Positions 1 through 64,000 of a DNA stretch of 64,000 bases are shown here, in pieces. The stretch lies in the NCBI RefSeq assembly GCF_001593005.1, contig NZ_LQZQ01000045.1:434001-498000 (forward strand), read 5' to 3'. The translations under genes and the position numbers were made by a program. Numbering within the stretch: position 1 is the stretch's first letter; each line of letters opens with the position of its first letter. The stretch is from Roseivirga ehrenbergii (GTDB lineage: Bacteria; Bacteroidota; Bacteroidia; Cytophagales; Cyclobacteriaceae). The notes below the pieces were generated by a model. That model made no database searches. It saw only the letters and a list, made by a program, of their open reading frames with translations, and was not told the origin of the DNA.

Positions 1-1659
1 TACCTCTGTATTGCGCTCCGAATTGGTTTGTATTTCCAGAATTTTGGCATTCTTAGAAGTGGTGAAGAACGCTTCTAAGTAATCTTTTAAATCTTTTAGG
101 TTCGAGCAGCAATGGTATTCAAAACCAAAGTCTTTTGCCGTATTTTCAGCATTTAGCTTTTGCTTAGTTTCGAAGTATTCTTCTAGCTCGGGTTGACGTT
201 TTGGACCGTCAATCATTCTGAAAATTCCGCCTCCATGATTGTTAAAAACAATAACACGCAAATTCTTGAGGTTGTAATTGTGCCAAAAAGCATTGCGGTC
301 ATAGAAGAAGGCCATATCGCCCGTAAACAATACGACAGGCGATTTTTGAGATAAGGCAGCTCCAACGGCAGTACTATTACTACCATCTATTCCACTCGTT
401 CCTCGGTTCGCGAAAATCTCTACCTGCTTATTTTTTGGTGCACCAATAATGTTTGCGTAGCGAATTGCCATACTATTTGCGAAGTGCAGTTTTGCCTTGT
501 TTGGAACTACATTTAGCACAGCATTAAATGCCTGAAATTCGCTGAATTTCTTCATTTTTATGAAACTAGCCTTGGCTGTTTCAACAACTTGGTTTACCTG
601 TTGCCATTGATTTAAGTAGCTGAAGCTACCTTTACCATCTACATGCTGAACAAATTCACCAAAGAAAATTTCTGGATCAATTTTTATCAATTCTGTTAGG
701 TGCTGCAGGCTGTCGTTTAATTTTTCTGAAGAAGAAATATGCCAGTGTTCCGTAGGAGGGTTGTTTCTTAAGTACAGCTTTAAGTTTTTGGAAATTAGAG
801 ACTTGCCTAGCGTAATTAGTAGCGTTGGAGCTAATTCTCTATTGATAGTATTGAGCTGAGGATTCAAGAAAGAATCTTGGTTGGAGATCACTCCAGGTAA
901 GTCATGTTGATTAGAGATGACGTCTGCGATAATTGGAATGCCAGCTTTTTCCGCAAAGCGATACAGAGCAGTATGCAACGGTTTAGAATATTCCATTTGC
1001 CCTAGCACAATTGCTTTTCTTGTATGATTTTGCCATTTTTTACCAAGGCTCATCCATTGTGCGAGATGAATATTTCCTTGAAATGGAGTGTTCTTGATTA
1101 CCCTAACTTCGGGAAAGTTTACAAGCTCATTTGAATCAGGATAGAATGGTTCTCTAATTGGTACATTGATATGAACAGGGCCTTTTCTGCCAATGCTGGC
1201 ATTAATGGCTTCATTCACAATTCGATTGCAATGCCATTTGGCATCTTCATGATTTACTTCAACCGGAAGGTCATAACTTGCTAAAACATGCTTTCCGTAA
1301 ATATTTGATTGCTGAATGGTTTGCCCATCATACTGATTTGTCCATTCAGGAGGACGATCTGCGGTAAGGATCAACAAAGGAATTTCCTGATAAAATGCCT
1401 CAGCTATGGCAGGGGCATAATTATAGGCTGCTGAACCTGAAGTGCAGATTAGAGCTACTGGTTTGTTTTGTTGCTGCGCCATTCCCATTGCAATAAAAGC
1501 AGCAGAACGTTCGTCAGGAATTATTTTAGTCTCAATTTCTGGGTGACGTACAAATGCCAAAGTAAGCGCAGCCGACCTCGAGCCCGGTGAAATGATAGCC
1601 GATTCAATGCCATGTGCGGCACAAACACTTGCTATATCGTAGATGTGTTGAAGGATCAA
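1..1659 (-). CDS. menD: MenD, SEPHCHC synthase (C-terminus cut by window edge)
   Basis: Thiamine-diphosphate enzyme of menaquinone synthesis that joins 2-oxoglutarate to isochorismate. The N-terminus carries SPGSRSAALT (about residues 24-33). The C-terminal half has NRGTSGIDGSNSTA followed by GDMAFFYD, the expected cofactor-binding region. There is no ATG near the N-terminus. The start is the TTG at 1659-1657, whose last two bases overlap the TGA of the upstream menF gene, so the two are probably translationally coupled. 553 codons are present and only the last few residues should lie outside the window, judging from the family length of about 560-580. It forms an operon with menF and the thioesterase gene. 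Confidence 0.93.
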   Translation of the reverse strand, partial: MILQHIYDIASVCAAHGIESAIISPGSRSAALTLAFVRHPEIETKIIPDERSAAFIAMGMAQQQNKPVALICTSGSAAYNYAPAIAEAFYQEIPLLILTADRPPEWTNQYDGQTIQQSNIYGKHVLASYDLPVEVNHEDAKWHCNRIVNEAINASIGRKGPVHINVPIREPFYPDSNELVNFPEVRVIKNTPFQGNIHLAQWMSLGKKWQNHTRKAIVLGQMEYSKPLHTALYRFAEKAGIPIIADVISNQHDLPGVISNQDSFLNPQLNTINRELAPTLLITLGKSLISKNLKLYLRNNPPTEHWHISSSEKLNDSLQHLTELIKIDPEIFFGEFVQHVDGKGSFSYLNQWQQVNQVVETAKASFIKMKKFSEFQAFNAVLNVVPNKAKLHFANSMAIRYANIIGAPKNKQVEIFANRGTSGIDGSNSTAVGAALSQKSPVVLFTGDMAFFYDRNAFWHNYNLKNLRVIVFNNHGGGIFRMIDGPKRQPELEEYFETKQKLNAENTAKDFGFEYHCCSNLKDLKDYLEAFFTTSKNAKILEIQTNSERNTEV

Positions 1660-2882
1660 GATTGTGAATTCAAGATATTAAGTAATGTATTGAATTTCAT
1701 TTCAGTTTCTTCAAATTCCTTTTCAGAAACAGAGTCTTCTGTTACTCCAGCACCAGCATAAAGGATTGCACTGTTTTCAAGTAACTGCATACAGCGAAGG
1801 TTAACGAAAATAGAAGTCTTTTGGTCATTTTGAACTGGCCCTAAAAAACCTGAGTAAAACGATCGGTCAAAGCCTTCATGTTGCTGAATAAAGTTTAAAG
1901 CTGCTTCTTTAGGCATTCCGGCAATAGCAGAAGTAGGGTGTAATAACTCTAACATTACGGTACCAAGCTCAGGGAAATTCGTTTCCTTCATGTTTACTTC
2001 AAACTCTGTTTTAAGGTGAAGTAAATTCCCGGCAATAATCGTTTTTGGCCCTTTCTCCTCGTATTCTCTAAGCCTAATTTTCTTAAAGCAGTTAATGATG
2101 TATCGGCTTACCAGCGCCTGCTCCTCGATCTCTTTTTGTGTCCATGCAGTGTCAGAAATGGGTTTAGCGATATCTCTTCTTTGCGTTCCTGCCAAAGCCA
2201 CAGTCTTAAACTGCGAGTGATTGACCTCTAAAAGTAATTCCGGAGTAGCGCCCAACCAAGTTCCTGTTTCGGGCATAGAAACAATTGAAACGAAGGCGTT
2301 TGCATAAGCATCGCACAATTGAAGGTACTTGGTGATTAAATCAAAATCGACATTAAGAGAAATAGCTTTCGACCTAGCGGGTACAACTTTCTGGAATTCG
2401 TTATTCTTGATGGCTTCAACCCCAAGCTGCACTAAATCTTTATAATCAAGGTCAGCACCTTTTATGTCCTGATCTTTTACATGGTATTTTAGTTTCTCCT
2501 CTGGCTTTTGGAATTGTTGTTTTAGTTGCATGAAGAACTTTGCCTGAAGCGCATTTTCCTCGCTAGTTAAGTCTTCATGCTGAATGATTTCATCAAAATC
2601 AAAGGAGACGTGGAAATCACTTTTAATAAATAATGTGGCACTACTTTTTGGGTCGAAAGGAGAGAAGATAAAGCCTTTCTCGGAAGTTTCTAGATCGGGT
2701 CTTTCAACTTCCTGGGCGCTGCTAAAAGACACCATTAGATTGACTTCCTTTTGATGCGGTGCTCGCCAAACGGCCAATGGTAGTCCTAAATTTACGGCTA
2801 CCTGAAATATTGATCTTAGCGTATGAGTCTTTTCAAATCCCGTAAAATCAAGGGATGATATTGCTGATTGCTTTTGATTCAT
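1656..2882 (-). CDS. menF: MenF-type isochorismate synthase
   Basis: Chorismate-binding enzyme (408 aa) that converts chorismate to isochorismate, the first committed step to menaquinone. Visible family motifs are GATPELLLEV in the middle, HPTSAIAGMPKEAA and FYSGFLG, and near the C-terminus GAGVTEDSVSEKEFEETEMK, which supplies the metal-binding glutamates. Length is normal for MenF/EntC. Because it sits directly upstream of menD with stop/start overlap, MenF is preferred over siderophore-type EntC. It is 3 bases downstream of the thioesterase gene in the same orientation. Confidence 0.92.
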   Translation of the reverse strand: MNQKQSAISSLDFTGFEKTHTLRSIFQVAVNLGLPLAVWRAPHQKEVNLMVSFSSAQEVERPDLETSEKGFIFSPFDPKSSATLFIKSDFHVSFDFDEIIQHEDLTSEENALQAKFFMQLKQQFQKPEEKLKYHVKDQDIKGADLDYKDLVQLGVEAIKNNEFQKVVPARSKAISLNVDFDLITKYLQLCDAYANAFVSIVSMPETGTWLGATPELLLEVNHSQFKTVALAGTQRRDIAKPISDTAWTQKEIEEQALVSRYIINCFKKIRLREYEEKGPKTIIAGNLLHLKTEFEVNMKETNFPELGTVMLELLHPTSAIAGMPKEAALNFIQQHEGFDRSFYSGFLGPVQNDQKTSIFVNLRCMQLLENSAILYAGAGVTEDSVSEKEFEETEMKFNTLLNILNSQS

Positions 2883-2885
2883 TTC

Positions 2886-3305
2886 TTACTTTTTATCCAT
2901 CACCGCCATAGTGATTCTACTGATACAGACCAGGTCATCGTTTTCGTTGGTAATTTTAATTTCCCAAACCTGTGTTTTTCTTCCAACATGATGTGGTCTT
3001 GCCACTGCATAAACCCAGCCTTCTCTTACAGACTTAATATGGTTCCCGTTGATTTCTAAACCTACACAATATTGTTTTTCAGGGTCTACTACAGAATGCG
3101 CAGCAATACTACCAAGTGTTTCGGCCAATGCCATAGACGCCCCGCCATGTAACAGACCCAAAGGTTGTTTTGTTCTATGGTCAACAGGCATTTTGGCGCG
3201 CATAAAGTCAGCACCTATTTCTGTAACCTCTATACCCAAATGTTCAACCATGGTATTCTTGCTGAACTGATTAACTATTGAAATATTAACTCCCGGATGA
3301 AACAT
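2886..3305 (-). CDS. menI: Hotdog-fold thioesterase, probable DHNA-CoA hydrolase (MenI-like)
   Basis: PaaI/YdiI-type hotdog thioesterase (139 aa). The hallmark GLLHGGASMALAETLGS (about residues 49-65) contains the catalytic Glu in the AET segment. YdiI-like enzymes hydrolyse 1,4-dihydroxy-2-naphthoyl-CoA in menaquinone synthesis, and the position as first gene of a menI-menF-menD unit makes that role likely. Other acyl-CoA substrates cannot be excluded from sequence alone. The first ATG (3305) is only about 60 bases from the divergent phosphatase start at 3366. Residues 1-16 are less typical, so a start at an internal Met (residue 19) is possible. Confidence 0.8.
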   Translation of the reverse strand: MFHPGVNISIVNQFSKNTMVEHLGIEVTEIGADFMRAKMPVDHRTKQPLGLLHGGASMALAETLGSIAAHSVVDPEKQYCVGLEINGNHIKSVREGWVYAVARPHHVGRKTQVWEIKITNENDDLVCISRITMAVMDKK

Positions 3306-3365
3306 GAAGGTTCTGAATTAGTTTCTAGATTTGTGCCTGAATTGGGCAAAAATAGAACAAAATTG

Positions 3366-3983
3366 ATGATCAAAAAAATCTACCTTACCCGCCACGGACA
3401 GACAGATTTTAACAAACAGGGAATTGTGCAAGGCAGAGGTGTAGATTCTGACCTAAATGAAATGGGAAGGGCTCAGGCTCAGGCATTTCATGAAGCGTAC
3501 AAGCATATTCCTTTTGATAAGCTCTACATTTCTTCGCTTAAAAGAACCGCACAGTCTATGGAGAATTTTATTCAGCAAGGCTTACCTTATGAAGCGCTGC
3601 CTGAGTTGGATGAGATTAGCTGGGGTATTCACGAAGGGGCAGAAGTAAACGAAGAGCAGCACGCTTATTACTTCGAAATGATAAACAGTTGGCAAAGAGG
3701 CGAAACGCACAAGGCTATTGAAGGCGGAGAGAGCCCTGAGGGTTTGGCGCAGAGGTTACGTGCTGGGCTATCTTATATTATGGCCAAAGAGAACGAAAAT
3801 AACGTTTTGATTTGCATGCACGGCCGAGCTATGCGTTTAATGCTGGCCACTATTTTTAATTACCCAATTAGCGGAATGGATTATTTTCTACACAATAATT
3901 TGGGCCTTTACGAGATTACCTACACCGGAAAAACCTTTGTGTTAGATAGGTATAATGAAATTAGTCATTTGCGCCATCTATAG
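3366..3983 (+). CDS. Histidine phosphatase family protein
   Basis: Phosphoglycerate-mutase-like acid phosphatase. The phosphohistidine motif YLTRHGQTDFN is right at the N-terminus. SSLKRTAQSM and the C-terminal CMHGRAMR, which carries the second catalytic His, are also present. The ATG at 3366 is chosen over an in-frame ATG at 3297 because family members begin just before the RHG motif and the longer form would overlap the divergent thioesterase gene. The substrate is unknown. Its 3' end overlaps the end of the convergent TPR gene by 23 bases. Confidence 0.85.
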   Translation: MIKKIYLTRHGQTDFNKQGIVQGRGVDSDLNEMGRAQAQAFHEAYKHIPFDKLYISSLKRTAQSMENFIQQGLPYEALPELDEISWGIHEGAEVNEEQHAYYFEMINSWQRGETHKAIEGGESPEGLAQRLRAGLSYIMAKENENNVLICMHGRAMRLMLATIFNYPISGMDYFLHNNLGLYEITYTGKTFVLDRYNEISHLRHL

Positions 3984-5457
3984 TGGCCAAGGCTATTTTG
4001 GCTTTACTATCTAAGCTGTTTTTATAAGGATGCTTTTTAAATTCTAATACCTTATTGAAATATGCTTTTGCTTGCTCATTGTCTTTTTCTTCCAATTTTA
4101 TGTAGCCCATTTGAAGGAAAGAATTGGGTATGAAATAAGACTCTGGGAGTATGTTTGCGTTTGAAGTTACCTCCTCATAAAGCTCCATAGCTTCAGCGTA
4201 ATTCGACTTGAGCTGCGCTAATCTTGCCTTTCTATAGGTGATTTCATGAACCTCCATAATGGTTAATTTCTCAAGGTTCAGTTTAGAAATGGCTTTGCTG
4301 GCCAATGTATAGTAGCCACCATCAATAGCGTATCTGATTTGGAGTAGTTTAAAATTAGGCAACGCGTCTGCTTCCAAAATAGCTGAGGCATTTTTATCTG
4401 CTTCTGAGGTAGCACCTTCCGTGGTCTTTGCTTCTTCCCAGTATTGTTTAAATGAAGTGTTTTTCCCTAAGAAGTATTCACACATCGCCACCTTCATTCT
4501 CGAGTCTTTTAGCTGGTTTCTTCCTTTAAATTGATTGATATACTCTAAATAATGCGTTTTGGCTTGATTGTACATTCCACCCTGAAAAAGTGCTTCGGCC
4601 AGTAAGTATTCAAATAATAGGGGAGCTCTGGCTTCTTGGTTTTCTAAGGCTTCTGCTAGTAGCTGGGCAGCTTCATTTGCATTGTGTGCTTTCATCAAAA
4701 TGAGAGAAGAAATATACACTTCAGCCATTGTTTTCTGGTTAGAAGTATTGTTTTTAAGGTTCTCTAAAGCTTCTTCATGTTGCTCTAAAAGGTAAGATTC
4801 AATCATGGAAGAAATGAGCGTTGCTTCAAGTGTAAAAGGAGTAGATTCTTTAGAGAGCTCCTTCAAATGCATTAATCCATTTTCCACATCACCTTCAAGC
4901 CCCAATACATTTAATATCCATTGTTGATTATCGGGAACAGCCCCGAAAATAACCTGAAGCAAACCCATGGTTTTAAAATTGAGTTTGAAATCTGGGTATT
5001 TATCAATGTTGTCTTCCGTAATTTTGTAAGCATTTCTTAACCCCCATACGCCATTCAGCGTGTTTCCGAATTTAAGTTTTACAAACGCCCATTGCATTTT
5101 GATTTCCGCTCTGAAGAAATCGATATATGGAGATTCAGTTGAAGTATTTTCAAGTTGTTTTAATCTTTCGCTTTCATTCTTTTTCAGAACATCATAGCGT
5201 TCTTCATCTTCACTGAAAATAAGTTCTAATACATCGTTAAGGTTAGCAATATATAGCTCACTCATCGGTATTTCTGTGCTTTCCAAAGACGATAGGATAG
5301 ATTTTGAGGCTTTGAAGTTTAAATTCAAAGTGGTATGGTAGGCCAAGTCAAAGTTGGGAGTTTGACTCTGGGCAAAGCTACTTACTTGTGTTAAAATGAA
5401 AAATGGATAGACGAAAACGCCTATCCATTTTTTTATTTTTGGATACATTAATATCAA
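3961..5457 (-). CDS. Exported tetratricopeptide-repeat protein
   Basis: 498 aa. An N-terminal hydrophobic stretch (about residues 12-28) ends in SSFAQSQ, consistent with a Sec signal peptide cleaved after Ala-Gln. The rest is alpha-helical with TPR-like repeats, clearest at about residues 270-330 and 400-480. It is probably a periplasmic or outer-membrane-associated scaffold and no catalytic motif is visible. It starts one base after the stop of the zinc-ribbon gene, so the Nif3, zinc-ribbon and TPR genes look like one operon. Confidence 0.75.
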   Translation of the reverse strand: MILMYPKIKKWIGVFVYPFFILTQVSSFAQSQTPNFDLAYHTTLNLNFKASKSILSSLESTEIPMSELYIANLNDVLELIFSEDEERYDVLKKNESERLKQLENTSTESPYIDFFRAEIKMQWAFVKLKFGNTLNGVWGLRNAYKITEDNIDKYPDFKLNFKTMGLLQVIFGAVPDNQQWILNVLGLEGDVENGLMHLKELSKESTPFTLEATLISSMIESYLLEQHEEALENLKNNTSNQKTMAEVYISSLILMKAHNANEAAQLLAEALENQEARAPLLFEYLLAEALFQGGMYNQAKTHYLEYINQFKGRNQLKDSRMKVAMCEYFLGKNTSFKQYWEEAKTTEGATSEADKNASAILEADALPNFKLLQIRYAIDGGYYTLASKAISKLNLEKLTIMEVHEITYRKARLAQLKSNYAEAMELYEEVTSNANILPESYFIPNSFLQMGYIKLEEKDNEQAKAYFNKVLEFKKHPYKNSLDSKAKIALATIDGAND

Positions 5458-5458
5458 A

Positions 5459-6238
5459 TTAAGCTTTAGTTGCAGCTCTTCTGCTTCTTTTTGGTTTCGC
5501 TTCTTCTACAACGATCTCGTCCGTAACGTCTGCTAAAATTCTTCCACAGTGCTCACATACAATAATTTTCTTACGCTCACGAATATCAGCTTGTCTTTGA
5601 GGAGGAACAACATTGAAACATCCACCACAAGCACCTCTATCTACAGGAACTACTGCTAAACCGTTTCTTGCGTTATCGCGAAGTTTGTTGTAAGAAACTA
5701 AAAGTCTTTCTTCGATGTCTTTAGTCGCTTTTGTTCTTGCGTTCATTAGCTTCTGCTCGTCATCGTGACTTTCTTTGGTCAAAGTTTCGAGTTCGCCTTT
5801 TTTGCTACTCAAATCTTTAGCTCTTTCGGCTAATTCCTCTTCAGTCTTGGCGATTTCACCATTCTTGATTTCGATTTTTGCGAAGGCTTCTTTGATTCTC
5901 TTTTCAGAAATTTGAATCTCTAGGTTTTGAAGCTCAATTTCTTTTGTAATGGCATCATACTCACGGTTGTTACGCACGTTCATTTGTTGCTCATTGTATT
6001 TTTTGATTAGCGCCTCAGAGTTTTTAATCTGGGTCTTATAATCTGCAATACTAGTTTCAAGATCTCCAGCCTCAGACTTGAATTTATCAATTCTTGTCTG
6101 GTATCCAGCGATCTCATCTTCTAAATCAGCTACTTCATCAGGTAGGGCACCTCTTACTTTTTTGATTTCATCCAATTCAGAATCAATTCTCTGAAGATTA
6201 GTAAGGGCGTCAAGTTTTTGTGCTACAGTCTTTTCCAT
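5459..6238 (-). CDS. Coiled-coil protein with C-terminal C4 zinc ribbon
   Basis: 259 aa. Residues 1-180 form a long, charged antiparallel coiled coil. The C-terminal part has a four-cysteine zinc ribbon (GACGGCFNVV, then VCEHCGRIL), followed by a basic tail KPKRSRRAATKA. This is the DUF164/zf-RING_7 family, very often encoded beside Nif3 as it is here (10 bases downstream). Family members have been linked to nucleic-acid or ribosome-associated roles, but the exact function here is not established. Confidence 0.85.
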   Translation of the reverse strand: MEKTVAQKLDALTNLQRIDSELDEIKKVRGALPDEVADLEDEIAGYQTRIDKFKSEAGDLETSIADYKTQIKNSEALIKKYNEQQMNVRNNREYDAITKEIELQNLEIQISEKRIKEAFAKIEIKNGEIAKTEEELAERAKDLSSKKGELETLTKESHDDEQKLMNARTKATKDIEERLLVSYNKLRDNARNGLAVVPVDRGACGGCFNVVPPQRQADIRERKKIIVCEHCGRILADVTDEIVVEEAKPKRSRRAATKA

Positions 6239-6248
6239 TCACGTTTTT

Positions 6249-7346
6249 TTAGAAGTACAGTACGGGGTTCGTATTCACCTCTGTCAAATAGGTTGCAATA
6301 TTAGCAAATTTTTCTGTCAATAATGAATGCAAAAGCTCTTTTGTAAACTTTTCGCTTTCATAATGCCCAATGTCTGCAATCATTGTTTTCCCCTCACCAT
6401 CAAAGAACTCATGATACTTGAAATCTCCGGTCACAAAAGCATCGGCATTTTGGATCATAGCAGCAGATAAAAGGAAGCTGCCGGCTCCACCGCAAAGTGC
6501 TACTGTCTTGATCGAGTCTGTATTTTTGGCGGTGTAACGAATGGTATTCAGTTCCATAGTTTGTTTCAAATGCGTTAGGAATTCTTGGCTTGTCATTTCC
6601 TTTTCTAGTTGTCCAATCATTCCAGAACCCACTTCTTGGTTTTCATTTTCTAACTGGCTGATATAATAAGCTACTTCCTCATAAGGATGGTTTTCCTTTA
6701 AAGTGCAAATAACTTTACTGCTTAAATAACTCGGATACATGATTTCTACCCGGTCTTCATCCACATGTTCTAGCTGACCTCTTTCACCAATTACCGGATT
6801 GGCTTTTTCGTTGGGTTTAAAGCTGCCGGTTCCATTTACTTTAAAACTACAGTGTGAATAATTTCCTATTTCCCCAGCGCCAGCAGAATAAAGTGCATCG
6901 AGTACCTTGTTTGTATCTTCCTTGGGAATGAACACCACGAGCTTTTCTAAAAGTTGATTTTTAGGAGCTAATATTCGTGTATTAATTAGTCCAATTTTAT
7001 TAGCAATTTTTTGATTCACACCCAAATACACATTGTCTAAATTGGTGTGAATGGCATAAATAGCGATGTCGTTTTTTATGGCTTTAATAATGGTTCGCTC
7101 CACATAATTTTTTCCATTGAGCTTTTTAAGGCCTTTGAAAACGATTGGATGATGGGCGACAATCAGATTGCACTTTTTGTTAATAGCATCGTCAATAACA
7201 GACTCAATGCAGTCCAAGCTCACCATTATTCCACTTACATTCCAGTTTTTATCTCCGGTGATTAAACCTGAATTGTCGTAAGACTCTTGATATGCTGGAG
7301 GTGCAAGTTTTTCCAGTTCTTCAATGATCTCCTTGATTTTTACCAT
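6249..7346 (-). CDS. Nif3-like dinuclear metal-centre protein
   Basis: 365 aa, the long NIF3/YqfO form with a PII/CutA-like insert between the two halves. Metal-ligand motifs are VAHHPIVFKG and HTNLDNVY in the first half and DIGHYESEKF near the C-terminus. Members assemble as hexameric toroids with a dimetal site, and the physiological substrate is unsettled (often labelled GTP cyclohydrolase I type 2). It leads an operon with the zinc-ribbon and TPR genes and is divergent from lpxK across 41 bases. Confidence 0.9.
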   Translation of the reverse strand: MVKIKEIIEELEKLAPPAYQESYDNSGLITGDKNWNVSGIMVSLDCIESVIDDAINKKCNLIVAHHPIVFKGLKKLNGKNYVERTIIKAIKNDIAIYAIHTNLDNVYLGVNQKIANKIGLINTRILAPKNQLLEKLVVFIPKEDTNKVLDALYSAGAGEIGNYSHCSFKVNGTGSFKPNEKANPVIGERGQLEHVDEDRVEIMYPSYLSSKVICTLKENHPYEEVAYYISQLENENQEVGSGMIGQLEKEMTSQEFLTHLKQTMELNTIRYTAKNTDSIKTVALCGGAGSFLLSAAMIQNADAFVTGDFKYHEFFDGEGKTMIADIGHYESEKFTKELLHSLLTEKFANIATYLTEVNTNPVLYF

Positions 7347-7387
7347 CTTTGTAACTTTTAGAATGCTAAGATAGAAACCTGAATAGA

Positions 7388-8446
7388 ATGAAACTCTTAC
7401 GATGGATATTATTTCCCATTTCTGCCCTTTATGGTGGGCTAATGAGTTTCAGAAATCACCTTTACAATATAGGCAAGAAGCCTCAGGTTGAATTTGACCG
7501 TACCGTGATTTCGGTTGGTAACCTTTCTATGGGTGGAACCGGGAAAACGCCTATGGTGGAGTACTTAATCAGGTTACTACAAAAGGATTATCGATTGGCC
7601 ACTTTAAGTAGAGGCTACGGAAGGAAAACTAGAGGCTATAGAATGGCTTCCGAAACCGATACTGCTGAAACAATGGGGGATGAGCCCTATCAATATTATA
7701 GAAAGTTCGGAACAAATATCTCAGTGTGCGTTGGTGAAGAAAGAGTTATAGCCATTCCTTCTGCGCTTATGGAGAAGGAGGATATTGAGGTTTTTCTTTT
7801 AGATGATGCCTATCAGCATAGAAAAGTAGCCAGAGATTTCAATATTCTTTTGAGCGATTTTAATCACCCTTTTTACGAAGATTATATTTTGCCTACTGGT
7901 GAATTACGCGAAAGTAGAAGTGGAGCCAAAAGGGCAGATTGTGTTATTATCACCAAAAGCCCAGAAACTATTGATGAACAGGAGCGAAGGGAAATTAAGG
8001 TGAATGTAAAAGTCTATTTAGGAGAAAAGCCAGTGTTCTTTAGTAGGATTATTTATGATGAACCAAAGCCAGTGTTTAAGGAGCAGTTAGGTGAATTAAT
8101 AAAAGGAAGCACTGTGTTATTGCTAACAGCTATTGCCGACAATAAAATGTTCAAAACTGAGGTTGAAAGAAACTACAGTATAAAACAGGAGTTTGTTTTT
8201 CAAGATCATCACGGTTTTACTGCAAAGGACTTAGACGGTTTACTGACTTATTTACAGACACAGAAAGAAGAGATAAAGATTGTAACGACAGAGAAAGACA
8301 TGGTACGACTTTTGACACTTGCCGAGCATCCACTTTTTAAGAAGACAACGGCTTTTTATATTCCCATTCGCTTTGAACTGGAAGAAGAAGAGAAGTTTAC
8401 CAGTCGGTTGTTTAAAGTGCTAGAACAAAAGAAAAACCTCAATTGA
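7388..8446 (+). CDS. lpxK: LpxK, tetraacyldisaccharide 4'-kinase
   Basis: 352 aa inner-membrane-associated kinase that adds the 4'-phosphate of lipid A. The P-loop is NLSMGGTGKTPMVEYL (about residues 46-61). LLDDAYQHRKVARD supplies the downstream Asp/His motif typical of LpxK, and the first 20 residues form a hydrophobic membrane anchor. Length fits the family. The porin gene begins immediately after its stop codon. A promoter-like CATCTTTG (one mismatch to TAnnTTTG) lies about 35 bases upstream of the ATG. Confidence 0.93.
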   Translation: MKLLRWILFPISALYGGLMSFRNHLYNIGKKPQVEFDRTVISVGNLSMGGTGKTPMVEYLIRLLQKDYRLATLSRGYGRKTRGYRMASETDTAETMGDEPYQYYRKFGTNISVCVGEERVIAIPSALMEKEDIEVFLLDDAYQHRKVARDFNILLSDFNHPFYEDYILPTGELRESRSGAKRADCVIITKSPETIDEQERREIKVNVKVYLGEKPVFFSRIIYDEPKPVFKEQLGELIKGSTVLLLTAIADNKMFKTEVERNYSIKQEFVFQDHHGFTAKDLDGLLTYLQTQKEEIKIVTTEKDMVRLLTLAEHPLFKKTTAFYIPIRFELEEEEKFTSRLFKVLEQKKNLN

Positions 8447-8447
8447 A

Positions 8448-10388
8448 TTGTTAATTTTGGGCGTGCTGAAGAGGGTATTATTTATTTCATGTTTTTTGGT
8501 GTTAAGTGCTACGGCTTTTTCTCAAGGTAACACCACGTTTAGTGTCAATAGAGATTCACTGAAAAGTCAGAGAGAAAATCGACTTTTAAAAGATACTGTT
8601 GAGAGTGTGTACGGTCCCTTGACCACTCGCTACACTTACGAGAAGAATTTTAAGTTCAATAACCTTGTTTTCAATTATCCAGACACCATTCCTGATAACC
8701 TTCATCGCTATACTGATATTGAAAGAAATGGCAATCTTGGTCAAAATTTGGGCAATCTAGGGACAGCCTACCGAGGTTTGTATTATGAGCCATCTATGAC
8801 TATTGGAAGGCGGTCAGGTTATAATGCTTATGATGAATTTTATGTTGGCCCTGACGATATTAAGTATTTCGATACCAAGTCTCCATTTACAGAAATCAAT
8901 GTGGTATATGGAGGTGGTCGAAGAGGTCAAACAGATATTGTCTTCGCTCTAAACGACAGTGTTTATTTGAATTTGGGCTTTCAGTATAAAAGTGTGAGGG
9001 CCGAAAAACAGTTGGCATTTTTAAGCACTGGCGATTTTCAGTCCAAAGGAACCAATTATAACTTCTTCGGTTTTATTCGCCCCAAAAAGCTGCCTCGCTA
9101 TTTGGCTTTGTTTAATTTTACCCAAATGAAATTTAGTGTGGATGAGCAGGGAGGAATTCTTGATCCTGCCATCGACCCTGCTAATGATGAGGACGGTGCA
9201 GAGGCTACCTATTTTAAGTATAGAGATGCTAACGTGTTACTCGATGATGCCGAAAGCTATGATAAGCGTGGTGGAGTGCATATTTTTCAGCAATACAATT
9301 TAGATTCAGTATTACAGGTGTATCACTCTGGTACTTATTATAATCAAATAGTGAGGTATACTGATGAATATAATTTGGCCGGCTCCGACTCTTTGATCTA
9401 TAAACCTGTGGGGCGTAATTTGGTGATAGACTCCATCTTGGATAGAACTACTTATAATGAGCTCTCAAATGAATTTGGAGTTAAAGGTTATACCAAAAGT
9501 TTCTCATACACAGTATTTTATCGCTCTCGCTATTTGAAATACGACAATAGAATTTTAGGTGGCGAAGGTGCTGATTTAGAAAGTTATTTGGGTGGTACTT
9601 TGAGGCAGAAAATCACGCCAAAAATTTTCTTGAAAGCTTCTGGAGAATATTTAATAGGAGGTGGCTTTTTTGTTGAAGGAGATTTTACCAGTAGTTTCTT
9701 CGATGCTAGAGTTTCTAAAGTATCTAGCCAACCCTCTTACCTTTCAGAACTTTACGCTGGTCAGCAAGGCTATTGGATCAACGGGTTTAAAAACGAGCAG
9801 TCCGAAAATCTCTATGGAGAAGTTAAAATTAATACTCAGGGCATGAGTTTTAGGCCATTGATCAGGTTCAATAGAATCGCTAATTACCTCTATTACGACC
9901 AAGATAAGCGCCCAAACCAAGCGGTTAGCGATATTGTCATTTTGGCTCCTGGTTTCCATTTTGATTTCAATCTGTCGCCAAAATGGAAATGGTCGAGTAG
10001 TTTTTATTATAATACAGTTTCTGGAGGTTCTTCAGATCTTTATCGCCTTCCAGATATGTTGGCGAATGGGCAACTGGCGTATAAAAATGTAGTTTTTAAC
10101 GGTAAAATGATAGTTCATACTGGAATAGATTTGCACTACCGTTCGGCCTATTATGCCAATGCTTATAACCCTATTGTTCAGCAATACTACCTTCAAAACG
10201 ACTTTGAAAATGATGCTTTTATTAAGGCCGATTTATTCTTGAATTTCAAAGTTGAGAATTTTCATTTCTTCGTTAAGTCGGCTCATATTAATCAAGGTAT
10301 TACTTCCGATGGTTATTTCTTAACACCTTATTATACTGGCGTTAAGCGTACATTAGACATGGGCGTTCGTTGGTCATTCTACAATTAA
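8448..10388 (+). CDS. Putative outer-membrane porin (Porin_10 type)
   Basis: 646 aa. A signal peptide (VLFISCFLVLSATAFSQG) is followed by a long beta-rich chain of alternating hydrophobic/aromatic residues ending in Trp-Ser-Phe-Tyr-Asn, a typical outer-membrane beta-barrel terminus. Composition and layout match the Bacteroidota putative porin family (Porin_10), whose substrates are unknown. The initiation codon is uncertain: TTG at 8448, one base past the lpxK stop, or GTG at 8463. Neither alters the mature protein. Coupled translation with lpxK is likely. Confidence 0.8.
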   Translation: MLILGVLKRVLFISCFLVLSATAFSQGNTTFSVNRDSLKSQRENRLLKDTVESVYGPLTTRYTYEKNFKFNNLVFNYPDTIPDNLHRYTDIERNGNLGQNLGNLGTAYRGLYYEPSMTIGRRSGYNAYDEFYVGPDDIKYFDTKSPFTEINVVYGGGRRGQTDIVFALNDSVYLNLGFQYKSVRAEKQLAFLSTGDFQSKGTNYNFFGFIRPKKLPRYLALFNFTQMKFSVDEQGGILDPAIDPANDEDGAEATYFKYRDANVLLDDAESYDKRGGVHIFQQYNLDSVLQVYHSGTYYNQIVRYTDEYNLAGSDSLIYKPVGRNLVIDSILDRTTYNELSNEFGVKGYTKSFSYTVFYRSRYLKYDNRILGGEGADLESYLGGTLRQKITPKIFLKASGEYLIGGGFFVEGDFTSSFFDARVSKVSSQPSYLSELYAGQQGYWINGFKNEQSENLYGEVKINTQGMSFRPLIRFNRIANYLYYDQDKRPNQAVSDIVILAPGFHFDFNLSPKWKWSSSFYYNTVSGGSSDLYRLPDMLANGQLAYKNVVFNGKMIVHTGIDLHYRSAYYANAYNPIVQQYYLQNDFENDAFIKADLFLNFKVENFHFFVKSAHINQGITSDGYFLTPYYTGVKRTLDMGVRWSFYN

Positions 10389-10421
10389 AAATGTTCGGAT
10401 TAAGTAGCCTTAAAATAGAAA

Positions 10422-10473
10422 AGTCATTCTGAAAGCGGTATCAATTAATTTGATTAGGCTTTCCAGAATGACT
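10422..10473. terminator. Bidirectional terminator between convergent genes
   Basis: Arms AGTCATTCTGAAAGC (10422-10436) and GCTTTCCAGAATGACT (10458-10473) pair with a single bulged base and a 21-base loop. The hairpin lies between the porin gene and the convergent DUF3078 gene. The U-tract is poor on both strands, so this is a stem-loop 3' end rather than a textbook intrinsic terminator. Confidence 0.55.
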
Positions 10474-10496
10474 CTCTGAATTGGGTTGAATATACC

Positions 10497-11402
10497 TTAG
10501 TTACCTGTGCTAAATAGTTTAAAGTTAACGCCAAGGTTTAACACGTGTTTGAACTGAATTTCTCTAGACACATTTCCGTCCTCACCCTTGATTAAAATAT
10601 CGTCATCGTAGATCAATTGCGTACCAAAGGTAGCGTTGAACCATTTGTTCACTTTCATCACCAATAAAGTTTCCCAGTTAGTATCAACATTACCGAAACT
10701 ATCATAAGCTGTAAAGAAGTTTAGGTTAGATTGAAAAGTAATGTTGTCCATTAACTTCAAGTTTAATGTAGTGAGCATGTTTGCACCAAATTCAGCTCTA
10801 ACTTTATCGCCCGGGTCGACACCATAAGCACCTGCGGCTGAAAGTTCATCGTCCATTACAAAAGTGAATTTACCCGCTGCAGGGGCAAAAGAAACAGTAA
10901 GTACGTCACCGCTACTGTATTCCATGCCTAAGTTTACAGAAAGGTAACCAGGCGCCATAAAATTGGATATTTTCTCAGCAATTTCTTCTCCAGCATTTAA
11001 AGGATCAGCCACATAATTATTACCTTCAAGTAGTTGTGTTCTCAAAATACTAGACACGCTGTAGCCAAATTTCTCGTTGATCTTTCTTTTGTATTGACTT
11101 AATAGAATGATCGCATCGTCAGTTTTTCTAAAGTCTTTGTCGCCCAATTTAGCACCGCCAAGAGCAAAGTCAATCTGATTTTTCCATGTAGAATGGGTAG
11201 CTTTTCTGATTGCTGCTGCGTTAAAAATTGTACCCAACGATACCGAGCTTTCGCCCCCTCCAGCCCAATTAGATAGACCAACGTTTGCGAAGGTGAATCC
11301 TAAAGAGCCATTTCTTTCCCATTTTACGGAGTCAGCCGTTGTTTGCGACTGAGCAGTATACGCCACCAAGAGGGTAAGGCAAATGAGTAGTGTTTTCTTC
11401 AT
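10497..11402 (-). CDS. DUF3078 family outer-membrane protein
   Basis: 301 aa with a clean signal peptide (MKKTLLICLTLLVAYTAQSQ). The following WERNGSLGFTFANVGLSNWAGGG-type opening is characteristic of DUF3078 proteins of Bacteroidota. Alternating hydrophobic strands and the terminal VNFKLFSTGN suggest a small beta-barrel. Function is unknown. It is a single gene with a 131-base gap to the divergent miaE gene. Confidence 0.85.
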   Translation of the reverse strand: MKKTLLICLTLLVAYTAQSQTTADSVKWERNGSLGFTFANVGLSNWAGGGESSVSLGTIFNAAAIRKATHSTWKNQIDFALGGAKLGDKDFRKTDDAIILLSQYKRKINEKFGYSVSSILRTQLLEGNNYVADPLNAGEEIAEKISNFMAPGYLSVNLGMEYSSGDVLTVSFAPAAGKFTFVMDDELSAAGAYGVDPGDKVRAEFGANMLTTLNLKLMDNITFQSNLNFFTAYDSFGNVDTNWETLLVMKVNKWFNATFGTQLIYDDDILIKGEDGNVSREIQFKHVLNLGVNFKLFSTGN

Positions 11403-11521
11403 AATGTCAATGTTTGGAAATTGAAATAATCAAATTGATTTTAAAATGCGTTGCAATTTAGCAGGTTCGATAAAAATTAAGGGCGTAAAGGTACTACTTT
11501 TTAATATTTGAGTAGTAGCCT

Positions 11522-11529
11522 TAACTTTG
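11522..11529 (+). promoter_or_regulatory. Bacteroidota -7 box of miaE
   Basis: TAACTTTG matches the TAnnTTTG consensus exactly and ends only four bases before the miaE ATG. Transcription would begin at or next to the start codon, giving a leaderless or nearly leaderless mRNA. No clear -33 TTG is visible at the right spacing. Confidence 0.5.
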
Positions 11530-11533
11530 TAGA

Positions 11534-12139
11534 ATGACTGAAGAACTGAGCAACCACCTTTTAGGATTACAATTACCAACTGATCCTCGTTGGGTAAATA
11601 TTGCCCAGATGAACATTGAGGAGATTCTCGTTGATCATGCCTATTGTGAGCAGAAAGCAGCTTCTTCGTGCATTTCGTTGATCGTTTTGTTTCCAGAAAA
11701 AACAGAAATGGTTGAAATGATAACGCCTGTTGTGGCGGAAGAATGGAATCATTTTGAAAGGGTTTTGGAGCAACTTAAGAAAAGAGGAATGTCATTTGGT
11801 CAAGCTAGAAAAGATGAATATGTCATTCAACTTCAAAAGGTGGTTAGAAAAGGAGGTAGCCGAGATCAGCAATTAGTAGAAAGATTATTGATGAACGCAT
11901 TAATCGAAGCAAGGAGTTGTGAACGGTTTAAGATTCTCTCTCAAAACATTCAAGATCAAGAGCTCAAAAACTTCTATTATGAACTTATGGTCTCAGAGGC
12001 AGGTCATTATAAAAACTTTATAAGTTTAGCCAAACACTATATGCCTGACGACTATGTGCTTAACAGGTGGAAAGAATTCTTAATTGAGGAAGCAAAGATT
12101 TTAAAGTCTCTCGAAGTTAGAGGAGATAGAATGCATTAA
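11534..12139 (+). CDS. miaE: MiaE, tRNA-(ms2io6A37) hydroxylase
   Basis: 201 aa ferritin-like diiron enzyme that hydroxylates the isopentenyl group of ms2i6A37 in tRNAs reading UNN codons. The diiron ligand motifs appear in order in the four-helix bundle: DHAYCEQKA, EEWNHFERV, EARSCERF and SEAGHYKNF. Length is standard. It is transcribed alone from a promoter abutting the start codon. Its presence implies an ms2i6A pathway elsewhere in the genome. Confidence 0.9.
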   Translation: MTEELSNHLLGLQLPTDPRWVNIAQMNIEEILVDHAYCEQKAASSCISLIVLFPEKTEMVEMITPVVAEEWNHFERVLEQLKKRGMSFGQARKDEYVIQLQKVVRKGGSRDQQLVERLLMNALIEARSCERFKILSQNIQDQELKNFYYELMVSEAGHYKNFISLAKHYMPDDYVLNRWKEFLIEEAKILKSLEVRGDRMH

Positions 12140-12162
12140 GAATACACCTTTTACTTCTTCAT

Positions 12163-13428
12163 TTAAGTCTTCCTCTTCTTTTTCTTAGCTGCCGGAAACA
12201 GAATGTTATTCAGAATTAATCGATATCCAGGAGAGTTAGGGTACAGGTTTAAATCGGTTGGTTCTTCGCCTACTCTGTGCTGATAATCCTCTGGGTCGTG
12301 GCCGCCATAAAAAGTCCAGAAGCCATTTCCGAAAACTCCGTGAACATATTTTGCTTCTTCAGCCGCATCGTTTTGCCCCATGGTTACCACATCGGGCTTG
12401 ATTACTCTGGTTTTAAATGCTGTGGTTTGGCCATAAAAACCCTTAATTAAACGCGTATGGTTTTGGGTCAACATGGTTGGAATCGGATCCCATTTGGCCG
12501 AAAACTCAAAAAGTTTGAAGAAATCGTTGCCTTCGTTTAATGATCTTGAACGTCTTGCATCGGTATTATCAATATCGGAGAACTCGTATTCGAGAGGGTC
12601 TTTTTTTAGTTTGAAATTTTCAAAAGCCAAAGTTTGAGAGAAATCGAACTGCGATTCGGCAGCTGGGTTGGCAGGGTCTCCATCATACATAGCTTCAATA
12701 AAGTCGAGTCCATTGGCAGCTAGCGCAATATCGAAAGAATCGGTGGCAGAACACATAGCAAAGAGAAAGCCTCCGCCTGCTACAAAAGTTCTTATCTTTT
12801 GAGCAATGGCCAGTTTAAGTTGCGACACTTTTGCGAAACCATGCTTTCTGGCAGAAGCTTCATAATCTTTTTGTTGCTGTTGGTACCAGCTATAAGGAGA
12901 GTAGGTGGCATAAAACTTACCGTACTGGCCTGTAAAATCTTCATGGTGTAAATGCAGCCAATCATATTTCGGAAGTTCATCGGCCATCAATTCATCATCG
13001 TAAATAATATCGTAAGGAATTTCGGCATAGGTTAAGGCCAAGGTTACGGCATCATCCCATGGCATTTTTGTTTTAGGCGAGTATACTGCAATTTTTGGCA
13101 CCTTCTCTAATTTCATCATGTCCATGTTAGAAGAAGGAGAGGCGATCTGACTTTCGTACTGCGCAGCTGTGGCATCCGATATTACTTCGTAGCTCACTCC
13201 GCGAATCACCAATTCCTTTTCTATAGCTGCTGAAGAGGGTAATAAAAAACTTCCGCCTCTAAAATTTAACATCCAGTCGATTGTTGCGTCTTTACTGAGA
13301 ACCCAGTAAGCAATGCCGTAAGCTTTTAGGTGATTTGATTGTGAAAGATCCATTGGGATCAAAATTTTGGAGGCGTAGCTGGAAAGGCTGAACGTAGCCA
13401 AAATCAATAAAATCGAAAGTCTTCTCAT
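12163..13428 (-). CDS. Exported protein of unknown function (family often labelled asparagine synthetase B)
   Basis: About 421 aa from the ATG at 13428. That start gives a proper signal peptide (MRRLSILLILATFSLSSYAS), whereas the in-frame ATG at 13500 adds a non-signal-like extension. Related Bacteroidota proteins are commonly named asparagine synthetase B, but no N-terminal Cys amidotransferase or ATP-PPase signature is visible. The segment KIRTFVAGGGFLFAMCSATD looks like a class I glutamine-amidotransferase/ThuA-like nucleophile turn with a Cys. PDVVTMGQND and FWTFYGGHDPEDYQH are further strongly patterned segments. The C-terminus is very basic (AAKKKKRKT). Function is unassigned and the family name should not be trusted. 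Confidence 0.7.
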   Translation of the reverse strand: MRRLSILLILATFSLSSYASKILIPMDLSQSNHLKAYGIAYWVLSKDATIDWMLNFRGGSFLLPSSAAIEKELVIRGVSYEVISDATAAQYESQIASPSSNMDMMKLEKVPKIAVYSPKTKMPWDDAVTLALTYAEIPYDIIYDDELMADELPKYDWLHLHHEDFTGQYGKFYATYSPYSWYQQQQKDYEASARKHGFAKVSQLKLAIAQKIRTFVAGGGFLFAMCSATDSFDIALAANGLDFIEAMYDGDPANPAAESQFDFSQTLAFENFKLKKDPLEYEFSDIDNTDARRSRSLNEGNDFFKLFEFSAKWDPIPTMLTQNHTRLIKGFYGQTTAFKTRVIKPDVVTMGQNDAAEEAKYVHGVFGNGFWTFYGGHDPEDYQHRVGEEPTDLNLYPNSPGYRLILNNILFPAAKKKKRKT

Positions 13429-13543
13429 AGTGAACTGGATTATGAACCGTTTAACAGAACGATCGTTGAATTTATAAATTTGTTGGCAATATGTGACCAA
13501 TGGTTGATTAAATTCGTAACGATCAAAAACTCATTTTATCTCA

Positions 13544-14779
13544 ATGAATTTCAGAGAAAACGTCAGGGAAGGAATAAAGTCGATTAAATCGAACACCCTA
13601 AGAACCATTTTAACAGGTTTAATTATCGCTATTGGTATAACCTCTTTGGTAGGAATGCTTACCGCAGTAGATGGTATTCAAAGTGAAATAGAGGCCAGTA
13701 TGTCGGGCTTAGGCGCTAATAGTTTCGATGTAGAAAGTCGTACTTCTGCCAGAAGAAATATGAACGGGGTAAGGGAGAAATCTTATGCGCCAATTAAATA
13801 TGATGAGGCTGTTCGTTTCAAAGAAGACTTCAATTTCCCATCTACTGTAACAATTTACACAAGGGCTTCTGGTTCGGCTGAAATTAAATATGAAGAGAAA
13901 AAGACAAACCCAAATACGAGTATCACCGGTGGAGATGAAAATTACTTTTCTATTAAGGATATAAAAATTGAACGAGGTAGAAATTTCTCTGCATTAGAAA
14001 TCGAATTCGGAAATTATGTTTGTATTCTGGGTACTGAAGTAGTTAATGCTCTTTTCGATAAAAACGAAGATCCTTTAAATAAGACAGTGAAATTCTACGG
14101 TAATAATTATCGTGTAATTGGCATTTTGGAAGAAAAAGGAGGCTTTGGAGGTGATACTGAAGAAGATAGAAATATCATCATTCCACTTTTGAATGCTAAA
14201 AGGCTAGACAGAAGCGGTAGAATGCGTTATAACATCACCGTAATGATTGATGATCCGGAGCAAATAGACTACGCTATGGGTGAGGCCACGGGCTACATGC
14301 GTAAAATCAGAGGAAACAAATTAGGCGAAGAGAGTTCTTTCGAAGTCGTTAGGTCAGATTCTGCTACGGAGGCCTTAGACGATATGACCAATGGTTTACG
14401 AATTGGCGGTTTAGTGGTTGGAGCAGTTACGCTTTTAGGTGCAGCTGTAGGTTTAATGAATATTATGATGGTTTCTGTAACTGAAAGAACCAGAGAAATT
14501 GGGATTAGAAAAGCCTTAGGAGCAACTCCAAATAGAATCCGTCAACAGTTTTTAATTGAAGCCATTGTAATTTGTCAGATGGGAGGTATTGCTGGGGCTT
14601 TAATGGGAATAGGAATAGGGAATATTTTGGCTACAGCCCTTGGTGGTGCCTTTGTTATTCCTTGGTTATGGATTATTGTGGGCTTAATTGTTTGTGTGTT
14701 TGTAGGCTTGGCTTCTGGAGTTATTCCAGCGAATAAAGCATCTAAGCTCGACCCGATTGAAGCTTTACGATTTGAATAA
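13544..14779 (+). CDS. ABC transporter permease (MacB/FtsX type)
   Basis: 411 aa. One N-terminal transmembrane helix (about residues 20-42) is followed by a large periplasmic MacB_PCD domain. Three C-terminal helices form the FtsX domain (about residues 285-400), with the coupling motif ERTREIGIRKALGATPNRI. The usual partner ATPase is not adjacent, so it must be encoded elsewhere. The substrate is unknown; lipoprotein release, antibiotic efflux and cell-envelope roles all occur in this family. A clear intrinsic terminator follows. Confidence 0.88.
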   Translation: MNFRENVREGIKSIKSNTLRTILTGLIIAIGITSLVGMLTAVDGIQSEIEASMSGLGANSFDVESRTSARRNMNGVREKSYAPIKYDEAVRFKEDFNFPSTVTIYTRASGSAEIKYEEKKTNPNTSITGGDENYFSIKDIKIERGRNFSALEIEFGNYVCILGTEVVNALFDKNEDPLNKTVKFYGNNYRVIGILEEKGGFGGDTEEDRNIIIPLLNAKRLDRSGRMRYNITVMIDDPEQIDYAMGEATGYMRKIRGNKLGEESSFEVVRSDSATEALDDMTNGLRIGGLVVGAVTLLGAAVGLMNIMMVSVTERTREIGIRKALGATPNRIRQQFLIEAIVICQMGGIAGALMGIGIGNILATALGGAFVIPWLWIIVGLIVCVFVGLASGVIPANKASKLDPIEALRFE

Positions 14780-14802
14780 GCGGTATATGCTGCTGACGAA
14801 AG

Positions 14803-14828
14803 AGCCTCGATTTATCGGGGCTTTTTTT
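14803..14828 (+). terminator. Intrinsic terminator after ABC permease
   Basis: The stem AGCCTCGAT / ATCGGGGCT (one G-U pair) with a two-base loop is followed by a run of seven T, about 25 bases after the permease stop. Confidence 0.85.
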
Positions 14829-14851
14829 ATATTGAAGTAAATTTAGAAACT

Positions 14852-15250
14852 ATGAATTTTAACGAATCTTCGCACAAGAAAATCTTAGGTATACTTTTTA
14901 TTGCTTTCAGTGCTCTAGGGTTACTGGGGTTAGTTTTCTATGACTTCTTCATGGATTTTGTACTCAATATGGCTGCTATGGATAACGATCCCTTGCCTCC
15001 AGAAGCGCTATGGATTTTCGATTTTATAGATTCCATATTATGGGCAATCGCCATCCTGTTCCTCATTCCTAAAATCGTAATTGGCTTTGGTTTGGTGAAT
15101 GGACGTAGATGGGCAATGATGCCAGCTTTGGTTTATGGAATTATCGGCATTATAAGTTTTCCAGTTGGTACATTAATAGGTATATACAGTATCTTAATTT
15201 ATACTGCGAAACCTCGTGAAGAAGATGATTTTGAAAGAAGAACAAACTAG
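14852..15250 (+). CDS. Small integral membrane protein, unknown function
   Basis: 132 aa with three to four predicted membrane spans (about residues 10-30, 52-75, 82-103 and 103-122). The C-terminus is cytoplasmic and charged (PREEDDFERRTN). No recognised motif is present. It lies alone between a terminator and the convergent rsmG gene, with the two 3' ends abutting. Confidence 0.65.
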   Translation: MNFNESSHKKILGILFIAFSALGLLGLVFYDFFMDFVLNMAAMDNDPLPPEALWIFDFIDSILWAIAILFLIPKIVIGFGLVNGRRWAMMPALVYGIIGIISFPVGTLIGIYSILIYTAKPREEDDFERRTN

Positions 15251-15880
15251 TTACTGTCGGGGAACGAAAACCACTTTTTTGGTTTCGAAGAATTCTGGTT
15301 CAAAGAATTTTTCGAGGTTGTGAACACGCACTTTCACCAGTTTAGACTCTTTGATTTCGGCAGTTAAATCGCCACCTTTTAAATAAAGCAAGCCACTTTT
15401 ATAAGCTACTTCTGAAGCGGGTTTAAACTTATGTTTTACCCACGGATAAAACTCTTTAAGTTGGGCTACTGCACGACTTACCACAAAGTCATACTTTCTA
15501 TGCTTAATGGCTTCGGCACGAACTTGTTCAGCAACTACATTTTTAAGACCCAGTGCTTCGCTAACGTTTTTCACCACTACTATTTTCTTTCCTATGGAGT
15601 CTACCAAATGAAAATTAGACTCAGGAAACATTATGGCCAATGGAATTCCAGGAAAACCACCTCCCGTTCCTACATCTAGAATATCGGTATTCTCAGGAAA
15701 CTTAAAAACCTTAGCAATGCCTAAAGAATGCAATACATGGCGTTCGTAAAGGTTTTCAATGTCTTTTCTAGACACCACATTTACCTTTTCATTCCATTCG
15801 GTATATAAAGGTTTTAATTGGGCAAATTGAGCAATTTGCTTTTCTGTTAGTAAGGGGAAATGCTTTTTGATTAATTCCAT
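15251..15880 (-). CDS. rsmG: RsmG, 16S rRNA m7G527 methyltransferase
   Basis: Class I SAM-dependent methyltransferase of 16S rRNA. The SAM-binding loop is DVGTGGGFPGIPLA, the post-I acidic segment is FHLVDSIGKK, and DFVVSRAVAQL is the RsmG-typical motif IV. The start at 15880 (MELIKKHFPLL) matches the family better than the ATG at 15898, six codons upstream. It lies 25 bases downstream of the sigma-factor gene in the same orientation. Confidence 0.92.
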   Translation of the reverse strand: MELIKKHFPLLTEKQIAQFAQLKPLYTEWNEKVNVVSRKDIENLYERHVLHSLGIAKVFKFPENTDILDVGTGGGFPGIPLAIMFPESNFHLVDSIGKKIVVVKNVSEALGLKNVVAEQVRAEAIKHRKYDFVVSRAVAQLKEFYPWVKHKFKPASEVAYKSGLLYLKGGDLTAEIKESKLVKVRVHNLEKFFEPEFFETKKVVFVPRQ

Positions 15881-15905
15881 TTGAGTGCGAATTAACAAAA
15901 AAGAA

Positions 15906-16514
15906 TTAGATGTGTTCCTTTTTACCCTTTACCAGGTCGTACATTAATTCACGAGCCCTGTGCAATTGAGCCTTAACTGTGCCTAAAGGCGCATTTAATT
16001 CTTTCGCAATTTCGTCATAGCTGAGCTCATCAAAGTAACGCAGCTTTACTAATCGCTGATATTTGGCAGGAAGCTTCGTAACAAACAGCTGAACTAATTC
16101 AATCTTTTGCGCTTTAATTGCTTCTTCTTGTGGGTTCAGGTTTTTGTCTTGAACATCAATATTGACTGACTCACCATTGTCATCACTAAAACTCGTGTTC
16201 AAACTCATGGTGTCGAGCCTTTTTTTACGAATAAAGTCTATGGTGTTGTTTGTGGCAATTCTAAAAAGCCAAGTACTAAAGGTGAAATCCTTTTTGAATT
16301 TATGAAGGTTCTTGAAAGCTTTTGCAAAAGCCTCAATTGTAAGGTCTTCTGCATCATCAACGTTCCGAATCATCTTCAAAATCATATGATAAACAGGTTT
16401 ACGGTAACGTTGTAATAACTCCGCAAACGCTTGTTGATCATGATTTTCAACTGCCAGGTCTATTAACTTAAAATCTTTGAGTGCCTTTTCAGAAAACTGC
16501 TTACCTAACTCCAT
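15906..16514 (-). CDS. ECF-type RNA polymerase sigma factor
   Basis: 202 aa. Region 2 is visible in DAEDLTIEAFAKAFKNLHKF and FSTWLFRIATNNTIDFIRKKR. Region 4 shows the helix-turn-helix LSYDEIAKELNAPLGTVKAQLHRARELM. No anti-sigma gene is adjacent. The start overlaps the end of the upstream glycosyltransferase gene by 10 bases, so the two are co-transcribed and probably translationally coupled. The regulon cannot be inferred. Confidence 0.92.
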   Translation of the reverse strand: MELGKQFSEKALKDFKLIDLAVENHDQQAFAELLQRYRKPVYHMILKMIRNVDDAEDLTIEAFAKAFKNLHKFKKDFTFSTWLFRIATNNTIDFIRKKRLDTMSLNTSFSDDNGESVNIDVQDKNLNPQEEAIKAQKIELVQLFVTKLPAKYQRLVKLRYFDELSYDEIAKELNAPLGTVKAQLHRARELMYDLVKGKKEHI

Positions 16515-17614
16515 TTAACCTTTTTTGCTATTAGCGCCACTAATCCCACCATTGGGTAATACAAATTTAAACACAGATCGAGGAATGGAAGTGCCCAGTA
16601 GGCCATGTTCATTTTCAGCTTGCGACCTGAACGGGTAAAGATAACATAAAATGACAAGCTCTTGATACCGACAATCACCAAAATGAGTCCGATATTGAAG
16701 CTTGCTAAAATTGCCCAAAATAGCATTATCCATCCTGTCAGCGAGCTTAACGCAAAAAGGCCTAGTCTCGTTTGATCTTTTTTACGATAGTTTTTGCCAA
16801 CCGACAAATGCCTCACTTTTTGTCTGAAATAATCACGCCAATTAGACTTCGGAATAGACGAGACATGAGCGTCTGGGTGAATACAGATTTCAGTATTTGC
16901 AGCAGTAGCATGTGCATTCACAAATAAGTCATCATCACCTCCAGTTTTAGACTCATAACCTTGAAATGAGTGTTTTAAAAAGACCGACTTACGGTATGCT
17001 AAATTTCTTCCAACACCCATATATGGCTGCCTTTTAATTGCAAATGATAGGTATTGAATGGCAGTGAGTAAAGTTTCAAATTGAATCATCTGATTCAGAA
17101 AACCATTTTTCTTTTCGTAAGGAGAAAAGCCCAATACAAAGTCCGTATTCTCTCTAAAACTGCTAGCCATTCTGCTAATCCATTGGTTTGAATTAGGAAT
17201 GCAGTCGGCATCTGTAAGTAGAATAATCTCATGCTGAGCAGCTTCAATGCCTAATTGTAAAGCGTTTTTTTTACCGTTCCAGCCTTCTGGTAAATCGTGA
17301 ACATGAATAACTTTAAGCCTTTGACTCAATTGCTCAAGTGAGTTGAGCAAAGCTTCTGAACCATCAGATGATCGATCATTAACTATGATAACTTCAAATG
17401 ATGAATAGTCTTGGCTGACCAATTTAGTAATCAATACAGGTAGCAGTCTTGCTTCATTTCTGGCGGCAACAACTATAGAAACGGGCGATGGTGTAGTGTT
17501 TTTATTGTCTGAAATCACACAGTTGGGCAACAGACTGAAATACGCCCAGTGGTAGTACAGTTGAACGGCTGTAGACAGAATAAATATGGAAAAAAAGATA
17601 ATTTCTAAACTCAC
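16505..17614 (-). CDS. Family 2 glycosyltransferase, membrane-anchored
   Basis: 369 aa. An N-terminal transmembrane helix is followed by a GT-A domain starting SIVVAARNEA, with VIIVNDRSSDGS and the metal-binding LLTDADC (DxD-like). An acidic GGDDDLFV motif and QKVRHLSVGKN (QxxRW-like) precede three C-terminal hydrophobic segments. This architecture suits synthesis of an envelope polysaccharide or glycolipid. The acceptor is unknown. It is the first gene of a unit with the sigma factor and rsmG and is divergent from tgt. Confidence 0.88.
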   Translation of the reverse strand: MSLEIIFFSIFILSTAVQLYYHWAYFSLLPNCVISDNKNTTPSPVSIVVAARNEARLLPVLITKLVSQDYSSFEVIIVNDRSSDGSEALLNSLEQLSQRLKVIHVHDLPEGWNGKKNALQLGIEAAQHEIILLTDADCIPNSNQWISRMASSFRENTDFVLGFSPYEKKNGFLNQMIQFETLLTAIQYLSFAIKRQPYMGVGRNLAYRKSVFLKHSFQGYESKTGGDDDLFVNAHATAANTEICIHPDAHVSSIPKSNWRDYFRQKVRHLSVGKNYRKKDQTRLGLFALSSLTGWIMLFWAILASFNIGLILVIVGIKSLSFYVIFTRSGRKLKMNMAYWALPFLDLCLNLYYPMVGLVALIAKKVKWS

Positions 17615-17661
17615 AGAAAATGAAATGATGCATGAATGAAATAAGAATAAATGATTCCTGC

Positions 17662-17669
17662 TATTTTTG
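17662..17669 (+). promoter_or_regulatory. Bacteroidota -7 box of tgt
   Basis: TATTTTTG fits TAnnTTTG exactly, 18 bases upstream of the tgt ATG, leaving room for a short leader. No good -33 TTG is seen. Confidence 0.45.
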
Positions 17670-17687
17670 TGCGATCAAAAATGAGGA

Positions 17688-18818
17688 ATGAAGTTTAATT
17701 TAGCTGGAGTAGACAAACAATCTAAGGCCCGAGCAGGGGAAATAATCACAGATCATGGTGCAATAGAAACACCTATTTTTATGCCTGTGGGTACTGCAGG
17801 GTCGGTTAAAGCGGTTCATCAGCGCGAATTAAAAGATGATGTTCAGGCGCAAATCATTTTAGGAAATACTTATCATTTGTATTTAAGACCTGGCCTAGAT
17901 GTAATCGAGGCTGCTGGCGGTTTACACAAATTCAATGGCTGGGACAAACCGATTTTGACCGATAGCGGTGGTTATCAGGTTTATTCGCTTTCGGGTACCA
18001 GAAAAATAAAGGAAGAAGGGGTAACCTTCAAATCTCATATTGATGGCTCCAAACATATCTTTAGTCCAGAGGGAGTAATGGATATTCAGCGCACCATTGG
18101 AGCCGATATCATGATGGCTTTTGACGAATGCACGCCATATCCTTGCGATTACGAATACGCACGTAAGTCTATGGAAATGACACACCGTTGGCTCAAGCGC
18201 TGCTGCGATAGGTTTGATGCTACCGAAGGAAAATATGGTTATAGCCAAACGCTTTTTCCGATAGTGCAGGGGAGCACTTACAAAGATTTAAGAGTAAAAT
18301 CGGCAGAAACGATTGCATCGTATGAGCGTGAAGGGAATGCCATCGGAGGATTGTCTGTGGGGGAACCAGCAGAAATGATGTATGAGCATACCGAGATCGT
18401 CTGTGATATTCTACCTAAAGACAAACCACGTTATTTAATGGGAGTGGGAACACCCGAAAATATTTTGGAAGGAATTGCCTTAGGAGTAGATATGTTCGAT
18501 TGTGTTATGCCAACCAGAAATGCCCGTAACGGAATGCTATTTACCAGCGAAGGTATTTTGAACATGCGCAACGAAAAGTGGAAAAACGATCATAGCCCAA
18601 TTGACCGGAATTTGGGAGGCTATAATAGTACCTTTTACTCAAAAGCTTACTTAAGGCATTTGATTACCAGCAAAGAAATTTTAGGGGCGCAGATTGCCAG
18701 TATTCATAACCTAACTTTTTATTTATGGTTGGTTAAGGAAGCACGAAAACAGATATTAGCAGGCACGTTTGTTGATTGGAAAAACCGAATGGTCAAAAAA
18801 GTGACACAACGCCTCTAA
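17688..18818 (+). CDS. tgt: Tgt, tRNA-guanine transglycosylase
   Basis: 376 aa. It exchanges guanine-34 of GUN-anticodon tRNAs for preQ1. Conserved motifs are DSGGYQVYSL, MAFDECTPYP (general-base Asp region), IGGLSVGEP, YLMGVGTPENI and FDCVMPTRNARNG (nucleophile Asp region). In the C-terminal subdomain, where many bacterial Tgt enzymes carry a CxCxxC zinc site, this protein reads PIDRNLGGYNSTFYSKAYLRHL with no cysteines. The downstream ASIHNLTFYL His is kept. A queuosine-precursor transporter is encoded at 44.0 kb. The LptF/G gene follows with no gap. Confidence 0.95.
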   Translation: MKFNLAGVDKQSKARAGEIITDHGAIETPIFMPVGTAGSVKAVHQRELKDDVQAQIILGNTYHLYLRPGLDVIEAAGGLHKFNGWDKPILTDSGGYQVYSLSGTRKIKEEGVTFKSHIDGSKHIFSPEGVMDIQRTIGADIMMAFDECTPYPCDYEYARKSMEMTHRWLKRCCDRFDATEGKYGYSQTLFPIVQGSTYKDLRVKSAETIASYEREGNAIGGLSVGEPAEMMYEHTEIVCDILPKDKPRYLMGVGTPENILEGIALGVDMFDCVMPTRNARNGMLFTSEGILNMRNEKWKNDHSPIDRNLGGYNSTFYSKAYLRHLITSKEILGAQIASIHNLTFYLWLVKEARKQILAGTFVDWKNRMVKKVTQRL

Positions 18819-19901
18819 ATGAAAATACTGGACAAGTACATATTAACAAAGTTTCTCACAACTTTCCTTTTCGTAGTAGGTATTTTAGTAGCCATTGTGC
18901 TCATTCTTACTTTTTCAGAAAGGAATGAGAGCTTCATTAAAAATGAAGTGGGTACTTGGTTGATTATTAAGTACTTCCTCTATTTCGCCCCCTATATTGC
19001 CAATTTAATTACGCCCATTACAGTATTTATAGCAGCAGTATTTGTCACTTCAAAAATGGCCAGTCATACTGAGATTGTTGCTATTTTAGCCAGTGGAGTG
19101 AGTTACCCAAGAATGTTGAAGCCATTCTTAACTGGGGCGGTAATTATAGCCGTTATCAGTTTTGTTTTCACGGGTTGGATTATTCCAGAAGCCAATAAAT
19201 TCAGGGTGAAATTTGAACAACAATTCTTTGCCGATAAGCCCTATCAGTATACAGGTGAGGACGTTCATTTTAAAGTGAGCCCTACCACCTATGTTTATTT
19301 GCGCAGCTATAATAGTTACCGAAATTCTGGTAGAGATTTTACCCTTGAAGAGATTGTTGATAAAGAGATGCTGTATAAAATTTCGGCAGACGAGATTTTT
19401 TGGGATTCAACTTCTACCTCATGGGTTTTAAGAAAGTGGAATTTGAGAGAGTTTAACGAGGTAGATGAAGAATTCCAGTATCAGAGTGTAAATGATACTT
19501 TAATTAAAATAAACATGAGTCCCGATGATTTTTCTAGTCAAACCGGACTGCAAGAAACGCTTACCATTCCAGAGCTATACAGCTATATAGACGATCTGAA
19601 GCTAAAAGGAGCTGACAACATACCGATTTATCATATCGAAAAATTAATTCGGTTTATGTCTCCATTTACGGCCATAATTCTGACTTTTATTGGTGTGATT
19701 TTGTCGTCAAAAAAGACAAGGGGAGGGGTAGGTTTTCAGATTGCATTAGGATTTCTTTTGGCTTTTATTTACATACTTTTGTTTATCGCTACAAAGAGCA
19801 TTGCTGAGGCAGGTTCAATGGATGCGCTGCTTGCAGTTTGGATGCCCAATATTATTTTTGCTATGCTTGGTTTCTCTATCTATCGCTTTGTTCCTAAGTA
19901 A
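18819..19901 (+). CDS. LptF/LptG family permease
   Basis: 360 aa. Three N-terminal transmembrane helices, a periplasmic beta-jellyroll (about residues 130-265) and three C-terminal helices give the LptF/G layout of the lipopolysaccharide extraction ABC transporter. LILTFSERNESF and the C-terminal RFMSPFTAIILTFIGVILSSKK fit the family. It is fused head-to-tail with tgt (zero spacing) and overlaps the next gene by one base. Whether it is LptF or LptG cannot be told here. Confidence 0.88.
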   Translation: MKILDKYILTKFLTTFLFVVGILVAIVLILTFSERNESFIKNEVGTWLIIKYFLYFAPYIANLITPITVFIAAVFVTSKMASHTEIVAILASGVSYPRMLKPFLTGAVIIAVISFVFTGWIIPEANKFRVKFEQQFFADKPYQYTGEDVHFKVSPTTYVYLRSYNSYRNSGRDFTLEEIVDKEMLYKISADEIFWDSTSTSWVLRKWNLREFNEVDEEFQYQSVNDTLIKINMSPDDFSSQTGLQETLTIPELYSYIDDLKLKGADNIPIYHIEKLIRFMSPFTAIILTFIGVILSSKKTRGGVGFQIALGFLLAFIYILLFIATKSIAEAGSMDALLAVWMPNIIFAMLGFSIYRFVPK

Positions 19902-20821
19902 TGGAAGCCTCTCCTAAGGATTTTCTCAAACTCCATTTTATCGTTTTTCTATGGGGTTTCACCGCAATTCTGGGTAATGAAATGACCATTCCGGCTACCG
20001 ATGTAGTGATGTATCGCACCGCCTTGGCCAGTATAGTGTTGGCGGGTTTCATGTATTTTAAGTCAAAAACATTTCAGGTGAACCGAGTGGACATGATGCC
20101 ACTCGTACTTACGGGTTTTATCATTGCCATTCATTGGTTCTTGTTTTTTGAATCGGCCAGGGTATCGAACGTTTCGGTTTCTTTGGCAGGAATGGCCACC
20201 ACCACCTTTTGGACGAGCCTTATTGAACCACTTTTCAATAAAAGGAAGATCAGGATGTTTGAGGTAATTCTTGGTTTGGTGGTTATCAGTGGGCTTTACG
20301 TCATCTTTCGTTTCGAATTCAATAATGCTTTGGGCTTAGGCTTGGCGATGGCTTCGGCATTTATGGCTGCTCTTTTTTCGGTTTTGAATGGTAAAATGAC
20401 TCATAAGCTATCTCAATATACCATTACCTTTTACGAGATGGCTGCTGCAGCCATTGGAATAGCCATTTTTATTCCATTCTATAAATATTTCTTTTTGGCT
20501 GAAACTGCTACTTATGCCTTACCTACCACCAGAGATTGGGGACTGTTGCTAATTCTTTCTGTAGTTTGTACGGTATATGCCTTTTCTGCTTCTGTAGAGT
20601 TAATGAAGCGTATAACCGCATATGTGGTTAATCTTACCATTAATTTAGAACCGGTGTACGGAATCATATTGGCCGTTATTATTTATGGAGAAAATGAAGA
20701 AATGAGCGCAGGTTTTTACTACGGAACCCTCATCATTTTGGGTGCTGTTTTGAGTTATCCGGTGATTAGACGCAGCCAACGCAAAGCCCTAGAGCGCAAG
20801 AAAAAATTGGGTTTGGGTTAG
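19901..20821 (+). CDS. DMT-superfamily transporter (EamA)
   Basis: 306 aa with ten hydrophobic helices in two five-helix EamA repeats. The FLWGFTAILGNE segment opens the first repeat and NLEPVYGIILAVIIYGE closes the second. It is likely an inner-membrane metabolite exporter or importer of unknown substrate. Its ATG overlaps the stop of the LptF/G gene, so it belongs to the tgt transcript. Confidence 0.88.
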   Translation: MEASPKDFLKLHFIVFLWGFTAILGNEMTIPATDVVMYRTALASIVLAGFMYFKSKTFQVNRVDMMPLVLTGFIIAIHWFLFFESARVSNVSVSLAGMATTTFWTSLIEPLFNKRKIRMFEVILGLVVISGLYVIFRFEFNNALGLGLAMASAFMAALFSVLNGKMTHKLSQYTITFYEMAAAAIGIAIFIPFYKYFFLAETATYALPTTRDWGLLLILSVVCTVYAFSASVELMKRITAYVVNLTINLEPVYGIILAVIIYGENEEMSAGFYYGTLIILGAVLSYPVIRRSQRKALERKKKLGLG

Positions 20822-20887
20822 ATTTTAGAGGGATTAGTTGGGGCGTGGGTATTTTGGAAGAAATGAGACTTAGAGCCTTTTGGTTTG

Positions 20888-21355
20888 TCAGTCCCATATT
20901 TTTGGTCGATTAATTTTCATTGCTCTTAAATAGGAGAGAAATTGTCCTGCATGAACAGATTCGTGATACCCGATTCGCAATAAATATTGTCCAAGAATTT
21001 TCCTCTCTCCATTTGCGGGATGAATGATTTTAGTTTCATTTAATTCTGTTTCCGAAAATTGACGGATAGTTTCTAAAAAGGTTTTTCTATAGGGTTTGGC
21101 AAACTCAAGTTCGTCAGTAACGCTAATAAAAGGTCGATTTTCCCAAGGCGTTTTATAGTTTGTCATGCTCCCATTATTGATAATAATGTTCCATCCATAA
21201 TCGGCCTCTAAAACATGCCTGACCATTTCTATCGCAGTCATTGCTTTTTCATCAGGTTTCCAATTGTAATAATTTTCAGGAAGCCCTTTCCAAAGTTTGA
21301 TGCTTCTTCTTCTTATTTCTTCAAAGTTTAAAATGATAAGTTCGGATTGAGTCAT
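20888..21355 (-). CDS. DinB-family metalloprotein
   Basis: 155 aa four-helix bundle. Candidate metal-binding histidines are in VRHVLEADYGW (about residue 47) and GYHESVHAGQFLSYL near the C-terminus, the three-His pattern of DinB/YfiT proteins. Some relatives are thiol-dependent transferases. No substrate is suggested by the neighbours. Confidence 0.82.
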   Translation of the reverse strand: MTQSELIILNFEEIRRRSIKLWKGLPENYYNWKPDEKAMTAIEMVRHVLEADYGWNIIINNGSMTNYKTPWENRPFISVTDELEFAKPYRKTFLETIRQFSETELNETKIIHPANGERKILGQYLLRIGYHESVHAGQFLSYLRAMKINRPKIWD

Positions 21356-21651
21356 TTTCCTTATCGCAATTTTTTCGCTTACAATTTTTTGAAAGTTGCC
21401 ATGCCTGACAATAGTTAGTTATGCTTTATTTCAAAATTATGACTTGTGGCGAATTTTCCAATCGGGAGCCTATAGCTTCAGTTGTATGTTTGAATGTTTG
21501 GAAGAATTGCGTTACCACCTTTATAGGCTAATAATTAACGGAGTGATGCTGATAAATAGGGCTAGTCTGCAATGGGGTTCAGGCTCAAATCCCTACTATA
21601 AACGAAAATTATAATAAGGGATTTGCTTGATTCTAGCTTTGAAAATGTTTT
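21356..21651. other. Intergenic stretch without a supported gene
   Basis: A 296-base gap between DinB and the SDR operon. A short plus-strand frame is present but has no family resemblance and poor composition. No terminator or promoter is convincing. Confidence 0.5.
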
Positions 21652-22449
21652 TTAACCCTTGACTATCTTTTTTGTTTCAGCAATTAATAGCGCGATTTTT
21701 TCATCGTTATAGGCGTCAGTATGAGCATTGCTGAAAGCTTCTTGATCGTTGTCAAAATATTTACCGACACCACTGATATGGTCTTCGAATAGCGTTAGTT
21801 CGTATAAGATGTTAGAGCCTTTATCTGCTGGAGCCCAATGGCGGCCATAGGCTTCATTTGCCATTTTTGTATTCAACAAAGAGCCTGGGTTTACCGCAAC
21901 CGTCATTACCTCAGGGTACAATTTTGCGAAATAGAAACTCCACATTGTTAAGGCTAATTTACTTTGTGCGTAAGTTTCATGAATAGATGGCAGTTCCTTG
22001 CCATAAAGTGCCTGAATGGAAACCGTGGATTGAGCTGCTGAACTTACATTAATCAATTTGGGCGAGTTAGCTTCTTTCATCAAGGAAATCAAGCCGTTGG
22101 TTAAAACATACGGGGCAAAAAAATTGACAGCGAAGCGCATGTCTAAACCTTTATCATTTTTTTGAATGGGGCTTGTGAAAACTCCAGCATTATTGATAAT
22201 AACATCGATGGTGGAAACTTCTTGAGTTATTTCACCTACCATGTTTTTGACACTTTCTAAGTCTGAAAAATCTGAAATAAAGCTTAATATGTTTTTATTA
22301 TTTGAAACTGCCTTTATTTCAGAAACAGCTCGTTCTAGTTTTTCTTTTGTTCTTCCGTGTACTATAATTTGGTGCCCCTCTTTTGCTAACTGGATTGCTG
22401 CCAATTTGCCGATACCGTCAGTACTTCCTGTTATTAGAATGGTTTTCAT
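21652..22449 (-). CDS. Short-chain dehydrogenase/reductase
   Basis: 265 aa classical SDR. The NAD(P)-binding TGSTDGIGK sits at the N-terminus, NNAGVF follows, and YAQSKLAL carries the catalytic Tyr/Lys. A downstream [11 protein letters not shown] is also standard. The start overlaps the stop of the DUF4437 gene by four bases, placing it last in a three-gene operon with a quinone-oxidoreductase-like enzyme, probably under HxlR-type control. Confidence 0.9.
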
Positions 22450-23300
22450 AGTGAATTGACTTTAAGTTTACCGTTTGTTCTCATATATAGGATTACTTCC
22501 TCTTCTGACTTTACCGTAATTTTATGATAAGTATCATTGGTTGACCCAAAATAGCTCCCTGAGTCTAATAATTTTTGCTCTTGATTTTGAGGCAATAGGT
22601 ACTGTATTACTCCGCTTATTACAACCGTATGGACTACAGTTCCTGTGGTTCTAATTTCGCCATTAAACCCTATTGGAAGCTTCACAAAAAGGCTCTTCAT
22701 TCCATCACTGTTTTCATTCCTTATAAGAAAATTGATTTTAGCTTCACTTTTTTTGTGAAGCCAGTTGGTCACTTCATTGTCGATCCATACCACATTTGAA
22801 GCGTCAATATTGATTGACCTTTCTCCGGTATCAAATGCCTCTGCTGGTGGGTTCACCAGATAGGGGCCATTACTTATTTCTACTAAGGCAATATTTTCTT
22901 CTCCTTTCGCAGCTGTAATATGTGATTCTCCATTTGATTGTGTCCAAAACGATCCATTCTTCATCCACATATTCTCTGCTTTTGGATCATCGTTATGAAT
23001 ACTCCCTTTTATCACTACAGCTCTGTAAGTGACATTATGAATATGTGGTGGGGAAGAAAAACCATTGGCGAATTTTGCTAAAAACCCTGTTGCTTCAGTT
23101 TCATTTCTATCGCCCCAAATGGTAGCAGCTAATGGACTCTGTTCCCCCCTTGTAGGGTTTAGCTTGTTCCATACGAGTTCCGAACTCAATATTACTTTAT
23201 TGGTTGGTTCGAAGGTTTTTTCAGAATTACTGAATTTGCTACAGGATTGAACTAAAACCAACATAGCAATTAACGTGAATTGAATTTTTCCTTTAATCAT
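22446..23300 (-). CDS. DUF4437 cupin lipoprotein
   Basis: 284 aa. The lipobox LVLVQSC (about residues 14-20) predicts a lipoprotein. Two cupin-like halves follow. The first shows [21 protein letters not shown], with the usual metal-binding His pair and Glu replaced in part, and the second contains [18 protein letters not shown]. This is the DUF4437 family, of uncertain function. It overlaps both neighbours by four bases, so the three genes are tightly coupled. Confidence 0.8.
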
Positions 23301-24292
23301 ACTAGTCCAGTTTCTACTACTACTTTACCAATTGCGTTTCCACTTTCAAGTCTTTTATATGCATCGCCCACATTGTCTAAGGAAAAGACTTCTTCATCAA
23401 GTATAGGTTGAAGTTTTCCAGCTTCAATTATTTTTGTTAGTTCACCTAAGATTTCTCCATGCTTTTCTCTGCGGAAATCATGTATCATTGGGATGAGCAT
23501 AAATACTACATGCAAAGACAATCCTTTAAAATGTACAGGACTTAGGTCGAGTTCGAGTAAAGAAACCGTGGTAGCAATTTGACCATTGAGTGCAGCGGCA
23601 TCAAAGGAGTTGAGCAAGTTTTTTCCACCTACTGAATCGAAAATCACATCGAACCCAGTATTATTAGTGTACTTATTTACATATTCTTGTACTGTTTCTT
23701 TGGTAAAGTCAATAGGAATGGCGCCCAAACTTTTAATCACTTCTAGCTGCTTTTGGCCAGCTCCCGTGGAGTATACTTTAGCACCAAAAGAATGAGCCAG
23801 CTGAACTGCCACATGACCTACACCGCCAGCCCCTCCTTGTACTAGTACTTTTTGACCACTTGTAATGTTCGTACGAGTCAACCCTTCATACGCAGTGATT
23901 CCAACTAAAGGTATTGCAGCAGCTGCCCTCATGCTTAAATTTTTGGGTTTACGGGCTATCAATTTTACATCTGCAGCAATATATTCGGCTAAAGAACCAG
24001 GCAAGGTTCCTAATCCTCCTGCACAGCCATACACCTCATCACCCACTTTAAACTCAGTTACTTCAGCTCCTATGTCCTCAATAGTTCCGGCAAAGTCCAT
24101 TCCTAAAATGGCTGGATTGGCTGGGGAAAATGGTAATTCTGTACCCATGTTTTTAATCATGGTATCTACAGTATTGATACTTGAAGCAGAAATTCTGATT
24201 AATACTTGGTTAGTATTTAAAGTTGGAGTTTCTACTTGAGATGCTTCAAAATTAGTTGTAGCACCATAGTCCTTTAATAACATTGCTTTCAT
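23297..24292 (-). CDS. NADPH:quinone-oxidoreductase-like MDR enzyme
   Basis: 331 aa medium-chain dehydrogenase/reductase without catalytic zinc cysteines. The Rossmann motif is [18 protein letters not shown] (about residues 150-167), and the N-terminal GroES-like part contains [14 protein letters not shown]. It probably reduces quinones or enals with NADPH. It is the first gene of the operon, divergent from an HxlR regulator across 91 bases that hold operator-like repeats. Confidence 0.88.
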
Positions 24293-24305
24293 GACGTTTA
24301 TTTAT

Positions 24306-24322
24306 ACTATAAAAATTATAGT
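24306..24322. promoter_or_regulatory. Inverted repeat, candidate HxlR operator 1
   Basis: ACTATAA and TTATAGT form a perfect 7-base inverted repeat with a 3-base spacer, located between the divergent oxidoreductase and hxlR genes. It begins 13 bases upstream of the oxidoreductase start codon, a good position for repression. Confidence 0.55.
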
Positions 24323-24352
24323 TGCAAACCTAAGTATAGTACTCTACCTTTG
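24322..24352 (+). promoter_or_regulatory. hxlR promoter with embedded operator 2
   Basis: A TTG (24322-24324) and TACCTTTG (24345-24352, exact TAnnTTTG) are separated by 20 bases, the Bacteroidota -33/-7 arrangement. Between them lies AGTATAGTACT (24333-24343), an imperfect palindrome sharing the TATAGT core with the inverted repeat just upstream. Binding there would block this promoter, suggesting autoregulation. Confidence 0.6.
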
Positions 24353-24383
24353 CAATAACGGTCAAAAATGATAGTACAGATAT

Positions 24384-24740
24384 ATGGAAAAATTAGTACA
24401 GAAAAAGCTGAAGTTTAGGGGTAATGAATACCCATGTTGTGCGAGCCTTACTATGGGTATAATTGGAGGGAAGTGGAAGACTGTTATTTTGTATCATTTG
24501 ATGGATAAAACCCTTCGATACAATGAATTGAGAAAGGAAATGCCTACGGTAACCGAAAGAACATTGAGTTTACAGCTTAAAGCACTTGAAGAAGATGGAT
24601 TGATCGTTAGAAGAGTATATACTTCAAAACCTCCTTTGAAAGTTGATTATTCGTTAACTGATTTTGGTAAAACTTTAATTCCCTTAATTCAATCTATTGC
24701 TGATTGGGGTGACTTAGTTGCGGAAAAATATTCGAGGTAG
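24384..24740 (+). CDS. HxlR-family transcriptional regulator
   Basis: 118 aa winged helix-turn-helix. The family opening YPCCASLTMGIIGGKWK contains Cys18-Cys19. LRYNELRKEMPTVTERTLSLQLKALEEDGLI is the DNA-binding part. Several HxlR proteins (YodB, QorR, HypR) sense quinones, diamide or aldehydes through a conserved N-terminal Cys and repress oxidoreductases. The divergent operon here encodes just such an enzyme, so redox or electrophile sensing is a reasonable inference. Confidence 0.9.
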   Translation: MEKLVQKKLKFRGNEYPCCASLTMGIIGGKWKTVILYHLMDKTLRYNELRKEMPTVTERTLSLQLKALEEDGLIVRRVYTSKPPLKVDYSLTDFGKTLIPLIQSIADWGDLVAEKYSR

Positions 24741-24881
24741 CATTTCTCCGCTAGTCTTAATTGCTCGCTCGTATCTTGATCCCATCATAATAAAGTGTAA
24801 CTTTTATTAAGTTGAGATATGGAAAGAGTTAAAAGGTGATAAGACAGTACCTACGATGAGAATAGACGAAATTAGTTCCAT

Positions 24882-25787
24882 TTACTGAAACAGCGATTTC
24901 CACAAATCAACAATAACCGTATTCGGTAACCAAGAAGTAATGTCTGTAAATGAGTTGTTAAAACCAGTAGCAGCTACTTTTCCAGTGCCTATTTCGCCTA
25001 GAAAAGCCTTTTCGCTTAATGGTTTTAAGCTGCCGTTTTCATCAAGTCGAATAGGAATGATTTCGTCAAAGTATTTCAAGGTGAATGCTTCCGATTTAGC
25101 GAACTCATGTCCTTGGCCGGGTTCTTCTGCAAAAATCCATTTGGCGCCAAACCTGCGGTTGACGGAATAAATGCCCTTTACAATGTTATTGCGATATGGA
25201 TTATCAATTTCACCTGTGAGGAAAACGCCCGGCACTGCCCGTGTGGCTTCAGAAGCTAATGCGGTGTAGTAAACACCGCCCTTATTCACGATAAACGTAA
25301 TGACCCTTTCTGGCTTCCAGCAAGCAAATTCATAGTTGAATTCACCACCAGCCGACATGCCCCATAAAGCAAATGGGACAGTATTCAGTTCGGGGTGACC
25401 ACTTTTTGTTGCCAATTGGCTCAGTACGTCTAGCATGGCCTGACCCGTTCCGTTTTTTACATCGGCATATTGCTCAATGGCCATGTTCGGACTGCGTTTG
25501 TCCTTAATGTCTGCCGCCAAGATGGCCATGTTGTGCTTCTTGGCCAAGGCTTGCCACTCCGGTTGGTTCACCATATCACGACCATTGCCATTCGAGCCGG
25601 GAACCATCACGATTATTCCTCTTACTTTTTGAATGTCCTTTCCAATCCATAAGCGAAAAGCTGCTTTTTGGAAGTTGTTTCCATTCATTACACTGTCTTC
25701 AAGAATGGTTTGTCCATTGGCGAATGAGAAACTGAGAAGTAATAAGCTGAAAATGATAAAGTTTTGAGTAATCTTCCTTTTGGTCAT
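24882..25787 (-). CDS. Exported alpha/beta-hydrolase
   Basis: 301 aa with a signal peptide ending SFANGQ. The hydrolase fold is shown by GIIVMVPGSNGNGRD (oxyanion region), the nucleophile elbow ALWGMSAGGEFNYEF and the late EPGQGHEFAKSE with the catalytic His. It is probably a periplasmic esterase or peptidase-like hydrolase of unknown substrate, transcribed alone and divergent from the M1 peptidase. Confidence 0.8.
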   Translation of the reverse strand: MTKRKITQNFIIFSLLLLSFSFANGQTILEDSVMNGNNFQKAAFRLWIGKDIQKVRGIIVMVPGSNGNGRDMVNQPEWQALAKKHNMAILAADIKDKRSPNMAIEQYADVKNGTGQAMLDVLSQLATKSGHPELNTVPFALWGMSAGGEFNYEFACWKPERVITFIVNKGGVYYTALASEATRAVPGVFLTGEIDNPYRNNIVKGIYSVNRRFGAKWIFAEEPGQGHEFAKSEAFTLKYFDEIIPIRLDENGSLKPLSEKAFLGEIGTGKVAATGFNNSFTDITSWLPNTVIVDLWKSLFQ

Positions 25788-25937
25788 ATTGCTATTGTTT
25801 ATCCCTAATTTAGTAAGCCATACGGATTTTAAAAATTGAAGCCACTAAACAAAGATCATTTTTGTCTGTCGTGTTTCGCAGTTATATTGTGCTTTATTAA
25901 GCAATTTGTTATCTCATTTTTTATAAAAACTCATACA

Positions 25938-27929
25938 ATGATAAAACGCCTCTTTACTTTTCTCATGCTGGTCACCACCACGATGGTGATGGCTCAGAAT
26001 CCGCTTCCCCTCAGGAAGTCGGTGGAAACTTCAAAGCGTGCTATCCGAATGGACGTACCGCTTCCCAACCCAATTATGAATGCTTTCGAGGCTAAAACGA
26101 GAGATTTCTCAGGGAAACCCGGCCCAAACTACTGGCAATTAGAAACCGACTATACCATCAAAGCCACTTTAAACCCGCAAACTCAGACCATTTGGGGCAG
26201 CGAAGTGATTAAAATTCATAATAATAGCAATCAGCCTATGGACAGAATTGTACTGAGGTTAGATCATAATATTTTCCGTGCCGATGTACCAAGAGGTTCT
26301 TCTGTTCCGGCAGAAACTACTGAGGGAATGGTCGTTACGCGTATAGTGGTGAATGGCGATCAGGTAGATTTAGGTGCTCGTACTAGCTTTAGAAGAAGAG
26401 GTGGGGAACCGAAGTTACAGGTTACGGGCTTACAACAAACCGTAGCGACTATTTTTCTGGCTGAGCCAATTCCTGCTAAAAGTACTGGTACTTTAGAAAT
26501 TGATTGGAATACCAAATTGCCAGGAGGAGAAAACGGTAGAGGACATAGAATGACCCAACGTTGGGGAAGCAATGTTTTTCAGCCTACACAGTGGTTTCCG
26601 CGTTTGGCTAAATTTGACGATATGCGTGGTTGGGAAACGAATGTTTACTTAGGCCCAACTGAGTTCTTCAATAACTTCGGTCGTTTTGATGTAAGTATTG
26701 ATGTGCCTGCAGGTTGGATCGTAAGCGGAACAGGAATTTTGCAAAACCCTGAAGAAGTACTTTCGGCACAAACCAGACAGCGCTTAACCAAAGTGCTTGA
26801 TTCTGATGATGAAATTGTAATTGTGGGCGAAGATGAAAGAGGTGCTGGAAAAGCTACTGCAGAAGGAGAAAGCCTGGTTTGGCGTTTTGTAGCCGATAAA
26901 GTGAATGATTTTGCTTGGGCTGCTTCACCAGACTTTATGTGGACAGCCAGAAGAGCTACTATTCCTGAAAAAGGACCAATTCCAATTCATATGGTATACT
27001 TACCAGAAAGAGCAAGACTTTTCGAAAGAGCCGGAGAGATTACAAGACATGCTTTGGAATTCTATTCTGAGCTTTGGGCGCCTTACCCTTTCCCTCAAAT
27101 GACCATGCAAGATGGGCCAAGTGCAGGAATGGAATATCCGATGGTGATTAACTCTAACCAAGGAGCAGCCGATCATGAGGTAGCGCACCAATGGTGGCCA
27201 ATGATGGTGGGTACCAACGAAACCCGTTATGGCTGGATGGACGAAGGTTTTAATACTTACATGAACATTCTTTCTGCTGCCGATAGTAGAGGCCAGCCTG
27301 CTAATTTGAATGGAAGAGGAGCGAGCTATGGCCGTAGAAGTGGAGATGACGATGAAGCGACAATGATGTGGTTGTCAAACTACGCTGGAGACGGATATAG
27401 CTTTCAAACTTATAGTAAAGCGCCTTTAATGCTATCAATGTTAGGTGGGATTGTAGGGGATGAAGCTGTAATCAACGCCATGAAGAAGTATACTAAAACC
27501 TGGGCTTTTAAACACCCTTCGCCTTGGGATTACGTGTTCTTTATGAATAATGAATTAGGGCAAAATCTTGAGTGGTTTTGGTACTATTGGTTATGGACTA
27601 CCGAGTCGGTGGATGGTTCAATACAGAAAGTGAGTACAGGATCAACTACTAATGTTACGGTACATCAAGCCGGTCAAATGCCTTCACCAGTGGTGCTTAA
27701 GGTTGAATTCGAAACTAGTGGTCCGGCCATCAAGTCAATGAGCAATGCAAAAATGATTGATGCCAATACAGCGATTGTTACTTGGCCAACCAGTGTTTGG
27801 TTTAATGGCGATCGTACTTTCAATGCTGAGTTGAAATTTGGTGGAAGAAAGATTAAGAAGATCACGCTTGACCCTGACGGCAGATTCCCAGATAACAATG
27901 CTGCGGACAACGTTTGGGAGAACAAATAG
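25938..27929 (+). CDS. M1-family zinc metallopeptidase
   Basis: About 663 aa from the ATG at 25938, which gives a proper signal peptide (MIKRLFTFLMLVTTTMVMAQ). An in-frame ATG at 25836 adds an extra hydrophobic extension and is less likely. The zinc site is HEVAHQWW (about residues 412-419) with the third ligand in WMDEGFNTYMN 20 residues later. GMEYPM stands in for the GAMEN substrate-binding motif. Probably a periplasmic aminopeptidase. A strong terminator follows. Confidence 0.92.
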   Translation: MIKRLFTFLMLVTTTMVMAQNPLPLRKSVETSKRAIRMDVPLPNPIMNAFEAKTRDFSGKPGPNYWQLETDYTIKATLNPQTQTIWGSEVIKIHNNSNQPMDRIVLRLDHNIFRADVPRGSSVPAETTEGMVVTRIVVNGDQVDLGARTSFRRRGGEPKLQVTGLQQTVATIFLAEPIPAKSTGTLEIDWNTKLPGGENGRGHRMTQRWGSNVFQPTQWFPRLAKFDDMRGWETNVYLGPTEFFNNFGRFDVSIDVPAGWIVSGTGILQNPEEVLSAQTRQRLTKVLDSDDEIVIVGEDERGAGKATAEGESLVWRFVADKVNDFAWAASPDFMWTARRATIPEKGPIPIHMVYLPERARLFERAGEITRHALEFYSELWAPYPFPQMTMQDGPSAGMEYPMVINSNQGAADHEVAHQWWPMMVGTNETRYGWMDEGFNTYMNILSAADSRGQPANLNGRGASYGRRSGDDDEATMMWLSNYAGDGYSFQTYSKAPLMLSMLGGIVGDEAVINAMKKYTKTWAFKHPSPWDYVFFMNNELGQNLEWFWYYWLWTTESVDGSIQKVSTGSTTNVTVHQAGQMPSPVVLKVEFETSGPAIKSMSNAKMIDANTAIVTWPTSVWFNGDRTFNAELKFGGRKIKKITLDPDGRFPDNNAADNVWENK

Positions 27930-27965
27930 GAGATAGTATTTAGTGCTCCGTGCACAGTAGATTTT

Positions 27966-28000
27966 AAAAAGGCTTGCTAATTGATTTAGCAGGCCTTTTT
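27966..28000 (+). terminator. Intrinsic terminator after M1 peptidase
   Basis: Two 15-base arms (27966-27980 and 27986-28000) pair fully apart from one G-U, with a 5-base loop. The arms end in AAAAA/TTTTT, so it can work in either direction. Confidence 0.85.
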
Positions 28001-28047
28001 TATCGTCATGAGAAATAGGCTTCGCGATAGTGAAAGACTATGACGCG

Positions 28048-28107
28048 GCAATCTGTTCTCTCTACATAACCAGTTTTTTGCTGAAAATCGAAAGTGAGAC
28101 TGCTTCG
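28048..28107 (+). repeat. Dispersed repeat, copy A
   Basis: Sixty bases beginning GCAATCTGTTCTCT and ending GAGACTGCTTCG recur almost exactly at 29573-29633 in the same orientation. The two copies lie on either side of the TPR gene. No reading frame is shared, so this is an intergenic repeat. Confidence 0.8.
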
Positions 28108-28162
28108 CTTTAGCTAGCCTTTTGTGGTTTCTAACTACGCTTTGTGCTAGATCATAGTGAAT

Positions 28163-29488
28163 TTAGTCTTTCTCTATTTCATTCATTCGCTTTATAGCTT
28201 CGGGCTCTCCCTTTTTCACTGCCATCCTTAAGTATTCCATTCCAGTTTCCGTTTTACCTTGATCTATAAGAAAACTTCCATAATAGAATTCTAAGAGGTC
28301 AACAGAAACTGTCTCGTGTTCAAAGGCTAGTTGAAAGTTTAATTCTGCCTTTTCTATTTCCTTTTTTGCCAAATAATACAAAGCAAAATTTCTATGCGTG
28401 TAGGCATTATCATTATTCTCCGTTTGCAAAGCTTTTTCGAGATATTTCTTACCTTCTTCTATTTGACCAATTTTGATAAAGGCATATCCTAAATTGTCAT
28501 ATGCAAATCCATAATCAGAATCTATTTTTAAGGCTTTTTTCAAATTTAAAACACCCTTTTCGTAATCTCCTTTTCTTAGCTGGTAGTATCCAATATTGTT
28601 ATAAATACTGGCTTTTAATAATTCATCTTCCGTTAGGAATAGTGTTTTCTGCAGAGTAGAAATGGCAGAATCAAAATCGCTATTTTGGTATTCTAAGCTC
28701 GCTTGATGGAATAGGTCACTGGCATCTAACTCGGCCTTGTTGAAAAGCTTAGAGGGGGAGTTAGTTAGGAAAATAATAGCACTTTCAAATTGAAGTTTTA
28801 GCTCTTGGGGTAGTTCACTTTTCCATTCTGGGTTGTCCTGTCCAATGAGCATTGAATATGTAGCTAAACTGAACGCTAATACTTCATTTGGTATTTCGGA
28901 AACGTAGTTCCAGTTGGTTTCCCAAAACCCATCATTAAATCTTCCAGTATCCGTTAGGTTTTGCGAAAGAATAACCCCAAAGCCTAAATATACTGCTGCA
29001 ATGTATAAGAACAGGTCAGTATCTTCTCCTGTGTCAAACTGTAGCTTGTTTTCTGTTAATCTAATTTTAACAAACTCATGAATGAGATTAAATACAAGTC
29101 GATTTGGCCTTTCAGATATGCTCTTGGCTATGTGTATAATGTAGAAACCTTCATTGACTTCTAATTCAGTTTCAAACGGTTTTTCTTGTATTTCAAAAGG
29201 TATACCATAAAGGTCTCGTAAATCTTCATGCAGTTTATACTTGATCATTTTAGAATTAACTCCTACCAAGTCGGAAAGATCTTCTATTAAGTTTTGGACT
29301 TTAAAATCACCAATTGAAAGGGCCTTTGGGAAGTGTTTGTCAGTAATTAAAACCTGTTCACTTTGGCTATTAGGATAGCCATAGGCTTGTATGAGCCACT
29401 TGAAATTATCCTCAACCCAATTTCTATCAGGTTCGGTTATTTGAAACTTCGTCTCTTTAGCCTTTTTATTGAATCCGAATAGCTTCAT
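28163..29488 (-). CDS. TPR-repeat protein, cytoplasmic
   Basis: 441 aa without signal peptide. Residues 1-250 have no recognised domain. Residues about 265-440 hold four to five TPR motifs (for example ASIYNNIGYYQLRKGDYEKG and DYGFAYDNLGYAFIKIGQIEE). Likely a protein-interaction scaffold. It stands alone between two direct copies of an intergenic repeat, which may mark an insertion boundary. Function unknown. Confidence 0.75.
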   Translation of the reverse strand: MKLFGFNKKAKETKFQITEPDRNWVEDNFKWLIQAYGYPNSQSEQVLITDKHFPKALSIGDFKVQNLIEDLSDLVGVNSKMIKYKLHEDLRDLYGIPFEIQEKPFETELEVNEGFYIIHIAKSISERPNRLVFNLIHEFVKIRLTENKLQFDTGEDTDLFLYIAAVYLGFGVILSQNLTDTGRFNDGFWETNWNYVSEIPNEVLAFSLATYSMLIGQDNPEWKSELPQELKLQFESAIIFLTNSPSKLFNKAELDASDLFHQASLEYQNSDFDSAISTLQKTLFLTEDELLKASIYNNIGYYQLRKGDYEKGVLNLKKALKIDSDYGFAYDNLGYAFIKIGQIEEGKKYLEKALQTENNDNAYTHRNFALYYLAKKEIEKAELNFQLAFEHETVSVDLLEFYYGSFLIDQGKTETGMEYLRMAVKKGEPEAIKRMNEIEKD

Positions 29489-29572
29489 CTCATATAGTTA
29501 ACCTTGATATTAAATATATGAAGTCTAGCCTTTTGGGTTACTATAATTTTGAGTAATTCGCTAAATGATGCA

Positions 29573-29675
29573 GCAATCTGTTCTCTATACGATAACCAGT
29601 TTTTTGCTGAAAATCGAAAGTGAGACTGCTTCGTTGCAGGCCATTGCTATCGCATGGCCTGCGTCTCGCAGTGAC
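29573..29675 (+). repeat. Dispersed repeat, copy B plus hairpin element
   Basis: The first 61 bases repeat 28048-28107. The element continues into a hairpin with 9-base arms GCAGGCCAT (29636-29644) and ATGGCCTGC (29654-29662), then TCTCGCAGTGACG. The second half resembles 59281-59335, so it belongs to a family of small palindromic intergenic repeats. Confidence 0.75.
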
Positions 29676-29699
29676 GTAACTAAACACTAAACACCAGAA

Positions 29700-31337
29700 C
29701 TAACTCTTACGCTCCACTTCTCTTAAACTCTCAAGTTTCTTATTTCTTAAGAATCCTGTTACATCTTCGAAGTGTTCTTTGATTCGCTGGTTGCCAAATT
29801 CAAATACTTTAGTAGCTAAACCGTCTAAGAAATCACGGTCGTGAGAAACAAGAATTAAAGTGCCTTCAAAAGCTTTAAGCGCATCTTTTAGAATGTCTTT
29901 GGTGCGAATGTCCAAGTGGTTGGTAGGCTCATCGAGAATCAAAACATTCACAGGTTGAAGCAGTAATTTAATCATTGCCAAACGTGTACGTTCACCACCT
30001 GAAAGTACTTTTACTTTCTTTTCAATGGCATCGCCAGAAAACATAAAAGCGCCTAGAAGGTCTTTAATTTTTGTACGCACATCACCATGCGCAATTTCAT
30101 CTATGGTTTGAAAAACGGTAAGGTTTTCGTCTAAGAGCGAAGCCTGATTTTGTGCAAAGTAGCCAATCATCGAATTGTGCCCCATTTGTAAGCTGCCATC
30201 AAAATCGATTTCGCCCATCATGGCTTTTACAAAAGTGGATTTTCCTTCACCGTTTTTACCAATAAAGGCCACTTTTTCGCCACGAGCGATGGTGAGTGAT
30301 ACATCTTTAAAAACCGTATGGTCACCATACTTTTTGGTCAGGCCATCTGCAATTACTGGGTAATTACCAGAGCGGGGGGCAGGAGGGAACTTCAAGTTTA
30401 AAGAAGAAGAATCTACTTCATCAACTTCCACAATTTCCATTTTCTCTAGCATCTTTACCCTAGACTGAACCTGCAAGGTTTTGGAATACGTACCCTTAAA
30501 TCGATCTATAAACTGCTGAATTTCTGCAATTTGCTTGGCTTGATCGTCAAATTGCTTTTGCTGTTGTTCGCGTCTTTCTTTGCGTAACTCTAAGTAATGT
30601 GAATAGTTGGTTTTGTAATCGTAAATACGACCACGGGTAATTTCTATGGTTCTGTTCGTGAGGTTATCGACAAAGGCCTTGTCGTGGCTGATAACGATTA
30701 CCGCCTTAGCACTGGTTTTTAAGAAATCCTCTAGCCATTGTACTGACTCAATATCTAAGTGGTTTGTAGGCTCATCAAGAAGAATAAGATCAGGTTTCTG
30801 TAAAAGGATTTTAGCCAATTCAATACGCATTCTCCATCCACCACTGAACTCGCTGGTAGAGCGGTTTAAATCGGAACGGACAAAGCCCAAGCCCATTAAG
30901 GTTTTTTCTACCTCAGCATCAAAATTGATTTCTTCAATGCTGTAGTATTTTTCGCTGAGTTCAGAAACTTGCTCAATAATCTTGCTGTAAGCATCAGATT
31001 CGTAATCGGTACGTGTTTCCAGCTGATGAGTTAAATCATCCATCTGTTTTTTCATGTTGATGATTTTTGAAAAAGCTTTAGAAGCCTCTTCAAAAACAGT
31101 ACACTCGTCTTTAGTCAGTAGATGCTGTGGTAAATAGGCCACAATTGCATCTTTTGGGGCTGAGATTTTTCCTTGGGTAGGTTTACTTTCTCCAGCAATA
31201 ATTTTTAGCAAAGTGGATTTTCCTGCACCGTTTTTTCCCATCAAGGCAATACGGTCATTGTCGTTTACATTAAAAGTAACATTGCTAAATAGGGTGGTGC
31301 TACTAAACTCAACACCAACAGCATCTACTGAAATCAT
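29700..31337 (-). CDS. ABC-F family ATP-binding protein
   Basis: 545 aa, two ABC domains and no membrane segment. Walker A motifs are GKNGAGKSTLLK and GKNGEGKSTFVK. The signatures are FSGGWRMRIELA and LSGGERTRLAM, and both Walker B motifs read LILLDEPTNHLD-like. A charged linker at about residues 240-310 is the ABC-F tRNA-contacting arm. Such proteins act on the ribosome (EttA/Uup type) and some confer antibiotic resistance. The housekeeping role is preferred. Confidence 0.92.
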   Translation of the reverse strand: MISVDAVGVEFSSTTLFSNVTFNVNDNDRIALMGKNGAGKSTLLKIIAGESKPTQGKISAPKDAIVAYLPQHLLTKDECTVFEEASKAFSKIINMKKQMDDLTHQLETRTDYESDAYSKIIEQVSELSEKYYSIEEINFDAEVEKTLMGLGFVRSDLNRSTSEFSGGWRMRIELAKILLQKPDLILLDEPTNHLDIESVQWLEDFLKTSAKAVIVISHDKAFVDNLTNRTIEITRGRIYDYKTNYSHYLELRKERREQQQKQFDDQAKQIAEIQQFIDRFKGTYSKTLQVQSRVKMLEKMEIVEVDEVDSSSLNLKFPPAPRSGNYPVIADGLTKKYGDHTVFKDVSLTIARGEKVAFIGKNGEGKSTFVKAMMGEIDFDGSLQMGHNSMIGYFAQNQASLLDENLTVFQTIDEIAHGDVRTKIKDLLGAFMFSGDAIEKKVKVLSGGERTRLAMIKLLLQPVNVLILDEPTNHLDIRTKDILKDALKAFEGTLILVSHDRDFLDGLATKVFEFGNQRIKEHFEDVTGFLRNKKLESLREVERKS

Positions 31338-31403
31338 AGGGGATCAATTTGGCCGCAAAGATATAGATTTGAAGTATTTAAGCGCCAGTAGATAGAAATA
31401 TAT

Positions 31404-32039
31404 CTATTGAAATAAGCTGCTGCGAAGTGGATTCACTATAAATGACTTAGGGGTTAAAGTGAGTCTATCTATAAGAAGTTGCGAAGAGTGATCTTTTGCA
31501 TATTGAAATTCATCTTGAGTTATGCCTACTAGCTGAAGCAAATCAACTTTTCCGGAAACTAAATTAAAATGTGATGGAAAATGAATAGGTTGAGCAAGTA
31601 CTATATGACTAAGGTTAGGTATAATGGAGAATGGAACTCTATGTCCATAGTCTAATGGTGGTTTTTCTCCATATCGACCAGCGGAGAGTAAAATATTAAA
31701 AGCCATAACGTTTTGTACAGCTAGGATTCCCCAATCATCATCCGTATTAGATTCGAGAATGAACTCAATACCTAGGCCAGAATATTCTTGTACATTATCT
31801 GTTTCCCATGGGTTTGACATTCCTGATGAAACATAAGCCCATGTCTTCCTTTTTGAAGTTGGCGGATACTTAATAACACCATAATTTAACCATCTAGGGT
31901 CAATCTCTTCAAGACCAAAACTAATTCTGAAAATTTCAAATGAGAGGGGGTAGATATGGTTCTCAGACTCTCCGAAAATGTCCTTATAAATAGTTTCTTC
32001 TCTTTCGTACCAAGCTTGCTCAAGGAGAGTTGTTTTCAT
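31404..32039 (-). CDS. SUFU-domain protein
   Basis: 211 aa. The pattern KTWAYVSSGMSNPWE, then GLGIEFILES, then LQLVGITQDEFQYAKDHSS matches bacterial suppressor-of-fused (SUFU) domains. SUFU proteins are frequent immunity proteins of polymorphic toxin systems, but no toxin gene is adjacent. It lies 44 bases after the membrane-anchored regulator gene in the same direction and may be co-transcribed. A solitary immunity-like or regulatory role is inference. Confidence 0.75.
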   Translation of the reverse strand: MKTTLLEQAWYEREETIYKDIFGESENHIYPLSFEIFRISFGLEEIDPRWLNYGVIKYPPTSKRKTWAYVSSGMSNPWETDNVQEYSGLGIEFILESNTDDDWGILAVQNVMAFNILLSAGRYGEKPPLDYGHRVPFSIIPNLSHIVLAQPIHFPSHFNLVSGKVDLLQLVGITQDEFQYAKDHSSQLLIDRLTLTPKSFIVNPLRSSLFQ

Positions 32040-32083
32040 TTTTTTGAAAATCTACTTAAGTGATTATATAACTGATTGAGATT

Positions 32084-33238
32084 TTATGTACCCGGAACAC
32101 AGGTGTTTTTAATAAACTGATCTTTCAATACATAGGTTTTATTGTAGTCTACTGAAAATCGACTAGTGGTCATTTGACAATCAAAACTGATTTTATCTCC
32201 TTCAGCAATGAGATTAAAGTCTGCTTTGGGGAAATCTGCTAGATTGCAGGAGATAGGTCTGGAAAAATCTTCTAATCGGTTAGCAATAATAGCATTTACT
32301 TGAGACAAGGCATCTCTCATTAAACCCTCGTCTGTAAATTCTGTTTTCAAAATATCTTCAGAAACGAACTCGACATCACGCCCTACAACTTTCCCGCTGC
32401 GACTTATTCCGTCTGTTTCTAAATTAAATTCATTTCTAAAAAAAGTATGTATTACGGCCAGCTTAACAAAGGTATCTTCATCTTCGAAATTCGAGTCTTG
32501 ATACGATTGTTTTAACTGACTTTGGTTTGAGGCTACCATAAAAGAATCAATAGGTAACTCTCGTTTATCGTACCAAATTTCATGTCTTTGATATTCGTAG
32601 GCCTCGAGCGTATTACCTGATGTGTTTTTTTCATTCATGCTTCTAGCGTACATATTTACTTCAGTCGCTATGTAATGAAATCCGTTTCTTTCGCGGAAAA
32701 ATGGGATTTTGTAAGGCTTTTCTAGCTCCCATTTGCCTTGGTATTTATAGGAAGGATAAGAGCAGTCTGAAGGTAGATCGTCCAATTCCATAAAGGGGTT
32801 GACATAAGGGGTTTCAAAACTCCACTTTAACATTCCATCACGTGACTCTTTACTGAAAAAGTTATCTGTTTTTTGAATAGTACTTTGATAGGCAAAATAG
32901 ACAGAAAGTATGCCTAGAATTAAAAGTAGGGCATAAAGTATGGTTACTTTGCGTTTGTAATTTGGATATTGACCTGCAAGCTGATCATCTTTTAATTGAT
33001 TGAGCTCCTTTTCTAGGCCTAGTAATTTAAGTATTCTATCGGTATTCTGTATTGCTCTAACATACTCGCCTTCAGTGGCGCTAGAGTTGATGAGTCTGGA
33101 AAACTGCGCATCACTGTATCCTAACTTCCTTGATATTTCAGAGTTACTGGCTTTTTTAAACCGTTTTAAATCATAATCAAACTCACCATAAAGTTTGATG
33201 AGTTTTGCTACAAATTCCTGATTCTTATCTTCTGCCAT
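32084..33238 (-). CDS. Membrane-anchored putative DNA-binding regulator
   Basis: 384 aa. Residues 1-60 contain a helix-turn-helix-like region (NSEISRKLGYSDAQFSRLIN). Residues about 60-90 are a helical linker. A single transmembrane helix follows (about 96-117, VTILYALLLILGILSVYFAY). Residues 118-384 would be periplasmic and have no recognised domain. The topology is that of a ToxR/CadC-like one-component regulator. It is divergent from the SusC operon, and three 10-base tandem repeats precede its start, which suggests it controls that operon and itself. Confidence 0.65.
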   Translation of the reverse strand: MAEDKNQEFVAKLIKLYGEFDYDLKRFKKASNSEISRKLGYSDAQFSRLINSSATEGEYVRAIQNTDRILKLLGLEKELNQLKDDQLAGQYPNYKRKVTILYALLLILGILSVYFAYQSTIQKTDNFFSKESRDGMLKWSFETPYVNPFMELDDLPSDCSYPSYKYQGKWELEKPYKIPFFRERNGFHYIATEVNMYARSMNEKNTSGNTLEAYEYQRHEIWYDKRELPIDSFMVASNQSQLKQSYQDSNFEDEDTFVKLAVIHTFFRNEFNLETDGISRSGKVVGRDVEFVSEDILKTEFTDEGLMRDALSQVNAIIANRLEDFSRPISCNLADFPKADFNLIAEGDKISFDCQMTTSRFSVDYNKTYVLKDQFIKNTCVPGT

Positions 33239-33260
33239 TGGCTGCGTTTCTTAGATTAAC

Positions 33261-33290
33261 ATTCGTTGAAATCCGTTAAAATCCGTTAAA
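33261..33290. promoter_or_regulatory. Three tandem 10-bp repeats, candidate operator
   Basis: ATTCGTTGAA, ATCCGTTAAA and ATCCGTTAAA follow each other without gaps, one per helical turn. They start 23 bases upstream of the regulator gene, in the 204-base region shared with the divergent SusC operon. This spacing suits cooperative binding of a regulator along one DNA face. Confidence 0.55.
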
Positions 33291-33356
33291 ATAGAATATA
33301 ATTCCATAAATGACATAAAAACGAAATAATATTTTGTAAGATGCAAAACGGTTGCG

Positions 33357-33371
33357 AGAGTTAACTACTCT
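33357..33371. promoter_or_regulatory. Inverted repeat upstream of susC
   Basis: AGAGT and ACTCT flank a five-base spacer, about 72 bases before the SusC start codon. It could be an operator. The match is short and may be chance. Confidence 0.3.
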
Positions 33372-33442
33372 ATTTTAGCTAATCGTTGTCCTTCTTTGAC
33401 TCAAAGGATAAAGTAAAATTTTTAAGAAACAAATAATTCTAT

Positions 33443-36400
33443 ATGATCAAGTTTTCTAAAATAGCATTCTTTTGCCTTTTGTGCATCATTAGCCAGCAAG
33501 GCTTTGCACAAATTAAGGTAACTGGAAAAATTGTTGATGATACCGGTCTATTTATGACTGGAGTATCCATTTTGGAGCAAGGAACCTTAAATGGTGTTGC
33601 TTCTGGCCCTGATGGCACATACAGCATTACTGTAAAAGATGCCAACTCAATTCTACGGTATTCATTTTTAGGTTTTAAAACCGTAACACAAACTGTAGGA
33701 AATCGAACCAATATCGATATTACACTAGAGGAAGAGGTTTCAGAACTCGAAAGTGTAGTAGTAACTGCTATTGGATTAAAAGAGAAAAAGGATAATCTCG
33801 GCTATGCCAACACCACAGTTGAGGGAGATGTAGTTTCCAAGGCAGGAGAGCCAACCCTACTGAATGGACTTTCAGGTAAAGTTTCGGGGGTGCGGATATC
33901 AAGAACTTCTGGAGACCCTGGGGCTGGTTCGTTTATTCAAATTAGGGGGCTTTCGAGTATCACACGTGATAGCCAGCCTTTAATTGTAGTGGATGGAGTT
34001 CCCATTAGTAATGACAATAGAGGTGATGGTGGTACAGGAGGAGTAAGCAATGAGTCAAGACTCAACGATATTAACCCTAATGATATTGAGAATATTTCTG
34101 TGCTAAAGGGAGCCTCTGCTGCCGCTCTTTGGGGCACAAAGGCTTTGGGTGGTGTTATTTTTATCACCACTAAAAAGGGCGACTTCAATAAAAAATTAAG
34201 CATTACTTATCGTACGAGTTATTCACTCGATAAAATTAGCCGGAAATATCCGTTGCAGACCGCATATGGTCAAGGAGATAATGGTGTCTATAACCAAGCG
34301 GCTAGAGATTCATGGGGAGATAAAATTTCTGATCGTTCAGGTGGATTAGATGAGTTTAACACCTCCGGTAGTTTTTTCGTTGGCCAAAATGGAGTGACTT
34401 ACTATCCGATTATTTCAAAAAACTCCACAACCATTTATGATGATCAAAACTTTGATCAGGCTTTCCAAAATGGTCAGTTTTTAGAAAACAATATAAGTCT
34501 TACTGCTGGTAACGATAATAGTAGAATTTATTTCAGCTTAAGTGATTTAGACCAACAAGGTATAATTCAGAAAAATTCTGACTACCGAAGAACTACCGCA
34601 AGAGTAAATGCAGAGTATTTGCTTTCTCAAAATGTAAGTATAACGGCTAATACAACCTACTCAAGAACCACGTCAAACAGAATTTTGAAAGGGGCTAGTT
34701 CTTCAGGTTTTTACCTTGGATTGCTAAGAACCCCAGCCGATTTCGATCAGTCGGGTTATAGAGGTGACTATTATGCGAGTAGTACTTCGGCTCCAATTTC
34801 TAACAGACACCGCTCATACAGAGAGCCTTTAGGTGCCGATAACACCGCAGTTTATAACAATACGCTTTGGACTTTGAACGAACAGGAGAACCAAGCGAAT
34901 ACCGATCGTTTTATGACGAACTTTACTTTATCTGCCGACCCGCTTGATTGGTTGAACTTAACGGCTCGAGTTGGATTAGACCATTATACTGAAAAGAAGG
35001 AAGAGTTTTTCACACCGGGCTCAGCTGCTGGTGCATATAGCACAGGTTTGTTTGGTACTAATATAGCATCTAACACCATTTTCAATATGGATTACATTGC
35101 TACAGCTACCAAAACTTTCAATGAAAACTTTAACGGTTCATTGTTGGTAGGGCTGAATTATAACGCAAAAAAATTAGAGACTAGTGGAAATGAAATTACC
35201 AACTTTACTTTGTTTACAGATGTACAAAGTCCTGTAAGAGATATTGACAACGCATTCCCAGAAAACCGAATTTCTACAAGTACTTTTGGACAAGAAAAGA
35301 CAGCCGCTATTTATACGTCTGCCAACTTCTCGGCATATGACATGCTTTATTTTAGTGGTTCATTAAGGGCAGAAAAGGCTTCAACTTTTGGTGATGTTTC
35401 AAATAAGCCATTTTATTTTCCATCAGCTTCATTGGCCTGGCAGTTTTCGCAGCTTGACGCTTTACAAAATGATTTGATGTCGTTTGGTAAGCTCCGTGTT
35501 TCTTACGGAGAAGTGGGAGTACAGCCAGCGCGCTACAATACTTCAAACGTATTTGTTTCACCAACATATGGCGATAGCTACGGTGGTGGTTTGGGGCTTG
35601 GTTTTTACGGTAATGGTGGTTTTGTGCCGAGTACTAACCGTGGAAATTTCAGTTTAAAACCAGAAAGAAAGAAGGAGACAGAGATAGGGATGGACCTTAG
35701 GTTTTTAAAAGACCGACTGTCATTTAGTGGTACATATTATACAAATACTACTAGTGATGTACTATTGAACTTTCCAATAGCAAATTCAAGAGGATATGAT
35801 GAAATCTATGCTAATGGAGCTGAAATTAGTAACAAAGGATTAGAGTTAGACCTTGGCTATACCATCATCCAACAGCAAGATTTTATTTGGCAAGCCAATG
35901 TGATTTTTAGTAAAAATAAGAACAATGTAGAAAACTTAGCAGGAGTTCAATCTATTGAATTGGGCGGGCTTGCTGCCGTAAACTCTAGAGCAGTAGAAGG
36001 TAAGCCAATAGGTATTCTTTGGGGGTCGAGAACTTTAAGAGATGCTGAGGGTAACATTGTATATGATGATTATGGTTTCCCTGAGCAAGATCAAACCGAA
36101 GGTATTATTGGTGATCCTAATCCAGACTGGCAAGGAAGTCTAGTTACTCAAGTTTCTTACAAGAACTGGTCGCTTTCAGCGCTTTTCGAAACTTATCAGG
36201 GTGCCGATATATACGCAGGAACAAAGTCTGTACTGTCTGATTTAGGTCGTTGGGTAAGCACAGGCGATGAAGTGACAACAGACCAAAACTTGCTAGATAG
36301 CCAAGGTAACCTTATTCCTATAGGAACTACTTTTAGAGGTAATATCTACGACTTTGGTGCAGGGCCAGTAGCCTTAACAGAATCATGGTATAATGGTGAT

Positions 36401-36688
36401 GGAGGTTATTTCAGTGGTGGCAATGACGAGCTCTATATTGAAGATGGTTCATGGACGAGGTTAAGAGAGTTGACTTTATCGTACCGCATCAAACCAGATT
36501 GGTTAAGCAAATTGGGAATCAGTTCAGCCTCTCTTTCAGCAACGGGTAGAAACCTCTTTATATGGACAAAATTTGAGGGTAACGATCCTGATACCAATTT
36601 AACTGGTGTTGGTTCTGCAAGAGGTATTGATTACTTCAACAATCCAGGCACTAAATCTTATGTGTTTACGCTTACTGCTACATTTTAA
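33443..36688 (+). CDS. SusC/RagA-type TonB-dependent outer-membrane transporter
   Basis: 1081 aa. A signal peptide (through QQGFAQ) is followed by a carboxypeptidase-D-regulatory-like domain (about residues 24-100). Then come a plug domain containing QIRGLSSITRDSQPLIVVDGVPI and a 22-strand-type beta-barrel ending in Phe (TLTATF). It imports a ligand captured by the adjacent SusD lipoprotein, with energy from TonB-ExbBD. It is the first of six closely spaced genes. The gene content downstream argues for an ester or conjugate rather than a polysaccharide, as no glycoside hydrolase is present. Confidence 0.95.
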   Translation: MIKFSKIAFFCLLCIISQQGFAQIKVTGKIVDDTGLFMTGVSILEQGTLNGVASGPDGTYSITVKDANSILRYSFLGFKTVTQTVGNRTNIDITLEEEVSELESVVVTAIGLKEKKDNLGYANTTVEGDVVSKAGEPTLLNGLSGKVSGVRISRTSGDPGAGSFIQIRGLSSITRDSQPLIVVDGVPISNDNRGDGGTGGVSNESRLNDINPNDIENISVLKGASAAALWGTKALGGVIFITTKKGDFNKKLSITYRTSYSLDKISRKYPLQTAYGQGDNGVYNQAARDSWGDKISDRSGGLDEFNTSGSFFVGQNGVTYYPIISKNSTTIYDDQNFDQAFQNGQFLENNISLTAGNDNSRIYFSLSDLDQQGIIQKNSDYRRTTARVNAEYLLSQNVSITANTTYSRTTSNRILKGASSSGFYLGLLRTPADFDQSGYRGDYYASSTSAPISNRHRSYREPLGADNTAVYNNTLWTLNEQENQANTDRFMTNFTLSADPLDWLNLTARVGLDHYTEKKEEFFTPGSAAGAYSTGLFGTNIASNTIFNMDYIATATKTFNENFNGSLLVGLNYNAKKLETSGNEITNFTLFTDVQSPVRDIDNAFPENRISTSTFGQEKTAAIYTSANFSAYDMLYFSGSLRAEKASTFGDVSNKPFYFPSASLAWQFSQLDALQNDLMSFGKLRVSYGEVGVQPARYNTSNVFVSPTYGDSYGGGLGLGFYGNGGFVPSTNRGNFSLKPERKKETEIGMDLRFLKDRLSFSGTYYTNTTSDVLLNFPIANSRGYDEIYANGAEISNKGLELDLGYTIIQQQDFIWQANVIFSKNKNNVENLAGVQSIELGGLAAVNSRAVEGKPIGILWGSRTLRDAEGNIVYDDYGFPEQDQTEGIIGDPNPDWQGSLVTQVSYKNWSLSALFETYQGADIYAGTKSVLSDLGRWVSTGDEVTTDQNLLDSQGNLIPIGTTFRGNIYDFGAGPVALTESWYNGDGGYFSGGNDELYIEDGSWTRLRELTLSYRIKPDWLSKLGISSASLSATGRNLFIWTKFEGNDPDTNLTGVGSARGIDYFNNPGTKSYVFTLTATF

Positions 36689-36708
36689 TTCTCATAAAGA
36701 AGAAAACG

Positions 36709-38127
36709 ATGAAAAAGATATACTACATAATTTTGGTTTCCCTTCTCATAGTCTCATGCGAAGACCTATTTGAAGGCGTCAATAATGACCCCAATAACCC
36801 TATAAGTGCTCCTTATGATAAAATTTTAACAGGTGCTGAAGTAGGAAACATAATTCTGCAAACGGGAGAAACTGCTAGAAGAGCAGGCATATTTGCTGGT
36901 TATTATACAGGAATAGACAGACAGCATTTAGGCTTTAGCCAGTATACAGTAACTACAAGTGATTTTGATGCCATATGGGATGACGCATTTGTAAACACTC
37001 TTCGAAATGCTAAAGTAGCAAAGCAAAGTGCGATTGATGCGGGGATTACTGGTGTAACCATTGGAATAACCCAAATTTTAGAGGCTATGGCATTTGGTAC
37101 AGCCACTTCCTTATATGGCGACATACCTTTTGATGAGGCAATTTTTGAAATAGAAAATCCAGTATTTGAAGATCAAACCGCTGTGTATGGTAAAATTCAA
37201 AACTTGTTAGATGAGGCCATTACAAATCTACAATTAGGAACAGGAAGACCACCTAGTGGGTCTGATATCTACCTTGATGGCGATCCACAAAAATGGATTC
37301 AAGTAGCAAATACCTTAAAGGCTCGATATTACATGCATACGCGTGAATATCCTCAGGCTTATGCTGCTGCTCAAAATGGAATTAATGCCAGTGCCAACGG
37401 TCTTTACGGCCCACATGGTTCAGGGTTGGATGAGTCTAATTTGAGTTATCAGTTCTTTGGTGTTTATTCTCGAGCTGCCGATTTAATTGTTTCTGATTTC
37501 ATGACAAGCTTGGTAGCCCCGAGTGCAGGTCTGAATCCTGATTTTGCTAATTATAGAGGTAATGCTAAGACTGATGAAACTGGCCGCTATGGTTATTATT
37601 TTCAGGTGCAAGGTGTAGGAGTACAACCAAACACAGTAGATGGGCTGGCTGCTCAAACCGCTTCGGCTGCTTTGGTTACTTATGAAGAGAACATGTTGAT
37701 TTTAGCTGAAGCAGGTTTCAGGTCTAGTGGCTTTAATACTGGTTTGCAACACCTAAATGAGTTTAGGGCTTATATGGATGCGGGTGGCTATTTAACCAAT
37801 GCCAATGCAAGTAATGTTCAATATGACCCATACACAGCTCTTGATTTTGCTAACGGAGGTATTGAAAATCCTGACAATCAGTCTGCTGACAATGCTTTGT
37901 TAAGAGAGATTTTACAAGAAAGGTATATAACACTGTTTGGTCAGGTAGAAGGCTTTAATGATACCAGACGAACAGAGAATGAATCCATTGTAAGGGTGCC
38001 CGTAGAGCCTAATGTAGGTGCACAGTTACCTCAACGATTTATTTATCCTCAGTCAGAAATCGATAGGAACAGTAACATTCCAAATCCGATACCTAACTTC
38101 TTTTCACCTACAAAGGTGAATCAATAA
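36709..38127 (+). CDS. SusD-like surface lipoprotein
   Basis: 472 aa. The lipobox LLIVSC and acidic residues after the Cys (CEDLFEG) match the surface-export signal of Bacteroidota lipoproteins. The fold is the SusD-like_2 (RagB) type, with TPR-like helices and the QERYITLFGQVEGFNDTRR signature near the C-terminus. It caps the SusC transporter, 20 bases downstream of it. Confidence 0.93.
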   Translation: MKKIYYIILVSLLIVSCEDLFEGVNNDPNNPISAPYDKILTGAEVGNIILQTGETARRAGIFAGYYTGIDRQHLGFSQYTVTTSDFDAIWDDAFVNTLRNAKVAKQSAIDAGITGVTIGITQILEAMAFGTATSLYGDIPFDEAIFEIENPVFEDQTAVYGKIQNLLDEAITNLQLGTGRPPSGSDIYLDGDPQKWIQVANTLKARYYMHTREYPQAYAAAQNGINASANGLYGPHGSGLDESNLSYQFFGVYSRAADLIVSDFMTSLVAPSAGLNPDFANYRGNAKTDETGRYGYYFQVQGVGVQPNTVDGLAAQTASAALVTYEENMLILAEAGFRSSGFNTGLQHLNEFRAYMDAGGYLTNANASNVQYDPYTALDFANGGIENPDNQSADNALLREILQERYITLFGQVEGFNDTRRTENESIVRVPVEPNVGAQLPQRFIYPQSEIDRNSNIPNPIPNFFSPTKVNQ

Positions 38128-38150
38128 CCGAACAAAAAATCTTTTCATAG

Positions 38151-38927
38151 ATGAATTGTAATCATAGAAAACGGATATGCCAGTTGTTTTTGCTGGCTAT
38201 CCTTTTACTTCCAACTTCTCTTTTCGGTCAACAAGATACGCTGAGGGTGTTATTTGTGGGCAATAGTTATACCTACTTCTGGAATTTACCGCAACTAGTA
38301 ACGGCCATGGCCGAATCTCAAGGTATTCCTATAATCACCCGTCAGTCTACTGTTGGCGGAAGCACTTTAGAAGAGCATTGGAAAGAAGAGAAAGAAACTA
38401 AAACTAGAGCATTATTAGAAAGTGGTGACTGGGATTATGTTGTAATGAATAATCACAGCCTGAGTACTATTAATACTCCAGCTGACTTTGATAAGTACGG
38501 AAAACTGTTTGCAGAGCTTATCAAATCGAAAGGAGCAAAGCCAGTTTTTTATATGACTTGGGCCCGCAAAGGAGATCCTTCTATGCAGCCTACAATAACT
38601 AAAGGCTACAACGCACTTGGTAAATCAACCCAATCTAATGTAGTGCCTGTTGGAGAAATATGGAAAAAGAGCATTGGGCTAAAGCCTGAAGTTGATTTGT
38701 ATTTTCCAGATGGTAGTCATCCGTCTCCAGAAGGAACTTACTTGAATGCCCTAGCTTTTTATAAGTTCTTAACCGGAAATGCTACGGCCGATATTCCACA
38801 TAGATTGACCAGAATTGATAAAGACGGAGAGACCATGTATTTGGCCATTTTAATGGAAGATGTGGCGGACTATTTTCAGGATTTAGTAGATAGTTTCGAA
38901 ATTAAAAATCTGCCATATGACCGATAG
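38151..38927 (+). CDS. Exported SGNH/GDSL hydrolase
   Basis: 258 aa with a signal peptide ending LFGQ. The nucleophile block is VLFVGNSYTYFW, VVMNNHS supplies the oxyanion Asn, and FPDGSHPSPEGTYL supplies the catalytic Asp/His. SGNH enzymes are esterases or lipases acting on small esters or acetylated glycans. Being between SusD and an anion symporter, it may release the acid moiety of the imported ligand in the periplasm. Its end overlaps the next gene by 11 bases. Confidence 0.87.
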   Translation: MNCNHRKRICQLFLLAILLLPTSLFGQQDTLRVLFVGNSYTYFWNLPQLVTAMAESQGIPIITRQSTVGGSTLEEHWKEEKETKTRALLESGDWDYVVMNNHSLSTINTPADFDKYGKLFAELIKSKGAKPVFYMTWARKGDPSMQPTITKGYNALGKSTQSNVVPVGEIWKKSIGLKPEVDLYFPDGSHPSPEGTYLNALAFYKFLTGNATADIPHRLTRIDKDGETMYLAILMEDVADYFQDLVDSFEIKNLPYDR

Positions 38928-40389
38928 ACGTAAATGGTTATCACTCTTATTAGGGCCTTTGGCCTTTGTGGTACTTGAAATTATCGGTGGCCCTGAAAGT
39001 ATGTCGGAGAGTGCGTTTCATCTGTTGGCCATTACCATATGGATTGCGATTTGGTGGGTTACAGAAGCTATTCCAATTGCTGTAACCGCTCTTTTGCCTA
39101 TTATTCTATTCCCAATTTTTAATGTGATGGACTTGTCCAGCACAACGGCTTCATTTGGTCATAAATATGTATTCCTTTATGTAGGAGGCTTTATTATAGC
39201 CATCGCCATAGAAAAATGGGGTTTACATAAGCGTATTGCATTGACCATTATCAATGCCATTGGTACCAATATGGTAAATATCATTTTGGGTTTTATGCTG
39301 GCAACAGCATTTCTGTCGATGTGGATTTCTAATACAGCTACTTCTGTAATGATGCTGCCGATTGGTATGGCCATTGTAAGCCAGCTTAACCAGAGTGAGT
39401 TGGCCGATAAGAAAGTGTCTGACATGTTTGGTAAGGCGCTCATGTTGGCAATCGCCTATAGTGCATCTATAGGAGGAATGGCCACGTTAATAGGAACCCC
39501 ACCGAATTTGGTTTTGGTGGGTGTAGTTGAAGAAACATATGGTGTTGAAATATCATTCTTGAAATGGTTTAAGTTTGGTTTTCCAGTAGCGGTAGTACTT
39601 CTCATTGTTTGTTGGAAATACCTTACCAAACATGCATTTAAACTGAAGAAAGCTGAGTTTCCTGGTGGAAAGCAAGAGATAAGTCGATTGCTAAAAGAGC
39701 TAGGGAAGTTAAGTAGAGAAGAGAAATATGTTCTGGCAGTATTCGTTACCACGGCTTTCTGCTGGATAACACGTTCGTTCATTTTACAGAAGTTTATTCC
39801 TGCTATTGACGATACCATCATTGCAATAATAGCAGGTGTGGTACTTTTTATTCTGCCTTCGAGCAAAAAAGGAGAACGGATAATCAATTGGGAAGAAGCT
39901 GTAAAAATGCCTTGGGGCATTATATTACTGTTTGGAGGTGGAATGGCCTTGGCCGAAGCATTTGGAACTACAGGGCTTGCTCTATGGATTGGCTCTCAAA
40001 TCACTATTGTTGATGGGGTTTCAATGATTTTAATCATTCTTATTCTTGTAGCAGCCGTCAACTTCCTGACAGAACTTACCTCAAACTTAGCAACAACCGC
40101 AATGTTATTACCTATTCTCGCACCTGTTGCTTTAGCCTTTGACATGAACCCATACATGCTGATGGTTTCGGCTACATTAGCCGCTTCTTGCGCATTTATG
40201 CTTCCCGTTGCTACTCCACCCAATGCAGTGGTTTTCGGCTCGGGTTACTTAAGAATCCCTGACATGATGAAAGCGGGTGTTTGGATGAACCTCATCTCGA
40301 TTTTCTTTATCACAGCAATGATTTATTTCCTGCTGCCTTCTCTTTGGGGCATTATCCCCGATGAGTACTCTAACCTAGTAGGAAACTAA
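38917..40389 (+). CDS. DASS/SLC13-family sodium:anion symporter
   Basis: 490 aa with about 11 transmembrane helices. The two SNT-type substrate/sodium motifs are visible: SNTATSVMMLPIG in the first half and ELTSNLATTAMLLPIL in the second. Both are followed by the matching TPPN segments (GTPPNLVLVG, ATPPNAVVFG). Family substrates are di- and tricarboxylates or sulfate. Translational overlap with the SGNH gene links transport to ester cleavage. Confidence 0.92.
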   Translation: MTDRRKWLSLLLGPLAFVVLEIIGGPESMSESAFHLLAITIWIAIWWVTEAIPIAVTALLPIILFPIFNVMDLSSTTASFGHKYVFLYVGGFIIAIAIEKWGLHKRIALTIINAIGTNMVNIILGFMLATAFLSMWISNTATSVMMLPIGMAIVSQLNQSELADKKVSDMFGKALMLAIAYSASIGGMATLIGTPPNLVLVGVVEETYGVEISFLKWFKFGFPVAVVLLIVCWKYLTKHAFKLKKAEFPGGKQEISRLLKELGKLSREEKYVLAVFVTTAFCWITRSFILQKFIPAIDDTIIAIIAGVVLFILPSSKKGERIINWEEAVKMPWGIILLFGGGMALAEAFGTTGLALWIGSQITIVDGVSMILIILILVAAVNFLTELTSNLATTAMLLPILAPVALAFDMNPYMLMVSATLAASCAFMLPVATPPNAVVFGSGYLRIPDMMKAGVWMNLISIFFITAMIYFLLPSLWGIIPDEYSNLVGN

Positions 40390-40425
40390 AAATTAGAATG
40401 ACGAACAAATTTTAAAATTATTAAC

Positions 40426-42270
40426 ATGAAAAATATACGACTGAAAATTACCATGCTCGTTCTTTCAACATTTTTTGTTGTAATAACCGGCTGTCAGGAC
40501 GATGATACGCAGATTATTTCTGATTCACTTCGTGTTTTAACAGCAACAGTTAATGAGCAAAACCTTAAGGATGAGCCTACAGGAGTTGATACTGATATTA
40601 GTTTAGAGCTAATACTCAGTCATTCACTGAATACGGCCGCTTTTGAAAGCGCTTTGTCAATTTCCTCGTCAGCAGGTGAAGTAAGCAAAAACTTTAGTTA
40701 TTCCAACTCCAATTCTATAGTGACTATCACTAATACAGAAGAGCTTGACTTCGAAACCGAGTATACAATTTCTATAGCCGCTGGCGAGTACGGTGAAGAT
40801 GGAAACACTTTGGATAAACCAATATCATACACTTTTACGGTAAGGGAATTTGTTCCACCTAACGTTACTTTGTCAAGAGATCTGTCGAGTATTTCTGAAG
40901 CTGGAGGTGTGGCTACCATTACAGCAACAATGAGCGAAGCAGTACCTGATGAAGTAACGGTAAATCTAGTTTTTGCAGGATCTGCTGGTGCCAATGACTA
41001 TACAGCTAGTGGTACTTCAATCACGGTTCCAGGCGGGCAGCTTACAGGAACGATTACGATTACGGCAATAGATGATGCAGAAACTGAAGGTTTAGAAGAT
41101 GTCATAGTTTCTATTGAAAGTGTAACCAATGCCATTGAGTCAACTCCCCAAGAGGTATCTTTTAGAATAGAAGATAACGATGCGGGCGGAAGAGGTTTTA
41201 TTATTAATGAAGTCCTTTTCGATCCGGCTTCTGGTGATGCTGGTGATGCGAATGGCGATGGTACGAGAAGTGCTTCTGAAGATGAATTTATTGAGTTTAT
41301 TAATGACAGTGATGTAGCGATTGACTTAAGTGGCTTTACCGTTTATGACACCGATAATTTTGCAACACTCACCCCAAGACATACTTTTCCGAATGGAACG
41401 ATTGTGCCAGCACATGGTGTGTATGTGCTTTTTGGTGGAGGAACACCTTCAGGTAACTTTGGTGGAGCAGCCTTTGGTGTTTCAACTACAGGGAATCTAA
41501 ACCTCAATAATGCAGCGGATAAAATTATTATCCTTGATGCTTCTGGTAACGAGTTTTTGACATTTGATACGGAAGTAGAAGGAGCTGGTATCGATTTTGG
41601 TTCTGATCAGTCTGTAACCCGTTCCCCAGATATAACCGGTGACTTTACACTACATACCACCGCTAACGCAAGCCTTATTTACTCACCAGGAACTATGGCA
41701 GACGGGTCTGCTTTCGATATGGGCGGAGGCGCTAATACAGGTTTAGGGTTGATTATTAATGAAGTATTATTCGACCCAGCTTCTGGAGATGCAGGAGACG
41801 CCAATGGAGATGGCACAAGAAGTGCTTCTGAAGATGAGTTTATCGAATTTATAAACGATAGCAACAGTTCAATTGACCTTAGCGGTTTTACATTATATGA
41901 TGACGGCAATTTTGCCACACTTACTCCTCGACACACATTTCCTAACGGAACAGTAATTCCTGCCCATGGAGTTTATGTATTGTTTGGTGGAGGAGCACCA
42001 GCAGGCGATTTTGGAAATGCTCAAGTAGGCGTTTCCACTACCGGAAACATGAACCTAAATAATGCATCGGATAAGATTATTATTTTGGACGCATCTGGTA
42101 ATCCATACTTGTCATGGGATTCAGCTGTGGATGGAATAGGTCTTGATTTTGGCGCTGATCAGTCGATCACTAGGTCGCCAGATATAACAGGTTCATATGT
42201 ATTACATCAAACTGCTAATGGTGCACTGTCCTTCTCGCCTGGAAAGAAAGCAGACGGAACAGATTTTTGA
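40426..42270 (+). CDS. Lipoprotein with Ig-like, Calx-beta and two lamin-tail domains
   Basis: 614 aa. A lipobox ending ITGC is followed by an acidic stretch CQDDDTQI, fitting surface export. Domains in order are a bacterial Ig-like (Big_5) domain at about 34-140, a Calx-beta-like domain at about 142-245, and two lamin-tail domains at about 255-420 and 441-610. The lamin-tail domains are near copies, both opening with INEVLFDPASGDAGDANGDG. No catalytic domain is present, so it is a binding or scaffold protein. It shares the Ig-like module with the next gene product. Confidence 0.82.
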   Translation: MKNIRLKITMLVLSTFFVVITGCQDDDTQIISDSLRVLTATVNEQNLKDEPTGVDTDISLELILSHSLNTAAFESALSISSSAGEVSKNFSYSNSNSIVTITNTEELDFETEYTISIAAGEYGEDGNTLDKPISYTFTVREFVPPNVTLSRDLSSISEAGGVATITATMSEAVPDEVTVNLVFAGSAGANDYTASGTSITVPGGQLTGTITITAIDDAETEGLEDVIVSIESVTNAIESTPQEVSFRIEDNDAGGRGFIINEVLFDPASGDAGDANGDGTRSASEDEFIEFINDSDVAIDLSGFTVYDTDNFATLTPRHTFPNGTIVPAHGVYVLFGGGTPSGNFGGAAFGVSTTGNLNLNNAADKIIILDASGNEFLTFDTEVEGAGIDFGSDQSVTRSPDITGDFTLHTTANASLIYSPGTMADGSAFDMGGGANTGLGLIINEVLFDPASGDAGDANGDGTRSASEDEFIEFINDSNSSIDLSGFTLYDDGNFATLTPRHTFPNGTVIPAHGVYVLFGGGAPAGDFGNAQVGVSTTGNMNLNNASDKIIILDASGNPYLSWDSAVDGIGLDFGADQSITRSPDITGSYVLHQTANGALSFSPGKKADGTDF

Positions 42271-42360
42271 ATTGAGATAAGTAGTTCAATTAGTTAGTTC
42301 AAGTTCTGGGTTGTTTGGGTTTCATGTTGGCTTCAAACAATTCCAGAACTTAATTATAAA

Positions 42361-43737
42361 GTGTATATGAGAAGAATAGGAAAGTGGTTTTGTATAGTGT
42401 TATCTGTAATGGCTTTAGTGGCCTGTTCTGGTGGTGGTGAACCAACGCCAGAGGAGTTGTCGCTTTTGGCAATAAACGTAAACGGAGGGGCTTTAGTAGA
42501 TGGTGCTGAAAATGTACCAACGGATGTTCAATTAGAACTTGCTTTTTCAGCGGGGTTAAATACTGCTAAATTCGAATCAGCTTTTAGTCTTACTGGAGGA
42601 ACTGGAAATCCATCTTATACTATTACTTATGCCAATGCTTCATCAAAAGCTGTCGTTTCAATCAGCAACTTGGACTATAATACAAGGTATGATCTACAGC
42701 TATCGGCTGGAGTTTTAGGAAACAACGGTCAGTCGTTGCAGAATGGGCTTAATGTGTCTTTTACTACTCAGGAGGATGAAGTAATAAGAGACATGGCGCC
42801 ATGTACCTCTGCTTCTCAAGATTGTTATCGCTCTGTTTCTTTGCAAGATGCCTCTCAGAATACTGGTAATTTTAAATTTTACAGTACTCACCCAATTTAT
42901 CTGGAAAATGCTGAATGGGAAAAGTTGAAGTATGCCGTTATCGTAGTTCATGGAGCCAATCGTGATGCTGATAATTACTACAATTGGTTACTCAGTCCTT
43001 TAACCAATAGTGGGTTGCTGGAAAACACTATTCTTATTTCTCCTGAATTTATAAGCAATAGTGGAGCAGCCACGGATGATCTGTATTGGAATAGTGATTG
43101 GCGAGAAGGACAGAAGTCAACCAGTAATGCAAAGATTAGCTCCTTTGAGGCTATTGACGCTTTGTTAAATCGTTTATCTGATAAAACTGTATTTCCAGTT
43201 TTGGAAAAAGTAATCGTTACTGGCCATTCATCGGGTGCTCTTTTTACTCAGGTATATGGAGCCGCCAATGTAGCTGAATCTAGCTCAAATCATTTGAGCT
43301 TCGATTATGTGGTGGCAAACAGTCAATATTTTTACTATCCAGATAATCAGCGCTATAACGAACAGAATAATGAGTTCTACACGCCAACTGGATGTGGTAC
43401 ATATAATCACTGGCCTTTGGGTTACGCAGGTGCTCCATCATATGTAACTTCAAGAACTGAAACAGAAATTGATGCCAATTTATTAGGTAGAAGTTTTACA
43501 TATTTTTTAGGTAATGGTACTGGAAGTGATTCAGCCTTAAATACTTCAGATTGTGGAGCGGTGCTGTTGGGCTCATCACGATTTAAAAGAGGAGAGCATA
43601 TTTACAATTGGCTGCAAACAGAATATAGTGGCCAAAACAATTCCACCAAAGTAGTAGTGAATGGCATTGGTCATGATGGTCAAGGAATGTATCAATCAAA
43701 CAGCTTTGAGAGTCTATTAGAGACATTATTCAATTGA
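42361..43737 (+). CDS. Lipoprotein with Ig-like domain and alpha/beta-hydrolase
   Basis: 458 aa (it could also start two codons later, at the Met before Arg-Arg). The lipobox is LVACS. A Big_5-like Ig domain (about 32-140) resembles that of the preceding protein. The hydrolase domain has VIVVHGANRD, the nucleophile elbow VIVTGHSSGALFTQ and a terminal NGIGHDGQGMYQ with the catalytic His. It is probably a surface esterase that starts degradation of the ligand taken up by the SusC/SusD pair. It is the last gene before a terminator. Confidence 0.82.
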   Translation: MYMRRIGKWFCIVLSVMALVACSGGGEPTPEELSLLAINVNGGALVDGAENVPTDVQLELAFSAGLNTAKFESAFSLTGGTGNPSYTITYANASSKAVVSISNLDYNTRYDLQLSAGVLGNNGQSLQNGLNVSFTTQEDEVIRDMAPCTSASQDCYRSVSLQDASQNTGNFKFYSTHPIYLENAEWEKLKYAVIVVHGANRDADNYYNWLLSPLTNSGLLENTILISPEFISNSGAATDDLYWNSDWREGQKSTSNAKISSFEAIDALLNRLSDKTVFPVLEKVIVTGHSSGALFTQVYGAANVAESSSNHLSFDYVVANSQYFYYPDNQRYNEQNNEFYTPTGCGTYNHWPLGYAGAPSYVTSRTETEIDANLLGRSFTYFLGNGTGSDSALNTSDCGAVLLGSSRFKRGEHIYNWLQTEYSGQNNSTKVVVNGIGHDGQGMYQSNSFESLLETLFN

Positions 43738-43785
43738 TGAATATCTAATGTTCAATATCTCTCTGTCTAATTTTCGAGTGTAATC

Positions 43786-43826
43786 AAAAAAGCTCTTGTA
43801 ATTTCTAATTGTTGCAAGAGTTTTTT
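43786..43826 (+). terminator. Intrinsic terminator of the SusC/D operon
   Basis: The arms CTCTTG and CAAGAG are extended by A/T pairs and followed by TTTTTT, about 50 bases after the last stop codon. Confidence 0.75.
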
Positions 43827-43878
43827 ATGTCTAAATTTCTTTTAGAAGGCGAAAAGAGTATACTGCTTTATTAAGTTG

Positions 43879-43886
43879 TACTTTTG
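43879..43886 (+). promoter_or_regulatory. Bacteroidota -7 box of the queuosine-precursor transporter
   Basis: TACTTTTG fits TAnnTTTG exactly. Transcription from it would give a leader of about 130 bases before the ATG at 44021. Confidence 0.45.
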
Positions 43887-43914
43887 TATTCCTCATTACC
43901 AGAACGACTAATAA

Positions 43915-43969
43915 CTATTCATTGCTCCATCGAGTTACGTACACATTAACCGCGTGCAAATATGAATAG
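43915..43969 (+). promoter_or_regulatory. Structured leader of the queuosine-precursor transporter
   Basis: CTATTCAT (43915-43922) and ATGAATAG (43962-43969) form a perfect 8-base stem closing a 39-base loop in the leader. The position fits an RNA regulatory element such as a preQ1 riboswitch, but the known preQ1 consensus is not recognisable. Confidence 0.35.
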
Positions 43970-44020
43970 AGTTAACACCATTATTTTTCAGGCTTCATCT
44001 TTTTTTCAAAAGGTGCACGA

Positions 44021-44734
44021 ATGAGCTTAGACGTGAAAAATGTAGAAATAAAGCCTATTGAGGGCTATAAATACTTACACATTGTGAGTATGCTTTTCGT
44101 TACTACACTTTTAATATCCAGTATATTATCGATGAAAGTAGTCACCCTCGGCTTTTTAGATGCACCAGCCGGTATCATTACTTTCCCAATTGCATTTATT
44201 TCTGGTGATATTCTAGCAGAAGTATATGGGTTTAAGATTACACGCAGAGTGATTTGGACAGGTCTTTTTTGTCAATTATTAATGAGTGTTATGTTTTTGA
44301 TCGGTGAAGCCCTGCCTTATCCTGAATACTGGGAGCTTCAGAGTGAATTTTCAGCAATCGTAGGCTTTGTGCCTAGAGTTGTGGCCGGAGGGATGATTGC
44401 CTATTTTATTGGTGAGTACCTGAATGCCATGGTAATGTCGAAAATGAAAATATGGGATCAAGGAAAACGCTTTTGGCGAAGGGCCCTGTTTTCTTCCTTT
44501 ATAGGGCAAGGACTAAACTCTATAGTATTTACCCTGGTGGCTTTTTATGGAATTTATTCGATTAATCAACTATTTATTATGATTGGTTCGGGCATATTGA
44601 CAAAAATGGTTTACGAAATTATCGCCTTGCCACTCACAAATTATGCTACCAAATGGCTAAAGCGAAACGAAGGAGTGGATGTATTTGATTATGGCGAAGA
44701 ATATAGACTGATAGGCGCTAAGAAAACCAATTAA
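44021..44734 (+). CDS. yhhQ: Queuosine precursor transporter (YhhQ/VUT family)
   Basis: 237 aa with six transmembrane helices. Family-typical segments are APAGIITFPIAFISGDILAEVYG in the first third and FIGQGLNSIVFTLVAFYG later. It imports preQ0, preQ1 or queuine for tRNA modification, which fits the tgt gene at 17.7 kb. The long leader with a stem suggests RNA-level control. Confidence 0.9.
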   Translation: MSLDVKNVEIKPIEGYKYLHIVSMLFVTTLLISSILSMKVVTLGFLDAPAGIITFPIAFISGDILAEVYGFKITRRVIWTGLFCQLLMSVMFLIGEALPYPEYWELQSEFSAIVGFVPRVVAGGMIAYFIGEYLNAMVMSKMKIWDQGKRFWRRALFSSFIGQGLNSIVFTLVAFYGIYSINQLFIMIGSGILTKMVYEIIALPLTNYATKWLKRNEGVDVFDYGEEYRLIGAKKTN

Positions 44735-44750
44735 AAGTTGGCTAAGCTTA

Positions 44751-45116
44751 CTAAATCAATAGCTCATTAATTCTAGGAATCACTTTTTCAATGAGGTGAG
44801 CCTTGTCAAACACTTCAACTTTCAAGTCTGGGTTCAAGCTTATATCCTTAGCATCAGCACCAGTAATTATTAGAAATTTATCGGTTTTAAACTTGCCAGA
44901 TTTGCTAAGTATTGAAGCCAACTCAGTACCTGATAATGTAGGCATATTCTGATCGGAGATAATTAAATCATACTTTTTTTTCTCTATAAGTAACAATGCA
45001 TGGTCTCCGTCTTGAGCCTCATCAATTTCAATTTCACCATCGACCAACATACTCAGAAAGTCTGCAGTTGTTTTACGCATGTCTTCATGGTCATCAATGA
45101 TCAAAACGCTTTTCAT
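44751..45116 (-). CDS. Single-domain response regulator
   Basis: 121 aa receiver domain only. Acidic pair Asp8/Asp9, phosphoacceptor Asp55 in IISDQNMP, Thr85 and Lys105 are all in place. There is no output domain and no neighbouring histidine kinase, so it is an orphan receiver, possibly in a phosphorelay or acting through protein contacts. Confidence 0.88.
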   Translation of the reverse strand: MKSVLIIDDHEDMRKTTADFLSMLVDGEIEIDEAQDGDHALLLIEKKKYDLIISDQNMPTLSGTELASILSKSGKFKTDKFLIITGADAKDISLNPDLKVEVFDKAHLIEKVIPRINELLI

Positions 45117-45438
45117 AAATCTAAATATATGATTGTATAGGGTAACAGTATGAAAGTTAAATGAGGAGAAAGGTCCTGTATCATAATCTTAAATATACTC
45201 ACGTATATGATTGTGCTCAGGTTTGTGTTAGTTGAGGTTTGGAAAGATACAATCAATCCTTGATAAATCAAGAAGGTAAAGTTTAAAGATTTATTACAAC
45301 TTCAGTGTTTATCTCTTACAATAAAACGATTTGTGCTTTAATTCTATACTGCTAGAGGTTGGTCTAATTGATTGGTGACCAATTGAATAAAGTAAGGATT
45401 ATGAAGATACTCCCATATAAAAGAAATAAGATAAAAAA
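45117..45438. other. Intergenic stretch without a supported gene
   Basis: About 320 bases between the response regulator start and the rtcB terminator. TATATGATTGT occurs twice (45126-45136 and 45204-45214). A short inverted repeat ATATAC/GTATAT lies near 45193-45208. No gene or clear promoter is seen. Confidence 0.4.
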
Positions 45439-45463
45439 GAGAGGTGAAATTAATCCACCTCTC
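45432..45463 (-). terminator. Intrinsic terminator of the rtcB operon
   Basis: On the minus strand an 8-base perfect stem GAGAGGTG/CACCTCTC is followed by CTTTTTT. The upstream arm lies inside the last codons of rtcB, so termination is immediate. Confidence 0.85.
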
Positions 45464-46871
45464 CGAACTTCTCACCTCCACACATTCTTACCACTTTAGG
45501 GGTAAAAGTGCCAAGCACTTCTACTAAATCGGTCTGATGTGCCATTACCTCATGTATGTTTTTATATACTTGAGGTGCCTCATCCAAACCTGAGCCAATA
45601 AGTGTTACTCCTGCTTTTTTGATGTGCTTCTTCACTTCCTTTTTAGAAAGTGTTTGCTTGGCTCGGGTTCTAGAAAGTATCCTTCCAGCTCCATGCGAAG
45701 CTGAATTGATGGATTCCACATTACCTTTGCCTTTTACAATAAAGCCAGGGGAGGTCATCGAGCCGGGGATAATCCCCAAAACTCCTTCACCCGCAGGAGT
45801 AGCTCCTTTTCTGTGTACAATGACTTCATTTCCATCTAAATCTTGCTCTTTCCAGGCAAAGTTGTGGTGGTTTTCAATCATTGCCAGTGGCTTTTCTCCC
45901 AAAGCAGCGGTCAGTCTTTCATGAATTTGATGGTGACAAGCCGAAGCGTAATCACCAGCCAAATTCATGGCCAACCAGTATTCCTGCCCAGCTTCTGTGG
46001 CTAAATCCAACCATGCCAAATGTTTGGCTTCTCCCGGTAACTTGGTCATATCCATGGCCAGCTTGGTGTAATGTCTCGCGATATTCGCACCAAGTCCCCT
46101 CGATCCCGAGTGAGAAAGTACCGAAAGGTATTTGCCAATTGGCAGGTTAAATTCATTGTCACTATTCAGGATTTCAGCAATACCCAATTCCACAAAGTGA
46201 TTGCCACCTCCTGAAGAACCAATTTGCATCCAAGCCCTGTCTTTCAATGATTTCAGAATTTTGATTTCATCGAAAAGTGAGCTTTCAAGCACCGCATGAT
46301 CCTTCGGTCTCTTAAAAACCGCCTGACCAAATTTGGTGTTCTCCAAAAGCATGTTCTTCAAAGCTTCAATACTTTGATGGGCAAAAGCAGGAGGAATATC
46401 ATAAATAGTCATACACATTCTACATCCGATATCGACACCGACAGCATAAGGAATTACTGCATTGTTTGTGGCCAATACCCCACCAATCGGTAATCCATAG
46501 CCTTGGTGCGCATCGGGCATTAAGGCTCCATGCTTGGTTACTGGCAGCTTCATTGCAATCTCCATTTGGTTGATTGCGCCCTGCTCAATCCCCTCTGCAC
46601 CATATATACTATAAGGTATGCGCTTTTCTCTCAAAGCTAAAGTTTCATTGTGCTCTGTTTTAATGATTAAAGCCATTGCCACAGGGCCAAGTACTTCATG
46701 CTTTAAATAAAGACCAGGGTTTCCAACCACTTTCTTTAAAGCAGCTTTCTTATGTAGAATGGATTTTCCCTTGAAATGCTCTTCCAGTACCTTCATGGCT
46801 TCACCAATGGCTCTGCCTTCAGGAAACCCGAGCTTTCTCAAGTCTTTTCCAGTTAATTTTCTCGTTGCCAT
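45450..46871 (-). CDS. rtcB: RtcB-family RNA ligase
   Basis: About 473 aa from the second ATG (46871, MATRKLTGKD); an ATG three codons upstream is also possible. RtcB joins RNA ends with 2',3'-cyclic or 3'-phosphate to 5'-OH ends through a guanylylated His. Visible active-site blocks are MPDAHQGYGLPIGG, GVDIGCRMCM (Mn-binding Asp/Cys), GSSGGGNHFVELG, LSHSGSRGLG and NSASHGAGRILSR with the GMP-accepting His. It is last in a unit with the TPR and slipin genes and a tRNA-like array. No rtcA or rtcR is nearby. Its start region overlaps the end of the TPR gene. Confidence 0.92.
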   Translation of the reverse strand: MATRKLTGKDLRKLGFPEGRAIGEAMKVLEEHFKGKSILHKKAALKKVVGNPGLYLKHEVLGPVAMALIIKTEHNETLALREKRIPYSIYGAEGIEQGAINQMEIAMKLPVTKHGALMPDAHQGYGLPIGGVLATNNAVIPYAVGVDIGCRMCMTIYDIPPAFAHQSIEALKNMLLENTKFGQAVFKRPKDHAVLESSLFDEIKILKSLKDRAWMQIGSSGGGNHFVELGIAEILNSDNEFNLPIGKYLSVLSHSGSRGLGANIARHYTKLAMDMTKLPGEAKHLAWLDLATEAGQEYWLAMNLAGDYASACHHQIHERLTAALGEKPLAMIENHHNFAWKEQDLDGNEVIVHRKGATPAGEGVLGIIPGSMTSPGFIVKGKGNVESINSASHGAGRILSRTRAKQTLSKKEVKKHIKKAGVTLIGSGLDEAPQVYKNIHEVMAHQTDLVEVLGTFTPKVVRMCGGEKFGEVD

Positions 46872-47377
46872 AATTTCCAACGGTTTTTAATTCTCTTGTA
46901 CTTATTTCTCTTAATATGCTTTTTCAGTTCATCCACATTGTCATTGTCGAATGAAGCGAAAAGACCTTTTCGGTAGTGTTGAATGGCTTCTTTATAATTG
47001 CCAAGCGCCTCTTCAACCATCCCGATTTCTTCATGTACAAAGGCTTTATCAATGCTATCTACCTTGATTGCTTTCTTCATAAGCATCTTAATTCCTTCGT
47101 ATTTTTTATGATCCAGATAGAGCATAGCGAGTTCTTCATATACCTCTTTATAATCTGGTTTAAAACGTAAGGCCAATTGATAATGCCTTTCGGCCAATGC
47201 CAGATTAATATGATGATAATGATACATGTCACCAAGTTTAGCGTGTAATTTTGGGTAGCCTGGTTCTTCCATCAGCCCGTTTTCATACAGTCTTTTGGCT
47301 TCCTCATAGCGTCCATCATACATGGCATCTTCTGCCAACTGAATCACATTTTCGATGTATTCTTCGTAAATGTCCAT
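46853..47377 (-). CDS. Small TPR-repeat protein of the rtcB operon
   Basis: 174 aa consisting almost entirely of TPR helices (about residues 12-150, for example PDYKEVYEELAMLYLDHKKY and AFVHEEIGMVEEALGNYKEA). The tail is very basic (KKHIKRNKYKRIKNRWKLWQ) and could bind RNA. It lies between slipin and rtcB and overlaps the latter, so it is probably an adaptor linking membrane-bound slipin to the ligase. That link is inference. Confidence 0.8.
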   Translation of the reverse strand: MDIYEEYIENVIQLAEDAMYDGRYEEAKRLYENGLMEEPGYPKLHAKLGDMYHYHHINLALAERHYQLALRFKPDYKEVYEELAMLYLDHKKYEGIKMLMKKAIKVDSIDKAFVHEEIGMVEEALGNYKEAIQHYRKGLFASFDNDNVDELKKHIKRNKYKRIKNRWKLWQREN

Positions 47378-47391
47378 TGTGTTTAAATTCA

Positions 47392-47414
47392 GAGGGCAGG
47401 GGATACCTGCCCTC
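47392..47414. promoter_or_regulatory. Strong hairpin before the TPR gene
   Basis: GAGGGCAGG and CCTGCCCTC are perfectly complementary 9-base arms around a 5-base loop, ending 15 bases before the TPR start codon on the minus strand. It is GC-rich compared with its surroundings. It may be an mRNA processing or stabilising structure, or part of a repeat element. Confidence 0.5.
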
Positions 47415-47460
47415 AGGTTTTTAGTTTATTCATAATCAAATTCTAATAGCGAATCTATTT

Positions 47461-47565
47461 AAATCCACCCCCTTCAGCGGGGGGAAGCAGGCATTGTCGG
47501 TTTTACCGAAACGTTTTACTCACCTCTACCGCTGTCCTCCCTTGGGGGAGGTTGGAGGGGAATTT
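47461..47565. repeat. GC-rich intergenic repeat element between slipin and TPR genes
   Basis: About 105 bases with C/G-run hairpins at each end (CCCCCTTCAGCGGGGGG and CCTCCCTTGGGGGAGG) and roughly complementary outer edges. This kind of short element recurs in Bacteroidota genomes. Its insertion separates slipin from the TPR gene without obvious disruption. Confidence 0.5.
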
Positions 47566-47566
47566 T

Positions 47567-48667
47567 TCACCTAGAGAAAATCTCCTTCAATTGATCTACC
47601 ACTTGGTTACCACCAGAGAGTGAGATGTTGTTGATCTTATCCGCGATCTTTTCAACATATTCCATCTCTTTCAACTTGAACAACATTTCGTTGTCTTCCA
47701 TCAATTTAGCGGTGTTCAACAAGCTTCTGGTAGAAGCCGTTTCTTCCCTTCTGGTGATTACGTTGGCTTGCGCTTGCTTTTGAGCTATCAATACTTGGTT
47801 CATGATGTTTCTTAATTCTCCAGAAAGGATGATGTCCTTGACACCACAGTCTCTGATTTCAATTCCCAATGTATCGGCTTTGCTCTTCAAGAATCCTTTT
47901 ACATGTTCCGCAATAGCAGATTTTTGTTCTAGTAATTCATCAAGCGAGTAGTTACCAATGTATTCCCTTAAGGCCATCTGCATCAATACATAGAGCTGCT
48001 TATCAGCATCTTTGTTATCGATGAGGTATTTTTCAATATCAGCCACCTTGTATTGGCAGTTGAAGTTGATTCGCAAGCCAGCTTTGTCGCTGGTCAAGAT
48101 TTCCTGACCAGAAATTTCCATCTGCAATTGCCTCATGTCAGCTTTTAGCACAGTAACGGCAGTGGTGTTTTTCCAGAAGTAGTAGATGCCTTTGTCTAAT
48201 ACTTTGTCAAATTTTCCATCCACCATCAAAAGGCCTTTTTCATAAGATTCAACCACAAATACTCTGAGGTATTTTAGCACTTCGGTAGTGGTAAGTATCG
48301 CCCTGCTGATGTCCTGAGTGATATTGAAGTCACTCAAGTCAACTCTGGTAAACGTGTGTTCTACAAGCCCTTTCCAGAAAGCGTATTTTCCTACAGTTAG
48401 TACTGATTTAAATCTACCGTCAGCGTATTGAATTACAATCTCATTGTCCTTCACATCTACTACCATTAACATAGAAGCTAGCGTTGTGTCTTTCAAAAGA
48501 AGGTTCAAGTCTTTTGAAGTGTAGAATTGATCGGTAAGGCTATATACCATTACGGTTTCCGATAGCGATATCCAGGTTGTGCCCGCAGTGATCACTCTTC
48601 GGTAATCGCCATTTTTGAAAACCAAACCGACTTTTCCTTCGTTGATTCGTACTCTTTTCATTTTCAA
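47567..48667 (-). CDS. Slipin (SPFH/band-7 protein) of the rtcB operon
   Basis: 366 aa. An N-terminal repeat-like beta region with EGKVGLVFKNGDYRRVITAG and GKYAFWKG motifs is followed by an SPFH/band-7 domain (about residues 140-290). A coiled C-terminal segment contains IAQKQAQANVITRREE, typical of slipins. There is no strong transmembrane helix, so membrane contact may be peripheral. Alternative start at 48661. It lies directly after the tRNA-like array and upstream of TPR and rtcB, suggesting a membrane-associated RNA-repair complex. Confidence 0.85.
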   Translation of the reverse strand: MKMKRVRINEGKVGLVFKNGDYRRVITAGTTWISLSETVMVYSLTDQFYTSKDLNLLLKDTTLASMLMVVDVKDNEIVIQYADGRFKSVLTVGKYAFWKGLVEHTFTRVDLSDFNITQDISRAILTTTEVLKYLRVFVVESYEKGLLMVDGKFDKVLDKGIYYFWKNTTAVTVLKADMRQLQMEISGQEILTSDKAGLRINFNCQYKVADIEKYLIDNKDADKQLYVLMQMALREYIGNYSLDELLEQKSAIAEHVKGFLKSKADTLGIEIRDCGVKDIILSGELRNIMNQVLIAQKQAQANVITRREETASTRSLLNTAKLMEDNEMLFKLKEMEYVEKIADKINNISLSGGNQVVDQLKEIFSR

Positions 48668-48918
48668 ATTGGTTGTGAGGTTGCCCCCTGTTAAACATAT
48701 ATTTATCGCTATTGGCCAAATAGTTTTTTTCTTAAGAAAGGGGAGAGGGCAAACCTTTTGTCGAAAACGGGAGCTCCATTGAGTCTGAATTCACCAATGA
48801 GTTTTTGAAAGTTTGAATCATGAGTGGAGAAATTATCTTCTTTTCAATCATCTCTTTTTCAGAAAGTCATCAGTTGCATCAGGCGGTATCCTGTTGCCCT
48901 GGTCTTTTTCAAAATGCT

Positions 48919-48945
48919 CCATAGTTCTCCCTAAGGTTACTATGG
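48919..48945 (-). ncRNA. Hairpin downstream of tRNA-like module A
   Basis: Seven-base perfect arms CCATAGT/ACTATGG around a 13-base loop, within the transcript between the array and slipin. Its role is unknown. Confidence 0.4.
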
Positions 48946-48954
48946 GATTTGCCC

Positions 48955-48975
48955 GACACCCCCCTTTCAGGTGTC
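48955..48975 (-). ncRNA. Hairpin just after tRNA-like module A
   Basis: Six-base perfect arms GACACC/GGTGTC around a 9-base loop, 12 bases beyond the variable-arm-like hairpin of module A. It could mark the 3' end of that RNA. Confidence 0.4.
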
Positions 48976-48986
48976 ACCGTTTTTTA

Positions 48987-49078
48987 AGAAGTCGGTACTT
49001 CTGAAATCAATAGAACCAAAATCTATCGCGTTTAACCACTCCGCCATCCCTTATTCAGGGAGTGGGATTCGAACCCAC
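48987..49078 (-). ncRNA. tRNA-like module A, circularly permuted class II layout
   Basis: Read on the minus strand, the parts come in permuted order. T-arm: 49078-49062, stem GTGGG/CCCAC and loop TTCGAAT. Closed acceptor-like hairpin: 49061-49047, TCCCT/AGGGA. Two bases TG follow, at positions 8-9. D-arm: 49044-49028, GCG/CGC with a GG-containing loop. One G comes next, then an anticodon arm (49026-49010, ATAGA/TCTAT, loop TTTTGGT) and a variable-arm hairpin (49002-48987, AGAAGT/ACTTCT). Every junction length is that of a true tRNA. The body resembles tRNA-Leu, and the apparent anticodon UUG does not fit Leu. A standard linear tRNA reading fails because the acceptor halves would not pair. Confidence 0.65.
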
Positions 49079-49086
49079 ATGATTGA

Positions 49087-49154
49087 TGTGTCACTCTAAC
49101 CACTGAGTTATCTCGAATGTATCGAGAGAGGGATTCGAACCCTCGTCCTACACG
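49087..49154 (-). ncRNA. tRNA-like module B, circularly permuted / Y-RNA-like layout
   Basis: The minus-strand order is as follows. CGTGT (49154-49150) is followed by AGGAC (canonical variable-loop bases 44-48). The T-arm is at 49144-49128 (GAGGG/CCCTC, loop TTCGAAT). A perfect closed acceptor hairpin TCTCGA/TCGAGA lies at 49127-49111 with loop TACAT. TA follows (positions 8-9), then the D-arm (49108-49093, ACTC/GAGT, loop AGTGGTTA), G26 and ACACA. The outer ACAC pairs with GTGT as an anticodon stem. This is the topology of the tRNA-mimic module of bacterial Y RNAs and of permuted tRNA genes. CATAA just upstream resembles a Met anticodon-loop 3' part. Confidence 0.65.
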
Positions 49155-49157
49155 TTA

Positions 49158-49174
49158 TGGTGGGATTTTCACCA
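49158..49174 (-). ncRNA. Hairpin upstream of module B
   Basis: TGGTG/CACCA stem with a seven-base loop. It abuts the outer stem of module B and overlaps the CATAA segment, so the two structures may compete. Confidence 0.4.
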
Positions 49175-49188
49175 AATAATAAGCAGCA

Positions 49189-49211
49189 TACCGTGGCCTA
49201 CTGGCTCGGTA
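49189..49211 (-). ncRNA. Hairpin between tRNA-Tyr-like RNA and module B
   Basis: TACCG/CGGTA arms with an inner GCC/GGC stem and a four-base loop. No tRNA part is recognised here. Confidence 0.35.
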
Positions 49212-49235
49212 CTATGAGGGCTCTACTGAAACCCA

Positions 49236-49256
49236 CATCAGGTCTTATACCCGATG
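49236..49256 (-). ncRNA. Hairpin after the tRNA-Tyr-like RNA
   Basis: Eight-base arms CATCGGGT/ACCTGATG (one G-U) around a 5-base loop, ten bases past the 3' end of the tRNA-Tyr-like RNA. It may help 3' processing. Confidence 0.4.
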
Positions 49257-49266
49257 GTCATCCCGT

Positions 49267-49348
49267 GGAAATGGTAGGATTCGAACCTACTCAGCCTTAG
49301 GCATCGGTTTTACAGACCGATATAACTCTCCTGCTTTATCGCATTTCC
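49267..49348 (-). tRNA. tRNA-Tyr(GUA)-like RNA, non-canonical
   Basis: An 82-base cloverleaf in normal order. The acceptor GGAAATG/CATTTCC has 7 perfect pairs. The D-arm is ATAA/TTAT with a GG-containing 10-base loop. The anticodon arm is TCGGT/ACCGA with loop CTGTAAA (anticodon GTA). A 13-base class II variable arm (GCC/GGC) and a T-arm GTAGG/CCTAC with TTCGAAT follow. The discriminator is A and CCA is not encoded. Odd points are C instead of U at position 8, an all-A/U D-stem, and the location inside the rtcB operon. It may be a genuine extra tRNA-Tyr or a tRNA mimic. Confidence 0.7.
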
Positions 49349-49389
49349 ATATAGTTTATTCATTCATCGTTTAGGCGACCTATGGCCAT

Positions 49390-49423
49390 AAAAAAAGCCC
49401 GACCTTATACAGATCGGGCTTTT
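49390..49423 (-). terminator. Intrinsic terminator 2, between small frame 2 and the tRNA-like array
   Basis: On the minus strand a 12-base stem (AAAAGCCCGATC paired with GGTCGGGCTTTT, one G-U) has a 7-base loop and is followed by further T residues. It lies upstream of all the larger genes of the operon, so expression of rtcB needs read-through or a further promoter. Confidence 0.85.
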
Positions 49424-49445
49424 CAATGCCGTGAGTACGGTATTG

Positions 49446-49565
49446 TCAAGTCATAATTCCCCGATCTTTTTGCAAAAGATATATTTTACCTGCTCCAGAG
49501 TCATAATGACTCAGGTTATCCATAGGTGAGATCCACATGTTTAATCCTTCTATTTTCTTCTGCAT
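49446..49565 (-). CDS. Small frame 2 (39 aa), candidate peptide
   Basis: ATG at 49565 to TGA at 49446. Its middle contains ISPMDNLSHYDS, similar to AQPMEALFGFDS in the preceding small frame (shared pattern P-M-acidic-x-L-x-x-aromatic-D-S). It lies between two intrinsic terminators. The paralogy with frame 1 is the main reason to think it is translated. No function is known. Confidence 0.45.
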   Translation of the reverse strand: MQKKIEGLNMWISPMDNLSHYDSGAGKIYLLQKDRGIMT

Positions 49566-49583
49566 ATTCAAACCTTTTTAAAA

Positions 49584-49612
49584 CAAAAAACCCGAACCAA
49601 ATGGCCCGGGTT
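49584..49612 (-). terminator. Intrinsic terminator 1, after small frame 1
   Basis: On the minus strand a 10-base stem (AACCCGGGCC with GGTTCGGGTT, two G-U) and loop ATTT are followed by TTTT. It is 22 bases beyond the stop of small frame 1, giving a peptide-plus-terminator cassette. Confidence 0.85.
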
Positions 49613-49634
49613 TCGATATTTCGTTGTGTTGAAA

Positions 49635-49730
49635 TTAACGTATATTCCCAAGCCTAATTACATCACTATCAAAGCCAAATAATGCTTCCATTGGCTGTGC
49701 TATAAGGATATGTGAGTAATTGCTTTTCAT
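49635..49730 (-). CDS. Small frame 1 (31 aa), candidate leader peptide
   Basis: ATG at 49730 to TAA at 49635, starting about ten bases after the predicted transcription start, with an A-rich upstream region suited to Bacteroidota translation. The central AQPMEALFGFDS resembles ISPMDNLSHYDS of frame 2. No run of a single regulatory codon is seen, so classical attenuation by starvation for one amino acid is not obvious. Confidence 0.5.
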   Translation of the reverse strand: MKSNYSHILIAQPMEALFGFDSDVIRLGNIR

Positions 49731-49746
49731 TTTCTTTTCTGTGCTG

Positions 49747-49779
49747 CAAATGTACTGAAATTGATTTCTGATATCCAAA
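49747..49779 (-). promoter_or_regulatory. Promoter of the tRNA-like array/rtcB region
   Basis: On the minus strand TTTG (49779-49776) and TACATTTG (49754-49747, exact TAnnTTTG) are 21 bases apart, a good Bacteroidota promoter. Transcription should begin near 49740, just before small frame 1. Confidence 0.65.
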
Positions 49780-49966
49780 TAAAATTTTTTGTTCATTTGT
49801 TTTTACGGCTTAAATTAATTATTTAAGTGTCTGTATATCAGCACTATGTCCTTAAAATAAAAAATTGAAAATTGACTTGGGATATGTCCGCTTTCATAAA
49901 TTAAATTGAATAAACGGTTTTACGGGTTTACGGAATGTTCATTCAATTTTTCGCCTGAACTCTTTA

Positions 49967-50944
49967 TTACTTGGTCATATCTAATAGCACTTTTCCGCTT
50001 CTTCCTGGAGCTTCCATATGCTCAATGGCTTTGGCGATTTCATCAATACCATAATAAGCCTCAACATCTGCTTTTAATTCTTGCTTGGTTAGCATAGTCA
50101 ATACTTCAGGAATAATGGTGGAACGCTGTTCTCTGGTCAAGCTGGCCATCCATGTACTTAGCCAAAAGCCTTTGATGGTCAAGTTTTTGAAAATCAAAAG
50201 TCCTGAATTCAGCGGAATAGGCTGAAGGCTCAATAGTCCGTAAACAAACATTTTTCCATTGGTTTGCATGGCATTCAATACCTTGTCGCCAAGCTCTCCA
50301 CCCACGGCATCAAAAGCGGCTTTCACCATTACACCCTCGGTTGCAGCTTTTACAGTTTTATAGATGTTTTCTGTTTTTTCATTGATAATGGCTTTAGCTC
50401 CCAAATCGAGTAAAGCTTGCTTTTGCTCATCGCTGCGTACTGTGCCTACTACATTGATTCCACGTTGCGAAGCCAATTGAATGACAAATTTGCTGAAAGC
50501 TGAGTTGGCCGCTGTTAACATTAGCCAATCTCCTGCTTGTAAATCGGCTTCCATGAGCATGCCATAAGCGGTAAATGGATTTACAAAGGCTTGACAAGCT
50601 ACATCATCGCTCATGGTCTGTGGTTTTGGAATGGCAGTTTTGGCTGGGATACAAACATACTCTGCCCAAACACCCGAACCTGTGAAAATCACGCCCGTAC
50701 CCAATGGCATTTCTACGCCTGCACCACAAGCATCTACCGTTCCGGTACCTTCAAAACCGCCAATTTGAGGTAATTCTGGTCTGATGCCATACTTGCCCTG
50801 AATAAACATAATATCGGCAGGAATAATATTCGCCTTGGTAACTTTTACTCGAATCTCGCCTTCGGCTGGTTCCGGTTTTGGGAGTTGAACGACTTTAAGT
50901 ACTTCGGTGGGTAGGCCTAGGGTGGTAAATTGGACTGCTTTCAT
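49967..50944 (-). CDS. Zinc-independent MDR/quinone-reductase-like oxidoreductase
   Basis: About 325 aa from the ATG at 50944 (MKAVQFTTLGLPTEV). An in-frame ATG at 51019 lies inside a repeat-derived region and is unlikely. The N-terminal GroES-like part has GGFEGTGTVDACG, and the Rossmann part has GDWLMLTAANSAFSKFVIQLA, in which the usual glycine-rich loop is altered to TAANSA as in MECR-type 2-enoyl reductases. It is divergent from an SDR gene, with which it may share regulation. Confidence 0.85.
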   Translation of the reverse strand: MKAVQFTTLGLPTEVLKVVQLPKPEPAEGEIRVKVTKANIIPADIMFIQGKYGIRPELPQIGGFEGTGTVDACGAGVEMPLGTGVIFTGSGVWAEYVCIPAKTAIPKPQTMSDDVACQAFVNPFTAYGMLMEADLQAGDWLMLTAANSAFSKFVIQLASQRGINVVGTVRSDEQKQALLDLGAKAIINEKTENIYKTVKAATEGVMVKAAFDAVGGELGDKVLNAMQTNGKMFVYGLLSLQPIPLNSGLLIFKNLTIKGFWLSTWMASLTREQRSTIIPEVLTMLTKQELKADVEAYYGIDEIAKAIEHMEAPGRSGKVLLDMTK

Positions 50945-50959
50945 GATTTTTCTATTTAT

Positions 50960-50992
50960 TTGAAAAGACTGCTTCGTTCCTCGCAGTGACGA
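50960..50992. repeat. Remnant of the palindromic intergenic repeat
   Basis: GACTGCTTCGTTCCTCGCAG followed by TGACG repeats the outer ends of the element at 29622-29675 with its middle missing. Confidence 0.5.
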
Positions 50993-51008
50993 AAGGTAAA
51001 TACTCGTC

Positions 51009-51050
51009 ATGCATAACAAATTAAATTATTTATCTTGGCTATGCATAACA
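51009..51050. promoter_or_regulatory. Paired direct repeats between divergent oxidoreductases
   Basis: ATGCATAACA occurs at 51009-51018 and again at 51041-51050, 32 bases apart (about three helical turns). The pair lies between the two divergent start codons. Each copy includes the palindrome ATGCAT. It could be a shared operator. Confidence 0.45.
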
Positions 51051-51065
51051 ATAGCTGAAAAACCC

Positions 51066-51833
51066 ATGCAGATATCTGAGAAATTTGAATTAAAAGGAAA
51101 AGTTGCCATTATCACAGGTGCCAGTAAGGGCATCGGAAAATACATTGCAATGGCTTTGGCACAACAAGGCGCAACGGTTGTGGTGTCGAGCAGAAAGTTA
51201 GAAGCGGTGGCCGAAGTAGCTGAAGAATTTAAATCGAAAGGTTTGGAAGCGGTGGCTTTTCCTTGTCATATGGGGGATGATGAACAAATTAAAGCTTTGG
51301 TGGACAGTACCATTAAAAACCTAGGCGGTATCGACATTATTGTGAACAATGCGGCTGCCAATCCAGTATTTGGACCTGTGCAAGAAGCTGGTGATGACGC
51401 TTTTGACAAAATTATGGACGTGAATGTAAAAGGCCCTCTCAATTTGGCCAAATACGCTTACGAAAGTATGAAGAGTCGCGGGGGCGGTTCTGTCATCAAT
51501 ATTTCTAGTATCGAAGGAATTACCCCTGGGCATGGTTTGGGACTGTACTCTGTCAGTAAAGCGGCTTTGATTCAACTGACCAAGGTTTTGGCTAGGGAAT
51601 GGGGCCGAGACAGTATCCGTGCAAATGCGATTTGTCCGGGACTGATTGATACCAAGTTCAGCGAAGCACTTACCAGTAATGAAAAGATTATGAAAGTGGT
51701 GATGATGAAACAAGCCTTGCCTATGCTCGCCCAACCAGAAGATATCGCGGGACTAGCGCTGTTCTTGGCTTCTGATGCCTCCAAGTTTGTTACTGGTGCT
51801 GTGATTTCAGCCGATGGAGGGTATACGGTTTAG
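51066..51833 (+). CDS. Short-chain dehydrogenase/reductase
   Basis: About 255 aa from the ATG at 51066 (MQISEKFELKGKV). An earlier in-frame ATG at 51009 lies within the direct repeat. The cofactor loop is TGASKGIGKY, NNAAANP follows, Ser and YSVSKAAL give the catalytic Ser/Tyr/Lys, and the C-terminal FVTGAVISADGGYTV is typical. The family covers FabG-like and many other reductases, and the substrate is unknown. Confidence 0.9.
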   Translation: MQISEKFELKGKVAIITGASKGIGKYIAMALAQQGATVVVSSRKLEAVAEVAEEFKSKGLEAVAFPCHMGDDEQIKALVDSTIKNLGGIDIIVNNAAANPVFGPVQEAGDDAFDKIMDVNVKGPLNLAKYAYESMKSRGGGSVINISSIEGITPGHGLGLYSVSKAALIQLTKVLAREWGRDSIRANAICPGLIDTKFSEALTSNEKIMKVVMMKQALPMLAQPEDIAGLALFLASDASKFVTGAVISADGGYTV

Positions 51834-51884
51834 TTAATTAGTATATTGGTTATTAGTTATAAGTGTTGAAAATCAATCAATTTC

Positions 51885-52076
51885 ATGGATACTTTTCTTG
51901 CTGAACTTGTGCCTTTTATAGGTGGAGTGGTTAGGTTCTTATTTTTGTCTCTATTTAAAAAGCAGTCTTTCAAATCATTTTATAATTCTGAAAGAAAGTA
52001 TCACAGTTTATATAATTGGATTGTTGGGATACTTACTCTTGTAGCCATACTTCTGATAATTAAGTTGATTGTATAG
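51885..52076 (+). CDS. Small membrane protein, unknown
   Basis: 63 aa with two hydrophobic segments (about residues 7-25 and 44-62) separated by a charged, aromatic stretch. It lies between the SDR gene and the convergent aminotransferase gene. No homologous family is recognised. The regular two-helix layout supports coding, but it could be chance. Confidence 0.45.
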   Translation: MDTFLAELVPFIGGVVRFLFLSLFKKQSFKSFYNSERKYHSLYNWIVGILTLVAILLIIKLIV

Positions 52077-52099
52077 TTGTCAATCCTCTTGGGTATCTC

Positions 52100-53290
52100 C
52101 TAAACCTCCTTCGTTATCTCAATAGCATTTTTGATGATAGCGCAGCCTCGTTGGATATCTGCTTCTGAAATGGTGAGGGGTGGGGCTAAGCGGAAGCTTT
52201 CTGGGCAAGAGAGAAACCAAAAAGTGATCAGCCCATCTTCTAAACATTGATTTACGATTCTGGCTACGCGTTCCGCACTTTTAAATTCTACCGCGAACAT
52301 CAAACCGATTCTGCGGATTTCGATAATATCAGGGTGACCGATCAATGATTCAATCAACTGACCTTTCTTTTCCACGCCTTCAATCAGATTTTCATTTTCA
52401 ATCACTTCAAGGTTGGCCACCGCAGCAGCGCAGTTAACAGGGTGTCCGCCAAAGGTGGTAATGTGGCCTAAAACTGGATTGAAAGTGAGCTGCTGCATAT
52501 TCGCTTTGGAAGAAATAAAAGCACCCATTGGCATTCCACCACCCATGGCTTTGGCAATCGTCAATATATCGGGAATCACATCAAACTGCTGAAAAGCAAA
52601 GAGGGAACCCGTACGTCCGTAACCCGTTTGTATTTCGTCAAAAATTAAAAGCGCACCAGTTTCTGTACATCTTTGGCGTAATGCTTTCAAATAAGCTTTG
52701 GAAGGAATGCGTACTCCCGCATCGCCTTGAATAGGCTCAATTATAACACAGGCTGTTGCTTCTGTAATCTGTGCTAAATCTTCAACATTATTGAACTCAA
52801 TAAAGTAAACATCGGGCAATAGAGGTCTGAAAGCGTATTTTTTCATTTCATTACCCGAAACGCTCAGCGCGCCATGTGTGCCACCATGATACGATTTTTT
52901 GCAAGAAATAATCTGAGTTCTGCCTGTTACTCGCTTGGCTAGTTTCAATGCTCCTTCATTGGCTTCGGCTCCAGAATTAACAAAATAACTAGTGCTAAGT
53001 TGCTCAGGAAGGAGTGAAGCGAGCTTTTCAGCCAATCGGTTTTGTGCACTTTGGATAAACTCACCATAAGCCATTACGTGCATGTATTTGTCAAGTTGAT
53101 CCTTGATGGCTTTCACCACATGCGGATGACGGTGGCCAATATTAGAGACCGCAATGCCTGAAATAAAATCGAGGTATTCCTTTCCATCCGTATCGAAAAT
53201 GCTCGTGCCTTCCGCACGCGCCACTTCTACCTTAAGTGGATAAGGGGTAGTTTGTGCTACGTGATTAAGGAATATGCGCTCAGAATCCAT
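52100..53290 (-). CDS. Class III PLP-dependent aminotransferase
   Basis: About 396 aa from the ATG at 53290 (MDSERIFLNHV); an upstream in-frame ATG would run through the promoter-like region. Motifs are NSGAEANEGALKLAK, SYHGGTHGALS, LIFDEIQTGYGRTG and the PLP lysine in ILTIAKAMGGGMPMG. The relationship is to acetylornithine/ornithine/4-aminobutyrate aminotransferases, and the exact substrate cannot be read off. A near-match -7 box (TACTTTCG) lies four bases before its start. Confidence 0.88.
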   Translation of the reverse strand: MDSERIFLNHVAQTTPYPLKVEVARAEGTSIFDTDGKEYLDFISGIAVSNIGHRHPHVVKAIKDQLDKYMHVMAYGEFIQSAQNRLAEKLASLLPEQLSTSYFVNSGAEANEGALKLAKRVTGRTQIISCKKSYHGGTHGALSVSGNEMKKYAFRPLLPDVYFIEFNNVEDLAQITEATACVIIEPIQGDAGVRIPSKAYLKALRQRCTETGALLIFDEIQTGYGRTGSLFAFQQFDVIPDILTIAKAMGGGMPMGAFISSKANMQQLTFNPVLGHITTFGGHPVNCAAAVANLEVIENENLIEGVEKKGQLIESLIGHPDIIEIRRIGLMFAVEFKSAERVARIVNQCLEDGLITFWFLSCPESFRLAPPLTISEADIQRGCAIIKNAIEITKEV

Positions 53291-53409
53291 GTGCGAAAGT
53301 AAGCAGTAATCGTTTAAACTAAAACAGTAGATGAACGCATCTGCTTTATGTGAATACAAATTGATTGGCTGATTCTACTTCCGTTTGAACGGATTATCGC
53401 AGAAAGCAC

Positions 53410-53417
53410 TAATTTTG
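53410..53417 (+). promoter_or_regulatory. -7 box abutting the GT39 gene
   Basis: TAATTTTG fits TAnnTTTG exactly and ends four bases before the ATG at 53422, the same spacing as at miaE. The transcript would be leaderless or nearly so. Confidence 0.5.
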
Positions 53418-53421
53418 AGCA

Positions 53422-55002
53422 ATGTTAATTAAGGAGGGTGATTTTAACCGTAATGAGCGATGGGTGCTGGCTGGCATGCTGGTGTTACTGCTTTGTGCTC
53501 TGTTTGTTAACCTTGGTATTTATCCGCTTTATTTAGAAGAACCCAGACGCGGTTTGATTGCCTTGGAAATGATGTTTCAAGATAACCTTTGGGTACCTAC
53601 GCAAACGGGAGATTTATACTATAGGAAACCACCATTTTACAATTGGCTGATCATCCTTTCCTATCAAATTTTTGGTGGCTATTCAGAGTTTGCCACTCGC
53701 CTTGTTTCTGTGCTGTCAGCCTTGGTTACGGGGGTAGTGATTTACAGATTCTTCAAATTTAGATTGGGGAAGAGACTGGCAGTTTATGCTGCTTTAAGCT
53801 ATGTAGCTTGCGTAGATATACTCTTCTATTTCAGTATGATAGGAGAGATAGATTTATTTTATGCTTTAATTACTTTTTTAGTTTTTGTTTCAATCTATCA
53901 TTTCGGAAAACTAGAACAGTATTGGCCTTTGTTCTTATTCGCTTACCTACTTACCGCTATAGGTTTCTTGACCAAAGGACTTACTTCATTGCCGTTTCTG
54001 GCTATATCATTATTGGTATTCTTTATTTATGAGAAGAAGTTTAAGGTGCTGTTCTCTATTCAGCACATTGTGTCAATTTTGGCCTTCTTTATTGTATTAG
54101 CGGGTTATTTCTATGCGTACTCGCTTCATGAAGATCCAAGTGGTTGGTACACCACACTTTTCTCAGAGTCAGCAGATAAGGCAGTTGGAGGTGGTTTTTC
54201 AGCTTTATTAAAACACATTGCTCTTTTTCCGTTGACCACAATGGCCAACCTGCTACCAGTTACCTTATTCATTCCAGTTCTTTTTATTAGGAAGGTAAGA
54301 GGAATGCTGATGTCAAATCGGTTGATGGTATTTTTGGTATTGTTATTTGTGGCCAATTTTGTGGTGTATTGGTTTTCGGCCGAAGCCAAATCGAGGTATT
54401 TGTACCCGTTATTCCCCTTAATAATCGCAATTGTGTTGTATGGTATTCAAAAAACAGATGCCATTTGGCTGCGAAAATACGCTAAAGTGATCACTGTTTT
54501 TTTGGTGTCGGTAGCTACGTTGACTTTTCCAGCCATGCTTTTTGTGAAGGAACTCGAAGTAGTGGACCACTTGCTATTCATTGTTATAGGTTTGGAACTG
54601 TTGGTGGTTCTACTGTGGTGGTTGTACCTTAAAAAGGGAATTGAAGCCTATATGATTATTATAGGCGTACTGTTGGTACTGCGCTTGGGTTATTCGTTTA
54701 CTGTGCCTGTAACGCGTCAAAAAACCACGGGAGCTGCCGAAGACAAAGCTTTAGGGTTAAGAATTGCTGAAACCACCAAAGGAGAGCCTTTGTACAGATT
54801 GGGCGATGTGCGAATGTCGCTTACGATTGTTTATTACTTGGAAGCAGAACGAGAAGCCGTTTTATACCAAACCGATGAACTGAAGGAGGGCTACTATTTT
54901 GTGTATACCGATGATTTGCCTGAAACGGGCTATTCCCTAATTGAAGAGTTTCATTACCACAACGAACCGATCTATTTGATTCGAATGGACATAAATGAAT
55001 AA
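53422..55002 (+). CDS. ArnT-like (GT39) membrane glycosyltransferase
   Basis: 526 aa with about 12 transmembrane helices. The first periplasmic loop contains YLEEPRRGLIALEM, the catalytic acidic motif of polyprenyl-phosphate-sugar-dependent glycosyltransferases, and KPPFYNWLI follows as in ArnT/PMT relatives. The C-terminal soluble part includes YYLEAEREAVLYQTDEL. It likely transfers a lipid-linked sugar to an envelope acceptor in the periplasm. A diverged copy of its last 50 or so codons occurs at 55865-56017. Confidence 0.85.
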   Translation: MLIKEGDFNRNERWVLAGMLVLLLCALFVNLGIYPLYLEEPRRGLIALEMMFQDNLWVPTQTGDLYYRKPPFYNWLIILSYQIFGGYSEFATRLVSVLSALVTGVVIYRFFKFRLGKRLAVYAALSYVACVDILFYFSMIGEIDLFYALITFLVFVSIYHFGKLEQYWPLFLFAYLLTAIGFLTKGLTSLPFLAISLLVFFIYEKKFKVLFSIQHIVSILAFFIVLAGYFYAYSLHEDPSGWYTTLFSESADKAVGGGFSALLKHIALFPLTTMANLLPVTLFIPVLFIRKVRGMLMSNRLMVFLVLLFVANFVVYWFSAEAKSRYLYPLFPLIIAIVLYGIQKTDAIWLRKYAKVITVFLVSVATLTFPAMLFVKELEVVDHLLFIVIGLELLVVLLWWLYLKKGIEAYMIIIGVLLVLRLGYSFTVPVTRQKTTGAAEDKALGLRIAETTKGEPLYRLGDVRMSLTIVYYLEAEREAVLYQTDELKEGYYFVYTDDLPETGYSLIEEFHYHNEPIYLIRMDINE

Positions 55003-55148
55003 ATGGTAGACATACTAACCATAATGAACGCTTAAGTTTAAAATAGTGATGAATTTCCTGCCCAAAGGGAAGTAGTAAGGGGATTGTCAAAGAAAACACA
55101 CTTTATAGTTTACTAGCGAAGAATACCTCAAAAGGCTATATGTCGGGC

Positions 55149-55610
55149 TTATTGGGTTACGCTAATGGGATAAGTAATGTAGGACAATCTATCTGATGTT
55201 AGAGGAGAGTCTACCTGAGACCTATCAGAGCTCGCTTTGATAAGTCCTCGGTTAAAATCACTTCTGAATTTTATTGTAGCGATTGAAGTTGTGAAGTTGG
55301 CTGTGAGAGTGGTCTTTATATCTAGAATTTCCATTTCTCCATATTCTACAGTCCAATTAACAACTTCATTTATGTTATTTCCTTTCTGCGTACTGCTGAT
55401 TTTAAATGCATAGGTATATGTTTCTCCTGGAGTTACAGTTTTAGGTCCATCAAGACATATACCTATACCGGTTAGGCTTAAATAACAGTCAGTTGCACCT
55501 TCAAATTCATTGCTAATTTGAATTTCCTCCTGGTTAATTTGAGTTTCATCATCACATGAGAAAGTTAAAACTAGGGCTAAGGCAATTAGGGTTTTAAGTG
55601 AGGCTTTCAT
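55149..55610 (-). CDS. Small lipoprotein, unknown function
   Basis: 153 aa. The lipobox LTFSC followed by DDET (acidic, surface-export-like) makes it a probable outer-membrane lipoprotein. The mature part is beta-rich with an Ig-like feel (PGETYTYAFKISS). No family is recognised. It sits between the GT39 gene and the decayed copy of that gene's 3' end. Confidence 0.65.
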   Translation of the reverse strand: MKASLKTLIALALVLTFSCDDETQINQEEIQISNEFEGATDCYLSLTGIGICLDGPKTVTPGETYTYAFKISSTQKGNNINEVVNWTVEYGEMEILDIKTTLTANFTTSIATIKFRSDFNRGLIKASSDRSQVDSPLTSDRLSYITYPISVTQ

Positions 55611-55864
55611 CTTGAAGGTGTTTAGTTATATGTTTTAATTTGTAGTAATAACTAGATTCTTTATAAAGGTTACACTTTATGAAACTCCTTTTATTAAGTT
55701 AGGGATCTTTTTAAAACAATAGAAAAGTTGTTATGTAGTGAGATAACATTTCACCGTCATCCTTTTGAAAATTAACTTTGACGGAGAGTGAAGTTACCCG
55801 TTTAGAAGAGTAGTAGGGACTTTAAATTAGCATGAATACTTCTTAAACTGGGCGAGGTGCACAT

Positions 55865-56017
55865 ATGGTTTATTACCTAGAAGCGGTTTTATACCAAAAA
55901 GATGAACTGAGCTACTATTTTGTGTATAGCGATGATTTGCCTAAGACGGGCTATTCCCTAATTGAAGAGTTTCATTACCACAACGAACCCATTTATTTGA
56001 TTCGAAAGAACAGATGA
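55865..56017 (+). pseudogene. Decayed duplicate of the GT39 gene 3' end
   Basis: About 50 codons in frame to a TGA. They encode a sequence nearly identical to the end of the GT39 protein at 53422-55002, including YSLIEEFHYHNEPIYLIR. Relative to the parent it lacks EREA after YYLEA and has S in place of KEG, both in-frame changes. No membrane part is present, so it cannot be an active enzyme. It is probably a fragment left by duplication or recombination. Confidence 0.8.
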
Positions 56018-56022
56018 TAAAT

Positions 56023-56397
56023 CTATGCTGCCATTTTTTTCAATTTCAGCATGTTGATTTTCTCTTTCAGCACCATAGGATCGTAAGGCTTTAAAAGCAC
56101 ATCCATTTCCGTGTCTTTCATGCTGTCCATACCTGTAAGGTAAATTACGTGGCTCTGACTGCCTGCCGATTTAATCTTTTCTACCACCTCAATACCACAC
56201 ATATCGGGTAACTGAACATCCATGAGAATCAGCTCATAGTTGGTTTTTTCAGCCAAAAGAAGTGCCTCTGTGCCATTGGTAGAAAGGTCGAAATTTAGAT
56301 TCCATTTTTTTGCAAAAATAGAAAGCAGCTTTAAGTTCAACGGGTTATCGTCTACAATAAGAACTTTGAAATCAGTGTGGTTAGGTGCAGTATTCAT
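56023..56397 (-). CDS. Single-domain response regulator
   Basis: 124 aa receiver domain. Asp16/Asp17, phosphoacceptor Asp60 in LILMDVQLPD, Thr88 and Lys103 are all present. There is no output domain and no histidine kinase adjacent. It resembles receivers that work with hybrid kinases, but its partner is unknown. Confidence 0.87.
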   Translation of the reverse strand: MNTAPNHTDFKVLIVDDNPLNLKLLSIFAKKWNLNFDLSTNGTEALLLAEKTNYELILMDVQLPDMCGIEVVEKIKSAGSQSHVIYLTGMDSMKDTEMDVLLKPYDPMVLKEKINMLKLKKMAA

Positions 56398-56535
56398 GTA
56401 TCAAAACTCTACATTAGTCAGCACGTTTTTAGAGAGTTTCGATGAATGGTAAATATCAGTCGATGAAAATAGTAATAGAAAAGATAAAGGCGACTGGGAC
56501 AATTAAATGCCCACAAGTCGCCTAAACAACACAGC

Positions 56536-57261
56536 CTATGCTTTTTTATACTTGTTCAGTACCTTACCCAATACAAGGTCTTTATCGAGCTTTTTAGTAC
56601 AGAAGAACCAATCCTTACAATCAATATCGCTGTCTTCCATTCTGTCTTTTGCTGTTCCGCAAGAGCCAGCAGGGCCAATAATTACATCGTTACCAGGATA
56701 CCAATCTGCCGGTGTTGCCACTCCAAATTCATCTGCGGTTTGTAAAGCGATAATCACCCTGTACAGTTCTTCAAAATTTCTTCCCAAGCTAAGCGGGTAA
56801 TAAATAATTGTTCTTATGATTCCTTTTGGATCGATAAAGAAAACGGCCCTAACTGCTTTTGTCGAGTCTTCATTGGGTTGAATCATTCCGTATTTCTTTG
56901 CAACATCCATTGTGATGTCTTCTATCAAAGGAAAGTTCACTTCTACGTTCTTCATTCCCTTGTATTCTATCTTTTCTTTGATGGTGCGTAACCAAGCAAT
57001 ATGGCTGTATAAACCATCAATAGATAAACCAACCAGTTTACAATTGGCTTCTGCAAACTTATCTTCCATAGTAGCGAAAGTCATAAATTCCGAAGTACAT
57101 ACAGGGGTAAAGTCTGCTGGGTGGCTAAATAAGATTACCCAATTTCCTGCATAATCCGCAGGGAAATTGATTTCGCCTTGCGTAGTGACAGCTTTAAACT
57201 CTGGTGCGGCATCGCCAATTCTTGGCATGCTAATCATTTCTTGCTCTTGAATCTGTTCCAT
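56536..57261 (-). CDS. Peroxiredoxin (Prx6/AhpC-TSA family)
   Basis: 241 aa. The peroxidatic Cys lies in HPADFTPVCTSEF (about residues 47-59), with the conserved Arg in a later block and the long Prx6-type C-terminal extension. Further cysteines in AGSCGTAKDR and DCKDWFFC near the C-terminus could resolve the sulfenic acid. It reduces peroxides in the cytoplasm. The start may be one of two Mets within the first 12 residues. Confidence 0.9.
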   Translation of the reverse strand: MEQIQEQEMISMPRIGDAAPEFKAVTTQGEINFPADYAGNWVILFSHPADFTPVCTSEFMTFATMEDKFAEANCKLVGLSIDGLYSHIAWLRTIKEKIEYKGMKNVEVNFPLIEDITMDVAKKYGMIQPNEDSTKAVRAVFFIDPKGIIRTIIYYPLSLGRNFEELYRVIIALQTADEFGVATPADWYPGNDVIIGPAGSCGTAKDRMEDSDIDCKDWFFCTKKLDKDLVLGKVLNKYKKA

Positions 57262-57412
57262 AATTTTTTCTGTAAGATTATGGAGGAAAGGTAGCGAGGT
57301 AGATTATAATTATTTGTGACTATTGTTACACAGGAGCGAGTCAATTCATAGGAACTGCTCACAACTTACGATAAGCAGAATGGGGGAGATGACTCTAGTT
57401 ATGGTCTTTTTA

Positions 57413-57757
57413 TTATGAATTTGAAATCACCTTTTCTACACGCTCACTGGTATCGAGTTTGGAAAGGGTTAAACGCACTATACTGTCTTGCAGGGCGGTT
57501 AAATCATGAGGAATATTAGCCTCCAAGGTGATGATATCCCCCTTTTTTAATGGATACACACTGCCTTGTACACCGAAATCTATTTGACCATCGATAATAT
57601 GCACAATGATGGGAAAAGGAGCTTTATGCTCTTTCATCATTTGTCCTTGTTTTAATAGAATTCTAATTTCTTTGGAAAAGGAAGTTTCCAAAAGGACTTT
57701 AGTCACGATCTTCTTTTCGTTAAAGTCTAAGTTTTCATTAAAGGACTCAATTTTCAT
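57413..57757 (-). CDS. Small cupin-domain protein
   Basis: 114 aa single cupin barrel. Motif 1 is degenerate (HKAPFPIIVHIIDGQIDFGV) and motif 2 is PLKKGDIITLEANIPHDLTAL with one conserved His. Metal binding may be weak. Similar small cupins follow stress genes in Bacteroidota. Function unknown. Confidence 0.75.
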   Translation of the reverse strand: MKIESFNENLDFNEKKIVTKVLLETSFSKEIRILLKQGQMMKEHKAPFPIIVHIIDGQIDFGVQGSVYPLKKGDIITLEANIPHDLTALQDSIVRLTLSKLDTSERVEKVISNS

Positions 57758-57881
57758 ATTGGGGTGGGTTTTTGGTGGTGGGGAAGATGCTTTTGTTTAG
57801 TTGATTTTGAGAGATTTAATAGGTTATAGAAGTAGCGTGTTGAATTAAAGGTTTGAAGCTTTCAAAACCTCACGGAGTAAT

Positions 57882-58859
57882 CTATTTTTTAGAATCACCG
57901 AAGTCAATTTGAGTTTGATTGCTTAATTCATCTCTTTCTCGTTTGATTCTTTTTGAATGGTTTGTTTCGATTCTTTGGTCAGAATTTAAAAATGTACTTA
58001 CTAATACGACTGAATATGTCTGATTCTCAATTTCACCTATTTCGTTTATTTTTCTCTCGATCTCTAGCTCACAGACTATTTGGCTACCATTCTGAAAAGG
58101 TATAGCGTCAGAAACTACCTGTTGTTTGAATTCGTGATCCTTCATGTAAAAGGAAATGGTCTCATTAGTTTTCATGTAGATTCCACGCCATTTATATTTC
58201 CCTATTTTCAGTACTGGGGAAATAATTTCAATTACAGCTTGGTCGTCAAATTCAGGTGCAAGGTGGTCAGATTGTAAAATGAATTTATCGAAGTCTGCTT
58301 TTTCGACTATCGAAGTAGTACCCTTTTCGTCTTTATCTTTAAATGCAGTAGTCTCGATTTTATAAACCTTAGGATATTGATTTAGCCTGCTATAAAAATT
58401 CGAGCGATACTTAACAACTTTAATATCGAAATTGAAAATTGCAACAGCAGTTCGGACAAGTTCTTCGTTTGGTTCATCTTCTTTTACTTGTTCTAAGTCT
58501 ATTTTTAATTTTTCTATTTCAAGTTTGATTTTTTCCTTTTCTAGAGCTTCCATTTCGAAGTCTCTTGTTGCATGGTGAGATAGAACTGTTATGATAACTC
58601 CTGCTACGATACCCGCTAAAAACTTATTCTTCTTTCCTTTTTTAGCTACGAGTTTGAAAAACTCTCTTAGTCCACCCTCTTCAAAGGCAAAAGACTCAAG
58701 CTCGAAATCAATTTCAAGTTCTTCTGCGATTCTTTCAATTAGTTGTAGAAGTTCCTTTTCAGTGCTGTTACGAACCAATGCGTTCATACTATGTGAATCA
58801 TTCTCTAAAAAGTAATGAAGCTCTATTCTGTCAAAATCCGGTTTATAATAGTAGTGCAT
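57882..58859 (-). CDS. Membrane-anchored coiled-coil protein, unknown
   Basis: 325 aa. Residues 1-75 are acidic and mixed. A single hydrophobic helix (about 79-97, FLAGIVAGVIITVLSHH) is followed by a charged coiled coil (about 98-135, rich in Glu/Lys/Leu). Residues about 140-300 are beta-rich without a known signature. The C-terminus is highly charged. I do not recognise the family. It is isolated beside a repeat-rich intergenic region, so it may be accessory DNA. Confidence 0.6.
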   Translation of the reverse strand: MHYYYKPDFDRIELHYFLENDSHSMNALVRNSTEKELLQLIERIAEELEIDFELESFAFEEGGLREFFKLVAKKGKKNKFLAGIVAGVIITVLSHHATRDFEMEALEKEKIKLEIEKLKIDLEQVKEDEPNEELVRTAVAIFNFDIKVVKYRSNFYSRLNQYPKVYKIETTAFKDKDEKGTTSIVEKADFDKFILQSDHLAPEFDDQAVIEIISPVLKIGKYKWRGIYMKTNETISFYMKDHEFKQQVVSDAIPFQNGSQIVCELEIERKINEIGEIENQTYSVVLVSTFLNSDQRIETNHSKRIKRERDELSNQTQIDFGDSKK

Positions 58860-59066
58860 TGTCTATTTCAAATTGCAGGTAACGTTGAATAACGTTCACC
58901 ATCATGACCGTTATATTTCCAAAATTGTACAAAAAGTAAGCGTTAGTTACCAAATATGGTGTGCTATACGCAGCTTTTAACCAGCTATAAGTTTAGTGAA
59001 ATTATCTTATAAAACAGTAATATATACTGTTCTTGATGTTTATAAAGTGAGAAAGTCTGCGTTAAC
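58860..59066. other. Intergenic stretch before the repeat cluster
   Basis: AACGTT occurs twice close together (near 58880-58897) and no gene is supported. It leads into the duplicated element at 59067. Confidence 0.4.
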
Positions 59067-59215
59067 CGTCATTGCGAACCTGCCGCTGTTCTTCGAAGTG
59101 ATGACGTTTACGTGAAGCAATCTTAATGTTGGATTGTAGTACTAGAGATTGCTTCGTCATAAGCTTTTGCTGTCGCAACGCTTATTTCTCGCAGTGACGC
59201 TTCGATTGAGGGTTT
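59067..59215 (+). repeat. 149-bp intergenic repeat, copy 1
   Basis: It begins CGTCATTGCGAACC and is nearly identical to 59347-59495 (I count four differences). CGTCATTGCGA at its left end and TCGCAGTGACG (59189-59199) near its right end form imperfect inverted termini. AAGCAATCT and AGATTGCTT inside are a second inverted pair. There is no coding capacity, so it is a MITE- or REP-like element. Confidence 0.85.
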
Positions 59216-59280
59216 GCGGTTAGGAGCGGTTACGATGAAGTGAATCAATCTCAATTTCATATTACAGAAACTGCTGTCTA

Positions 59281-59335
59281 GAGACTGCTTTGTTAAAGCC
59301 CATAGCTACCGCATGGACTACGTCTCACAGTGACG
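59281..59335 (+). repeat. Palindromic repeat related to 29622-29675
   Basis: It starts GAGACTGCTTTGTT, has near-complementary inner arms (AGCCCAT/ATGGACT) and ends CGTCTCACAGTGACG, like the element at 29.6 kb. It lies between the two 149-bp copies. Confidence 0.65.
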
Positions 59336-59346
59336 GCCAATTTTGT

Positions 59347-59495
59347 CGTCATTGCGAACCTGCCGCAGTTCTTCGAAGTGATGACGTTTACGTGAAGCAA
59401 TCTTAATGTTGGATTGTAGTACTAGAGATTGCTTCGTCATAAGCTTTTGCTATCGCAACGCTTATTTCTCGCAATGGCGCTTCGATTGAGGGTTT
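59347..59495 (+). repeat. 149-bp intergenic repeat, copy 2
   Basis: Second copy of 59067-59215, 280 bases downstream in the same orientation. The few differences include one in each of the CTGTT/CAGTT and GCAGTGACG/GCAATGGCG segments. Confidence 0.85.
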
Positions 59496-59518
59496 TAAGT
59501 AGCAGGTAGGTTATCTTC

Positions 59519-59556
59519 ACAAAAAAAGACCTGTCAGGTTTTAAATCTGACAGGTC
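59519..59556 (-). terminator. Intrinsic terminator of topA
   Basis: On the minus strand the 10-base perfect stem GACCTGTCAG/CTGACAGGTC has a 9-base loop and is followed by seven T residues, about 20 bases after the topA stop. Confidence 0.9.
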
Positions 59557-59577
59557 TGGAATGCTTTTTAGTTCTCT

Positions 59578-62076
59578 TTACTTCTTCTTGGCTCTTGTAG
59601 TTTTTTTCTTTGGAGCGGCCTTTTCTATTTCGGCTTTGGCTTGTTCTAGCGTCATGTCGGTAACATCTACGTTTTTAGCAAGCTCAACCTTGGTTTTTCC
59701 TTTAATGATGTTGTGCCGTCCCCAACGGGCTTTCTCTACCCTGATTCCGGCATCTTCCCAGTTATGAACCACCTTGTCAATTTCCTTCTGGATTTTATCT
59801 TCAATCAATTCAACAATGTCATTATCAGATAAATTATCCCAGTCGTACTTCTTGTTGACATTGATAAACATATCGTTCCATTTGATAAATGGCCCAAAAC
59901 GCCCTTTCCCTTTCTGAACAGGCAATCCTTTGTAAGTATAAATAGGGGCGTCCGCGTCCAGTTTTTCCTTAATGTACGAGATGGCTTCATCCAATTCAAC
60001 ATCCAAAGGATCAACACCTTTTGGCAATGAAACAAAACTATCCTCATACTTTACATAAGGCCCAAAACGCCCAATGGCGGCAATAATTTCTTTGTCCTTG
60101 TACATGCCTACCGTGCGTGGTAGTTTAAACAAGTCGAGCGCTTCTTCAAACGTAATGCTTTCGATAAACTGGCCTTTTCTAAGGCTGGCATATTTTGGTT
60201 TTTCGGCTGATTCATCGTCAGGGTCGGCCTCTCCAATTTGAGCCATAGGCCCAAATTTACCCATACGAACGATCAAGGGTTTTCCACTCTCTGGATCGAT
60301 ACCCAATTCGCGAGATGAGCTAATGTCTGACCTGTTCAGCTGTTCAGTGTCTTCTACTTTTTGGTGGAAATCTCCGTAAAAGGCCGCAATCATCTTTGGC
60401 CATTCCTGCTTACCACTAGCAATTTCATCAAATTGCTCTTCTACCTTAGCCGTAAAAGAAAAATCGATCACATTCGGGAAATGCTCTACCAAAAAGTCAT
60501 TTACAATCATGGCCATATTGGTAGGGAAGAGCTTCATTTTTTCGGCTCCAGTAATTTCTGTCCTGGTTTTTACTTTGATGTTATCGTTCGCTAAAACCAA
60601 TTCCTGGTAATTTCTTTCTACGCCCTCACGGTTTTCCTTCACTACATATTCTCTTTTTTGAATAGTAGAAATAGTAGGGGCATAAGTAGACGGACGACCA
60701 ATACCCATTTCTTCTAACTGCTTTACCAAACTGGCTTCTGTAAACCTGGCCGCATGACGAGAAAAACCTTCTTTGGCTGTCATATGACTTAGTTCCAAAG
60801 TTTGACCTACTGTTAATGGAGGCAGCATTCCTTTGGCTTCGTTGGTGCCATCTTCATCGTCTGTCGATTCGATGTAAACTTTTAAGAAGCCTTCAAATTT
60901 GATTACTTCACCATAAGCAGAAAGGGTTTCTTTTCGGGTAGAAATGGCAATTGAAGCCGTAGTTTTTTCCAATTGAGCATCGGCCATTTGTGAGGCAATG
61001 GCGCGTTTCCAAATCAGGTCGTAAAGCCTTTGTTCGTCATAATTTGCGCCAGCGGTGTGCGTAGCAAAGTTCGTTGGGCGAATAGCTTCGTGGGCCTCTT
61101 GGGCCGATTGCGACTTGGTTTTGAATTTTCTGGTTTCTACGAATTCTTTACCATAGGCAGAAGAAATTTCACCTACAGCGCTTTTTATCGCATCATCAGA
61201 AAGGTTCAATGAATCTGTTCTCATGTATGAGATCTTACCTGCCTCATATAGCTTTTGTGCTAACGACATGGTTCGCGACACCGAATAGCCGAGCTTTCTA
61301 CTGGCTTCTTGCTGAAGTGTAGAAGTAGTAAATGGAGGCGCTGGTGAACGCTTGGCTGGTTTTTTCTGTAAGTCTAGAATTGAATATTTCGCACCTACAC
61401 AACCTTTTAAAAATTCGTGGGCTTCGTTTTCGCTATTGAATTTTGAAGGAAGTTCAGCTTTTAATTCAACGCCATCGCCTAAGTTGAAAATGGCGGTTAT
61501 TTTATAAGAAGAAACCGGGGTGAACTGTTCTATTTCACGCTCTCTTTCTACCACCATGCGCACAGCAACCGATTGCACACGACCGGCAGAAAGGCCACGT
61601 TTTATTTTTTTCCAAAGCACTGGCGATAGCTCAAAACCCACGAGTCGGTCAAGGATTCTACGGGCCTGTTGCGCATCTACTAAATCAATGTCAATTGTTC
61701 TGGGGTTGTCAATTGCCTTTTGAATAGCGGTTTTAGTAATTTCACGAAAAACGATACGTTTCGTGTTATCATCTTTAAGTTTTAGGGCTTCTTTTAAGTG
61801 CCAGCTAATGGCCTCTCCTTCGCGGTCATCATCACTCGCTAGATAGATCATTTGCGATTCTTTGACCAATTTCTTCAAGGTTTTTATCACCTCTTTTTTG
61901 TCGGCCGTTACCTCGTAAGTTGGCTTAAAACCATTGGCTATGTCTATGGCTTTATTACCTTTAGGTAAGTCACGTATATGTCCATAACTTGATACAACTT
62001 TGTAATCTTTTCCAAGGAAACCTTCGATGGTTTTGGCCTTCGCTGGGGACTCTACAATGACTAGATTTTTAGACAT
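59578..62076 (-). CDS. topA: DNA topoisomerase I
   Basis: About 832 aa from the ATG at 62076 (MSKNLVIVESPAKAKTIEGF), where the Toprim domain must begin. A longer frame from 62199 overlaps the divergent gene's promoter region. Toprim acidic residues are in YLASDDDREGEAISWHL. The active-site Tyr is in GKISYMRTDSLNLS. The C-terminal region has Bacteroidota-type topo-C repeats (GRFGPYVKYED, GRFGPFIKWND) and ends in a basic tail KKKTTRAKKK. It relaxes negative supercoils. Confidence 0.95.
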   Translation of the reverse strand: MSKNLVIVESPAKAKTIEGFLGKDYKVVSSYGHIRDLPKGNKAIDIANGFKPTYEVTADKKEVIKTLKKLVKESQMIYLASDDDREGEAISWHLKEALKLKDDNTKRIVFREITKTAIQKAIDNPRTIDIDLVDAQQARRILDRLVGFELSPVLWKKIKRGLSAGRVQSVAVRMVVEREREIEQFTPVSSYKITAIFNLGDGVELKAELPSKFNSENEAHEFLKGCVGAKYSILDLQKKPAKRSPAPPFTTSTLQQEASRKLGYSVSRTMSLAQKLYEAGKISYMRTDSLNLSDDAIKSAVGEISSAYGKEFVETRKFKTKSQSAQEAHEAIRPTNFATHTAGANYDEQRLYDLIWKRAIASQMADAQLEKTTASIAISTRKETLSAYGEVIKFEGFLKVYIESTDDEDGTNEAKGMLPPLTVGQTLELSHMTAKEGFSRHAARFTEASLVKQLEEMGIGRPSTYAPTISTIQKREYVVKENREGVERNYQELVLANDNIKVKTRTEITGAEKMKLFPTNMAMIVNDFLVEHFPNVIDFSFTAKVEEQFDEIASGKQEWPKMIAAFYGDFHQKVEDTEQLNRSDISSSRELGIDPESGKPLIVRMGKFGPMAQIGEADPDDESAEKPKYASLRKGQFIESITFEEALDLFKLPRTVGMYKDKEIIAAIGRFGPYVKYEDSFVSLPKGVDPLDVELDEAISYIKEKLDADAPIYTYKGLPVQKGKGRFGPFIKWNDMFINVNKKYDWDNLSDNDIVELIEDKIQKEIDKVVHNWEDAGIRVEKARWGRHNIIKGKTKVELAKNVDVTDMTLEQAKAEIEKAAPKKKTTRAKKK

Positions 62077-62221
62077 AAATTGGTGATTTTTTAATTTTGA
62101 CCGCGCCAAAGATGGGCATAAATGTTTCAAAAAAACAAACGAAACCATTTTTACCCTACATGTATTTATATGAAGAAGGTAAAAAACACGTTGTAGCAAC
62201 CGTAACTAAGGAGGAGGAAGA

Positions 62222-62719
62222 ATGGTTAAGAATCTTTTATTAATTAGACATGCCGATGCGCAAATGCCGCAAAGAAACGAGCGTGATTTCGAAAGAAGGT
62301 TAAGTGAGAAAGGGAAAAGTGAATCGGCTTTGTTGGGCGAGTACTTGCAAAGACTTCCTTTTAAAATAGATACTATATATACTAGTCCATCGGTGCGCAC
62401 TTTACAAACCTGTGCCGAAATCATACAGCAGTTAGAAATTTCGCCACGCATAATATCGTCTGAAGAATACTATGAAGCCACCCGTAATGTGATGATGGCG
62501 GCTGTAAACCGAGTAGATAATATTTTTCAAAATGTGGCGATTTTGGCTCATAATCCATCCATTAGCCATTTGTACGAATACCTTACTGGCGACTCGCAAG
62601 GAGGCTTTGTAACGGCAGGATGCGCGTGGCTTCAAGTGTCGGCAGATCAATGGGAAGAAGTGTCGGGAGGAATGGCCGAAACCAAAGATTACTACTATCC
62701 TGGAATGAACTCGAAGTAA
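62222..62719 (+). CDS. SixA-type histidine phosphatase
   Basis: 165 aa. The N-terminal LLLIRHADAQ carries the phosphohistidine, TSPSVRTLQTCAEI the conserved Arg, and ILAHNPSIS the second His. SixA proteins dephosphorylate phosphohistidine in signalling proteins, but other substrates are possible. A strong purine-rich GGAGGAGG lies just before the ATG, unusual for Bacteroidota. Confidence 0.85.
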   Translation: MVKNLLLIRHADAQMPQRNERDFERRLSEKGKSESALLGEYLQRLPFKIDTIYTSPSVRTLQTCAEIIQQLEISPRIISSEEYYEATRNVMMAAVNRVDNIFQNVAILAHNPSISHLYEYLTGDSQGGFVTAGCAWLQVSADQWEEVSGGMAETKDYYYPGMNSK

Positions 62720-62784
62720 GTTTTTTTATTTTGTTTTAGTGCGTTTAAAATGAAGACCTCATATTTGTGCAAAAATTATATTAA

Positions 62785-64000
62785 ATGGCTTCATTGGGTA
62801 GACACATCATTGTCGAGTATTACAACTGCTCATCAGAAATTTTAAACGATGTAGTACACATCGAAAAAAGTATGGAAGGCGCTGCGGAAGATGCAGGTGC
62901 AACCATTATTAATTCTACGTTCCATCATTTTTCGCCCTATGGCGTATCGGGTGTTGTGGTTATTCAAGAAAGCCATTTGGCTATTCATACTTGGCCAGAA
63001 TACGGTTATGCTTCAGTAGATATTTTTACTTGTGGCGATACCGTAAATCCTTGGGTAGCTTATCAAATTCTTAAAGAAAAATTTGAAGCCGGGCATGGTT
63101 CGGCCGTTGAGTTATTAAGAGGAGAGAAGGCGCTTTTGAAAGAAAGAGATTTCGATATAAAGGCCATGCGCGATGAAAAAAGCAGCGAAGAAGGCAGTCC
63201 AATCCGTACCAGAGATGTATGGTTTACGGAACGTGACGATAAAATAGCGCTTTCTTTAAAGCATGATGGAAAGCTTTACGATGTACAGTCTGATTTTCAG
63301 AAAGTAGAAGTATATAAAACACAGGCTTACGGTAACCTACTTACTTTGGACGGCATGGTAATGACCAGCGAAAAAGATGAGTATGTGTACCACGAAATGA
63401 TTACACACATTCCTACTTTAACACACCCTAAGCCAAAAAGAGCTTTGGTGATTGGTGGTGGAGATGGGGGTACTGCCCGCGAATTATTGCGCCACGATGG
63501 CTACGATGAAGTAGTAATGGTAGAAATTGACGACAAAGTAATTGAGGCTTGCAAAGAGCATTTACCGGGCATCGCTTCGGCTTTCGATAATCCAAAATTG
63601 AACCTGATTGTAGATGACGGAATCAAATATGTGAAAGATGCTGCAGATGGTTCTTTCGATATTGTAATTGTAGACTCTACCGATCCGGTTGGGCCTGCAG
63701 AAGGTTTGTTTACGGTTGAATTCTACAAAGAAGTGTACCGTATTTTGAGCGATGACGGAATTATGGTTACGCAAAGTGAATCCCCTCGATTCAACAGCAA
63801 AGTATTCAGAGAAATTTACCAAGTGTACCGTTCTATTTTCGGACAAGATCAAGTGCATTGCTACTTGGCTTACATCCCGACTTATCCAACGGGTATGTGG
63901 TCGTTCTCTTATTCTTCTAAAGGAAAAGCACATCCATTAAAGGATTTCAACGCAGAGGAGAGCAAGGCTTTTGCTAAAAAGCATGGTTTGAAATATTATA
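62785..64000 (+). CDS. SpeD-SpeE fusion (AdoMet decarboxylase-spermidine synthase), right end cut
   Basis: 405 codons are visible, running off the window with no stop. Residues 1-130 are a class Ib AdoMet decarboxylase: the self-cleavage site Glu62-Ser63 in [10 protein letters not shown], with His68 and Cys83, matches the enzyme's canonical catalytic numbering. Residues about 140 onward are spermidine synthase, with [14 protein letters not shown] (SAM-like binding loop) and [14 protein letters not shown] (catalytic Asp). One polypeptide would make decarboxylated AdoMet and use it for aminopropyl transfer to putrescine. The start is supported by a nearby CATATTTG box. Confidence 0.92.

Follow-up and report, generated by a model that had tools for sequence, protein, structure and literature searches.

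Permuted tRNA mimics occur as a conserved pair in the leader RNA upstream of slipin genes in Bacteroidota

The tRNA-like element that a first-pass annotation had singled out as Module A belongs to a conserved pair of permuted tRNA mimics, of which it is one half; the pair lies within a structured leader RNA that precedes a gene for slipin. The window analyzed here comprises 64,000 nucleotides (contig NZ_LQZQ01000045.1, positions 434,001 to 498,000) of the 4.24 Mb genome of Roseivirga ehrenbergii, and the closest named relatives of its slipin are those of Roseivirga. Read along the minus strand, the locus carries a Tyr-like linear tRNA, a two-hairpin element, modules 1 and 2, an H-type pseudoknot, the remainder of the leader and the genes for slipin, a TPR protein and the RNA ligase RtcB. 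Module 2, the former Module A, has the shape of a complete tRNA that is opened next to the variable region and keeps its anticodon arm intact, and module 1 is a tRNA-like domain of the Y RNA (YrlA) type opened at the anticodon; short loops close the acceptor stems of both.

The slipin gene (47567-48667, minus strand, as are all features of the locus) encodes an SPFH/Band_7 protein (PF01145, E 8.8e-34) and is followed by those of the TPR protein (46853-47377, matching TPR families) and of RtcB (45450-46880; PF01139, E 4.7e-79), the latter being present as a single copy in the whole genome. Between the pseudoknot and slipin lie about 300 nt of leader (48668-48975), in which a terminator scan found no terminator-like site on the same strand. 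The two-hairpin element (49188-49236), 5' of module 1, could be aligned in 75 segments. Its hairpin H1, the loop of which resembles TTTCNGTATA, has seven pairs formed in 69 to 75 of the 75 segments, and H2 (GTACCG...CGGTAT) has seven formed in 53 to 75 of them, with several pair types among the segments in H1 and H2. The Tyr-like (GUA) tRNA (49266-49348; RF00005, 46.9 bits) is the first element of an array of linear tRNAs and carries C, not U, at position 8; ARAGORN reported no tRNA within the window, not even this one. Immediately ahead of it, at about 49565-49390, inspection by eye showed a short ORF (about 39 codons) and then a terminator-like hairpin, which is missing from the results of the terminator scan probably because of its long loop.

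Module 2 spans positions 49010-49078. Its T-arm (GTGGG-TTCGAAT-CCCAC, 49078-49062) is followed by an acceptor hairpin (TCCCT-GAATA-AGGGA, 49061-49047) and U8-G9, then by a D-arm (GCG-GAGTGGTTAAA-CGC, 49044-49028) and by the anticodon arm (ATAGA-TTTTGGT-TCTAT, 49026-49010). As in a circularly permuted tRNA, the 3' part comes before the 5' part and every arm is present, so the arm order described at first pass was confirmed. The same was true of the apparent anticodon UUG with G37 in the loop TTTTGGT, a loop identical to that of the host's own tRNA-Gln(UUG); ordinary genes for this tRNA and for Leu tRNAs are already present in the same genome. Stem lengths had been taken as normal, but the acceptor stem has only 5 bp and not 7. 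The linear cloverleaf with a paired acceptor stem that defines an ordinary tRNA (RF00005) was not found either. The RF00005 match in this region (49117-49054, 31.7 bits) straddles both modules and would need the acceptor strands TCGAGA and TCCCT, which are unable to pair, and ARAGORN gave no gene; an ordinary linear tRNA was therefore rejected. Module 2 likewise lacks the cuttable acceptor spacer, the discriminator and the CCA, or CCA addition, of a permuted tRNA that matures. Its acceptor loop in the window has 5 nt, and among the 62 modules that have an anticodon arm and a parser score of at least 33 (from 53 loci) the loop measures 3-8 nt in 50, with CCA near its start in six.

The body of module 2 had been called Leu-like, which holds for the Leu/Ser-like D-arm but not for the class II variable arm. 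The sequence assigned to that arm, AGAAGT-ACCG-ACTTCT, is more convincingly interpreted as stem 1 of an H-type pseudoknot (48976-49002), in which stem 1 (AGAAGT/ACTTCT) is followed by the linker TAAAAAA and by a strand that pairs with the loop to form stem 2 (ACCG/CGGT, with CGGT at 48979-48976). A hairpin, an A-rich linker and a loop-pairing strand were found in this arrangement in 45 of 53 loci, as against a mean of 14.2 and a maximum of 22 in mononucleotide shuffles. The pseudoknot was preferred to a class II variable arm on the basis of this count and because it occurs 3' of modules of both the class I-like and the class II-like kind. In some loci (L042, L046, L050, L051, L059, L060 and others) an extra hairpin with an anticodon-like loop of 7 nt, such as ATGGA-CTCAAAA-TCCAT, stands right after the anticodon arm; by pattern it is present in 19 of 52 loci, some of these hairpins being plainly T-arms, with about one expected in shuffles.

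Module 1 (49088-49153) lies directly 5' of module 2 and consists of a base stem, a V-like AGGAC, a T-arm, a capped acceptor hairpin (TCTCGA-TACAT-TCGAGA) and a D-arm. The base stem takes the place of the anticodon stem and pairs the strand before the T-arm with the strand after the D-arm. In the window it has only 4 bp (GTGT/ACAC); all five pairs are formed in 51 of 76 modules, the null being 19%, with stems as diverse as TCTGT/ACAGA, TCTAT/ATAGA, ACTAA/TTAGT, CTTGT/ACAAG and AACAT/ATGTT. Most loci have no anticodon loop in module 1. A local anticodon arm, CACAT/ATGTG, was considered and rejected, as a full arm of this kind was found in just seven of the 76 modules against 51 with the base stem.

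The order base stem, T-arm, acceptor hairpin and D-arm is that of YrlA (RF02553), the type of bacterial Y RNA found in rsr-yrlBA-rtcBA RNA-repair operons, and like YrlA module 1 adjoins RNA-repair genes that include RtcB. A passage in one report describes YrlA as resembling the D, T and acceptor arms of tRNA on a base stem (PMC8394870). The RF02553 model gave 32.8 bits on module 1 in the window, below the gathering cut-off of 69, and it gave no match above 69 bits in 59 related genomes, TROVE-linked loci included, the best score in these relatives being 49.1. From our own reading of the coordinates, the match sits on the slipin leader in 17 of the 19 genomes with a strong slipin (27-49 bits) and near the TROVE gene in seven of nine TROVE genomes (about 25-46 bits). 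Since nine of 14 control genomes also match weakly, the score by itself proves nothing; it is the topology and the covariation that identify module 1 as YrlA-like. Unlike the known YrlA systems, the window genome and 16 of the 19 strong slipin genomes have no gene for Ro60/Rsr (TROVE, PF05731). The slipin leaders also differ from YrlA in their second, complete, anticodon-bearing capped tRNA shape and in the pseudoknot, whereas the TROVE-side loci with Y RNA-like units (among L145-L151) showed one tRNA-like domain only, with no additional capped module bearing an anticodon arm.

Conservation was followed through slipin relatives in the 59 related genomes (26 matched, 19 of them strong) and in a named genome collection (80 of 85 loci kept). 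Most slipin loci with enough upstream sequence have one to three T-arms, each with an acceptor hairpin and a D-arm immediately behind it. The acceptor strands pair at five or more of seven positions in 139 of 146 modules near slipin (81 loci), as against a mean of 18.8% and a maximum of 29.2% when strands were swapped between loci (1000 swaps), and 118 different acceptor combinations occur among the slipin-linked modules. This test finds modules by T-arm and D-arm only and does not require pairing; identical sequences were dropped, and the D-arm motifs were drawn up after the sequences had been seen. Covariation was measured in an alignment of 26 sequences (A1), made of the window, which replaced the near-identical L030, and of 25 of the 26 other segments found; L080 was omitted, as its anticodon arm had been parsed wrongly. 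In A1 94.9% of the cells are paired and covariation is 0.626 versus 0.213 in shuffles (0/500). Both sides have changed at 33 of 41 pairs (25.1 in shuffles), and structures slid along the alignment gave covariation of 0.06-0.17. Such double-sided changes occur in all eight helices, four in each module, with the base stem and the anticodon stem among them. In the position names that we assigned, U8, A14, G19, T54-C56 and A58 do not vary in either module, nor does U33 in module 2; thus the core of a tRNA has been kept and its 3' end lost. The loci are related, and so these counts do not represent independent events. With acceptor pairing far above the swap null and double-sided changes in every helix, the permuted tRNA is not a product of chance. 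The first-pass annotation had proposed to give up the idea if, among other things, orthologues showed no compensatory changes, and both the swap test and the alignment speak strongly in the opposite direction.

We searched 395 Bacteroidota genomes with a covariance model, R1, that covers both modules. The model is unspecific as such, 356 of these genomes scoring at E<=1e-4 with many matches to ordinary tRNA genes, and the 30 loci fetched turned out to be 16 permuted pairs and 14 ordinary tRNA genes. The pairs scored 81.5-123.3 bits over 141-161 nt, with no ARAGORN gene beneath the match; 123.3 bits is the value for the match to module 2 of the window, the sequence of which is part of the R1 alignment. 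A slipin relative lies beside the pair, downstream of it, in 16/16 cases and beside the ordinary tRNA genes in 0/14. The 16 pairs include that of the window, and some of their genomes may overlap those behind A1. RtcB lies on the same strand downstream of slipin in 26 of 73 loci with enough sequence and upstream of the array in others; judging from positions, the best RtcB of several Aquimarina genomes is roughly 20-30 kb upstream of slipin, and in two of the 16 genomes searched (G068 and G069) none was found. A TPR relative follows slipin in 14 of the 73 loci where the downstream sequence is long enough. Slipin is therefore the constant partner of the pair and RtcB a frequent, not a universal one. 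No slipin relative was found in viral contigs.

A few observations concern the neighbouring genes. Between R. seohaensis (L030) and positions 45001-51860 of the window, the array and leader are 94.9% identical and the flanks 89-92%, with only 75.7% identity in the slipin stretch, a mosaic that looks as if slipin alone had been exchanged. Aquimarina and relatives (G059-G064) have a second, distant RtcB with 32-35% identity to that of the window, in several cases a few kb from the first. In Flavobacterium orientale (L156), two proteins adjoining RtcB are predicted to be nucleotidyltransferase-like from their first residues only.

Among the 62 modules with an anticodon arm, U33 was found in 61 (the parser favors U33) and a purine at position 37 in 57. 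The anticodon loop is identical to a Roseivirga tRNA loop of the window genome in 30 modules, the copied loops being those of Lys (13), Asn (7), Met-type (5), Gln (2), Tyr (1), Thr (1) and Phe (1) tRNAs, and 32 loops have no exact match in the reference tRNA set. In two near-identical pairs of modules (L053/L057 and L062/L076) the anticodon is the sole difference. Across 13 close pairs, 4 of 39 anticodon positions differ versus 3.4% elsewhere, which is suggestive of, but not strong evidence for, a turnover of the anticodon above that of the rest of the module.

Linear tRNAs precede the pair in many loci. Of 80 loci, 44 have ARAGORN tRNAs within 5 kb upstream of slipin, 252 in all, every one of them on the slipin strand. 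Asp, Phe, Gln, Tyr, Cys, Asn, Glu, Arg(ACG), Leu(UAG), His, Ser and Lys tRNAs dominate; Ala and Met are absent (almost none), and Gly, Val and Thr nearly so. U8 is missing in 42 of 218 distinct array tRNAs, Tyr-like ones among them; by eye, U8 is present in the 33 canonical tRNAs of the window genome that were compared. Loci L042, L044, L049, L060 and L064 each have a run of 13-16 linear tRNAs on one strand within this distance.

From the structure and the slipin linkage shown above we infer a function for the pair. This RNA probably imitates tRNA rather than serving translation. As the acceptor loops are short and the anticodon loops often copy those of real tRNAs, we read it as an unchargeable tRNA mimic, which may well act as bait and alarm for anticodon nucleases next to the ligase RtcB, with slipin as platform; we hold this reading tentatively. 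The leader RNA would give rise to no tRNA and would fold into two linked L-shapes without chargeable ends, module 2 displaying a real anticodon loop as bait. Enzymes that cut anticodon loops, such as toxins of rivals or phage-triggered nucleases, would be tied up or would cut the mimic instead of tRNA. A cut mimic would remain folded, with 2',3'-cyclic phosphate and 5'-OH ends, and could be resealed by RtcB; the linear tRNAs upstream could serve as further targets or spares, and slipin as a membrane-bound platform. The compensatory evolution of eight helices, the invariant tRNA core, the 30 copied loops and the constant linkage to slipin are consistent with a bait, and of the two fates suggested at first pass for the element that of a decoy or sensor holds up. 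On the other side stand the 32 unmatched loops, the 4 changes in 39 anticodon positions and the absence of RtcB from two genomes and from the immediate vicinity in many loci.

Related systems bear on the same question. Hughes 2020 suggests that the tRNA-like domain of YrlA may be a competitive inhibitor of an anticodon nuclease and also reports, which counts against a bait, that YrlA fragments were undetected under tRNA-cutting conditions (PMC7790460). An account of the 26-tRNA trn operon of Anabaena states that its repressor TrcR also controls rtcB and a slipin (PMC10272220), so that there, as here, a tRNA array, RtcB and slipin are functionally joined. However, Anabaena belongs to another phylum, the genes are not adjacent, the connection is made by TrcR, and permuted mimics go unmentioned in the portion of that paper at hand.

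A scaffold or a cis-regulatory role would yield the same conservation as a bait. Y RNA tethers or gates Ro60 and PNPase, and the two tRNA shapes could tether or gate slipin, RtcB, the TPR protein or an exonuclease such as PNPase in a similar way, with the anticodon arm as an extra handle. The YrlA topology of module 1 and RF02553 scores resembling those of Ro60-linked Y RNAs of the same order are in agreement with this, but Ro60 is present in only three of the 19 strong slipin genomes, the scores stay below the cut-off, the model also matches control genomes, the Y stem seen beside Ro60-linked Y RNAs was not seen at the slipin leaders, and the copied anticodon loops are left unexplained. We consider such a scaffold rather unlikely.

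The second possibility is that the tRNA-like shapes steer read-through or translation of slipin and the following genes, for example in a tRNA-damage response or by binding ribosomes. The pair precedes slipin in every locus found by the RNA model, and no RtcR regulator was found in the window genome, so that damage sensing could be RNA-based. Part of the work on yjdF describes tRNA-like leaders without a free 3' end that boost translation, the riboswitch being, like the pair, a tRNA-shaped mRNA leader (PMC9142559). The yjdF riboswitch is nevertheless a small-molecule switch with neither a permuted pair nor a link to RNA repair. A regulatory leader of this kind is unlikely given the lack of a same-strand terminator-like site between the modules and slipin and the distance of about 300 nt from the pseudoknot to the start codon.

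The first-pass annotation had also raised a route in which RtcB joins the ends of the element and removal of the acceptor loop leaves a class II tRNA; in a true permuted tRNA gene RNase P/Z would cut the loop and the tRNA would be a working one. In red algae, green algae and Thermofilum, circularly permuted tRNA genes show the same precedence of the 3' part and the same set of arms, and a bulge-helix-bulge junction and joining into working tRNAs are described for them (PMC3978253). The full set of arms, the conserved tertiary signature bases, RtcB in the same cluster and CCA near the start of six loops would fit this route. Yet the acceptor loops are mostly short (3-8 nt in 50/62), the acceptor stem in the window has 5 bp, the anticodon does not match the body, a genuine variable arm is missing, an anticodon loop is entirely absent from module 1, and ordinary tRNAs for these codons exist; the short loops and mismatched anticodons set the pair apart from the algal and Thermofilum genes and make maturation into tRNA very improbable. 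Accidental hairpins in the remnants of a decaying tandem tRNA array, which the same-strand linear tRNAs upstream and the loss of U8 in some of them might recall, are contradicted by strong covariation in both modules and by the 16/16 linkage to slipin and can hardly be entertained.

We class the tRNA mimic proposed here as a variant of the Y RNA-like tRNA mimics; there is a real chance that it represents a new RNA family. As we suggest with reserve, that family might be a decoy coupled to RNA repair: of its two circularly permuted tRNA bodies, both lacking free ends, one resembles Y RNA and the other presents an exchangeable anticodon loop, and the decoy would bait or sense anticodon nucleases and be resealed by RtcB. 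A literature search of limited extent returned no description of such a paired permuted RNA, and tRNA-like RNAs in operons of this type may already have been noted in work on RNA repair and Y RNAs. In the part of a 2014 review that deals with them, bacterial tRNA genes are described as structurally uniform, with permuted tRNAs in Archaea and algae and none in Bacteria (PMC4033280). In contrast to that uniformity, many Bacteroidota carry a permuted, capped tRNA shape that is supported by covariation, linked to slipin and often close to RtcB. If our interpretation is true, Bacteria would have their first permuted tRNA architecture that includes an anticodon arm, and the Y RNAs a branch independent of Ro60. 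Two questions are made testable by this RNA, namely what the natural substrates of bacterial RtcB are and why tRNA-like Y RNAs adjoin repair enzymes, and, should the bait idea be right, the anticodon loops would be a record of the nucleases that these bacteria have met.

What the first reader, a model, noticed from the sequence alone, without database searches (positions are those of the whole stretch)
49087..49154. Module B: permuted tRNA order with a perfect closed acceptor hairpin
T-arm, acceptor hairpin and D-arm follow each other in circularly permuted order with exact tRNA spacing: the T-stem abuts the acceptor strand, and two bases (TA) separate the acceptor from the D-stem. The acceptor stem TCTCGA/TCGAGA closes on a five-base loop. 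The outer pair GTGT/ACAC and the variable-loop bases AGGAC complete the pattern. Bacterial Y RNAs (YrlA) use this topology for their tRNA mimic, and permuted tRNA genes use it for pre-tRNAs needing ligation. Which of the two applies is open. A linear tRNA reading fails because the acceptor ends do not pair.
Basis: seen in the sequence. Interest (0 to 1): 0.88.

Follow-up and report, generated by a model that had tools for sequence, protein, structure and literature searches.

The report
Tandem tRNA mimics before slipin–RtcB
Upstream of an RNA-repair operon, this bacterium encodes an RNA carrying two side-by-side imitation tRNAs with swapped halves, a design conserved across a whole bacterial phylum and apparently not catalogued, which may link spare tRNAs, tRNA damage and RNA repair.

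Summary
On the minus strand, 49154→49087 folds as T-arm, closed acceptor hairpin, two bases and D-arm, closed by an anticodon-stem-like helix. A second permuted module follows (49078→49010) with a complete anticodon arm.

The two modules sit in a conserved structured RNA between a tRNA(Tyr)-like gene and a slipin (Band 7) gene, followed by a TPR gene and rtcB. Across 101 Bacteroidota slipin loci (a few duplicates), 92 have at least one strict module and 89 have two T-arms 48–100 nt apart. Hairpin sequences differ widely but stay paired. Sequence-anchored T-to-D segments close end to end in 124 of 145 cases, against 6% of shuffles. Upstream there are often tRNA arrays of up to 16 genes. In a same-genus genome the whole 4.7-kb unit is missing as one block.

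A covariance model built only from these modules also finds curated YrlA RNAs beside Ro60, so this is the YrlA-type tRNA-mimic fold. The Ro60-binding flank and the Ro60 gene are both absent, so it is not a Y RNA in the strict sense. Linear-tRNA and permuted-tRNA-gene readings are not supported.

Most likely it is a tRNA mimic (dock or decoy) serving a stress-induced tRNA and RNA-repair unit. Its binding partner is unknown.

The parts
49087..49154 (-). Module B: permuted tRNA mimic (AC-stem strand 49154-49150, V-loop AGGAC 49149-49145, T-arm 49144-49128, closed acceptor hairpin 49127-49111, TA 49110-49109, D-arm 49108-49093, AC-stem strand 49091-49087)
   Evidence: covariation
49010..49078 (-). 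Module C: second permuted tRNA mimic (T-arm 49078-49062, closed acceptor hairpin 49061-49047, TG, D-arm 49044-49028, complete anticodon arm 49026-49010 with loop TTTTGGT)
   Evidence: (34.6 bits)
49155..49262 (-). Conserved upstream domain of the leader RNA; covarying hairpin ATG-T-GGG/CCC-T-CAT at 49238-49214 with TTTC loop, and the ATGCTGCTT block
   Evidence: inner 3 bp 96% paired vs 75.5% shuffled
48700..49009 (-). Conserved downstream domain of the leader RNA (GAAGTnnnnACTTCTTAAAAAA, GGATACCG, TCCCGTTTT...CTTTCTT blocks); 3' limit approximate
   Evidence: 48690-49378 is 94.9% identical to Roseivirga seohaensis
49266..49348 (-). tRNA-Tyr(GTA)-like gene with deviant D-arm, missed by ARAGORN
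   Evidence: Rfam RF00005 46.9 bits
47567..48667 (-). slipin (SPFH/Band 7) gene
   Evidence: PF01145, 117.5 bits
46853..47377 (-). TPR protein gene
45450..46880 (-). RtcB RNA ligase gene
   Evidence: PF01139, 267 bits
49747..49778 (-). Bacteroidota-type promoter-like site TTG-N21-TACATTTG
   Evidence: sequence, present also in L055 and L035; inference only
49635..49730 (-). candidate leader peptide 1 (MKSNYSHILIAQPMEALFGFDSDVIRLGNIR)
   Evidence: conserved in L055, L057 and L035, weaker in L056/L058
49585..49612 (-). intrinsic terminator-like hairpin 1
49446..49565 (-). candidate leader peptide 2 (MQKKIEGLNMWISPMDNLSHYDSGAGKIYLLQKDRGIMT)
   Evidence: 92% identical in L055, about 43% in L035
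49390..49422 (-). intrinsic terminator-like hairpin 2
45298..49988 (.). whole unit: absent as one block from same-genus genome G118 (the flanks lie 180 nt apart there)

Best explanation
Module B is the first of two tandem, Ro60-independent, YrlA-type tRNA mimics. They lie inside a structured noncoding leader RNA of roughly 550 nt (3' limit approximate). This RNA belongs to a dispensable unit: candidate attenuator pair, tRNA gene(s), leader RNA, slipin, TPR protein, RtcB. Each mimic keeps the tRNA elbow (T-loop, D-loop and acceptor/T stack). Its acceptor end is sealed into a hairpin, so it should not be charged or trimmed as a tRNA. B is cut open at the anticodon loop and hangs on the upstream domain like a YrlA effector module. 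C is cut open at the variable loop and presents an intact anticodon arm. Most likely action: the RNA docks or decoys a tRNA-binding protein, such as a tRNA-cleaving nuclease, PNPase or RtcB itself, when translation is stressed, alongside spare tRNAs and the ligase that mends cut ones. Shown by computation: fold, covariation, conservation, gene context, unit boundaries, kinship of fold with YrlA. Inferred: transcription, induction, protein partner, action in trans.
For: Fold and covariation: (covariation score 0.767 vs 0.253 shuffled). Best hit in the genome is the module itself. R1 finds curated YrlA in L152 and R1 hits beside Pfam-confirmed Ro60 in L153-L157, L159 and L162. Context: rtcB downstream of slipin in most loci with room to see it, and tRNA arrays upstream. 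The unit is missing as a block in G118. In R. seohaensis the leader is 94.9% identical while the slipin gene is 75.7%. Literature parallel: in Anabaena a tRNA array, rtcB and a slipin gene share one translation-stress repressor (PMC10272220). In P. aeruginosa an SPFH gene lies inside the rtc locus (PMC13086221). YrlA's tRNA-like domain binds PNPase and is modified by DusA/TruB (PMC8394870); a role as competitive inhibitor of an anticodon nuclease was proposed for YrlA (PMC7790460).
Against: No expression data exist here, so it is not known that the leader is a separate RNA rather than 5' UTR. No binding partner is identified. Anticodons in module C vary (UUU 11, GUU 10, UAG 7 of 41, plus 11 other triplets), which argues against a decoy for one fixed nuclease. 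In Burkholderia and Photobacterium the tRNA-like elements before slipin look linear, so permutation is not essential to the theme. Close to half of the loci have no ARAGORN-detected tRNA nearby, and rtcB was not found within the fetched DNA in some loci.
Confidence: 0.68

Rival explanations
1. Cis-regulatory leader: the mimics are a sensor in the 5' UTR. RtcB, a tRNA nuclease or a tRNA-modifying enzyme binds them, or cuts them, and thereby sets slipin-rtcB expression, as thrS mRNA uses tRNA mimicry for autoregulation.
For: The RNA lies directly 5' of slipin on the same strand, and no strong terminator was seen between module C and slipin on reading the sequence. The leader is more conserved than the slipin gene it precedes.
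Against: The conserved RNA is far larger than a simple operator and carries two full mimics. Its last conserved block ends before slipin. The close fold relatives (YrlA) act in trans.
Confidence: 0.22
2. Circularly permuted tRNA genes whose transcripts are ligated, perhaps by RtcB, into functional tRNAs.
For: The topology matches permuted pre-tRNAs, an RNA ligase gene lies in the same unit, and some relatives have 16-22 nt acceptor loops.
Against: Module B has no anticodon loop. Acceptor loops are mostly 3-8 nt, acceptor length varies from 5 to 8 bp, CCA-like loop starts occur in 6/125, and anticodons vary. Known cases need a BHB motif and splicing endonuclease and are known from algae and one archaeon as of 2014 (PMC3978253).
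Confidence: 0.04
3. A true Y RNA serving a Ro60 protein.
For: Rfam YrlA sub-threshold match; R1 cross-detects Y RNAs beside Ro60.
Against: No TROVE gene in the genome and in only 6/35 slipin-positive genomes. The Ro60-type flank is found in 0/101 leaders and the GNCGAAN0-1G motif in 3/91, all within the T-arm sequence.
Confidence: 0.04
4. Decayed or linear tRNA genes that look permuted by chance or by tandem duplication.
For: The tRNA model gives 31.7 bits to a linear reading. Tandem identical tRNAs elsewhere do give R1 hits of 80-120 nt.
Against: The linear acceptor pairs no better than shuffled across homologs, while the permuted ones pair at 97%. Hairpin loops are short, stems are compensated, and spacing is conserved across the phylum.
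Confidence: 0.02

Closest known systems
Bacterial Y RNA YrlA (Rfam RF02553), effector tRNA-like module
   Same: Same order (T-arm, closed acceptor hairpin, 2 nt, D-arm, closing helix); linked to RtcB; R1 recognises it.
   Different: Two modules in tandem, one with a full anticodon arm; embedded in a long leader RNA; no Ro60 gene in this genome and no Ro60-type basal stem; joined to slipin and tRNA arrays.
rsr-yrlBA-rtcBA RNA repair operon (Salmonella; PMC7790460)
   Same: Noncoding tRNA mimic plus RtcB in one operon; tRNA damage as the likely signal.
   Different: No Rsr/Ro60 in this genome; no RtcA or RtcR among the genes read next to the window locus; slipin, TPR and tRNA genes instead.
Anabaena trn operon / TrcR regulon (PMC10272220)
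   Same: Spare tRNA array co-regulated with rtcB and a slipin gene under translation stress.
   Different: There the genes are scattered under one repressor; here they are contiguous, with a structured tRNA-mimic RNA and candidate attenuators.
Circularly permuted tRNA genes (algae, Thermofilum; PMC3978253)
   Same: 3' half precedes 5' half.
   Different: No processable intervening sequence, no conserved anticodon, no anticodon loop in module B.
SPFH gene in the P. aeruginosa rtc locus (PMC13086221); E. coli slipin-RlaP locus
   Same: Slipin-type gene beside RNA repair enzymes; in E. coli a T-arm plus closed hairpin also lies upstream.
   Different: E. coli has RlaP as the next gene instead of RtcB and lacks a clear D-arm or tandem module; the P. 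aeruginosa leader was not examined.

Membership tests
YrlA / bacterial Y RNA | tRNA-like effector module: T-arm, closed acceptor hairpin, D-arm | tested here: met
YrlA / bacterial Y RNA | score above Rfam RF02553 gathering cutoff (69 bits) | tested here: not met
   32.8 bits in the window; at most 44.5 in relatives, mostly model positions 23-86
YrlA / bacterial Y RNA | Ro60-binding basal stem/flank | tested here: not met
   Ro60-type flank 0/101; GNCGAAN0-1G 3/91, all inside the T-arm sequence
YrlA / bacterial Y RNA | Ro60 (TROVE) protein in the genome | tested here: not met
   none in own genome; 6/35 slipin-positive genomes
YrlA / bacterial Y RNA | stand-alone RNA of 90-150 nt (PMC8394870) | tested here: inconclusive
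   embedded in a longer conserved RNA; no transcript data
YrlA / bacterial Y RNA | binds PNPase; substrate of DusA/TruB | not testable with these tools
   needs biochemistry
Circularly permuted tRNA gene | intervening sequence removable by RNase P/tRNase Z | tested here: not met
   5-nt loops in the window; mostly 3-8 nt in homologs, with some long-loop exceptions
Circularly permuted tRNA gene | complete tRNA with usable anticodon | tested here: not met
   module B lacks an anticodon loop; module C has one but of no conserved identity
Circularly permuted tRNA gene | BHB motif at the termini and a splicing endonuclease | not tested
   known from archaea/eukaryotes (PMC3978253)
Ordinary linear tRNA | acceptor strands of the linear reading pair and are conserved | tested here: not met
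   47.8% paired vs 45.4% shuffled
Slipin-RtcB RNA repair unit | slipin followed by rtcB and preceded by tRNA-like RNA | tested here: met
Known anti-phage defence system | PADLOC model hit for the operon proteins | tested here: not met
   none

The most novel reading that the evidence does not exclude
A Ro60-independent class of long RNAs built around tandem permuted tRNA mimics is a standard part of slipin-linked RNA-repair units in Bacteroidota, with simpler tRNA-like leaders before slipin in other phyla. It acts as a decoy or sensor that couples tRNA cleavage or translation stress to spare tRNA supply and RtcB/RlaP repair.
Probability: 0.4. Interest if true: 0.9.

Novelty: new variant of a known kind. 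Interest (0 to 1): 0.76.

Why it matters
The job of YrlA's tRNA mimic and the natural substrates of bacterial RtcB are long-standing open questions. Here the mimic appears twice, without Ro60, in a dispensable unit with spare tRNAs and RtcB, so its role can be tested apart from Ro60. The RNA is phylum-wide, strongly covarying and, apart from sub-threshold YrlA and tRNA matches, absent from Rfam 15, so it would be a new annotatable RNA family. Slipins, membrane proteins of unclear purpose, gain a concrete RNA-repair context.

Tried and rejected
Linear tRNA reading: rejected by homolog pairing. Permuted tRNA gene: rejected by loop lengths, missing anticodon loop and variable anticodons. True Y RNA: no Ro60 gene, no Ro60-type flank. 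Known Rfam family: no above-threshold match except tRNA. Anti-phage system by PADLOC: none. Phage origin of slipin: no match among 50,697 phage records.

R1 alone is not specific: junctions of tandem identical tRNAs score 50-60 bits, so match length (under about 76 nt) must also be required. The first two tries at counting the upstream hairpin were off by one register and were corrected. A whole-domain RNAalifold was too gappy to use. Literature searches for RtcB with slipin and tRNA-like, or with Band-7, returned nothing; the library holds only open-licence papers, and Chen 2014 on YrlA was not available.

Full report
CHECK. The finding lies on the minus strand. The 68 nt from 49154 to 49087 contain every named element: GTGT/ACAC outer helix, AGGAC variable loop, GAGGG-TTCGAAT-CCCTC T-arm, TCTCGA-TACAT-TCGAGA closed acceptor, TA, and ACTC-AGTGGTTA-GAGT D-arm. 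A second module follows at once: GTGGG-TTCGAAT-CCCAC, TCCCT-GAATA-AGGGA, TG, GCG-GAGTGGTTAAA-CGC, and a full anticodon arm ATAGA-TTTTGGT-TCTAT (49078-49010). ARAGORN finds nothing in the window. Rfam finds a tRNA-Tyr-like gene 49348-49266 (46.9 bits) and a weak linear tRNA match 49117-49054 (31.7 bits) made from B's D-arm and C's T-arm. At relaxed threshold YrlA (RF02553) matches module B at 32.8 bits, E 4.4e-5.

CONTEXT. Downstream on the same strand are a slipin (Band 7), a TPR protein and RtcB. The genome is a Bacteroidota of about 4.24 Mb; the nearest named relative among the loci found is Roseivirga seohaensis (L055: RtcB 96% identical, module B identical). In a same-genus genome without slipin (G118), window positions 49989 and 45297 are only 180 nt apart, so tRNA, leader RNA, slipin, TPR and RtcB are present or absent as one unit. 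In R. seohaensis the stretch with tRNA and leader RNA (49378-48690) is 94.9% identical while the slipin gene is 75.7% identical.

HOMOLOGS. Slipin orthologs were gathered from family genomes and from 80 named Bacteroidota loci. Together with the window that makes 101 loci, a few of them duplicates between the two collections. A strict structural scanner finds at least one module in 92 of 101, and 89 loci have two T-arms 48-100 nt apart. Acceptor hairpin sequences are almost all different. To avoid selecting for pairing, I took segments bounded only by T-loop and D-loop sequence motifs: 124 of 145 fold end-to-end closed, against 6.0% of shuffles. On 33 aligned modules, chosen for fully paired acceptors, 92.9% of cells pair (67.7% shuffled), the covariation score is 0.767 (0.253 shuffled, 0/500), and the anticodon-stem-like helix, which was not selected for, shows double changes at all five pairs. 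Its pairing over 45 distinct loci is 72% against 51% shuffled. The linear alternative pairs at 47.8%, as shuffled.

THE LARGER RNA. About 100 nt upstream of module B is conserved across the phylum, including a hairpin with a TTTCTGTAT-type loop whose inner three pairs are 96% paired (75.5% shuffled) with GTG/CAC, GAG/CTC, GGG/CCC and GCG/CGC variants. Conserved blocks also follow module C. Module C carries a 7-nt anticodon loop with U33 in 37 of 41 parsed cases, but the anticodon varies: UUU 11, GUU 10, UAG 7, others 13. So B is permuted at the anticodon loop and C at the variable loop. The stretch 48984-49262 folds better than every shuffle (z -3.2).

RELATION TO Y RNA. R1, the covariance model of these modules, gives 73.9 bits to module B in its own genome; next are module C (34.6) and tRNA-gene overlaps. 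In other Bacteroidota, R1 hits lie beside Ro60 genes. L152 holds two Rfam-curated YrlA above cutoff, and Pfam confirms TROVE in L152-L157, L159 and L162. The fold is therefore the YrlA effector module. But the window's genome has no TROVE gene, only 6 of 35 slipin-positive genomes have one, and the flanks seen around the Ro60-linked RNAs are absent from slipin leaders. It works like YrlA's effector module; it is not a Y RNA in the strict sense.

FUNCTION. Upstream tRNA arrays hold up to 16 tRNA genes. In the window two short conserved ORFs, each followed by a strong terminator-like hairpin, precede the tRNA gene; pairs of such hairpins about 170-220 nt apart recur in roughly a fifth of the loci. 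I infer ribosome-linked attenuation, that is induction when translation falters. This matches Anabaena, where a tRNA array, rtcB and slipin are derepressed by translation inhibitors (PMC10272220), and Salmonella, where damaged tRNAs induce the rsr-yrlBA-rtcBA operon (PMC7790460). In YrlA the same fold binds PNPase and is modified by DusA and TruB (PMC8394870). I therefore favour a docking or decoy RNA in a tRNA-supply-and-repair unit. A cis-sensing leader is the main rival.

BEYOND BACTEROIDOTA. Related slipins in Subdoligranulum, E. coli, Burkholderia and Photobacterium also have tRNA-like elements upstream: closed-hairpin type in the first two, apparently linear in the last two. rtcB lies downstream in three of the four, and RlaP, an RNA-repair nucleotidyltransferase family, in E. 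coli. The E. coli form is in 1624 of 5426 complete genomes, with a compensatory T-stem change between strains.

LIMITS. There are no expression data. Acceptor pairing in A2 was a selection criterion, which avoids. R1's E-values are rough, and the window module is in its training set. Some loci are metagenome bins with doubtful names. Literature coverage is partial.

Noticed in passing
window 49390-49778 (-): Two short conserved ORFs, each followed by a strong terminator-like hairpin, behind a Bacteroidota-type promoter-like site: a candidate double attenuator. Hairpin pairs about 170-220 nt apart recur upstream of many homologous arrays.
   Followed up: partly
L174, L177, L178 (E. coli): A slipin-RlaP RNA-repair locus between yjbD and lysC, present in 1624/5426 complete E. 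coli genomes, has a T-arm plus closed hairpin upstream; a T:A to C:G compensatory change in the T-stem is seen between strains.
   Followed up: partly
L176 4174-4315, L175 3974-4043: Degenerate, apparently linear tRNA-like elements lie directly upstream of slipin-rtcB in Photobacterium and Burkholderia.
   Followed up: partly
L152-L157, L159, L161-L164: Classical Ro60-Y RNA loci, many beside RtcB, exist in other Bacteroidota; several hold more than one Y RNA, with a conserved flank CGTAGA..AGTCTTACTTCG...TTGTTACCTC.
   Followed up: partly
L127, L110, L105, L085, L116: Large tRNA arrays (11-16 tRNAs in 3.5 kb) stand upstream of the permuted modules in Flavobacteriia.
   Followed up: partly
window 47567-48667 vs L055: The slipin gene differs strongly (75.7% nt) from R. 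seohaensis while its neighbours are 89-95% identical, which suggests gene replacement or fast evolution.
   Followed up: no
L058, L080, L082, L084, L100, L105, L108, L110, L123, L127, L128: In some species module B has a 14-22 nt AT-rich acceptor loop starting with a CNA-like string, unlike the usual 3-8 nt loops; these could still be processed.
   Followed up: no
window 49266-49348 (-): The tRNA-Tyr(GTA)-like gene has a deviant D-arm and is missed by ARAGORN; it may be a specialised or decaying tRNA.
   Followed up: no

Follow-up and report, generated by a model that had tools for sequence, protein, structure and literature searches.

The window analysed here is a 64,000-nt stretch of contig NZ_LQZQ01000045.1 (positions 434,001-498,000 of the forward strand) from a marine bacterium, and all coordinates below are window positions. 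The closest named relatives of the locus are found in Roseivirga species. On the minus strand an ADH-like gene (51019-49967; labelled from a reading of its translation only) is followed by a promoter match (49747-49779), a 31-codon leader ORF 1 (MKSNYSHILIAQPMEALFGFDSDVIRLGNIR; 49730-49635), the intrinsic terminator T1 (49614-49587), a 39-codon leader ORF 2 (MQKKIEGLNMWISPMDNLSHYDSGAGKIYLLQKDRGIMT; 49565-49446), the intrinsic terminator T2 (49424-49392) and a tRNA-like array recognized by Rfam covariance matches (49348-48984). Beyond the array lie genes for an SPFH/Band 7 (slipin-like) protein (48667-47567; Pfam PF01145, 117.5 bits), a TPR protein (47377-46853; Pfam TPR families) and the RNA ligase RtcB (46868-45450; Pfam PF01139, 267 bits), and a terminator at the rtcB end (45464-45438). 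A preliminary description of this DNA had proposed two small frames of 31 and 39 codons, each followed by an intrinsic terminator at 49584-49612 and 49390-49423, respectively; both frames and both terminators were recovered, the latter at the slightly different positions given above.

The promoter match reads TTTG-N21-TACATTTG and conforms to the Bacteroidota-type consensus. Within the 7.5 kb scanned, it was the single match to TTTG-N16-22-TAnnTTTG, and its position just ahead of ORF 1 favours the earlier suggestion of attenuation or anti-termination control. The -7 box lies 24 nt upstream of the first ATG, placing a short ORF close behind a promoter as in known attenuators, and at 12/12 genus loci the box starts 21-25 nt before this ATG. 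A consensus scan from the promoter to the end of rtcB returned T1, T2 and the rtcB-end terminator as the only strong minus-strand terminators of the operon. T1 and T2 stand between the leader ORFs and the genes, which is the intrinsic-terminator feature of a ribosome-mediated attenuator.

Two further observations were made at the locus. A small hairpin (49445-49424, minus strand) occupies the space between the ORF 2 stop and T2 and seems to be preserved across the genus alignment; one possible role is to draw the two antiterminator strands close to each other. Across 48667-45450, the TPR and RtcB proteins are 95-96% identical to those of the closest relative (L036), whereas the SPFH protein is only 70% identical, which suggests exchange within the operon.

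Leader frames and terminators among relatives

The SPFH gene was found in 60/390 family, 35/390 order and 26/395 class genomes, in samples that overlap. From the window's family and its surroundings 62 loci were fetched first, and the 57 with enough flanking sequence were used. At least one cassette (a leader frame with its terminator) was present upstream of SPFH-(TPR)-rtcB at 27 of these 57 loci, with both cassettes at 25; frame 1 was found at 27 family loci and frame 2 at 26. Six candidates judged unlikely to be cassettes were set aside (L035 -2081, L078 -2341, L108 -2326, L125 -1431, L140 -872 and L142 -1058), and the frame-1 start of L047 was shifted to an inner ATG. The TPR gene accompanied the cassettes at 23/27 loci and was absent from all 30 cassette-free loci (for example L041, L044, L046 and L072-L079), indicating that the cassettes belong to one branch of the operon. 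In comparison, rtcB was in range at 24/27 loci with cassettes and 26/30 without. The cassette-free SPFH loci must accordingly have another control. Cassettes were also present at more distant loci of the class, flavobacterial ones included.

The leader frames stop 21-32 nt upstream of their terminators. An association rule was defined as an ATG frame of 20-60 codons with its stop 20-32 nt before a terminator stem, and was applied to the region from 2100 to 600 nt ahead of the SPFH gene at the 27 family loci. There, 51/55 terminators satisfied the rule, compared with 16/44 in control DNA from the window's own genome (16 stretches of 20 kb, 320 kb in total), so the arrangement of frame and terminator goes beyond chance.

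The preliminary description had noted that both window peptides carry the pattern P-M-acidic-x-L-x-x-aromatic-D-S and had read the two cassettes as a tandem duplication. While the pattern is present in both window frames, it is not a feature of the family: in frame 1 it is confined to the window (1/27), and in frame 2 it extends to the closest relative alone (2/26). As the motif is not conserved, it was rejected as evidence of duplication. Outside their terminators, the two cassettes of a locus resemble each other about as much as shuffled DNA does (mean z 0.46), and the window peptides align weakly, with 3.4% of 1000 shuffles scoring as high. A duplication is thus weakly supported at best.

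The same description had offered short-lived peptides with functions of their own, each with its own terminator, as an alternative to regulation. The frames are indeed kept across the family, and a histidine near codon 7 of frame 1 is nearly invariant. Against this, non-synonymous codon changes outnumber synonymous ones in most leader pairs between relatives, these pairwise comparisons gave no sign of purifying selection on the peptides, neither leader has a Pfam match, and the frame ends track the terminator arms as set out below. We consider functional peptides very improbable.

Complementarity between frame ends and terminator arms

The last codons of each frame usually copy the 3′ arm of its own terminator, frame 1 that of T1 and frame 2 that of T2, and can therefore pair with the corresponding 5′ arm. 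In the window, GGCTTGGG (49654-49647), which lies between 17 and 10 nt upstream of the stop codon of ORF 1, is able to pair with the T1 5′ arm segment CCCGGGCC (49610-49603). Likewise AGATCGGG (49467-49460), between 19 and 12 nt upstream of the stop codon of ORF 2, can pair with the T2 5′ arm segment CCCGATCT (49418-49411) with neither mismatch nor G-U pair. Across cassettes the elements mostly lie 22 to 2 nt before the stop, and element and arm have changed jointly in individual lineages: AGACCGGG with CCCGGTCT in L035, AAGGCCG with CGGCCTT in L037, and GGCCTGG with CCAGGCC in L103.

The specificity of this pairing was assessed by comparing matched partners with partners swapped between loci and with shuffled upstream sequence. 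For frame 1 the mean duplex energy was -11.23 for matched, -9.77 for swapped and -6.04 for shuffled partners (n = 23, permutation P 0.0005). For frame 2 the corresponding values were -10.3, -8.01 and -6.57 (n = 22), with 0/10,000 permutations as good. Control duplexes at 53 terminators from the window and the 320 kb of genome, a set that includes both cassettes, averaged -6.39 compared to -6.15 after shuffling.

Covariation was examined in an alignment of 25 of the 27 frame-1 cassettes, from which the near-copies L101 and L104 were excluded. In the antiterminator helix 84.5% of cells were paired, and both partners had changed in 3 pairs and 10 cells; its covariation score was reached by 2/500 shuffles and was lost when the partner was slid. 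The T1 stem covaried as well (93.5% of cells paired; both partners changed in 4 pairs and 15 cells). Further pair types did not exceed shuffles in either the antiterminator helix or the T1 stem of this alignment. The frame-2 alignment comprised 12 of 26 cassettes, and since the element has shifted by one base between lineages, frame 2 was judged by the matched and swapped duplexes rather than by pair counts. Elements of frame 2 were weak or misplaced in L047, L050, L087, L088, L099, L101, L103, L105 and L109; in L087, L088 and L109 the best match fell at or past the stop and is doubtful. An antiterminator that overlaps the end of the ORF and excludes the terminator, as attenuators have, is thus present here, although weak in some frame-2 cassettes.

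A model of ribosome position indicated that the element is covered once about 5 codons or fewer separate the ribosomal A site from the stop, a position at which its pairing is lost, and free when the ribosome is 10-12 codons or more upstream of it. With the element free, pairing of the nascent 5′ arm into the ORF end had a mean predicted probability of 0.71 for frame 1 and 0.69 for frame 2, compared with 0.28 and 0.27 in shuffled DNA, and exceeded the shuffled value in 27/27 frame-1 and 26/26 frame-2 cassettes. In the completed RNA at equilibrium, the terminator was predicted to fold with probabilities of 0.74 (T1) and 0.90 (T2) when the element was free, and 0.96 with a ribosome at the stop. 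Equilibrium folding alone did not predict read-through. Because the terminators win at equilibrium, read-through would have to be kinetic, occurring while the polymerase moves. Taken together, end-of-frame elements complementary to the 5′ arm of their own terminator, located where a terminating ribosome would cover them, support the attenuation or anti-termination control first suggested for this locus. Tandem leader-peptide attenuators before an RNA-repair operon are, as judged from the sequence, well supported.

Amino acids of the leaders and tRNAs of the array

Classic attenuator leaders repeat one codon. No run or cluster of a single control codon, of the kind seen in single-amino-acid attenuators of the trp and his type, was found in the leaders here, and adjacent identical residues were no more frequent than in shuffles (1.05 vs 1.27 in frame 1; 2.0 vs 2.02 in frame 2). 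Instead the leaders were rich in different residues. In non-redundant sets (60% identity cut unless stated), the 19 frame-1 leaders contained on average 16.95 distinct residues in 29.6, compared to 15.19 (sd 0.29) in pooled shuffles, and the 20 frame-2 leaders 17.55 in 40.3, compared to 16.37 (sd 0.25).

The boundary between the sensing codons and the last 10 or 11 codons was chosen once the outcome of the ribosome position model was known. With all z values in this section inflated by shared ancestry, the sensing codons of frame 1 held 13.32 distinct residues versus 11.47 in shuffles (z 6.7) and those of frame 2 16.2 versus 14.19 (z 7.0), while the last codons gave z 1.1 and 0.35, respectively. 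When residues were shuffled column by column in the alignment, so that every site retained its composition, the sensing codons still exceeded the control (13.32 vs 12.11 and 16.2 vs 14.47; 0/2000 shuffles as high). Other reading frames of the same stretch gave z of 0.3-3.3, with values of up to 3.4 in some frames of this DNA, and random protein segments (60 sets per length) gave mean z of -0.75 and -0.9, with a highest value of 2.39.

These family tests are post hoc, since the idea arose from the list of family leaders. Two replicate sets, 22 peptides in all, were fetched after the idea had been written down. The order/class set of 10 hand-picked candidate rows, which included the L140 -872 candidate dropped from the family set, gave a diversity z of 3.9. 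The named-genome set of 12 hand-picked rows, which left out loci already used under another number and near-copies of L200 (L194, L202 and L207), gave z 4.3, with the final ten codons also reaching z 2.6. The Aureisphaera galaxeae leader contains all 20 amino acids within 37 residues. In the window each leader includes 17/20 amino acids and the two combined include 19, cysteine being the one missing; taken alone, the window leaders were not unusually diverse (tail p 0.11 and 0.34). The two leaders of a locus have 8-14 amino acids in common.

The array downstream of the leaders is degenerate in the window. Rfam matched tRNA on the minus strand at 49348-49266 (46.9 bits) and 49117-49054 (31.7 bits), and a tRNA-like piece at 49053-48984 scored 26.6 bits, below cut-off; ARAGORN called no tRNA in the window. 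Between T1 and SPFH, ARAGORN called 57 tRNAs at 22/26 cassette loci, all 57 in operon orientation. Amino acids of two-codon boxes accounted for 47 of the 57 (Tyr 12, Gln 9, Asn 7, Cys 6, Lys 6 and others), and five were tRNA-Ile with the anticodon TAT (L033, L037, L038, L043 and L095). AUA is usually read in bacteria by a CAT anticodon modified to lysidine, so the tRNA-Ile(TAT) may be lysidine-independent stand-ins. Separately, at the class-level relatives L134 and L141, 14 and 19 ARAGORN calls flank SPFH and cover most amino acids.

A weak Y-RNA-like fold (YrlA; 32.8 bits, cut-off 69) overlaps the array at 49167-49068 on the minus strand, and as this match spans two tRNA-like pieces, a permuted tRNA-like fold may be present. 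YrlA-type matches of 27-45 bits recur in the operon of relatives, including L170-L173, and with E values of up to 1 allowed, this search also gave matches in 13/14 control genomes. No TROVE/Ro60 gene match was found in the window's genome, and 2/19 genus genomes have one. In G007 and G009 a second YrlA-type match lies near a TROVE gene.

With tRNA-like RNAs directly downstream of the leaders, a T-box-like switch can be envisaged in which a tRNA-like RNA or an uncharged tRNA acts on the leader directly, without leader translation. Searches at the Rfam gathering score returned no T-box or other leader family in the window or in relatives (12 of 24 loci searched), tRNA families being the only matches in both, and a ligand switch would not require reading frames that end at a constant spacing from the element. 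Such an RNA-only switch is highly unlikely.

Ordinary attenuation that senses few tRNAs, such as Gln or Tyr/His/Asn/Asp, with the other codons incidental, deserves more weight. Glutamine is found in both leaders at 19/19 non-redundant loci, histidine in 0.89 of the frame-1 sensing parts, and consecutive His-Tyr-Asp in window frame 2, and the array favours two-codon-box tRNAs, Tyr and Gln foremost. However, this reading leads one to expect neither more distinct residues than in shuffles, whether or not site composition is kept, nor the ordinary frequency of adjacent identical residues. The Tyr/His/Asn/Asp cluster was rejected as sole control, as the tests of diversity indicated a broader range of amino acids, and we regard sensing of few tRNAs as possible but not probable.

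Alternatively, the leaders could be general sensors of translation inhibition, for example by antibiotics, in which any slowing of the ribosome suffices and codon content is neutral. Two precedents are described: the toiL uORF senses several antibiotic classes (PMC12121999), and an Anabaena module responds to elongation inhibitors (PMC10272220). With neutral codons, however, one would not expect more diversity than in shuffles, nor that this surplus is missing from the final codons of the family leaders, and as the sole explanation a general sensor appears doubtful. General translation-inhibition sensing is nevertheless compatible, as an extra input, with the favoured reading, which is that the leaders sense a shortage of nearly any tRNA.

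A proposed gate on an RNA-repair operon and its known counterparts

These results support a model, which we hold to be probable, in which paired ribosome-mediated transcription attenuators in series gate the operon of tRNA-like RNAs, SPFH, TPR and RtcB and would be released by a shortage of nearly any tRNA. RNA polymerase would start just upstream of ORF 1. A ribosome reaching the stop would cover the antiterminator element in the last codons, allowing T1 to fold and end transcription. Should the ribosome instead stall more than about 10 codons short of this point, or fail to load at all, the element would pair with the newly made T1 5′ arm and the polymerase would pass T1. ORF 2 and T2 would repeat the same test, hence both brakes would have to release. 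With most amino acids represented in the leaders, the operon should be released whenever almost any tRNA becomes scarce or is broken, or when elongation is generally blocked. The codon content of the leaders, together with the presence of rtcB and tRNAs in the operon, suggests damaged tRNA as the natural trigger; the released operon would then supply tRNA-like RNAs and a ligase that reseals cleaved tRNA.

A bolder form of this model, whose chances we judge to be about even, is a panoramic tRNA sensor: two leaders in series each spell most amino acids, loss of nearly any single tRNA species would relieve both terminators so that tRNA stand-ins or decoys are made along with RtcB, and it is the spread of codons, not the peptide, that is selected. 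The locus suggests that the ribosome itself may serve as the sensor of tRNA damage, which is relevant to bacteria without the RtcR activator, and it would connect leaders that sample many tRNAs with the tRNA-like arrays and RtcB of Bacteroidota. If true, this would provide a generally applicable principle by which tRNA cleaved through toxins, phage-defence nucleases or antibiotics can be detected, as well as a natural reporter of tRNA damage.

In the trp, his and ilv attenuators, a short leader ORF follows the promoter, an antiterminator lies over the ORF end and a terminator precedes the genes. The arrangement described here is alike in its leader ORF behind a promoter, its antiterminator over the ORF end and its intrinsic terminator before the genes. 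It differs in that two attenuators lie in series, most amino acids are sampled with no control-codon run, and the operon serves RNA repair rather than biosynthesis. Open-access titles and the openings of abstracts, a body of text that leaves most subscription papers uncovered, yielded no leader-peptide attenuation of an rtcB operon and no leader of comparably mixed codon content.

A parallel is found in Pseudomonas aeruginosa, where a leader peptide signals a tRNA CCA-end defect to transcription: the PA5471.1 leader of armZ reports loss of the CCA-adding enzyme, but it is a single leader with two named codons (Gln3 and Phe4) and drives an efflux regulator (PMC13041342). The toiL uORF of Escherichia coli topAI similarly answers many translation stresses with one short ORF, but it acts on translation and Rho-dependent termination rather than on intrinsic terminators, and no tRNA-repair operon is involved (PMC12121999).

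In Salmonella, damaged tRNA induces rtcBA through RtcR, and the rsr-yrlBA-rtcBA operon resembles the present one in its induction by damaged tRNA, which here is a prediction, and in its tRNA-like Y RNA; it differs in relying on a sigma-54 activator that binds tRNA halves, where leader attenuators are proposed here (PMC7790460). The window was compared with this RtcR-type rsr-yrl-rtcBA class on two features only, and it did not resemble the class in either, with no TROVE match in the genome and a Y-RNA-like match below cut-off. The TrcR regulon of Anabaena places a tRNA array (an operon of 26 tRNAs), rtcB and a slipin gene under a single repressor of the RHH type and a common response to translation stress, although its genes are spread over several sites and it belongs to another phylum (PMC10272220). 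It is an independent sign that tRNA array, rtcB and slipin belong together. Compared with these systems, what is new here is the content of the leaders, in which many amino acids are sampled in place of a single control-codon run.
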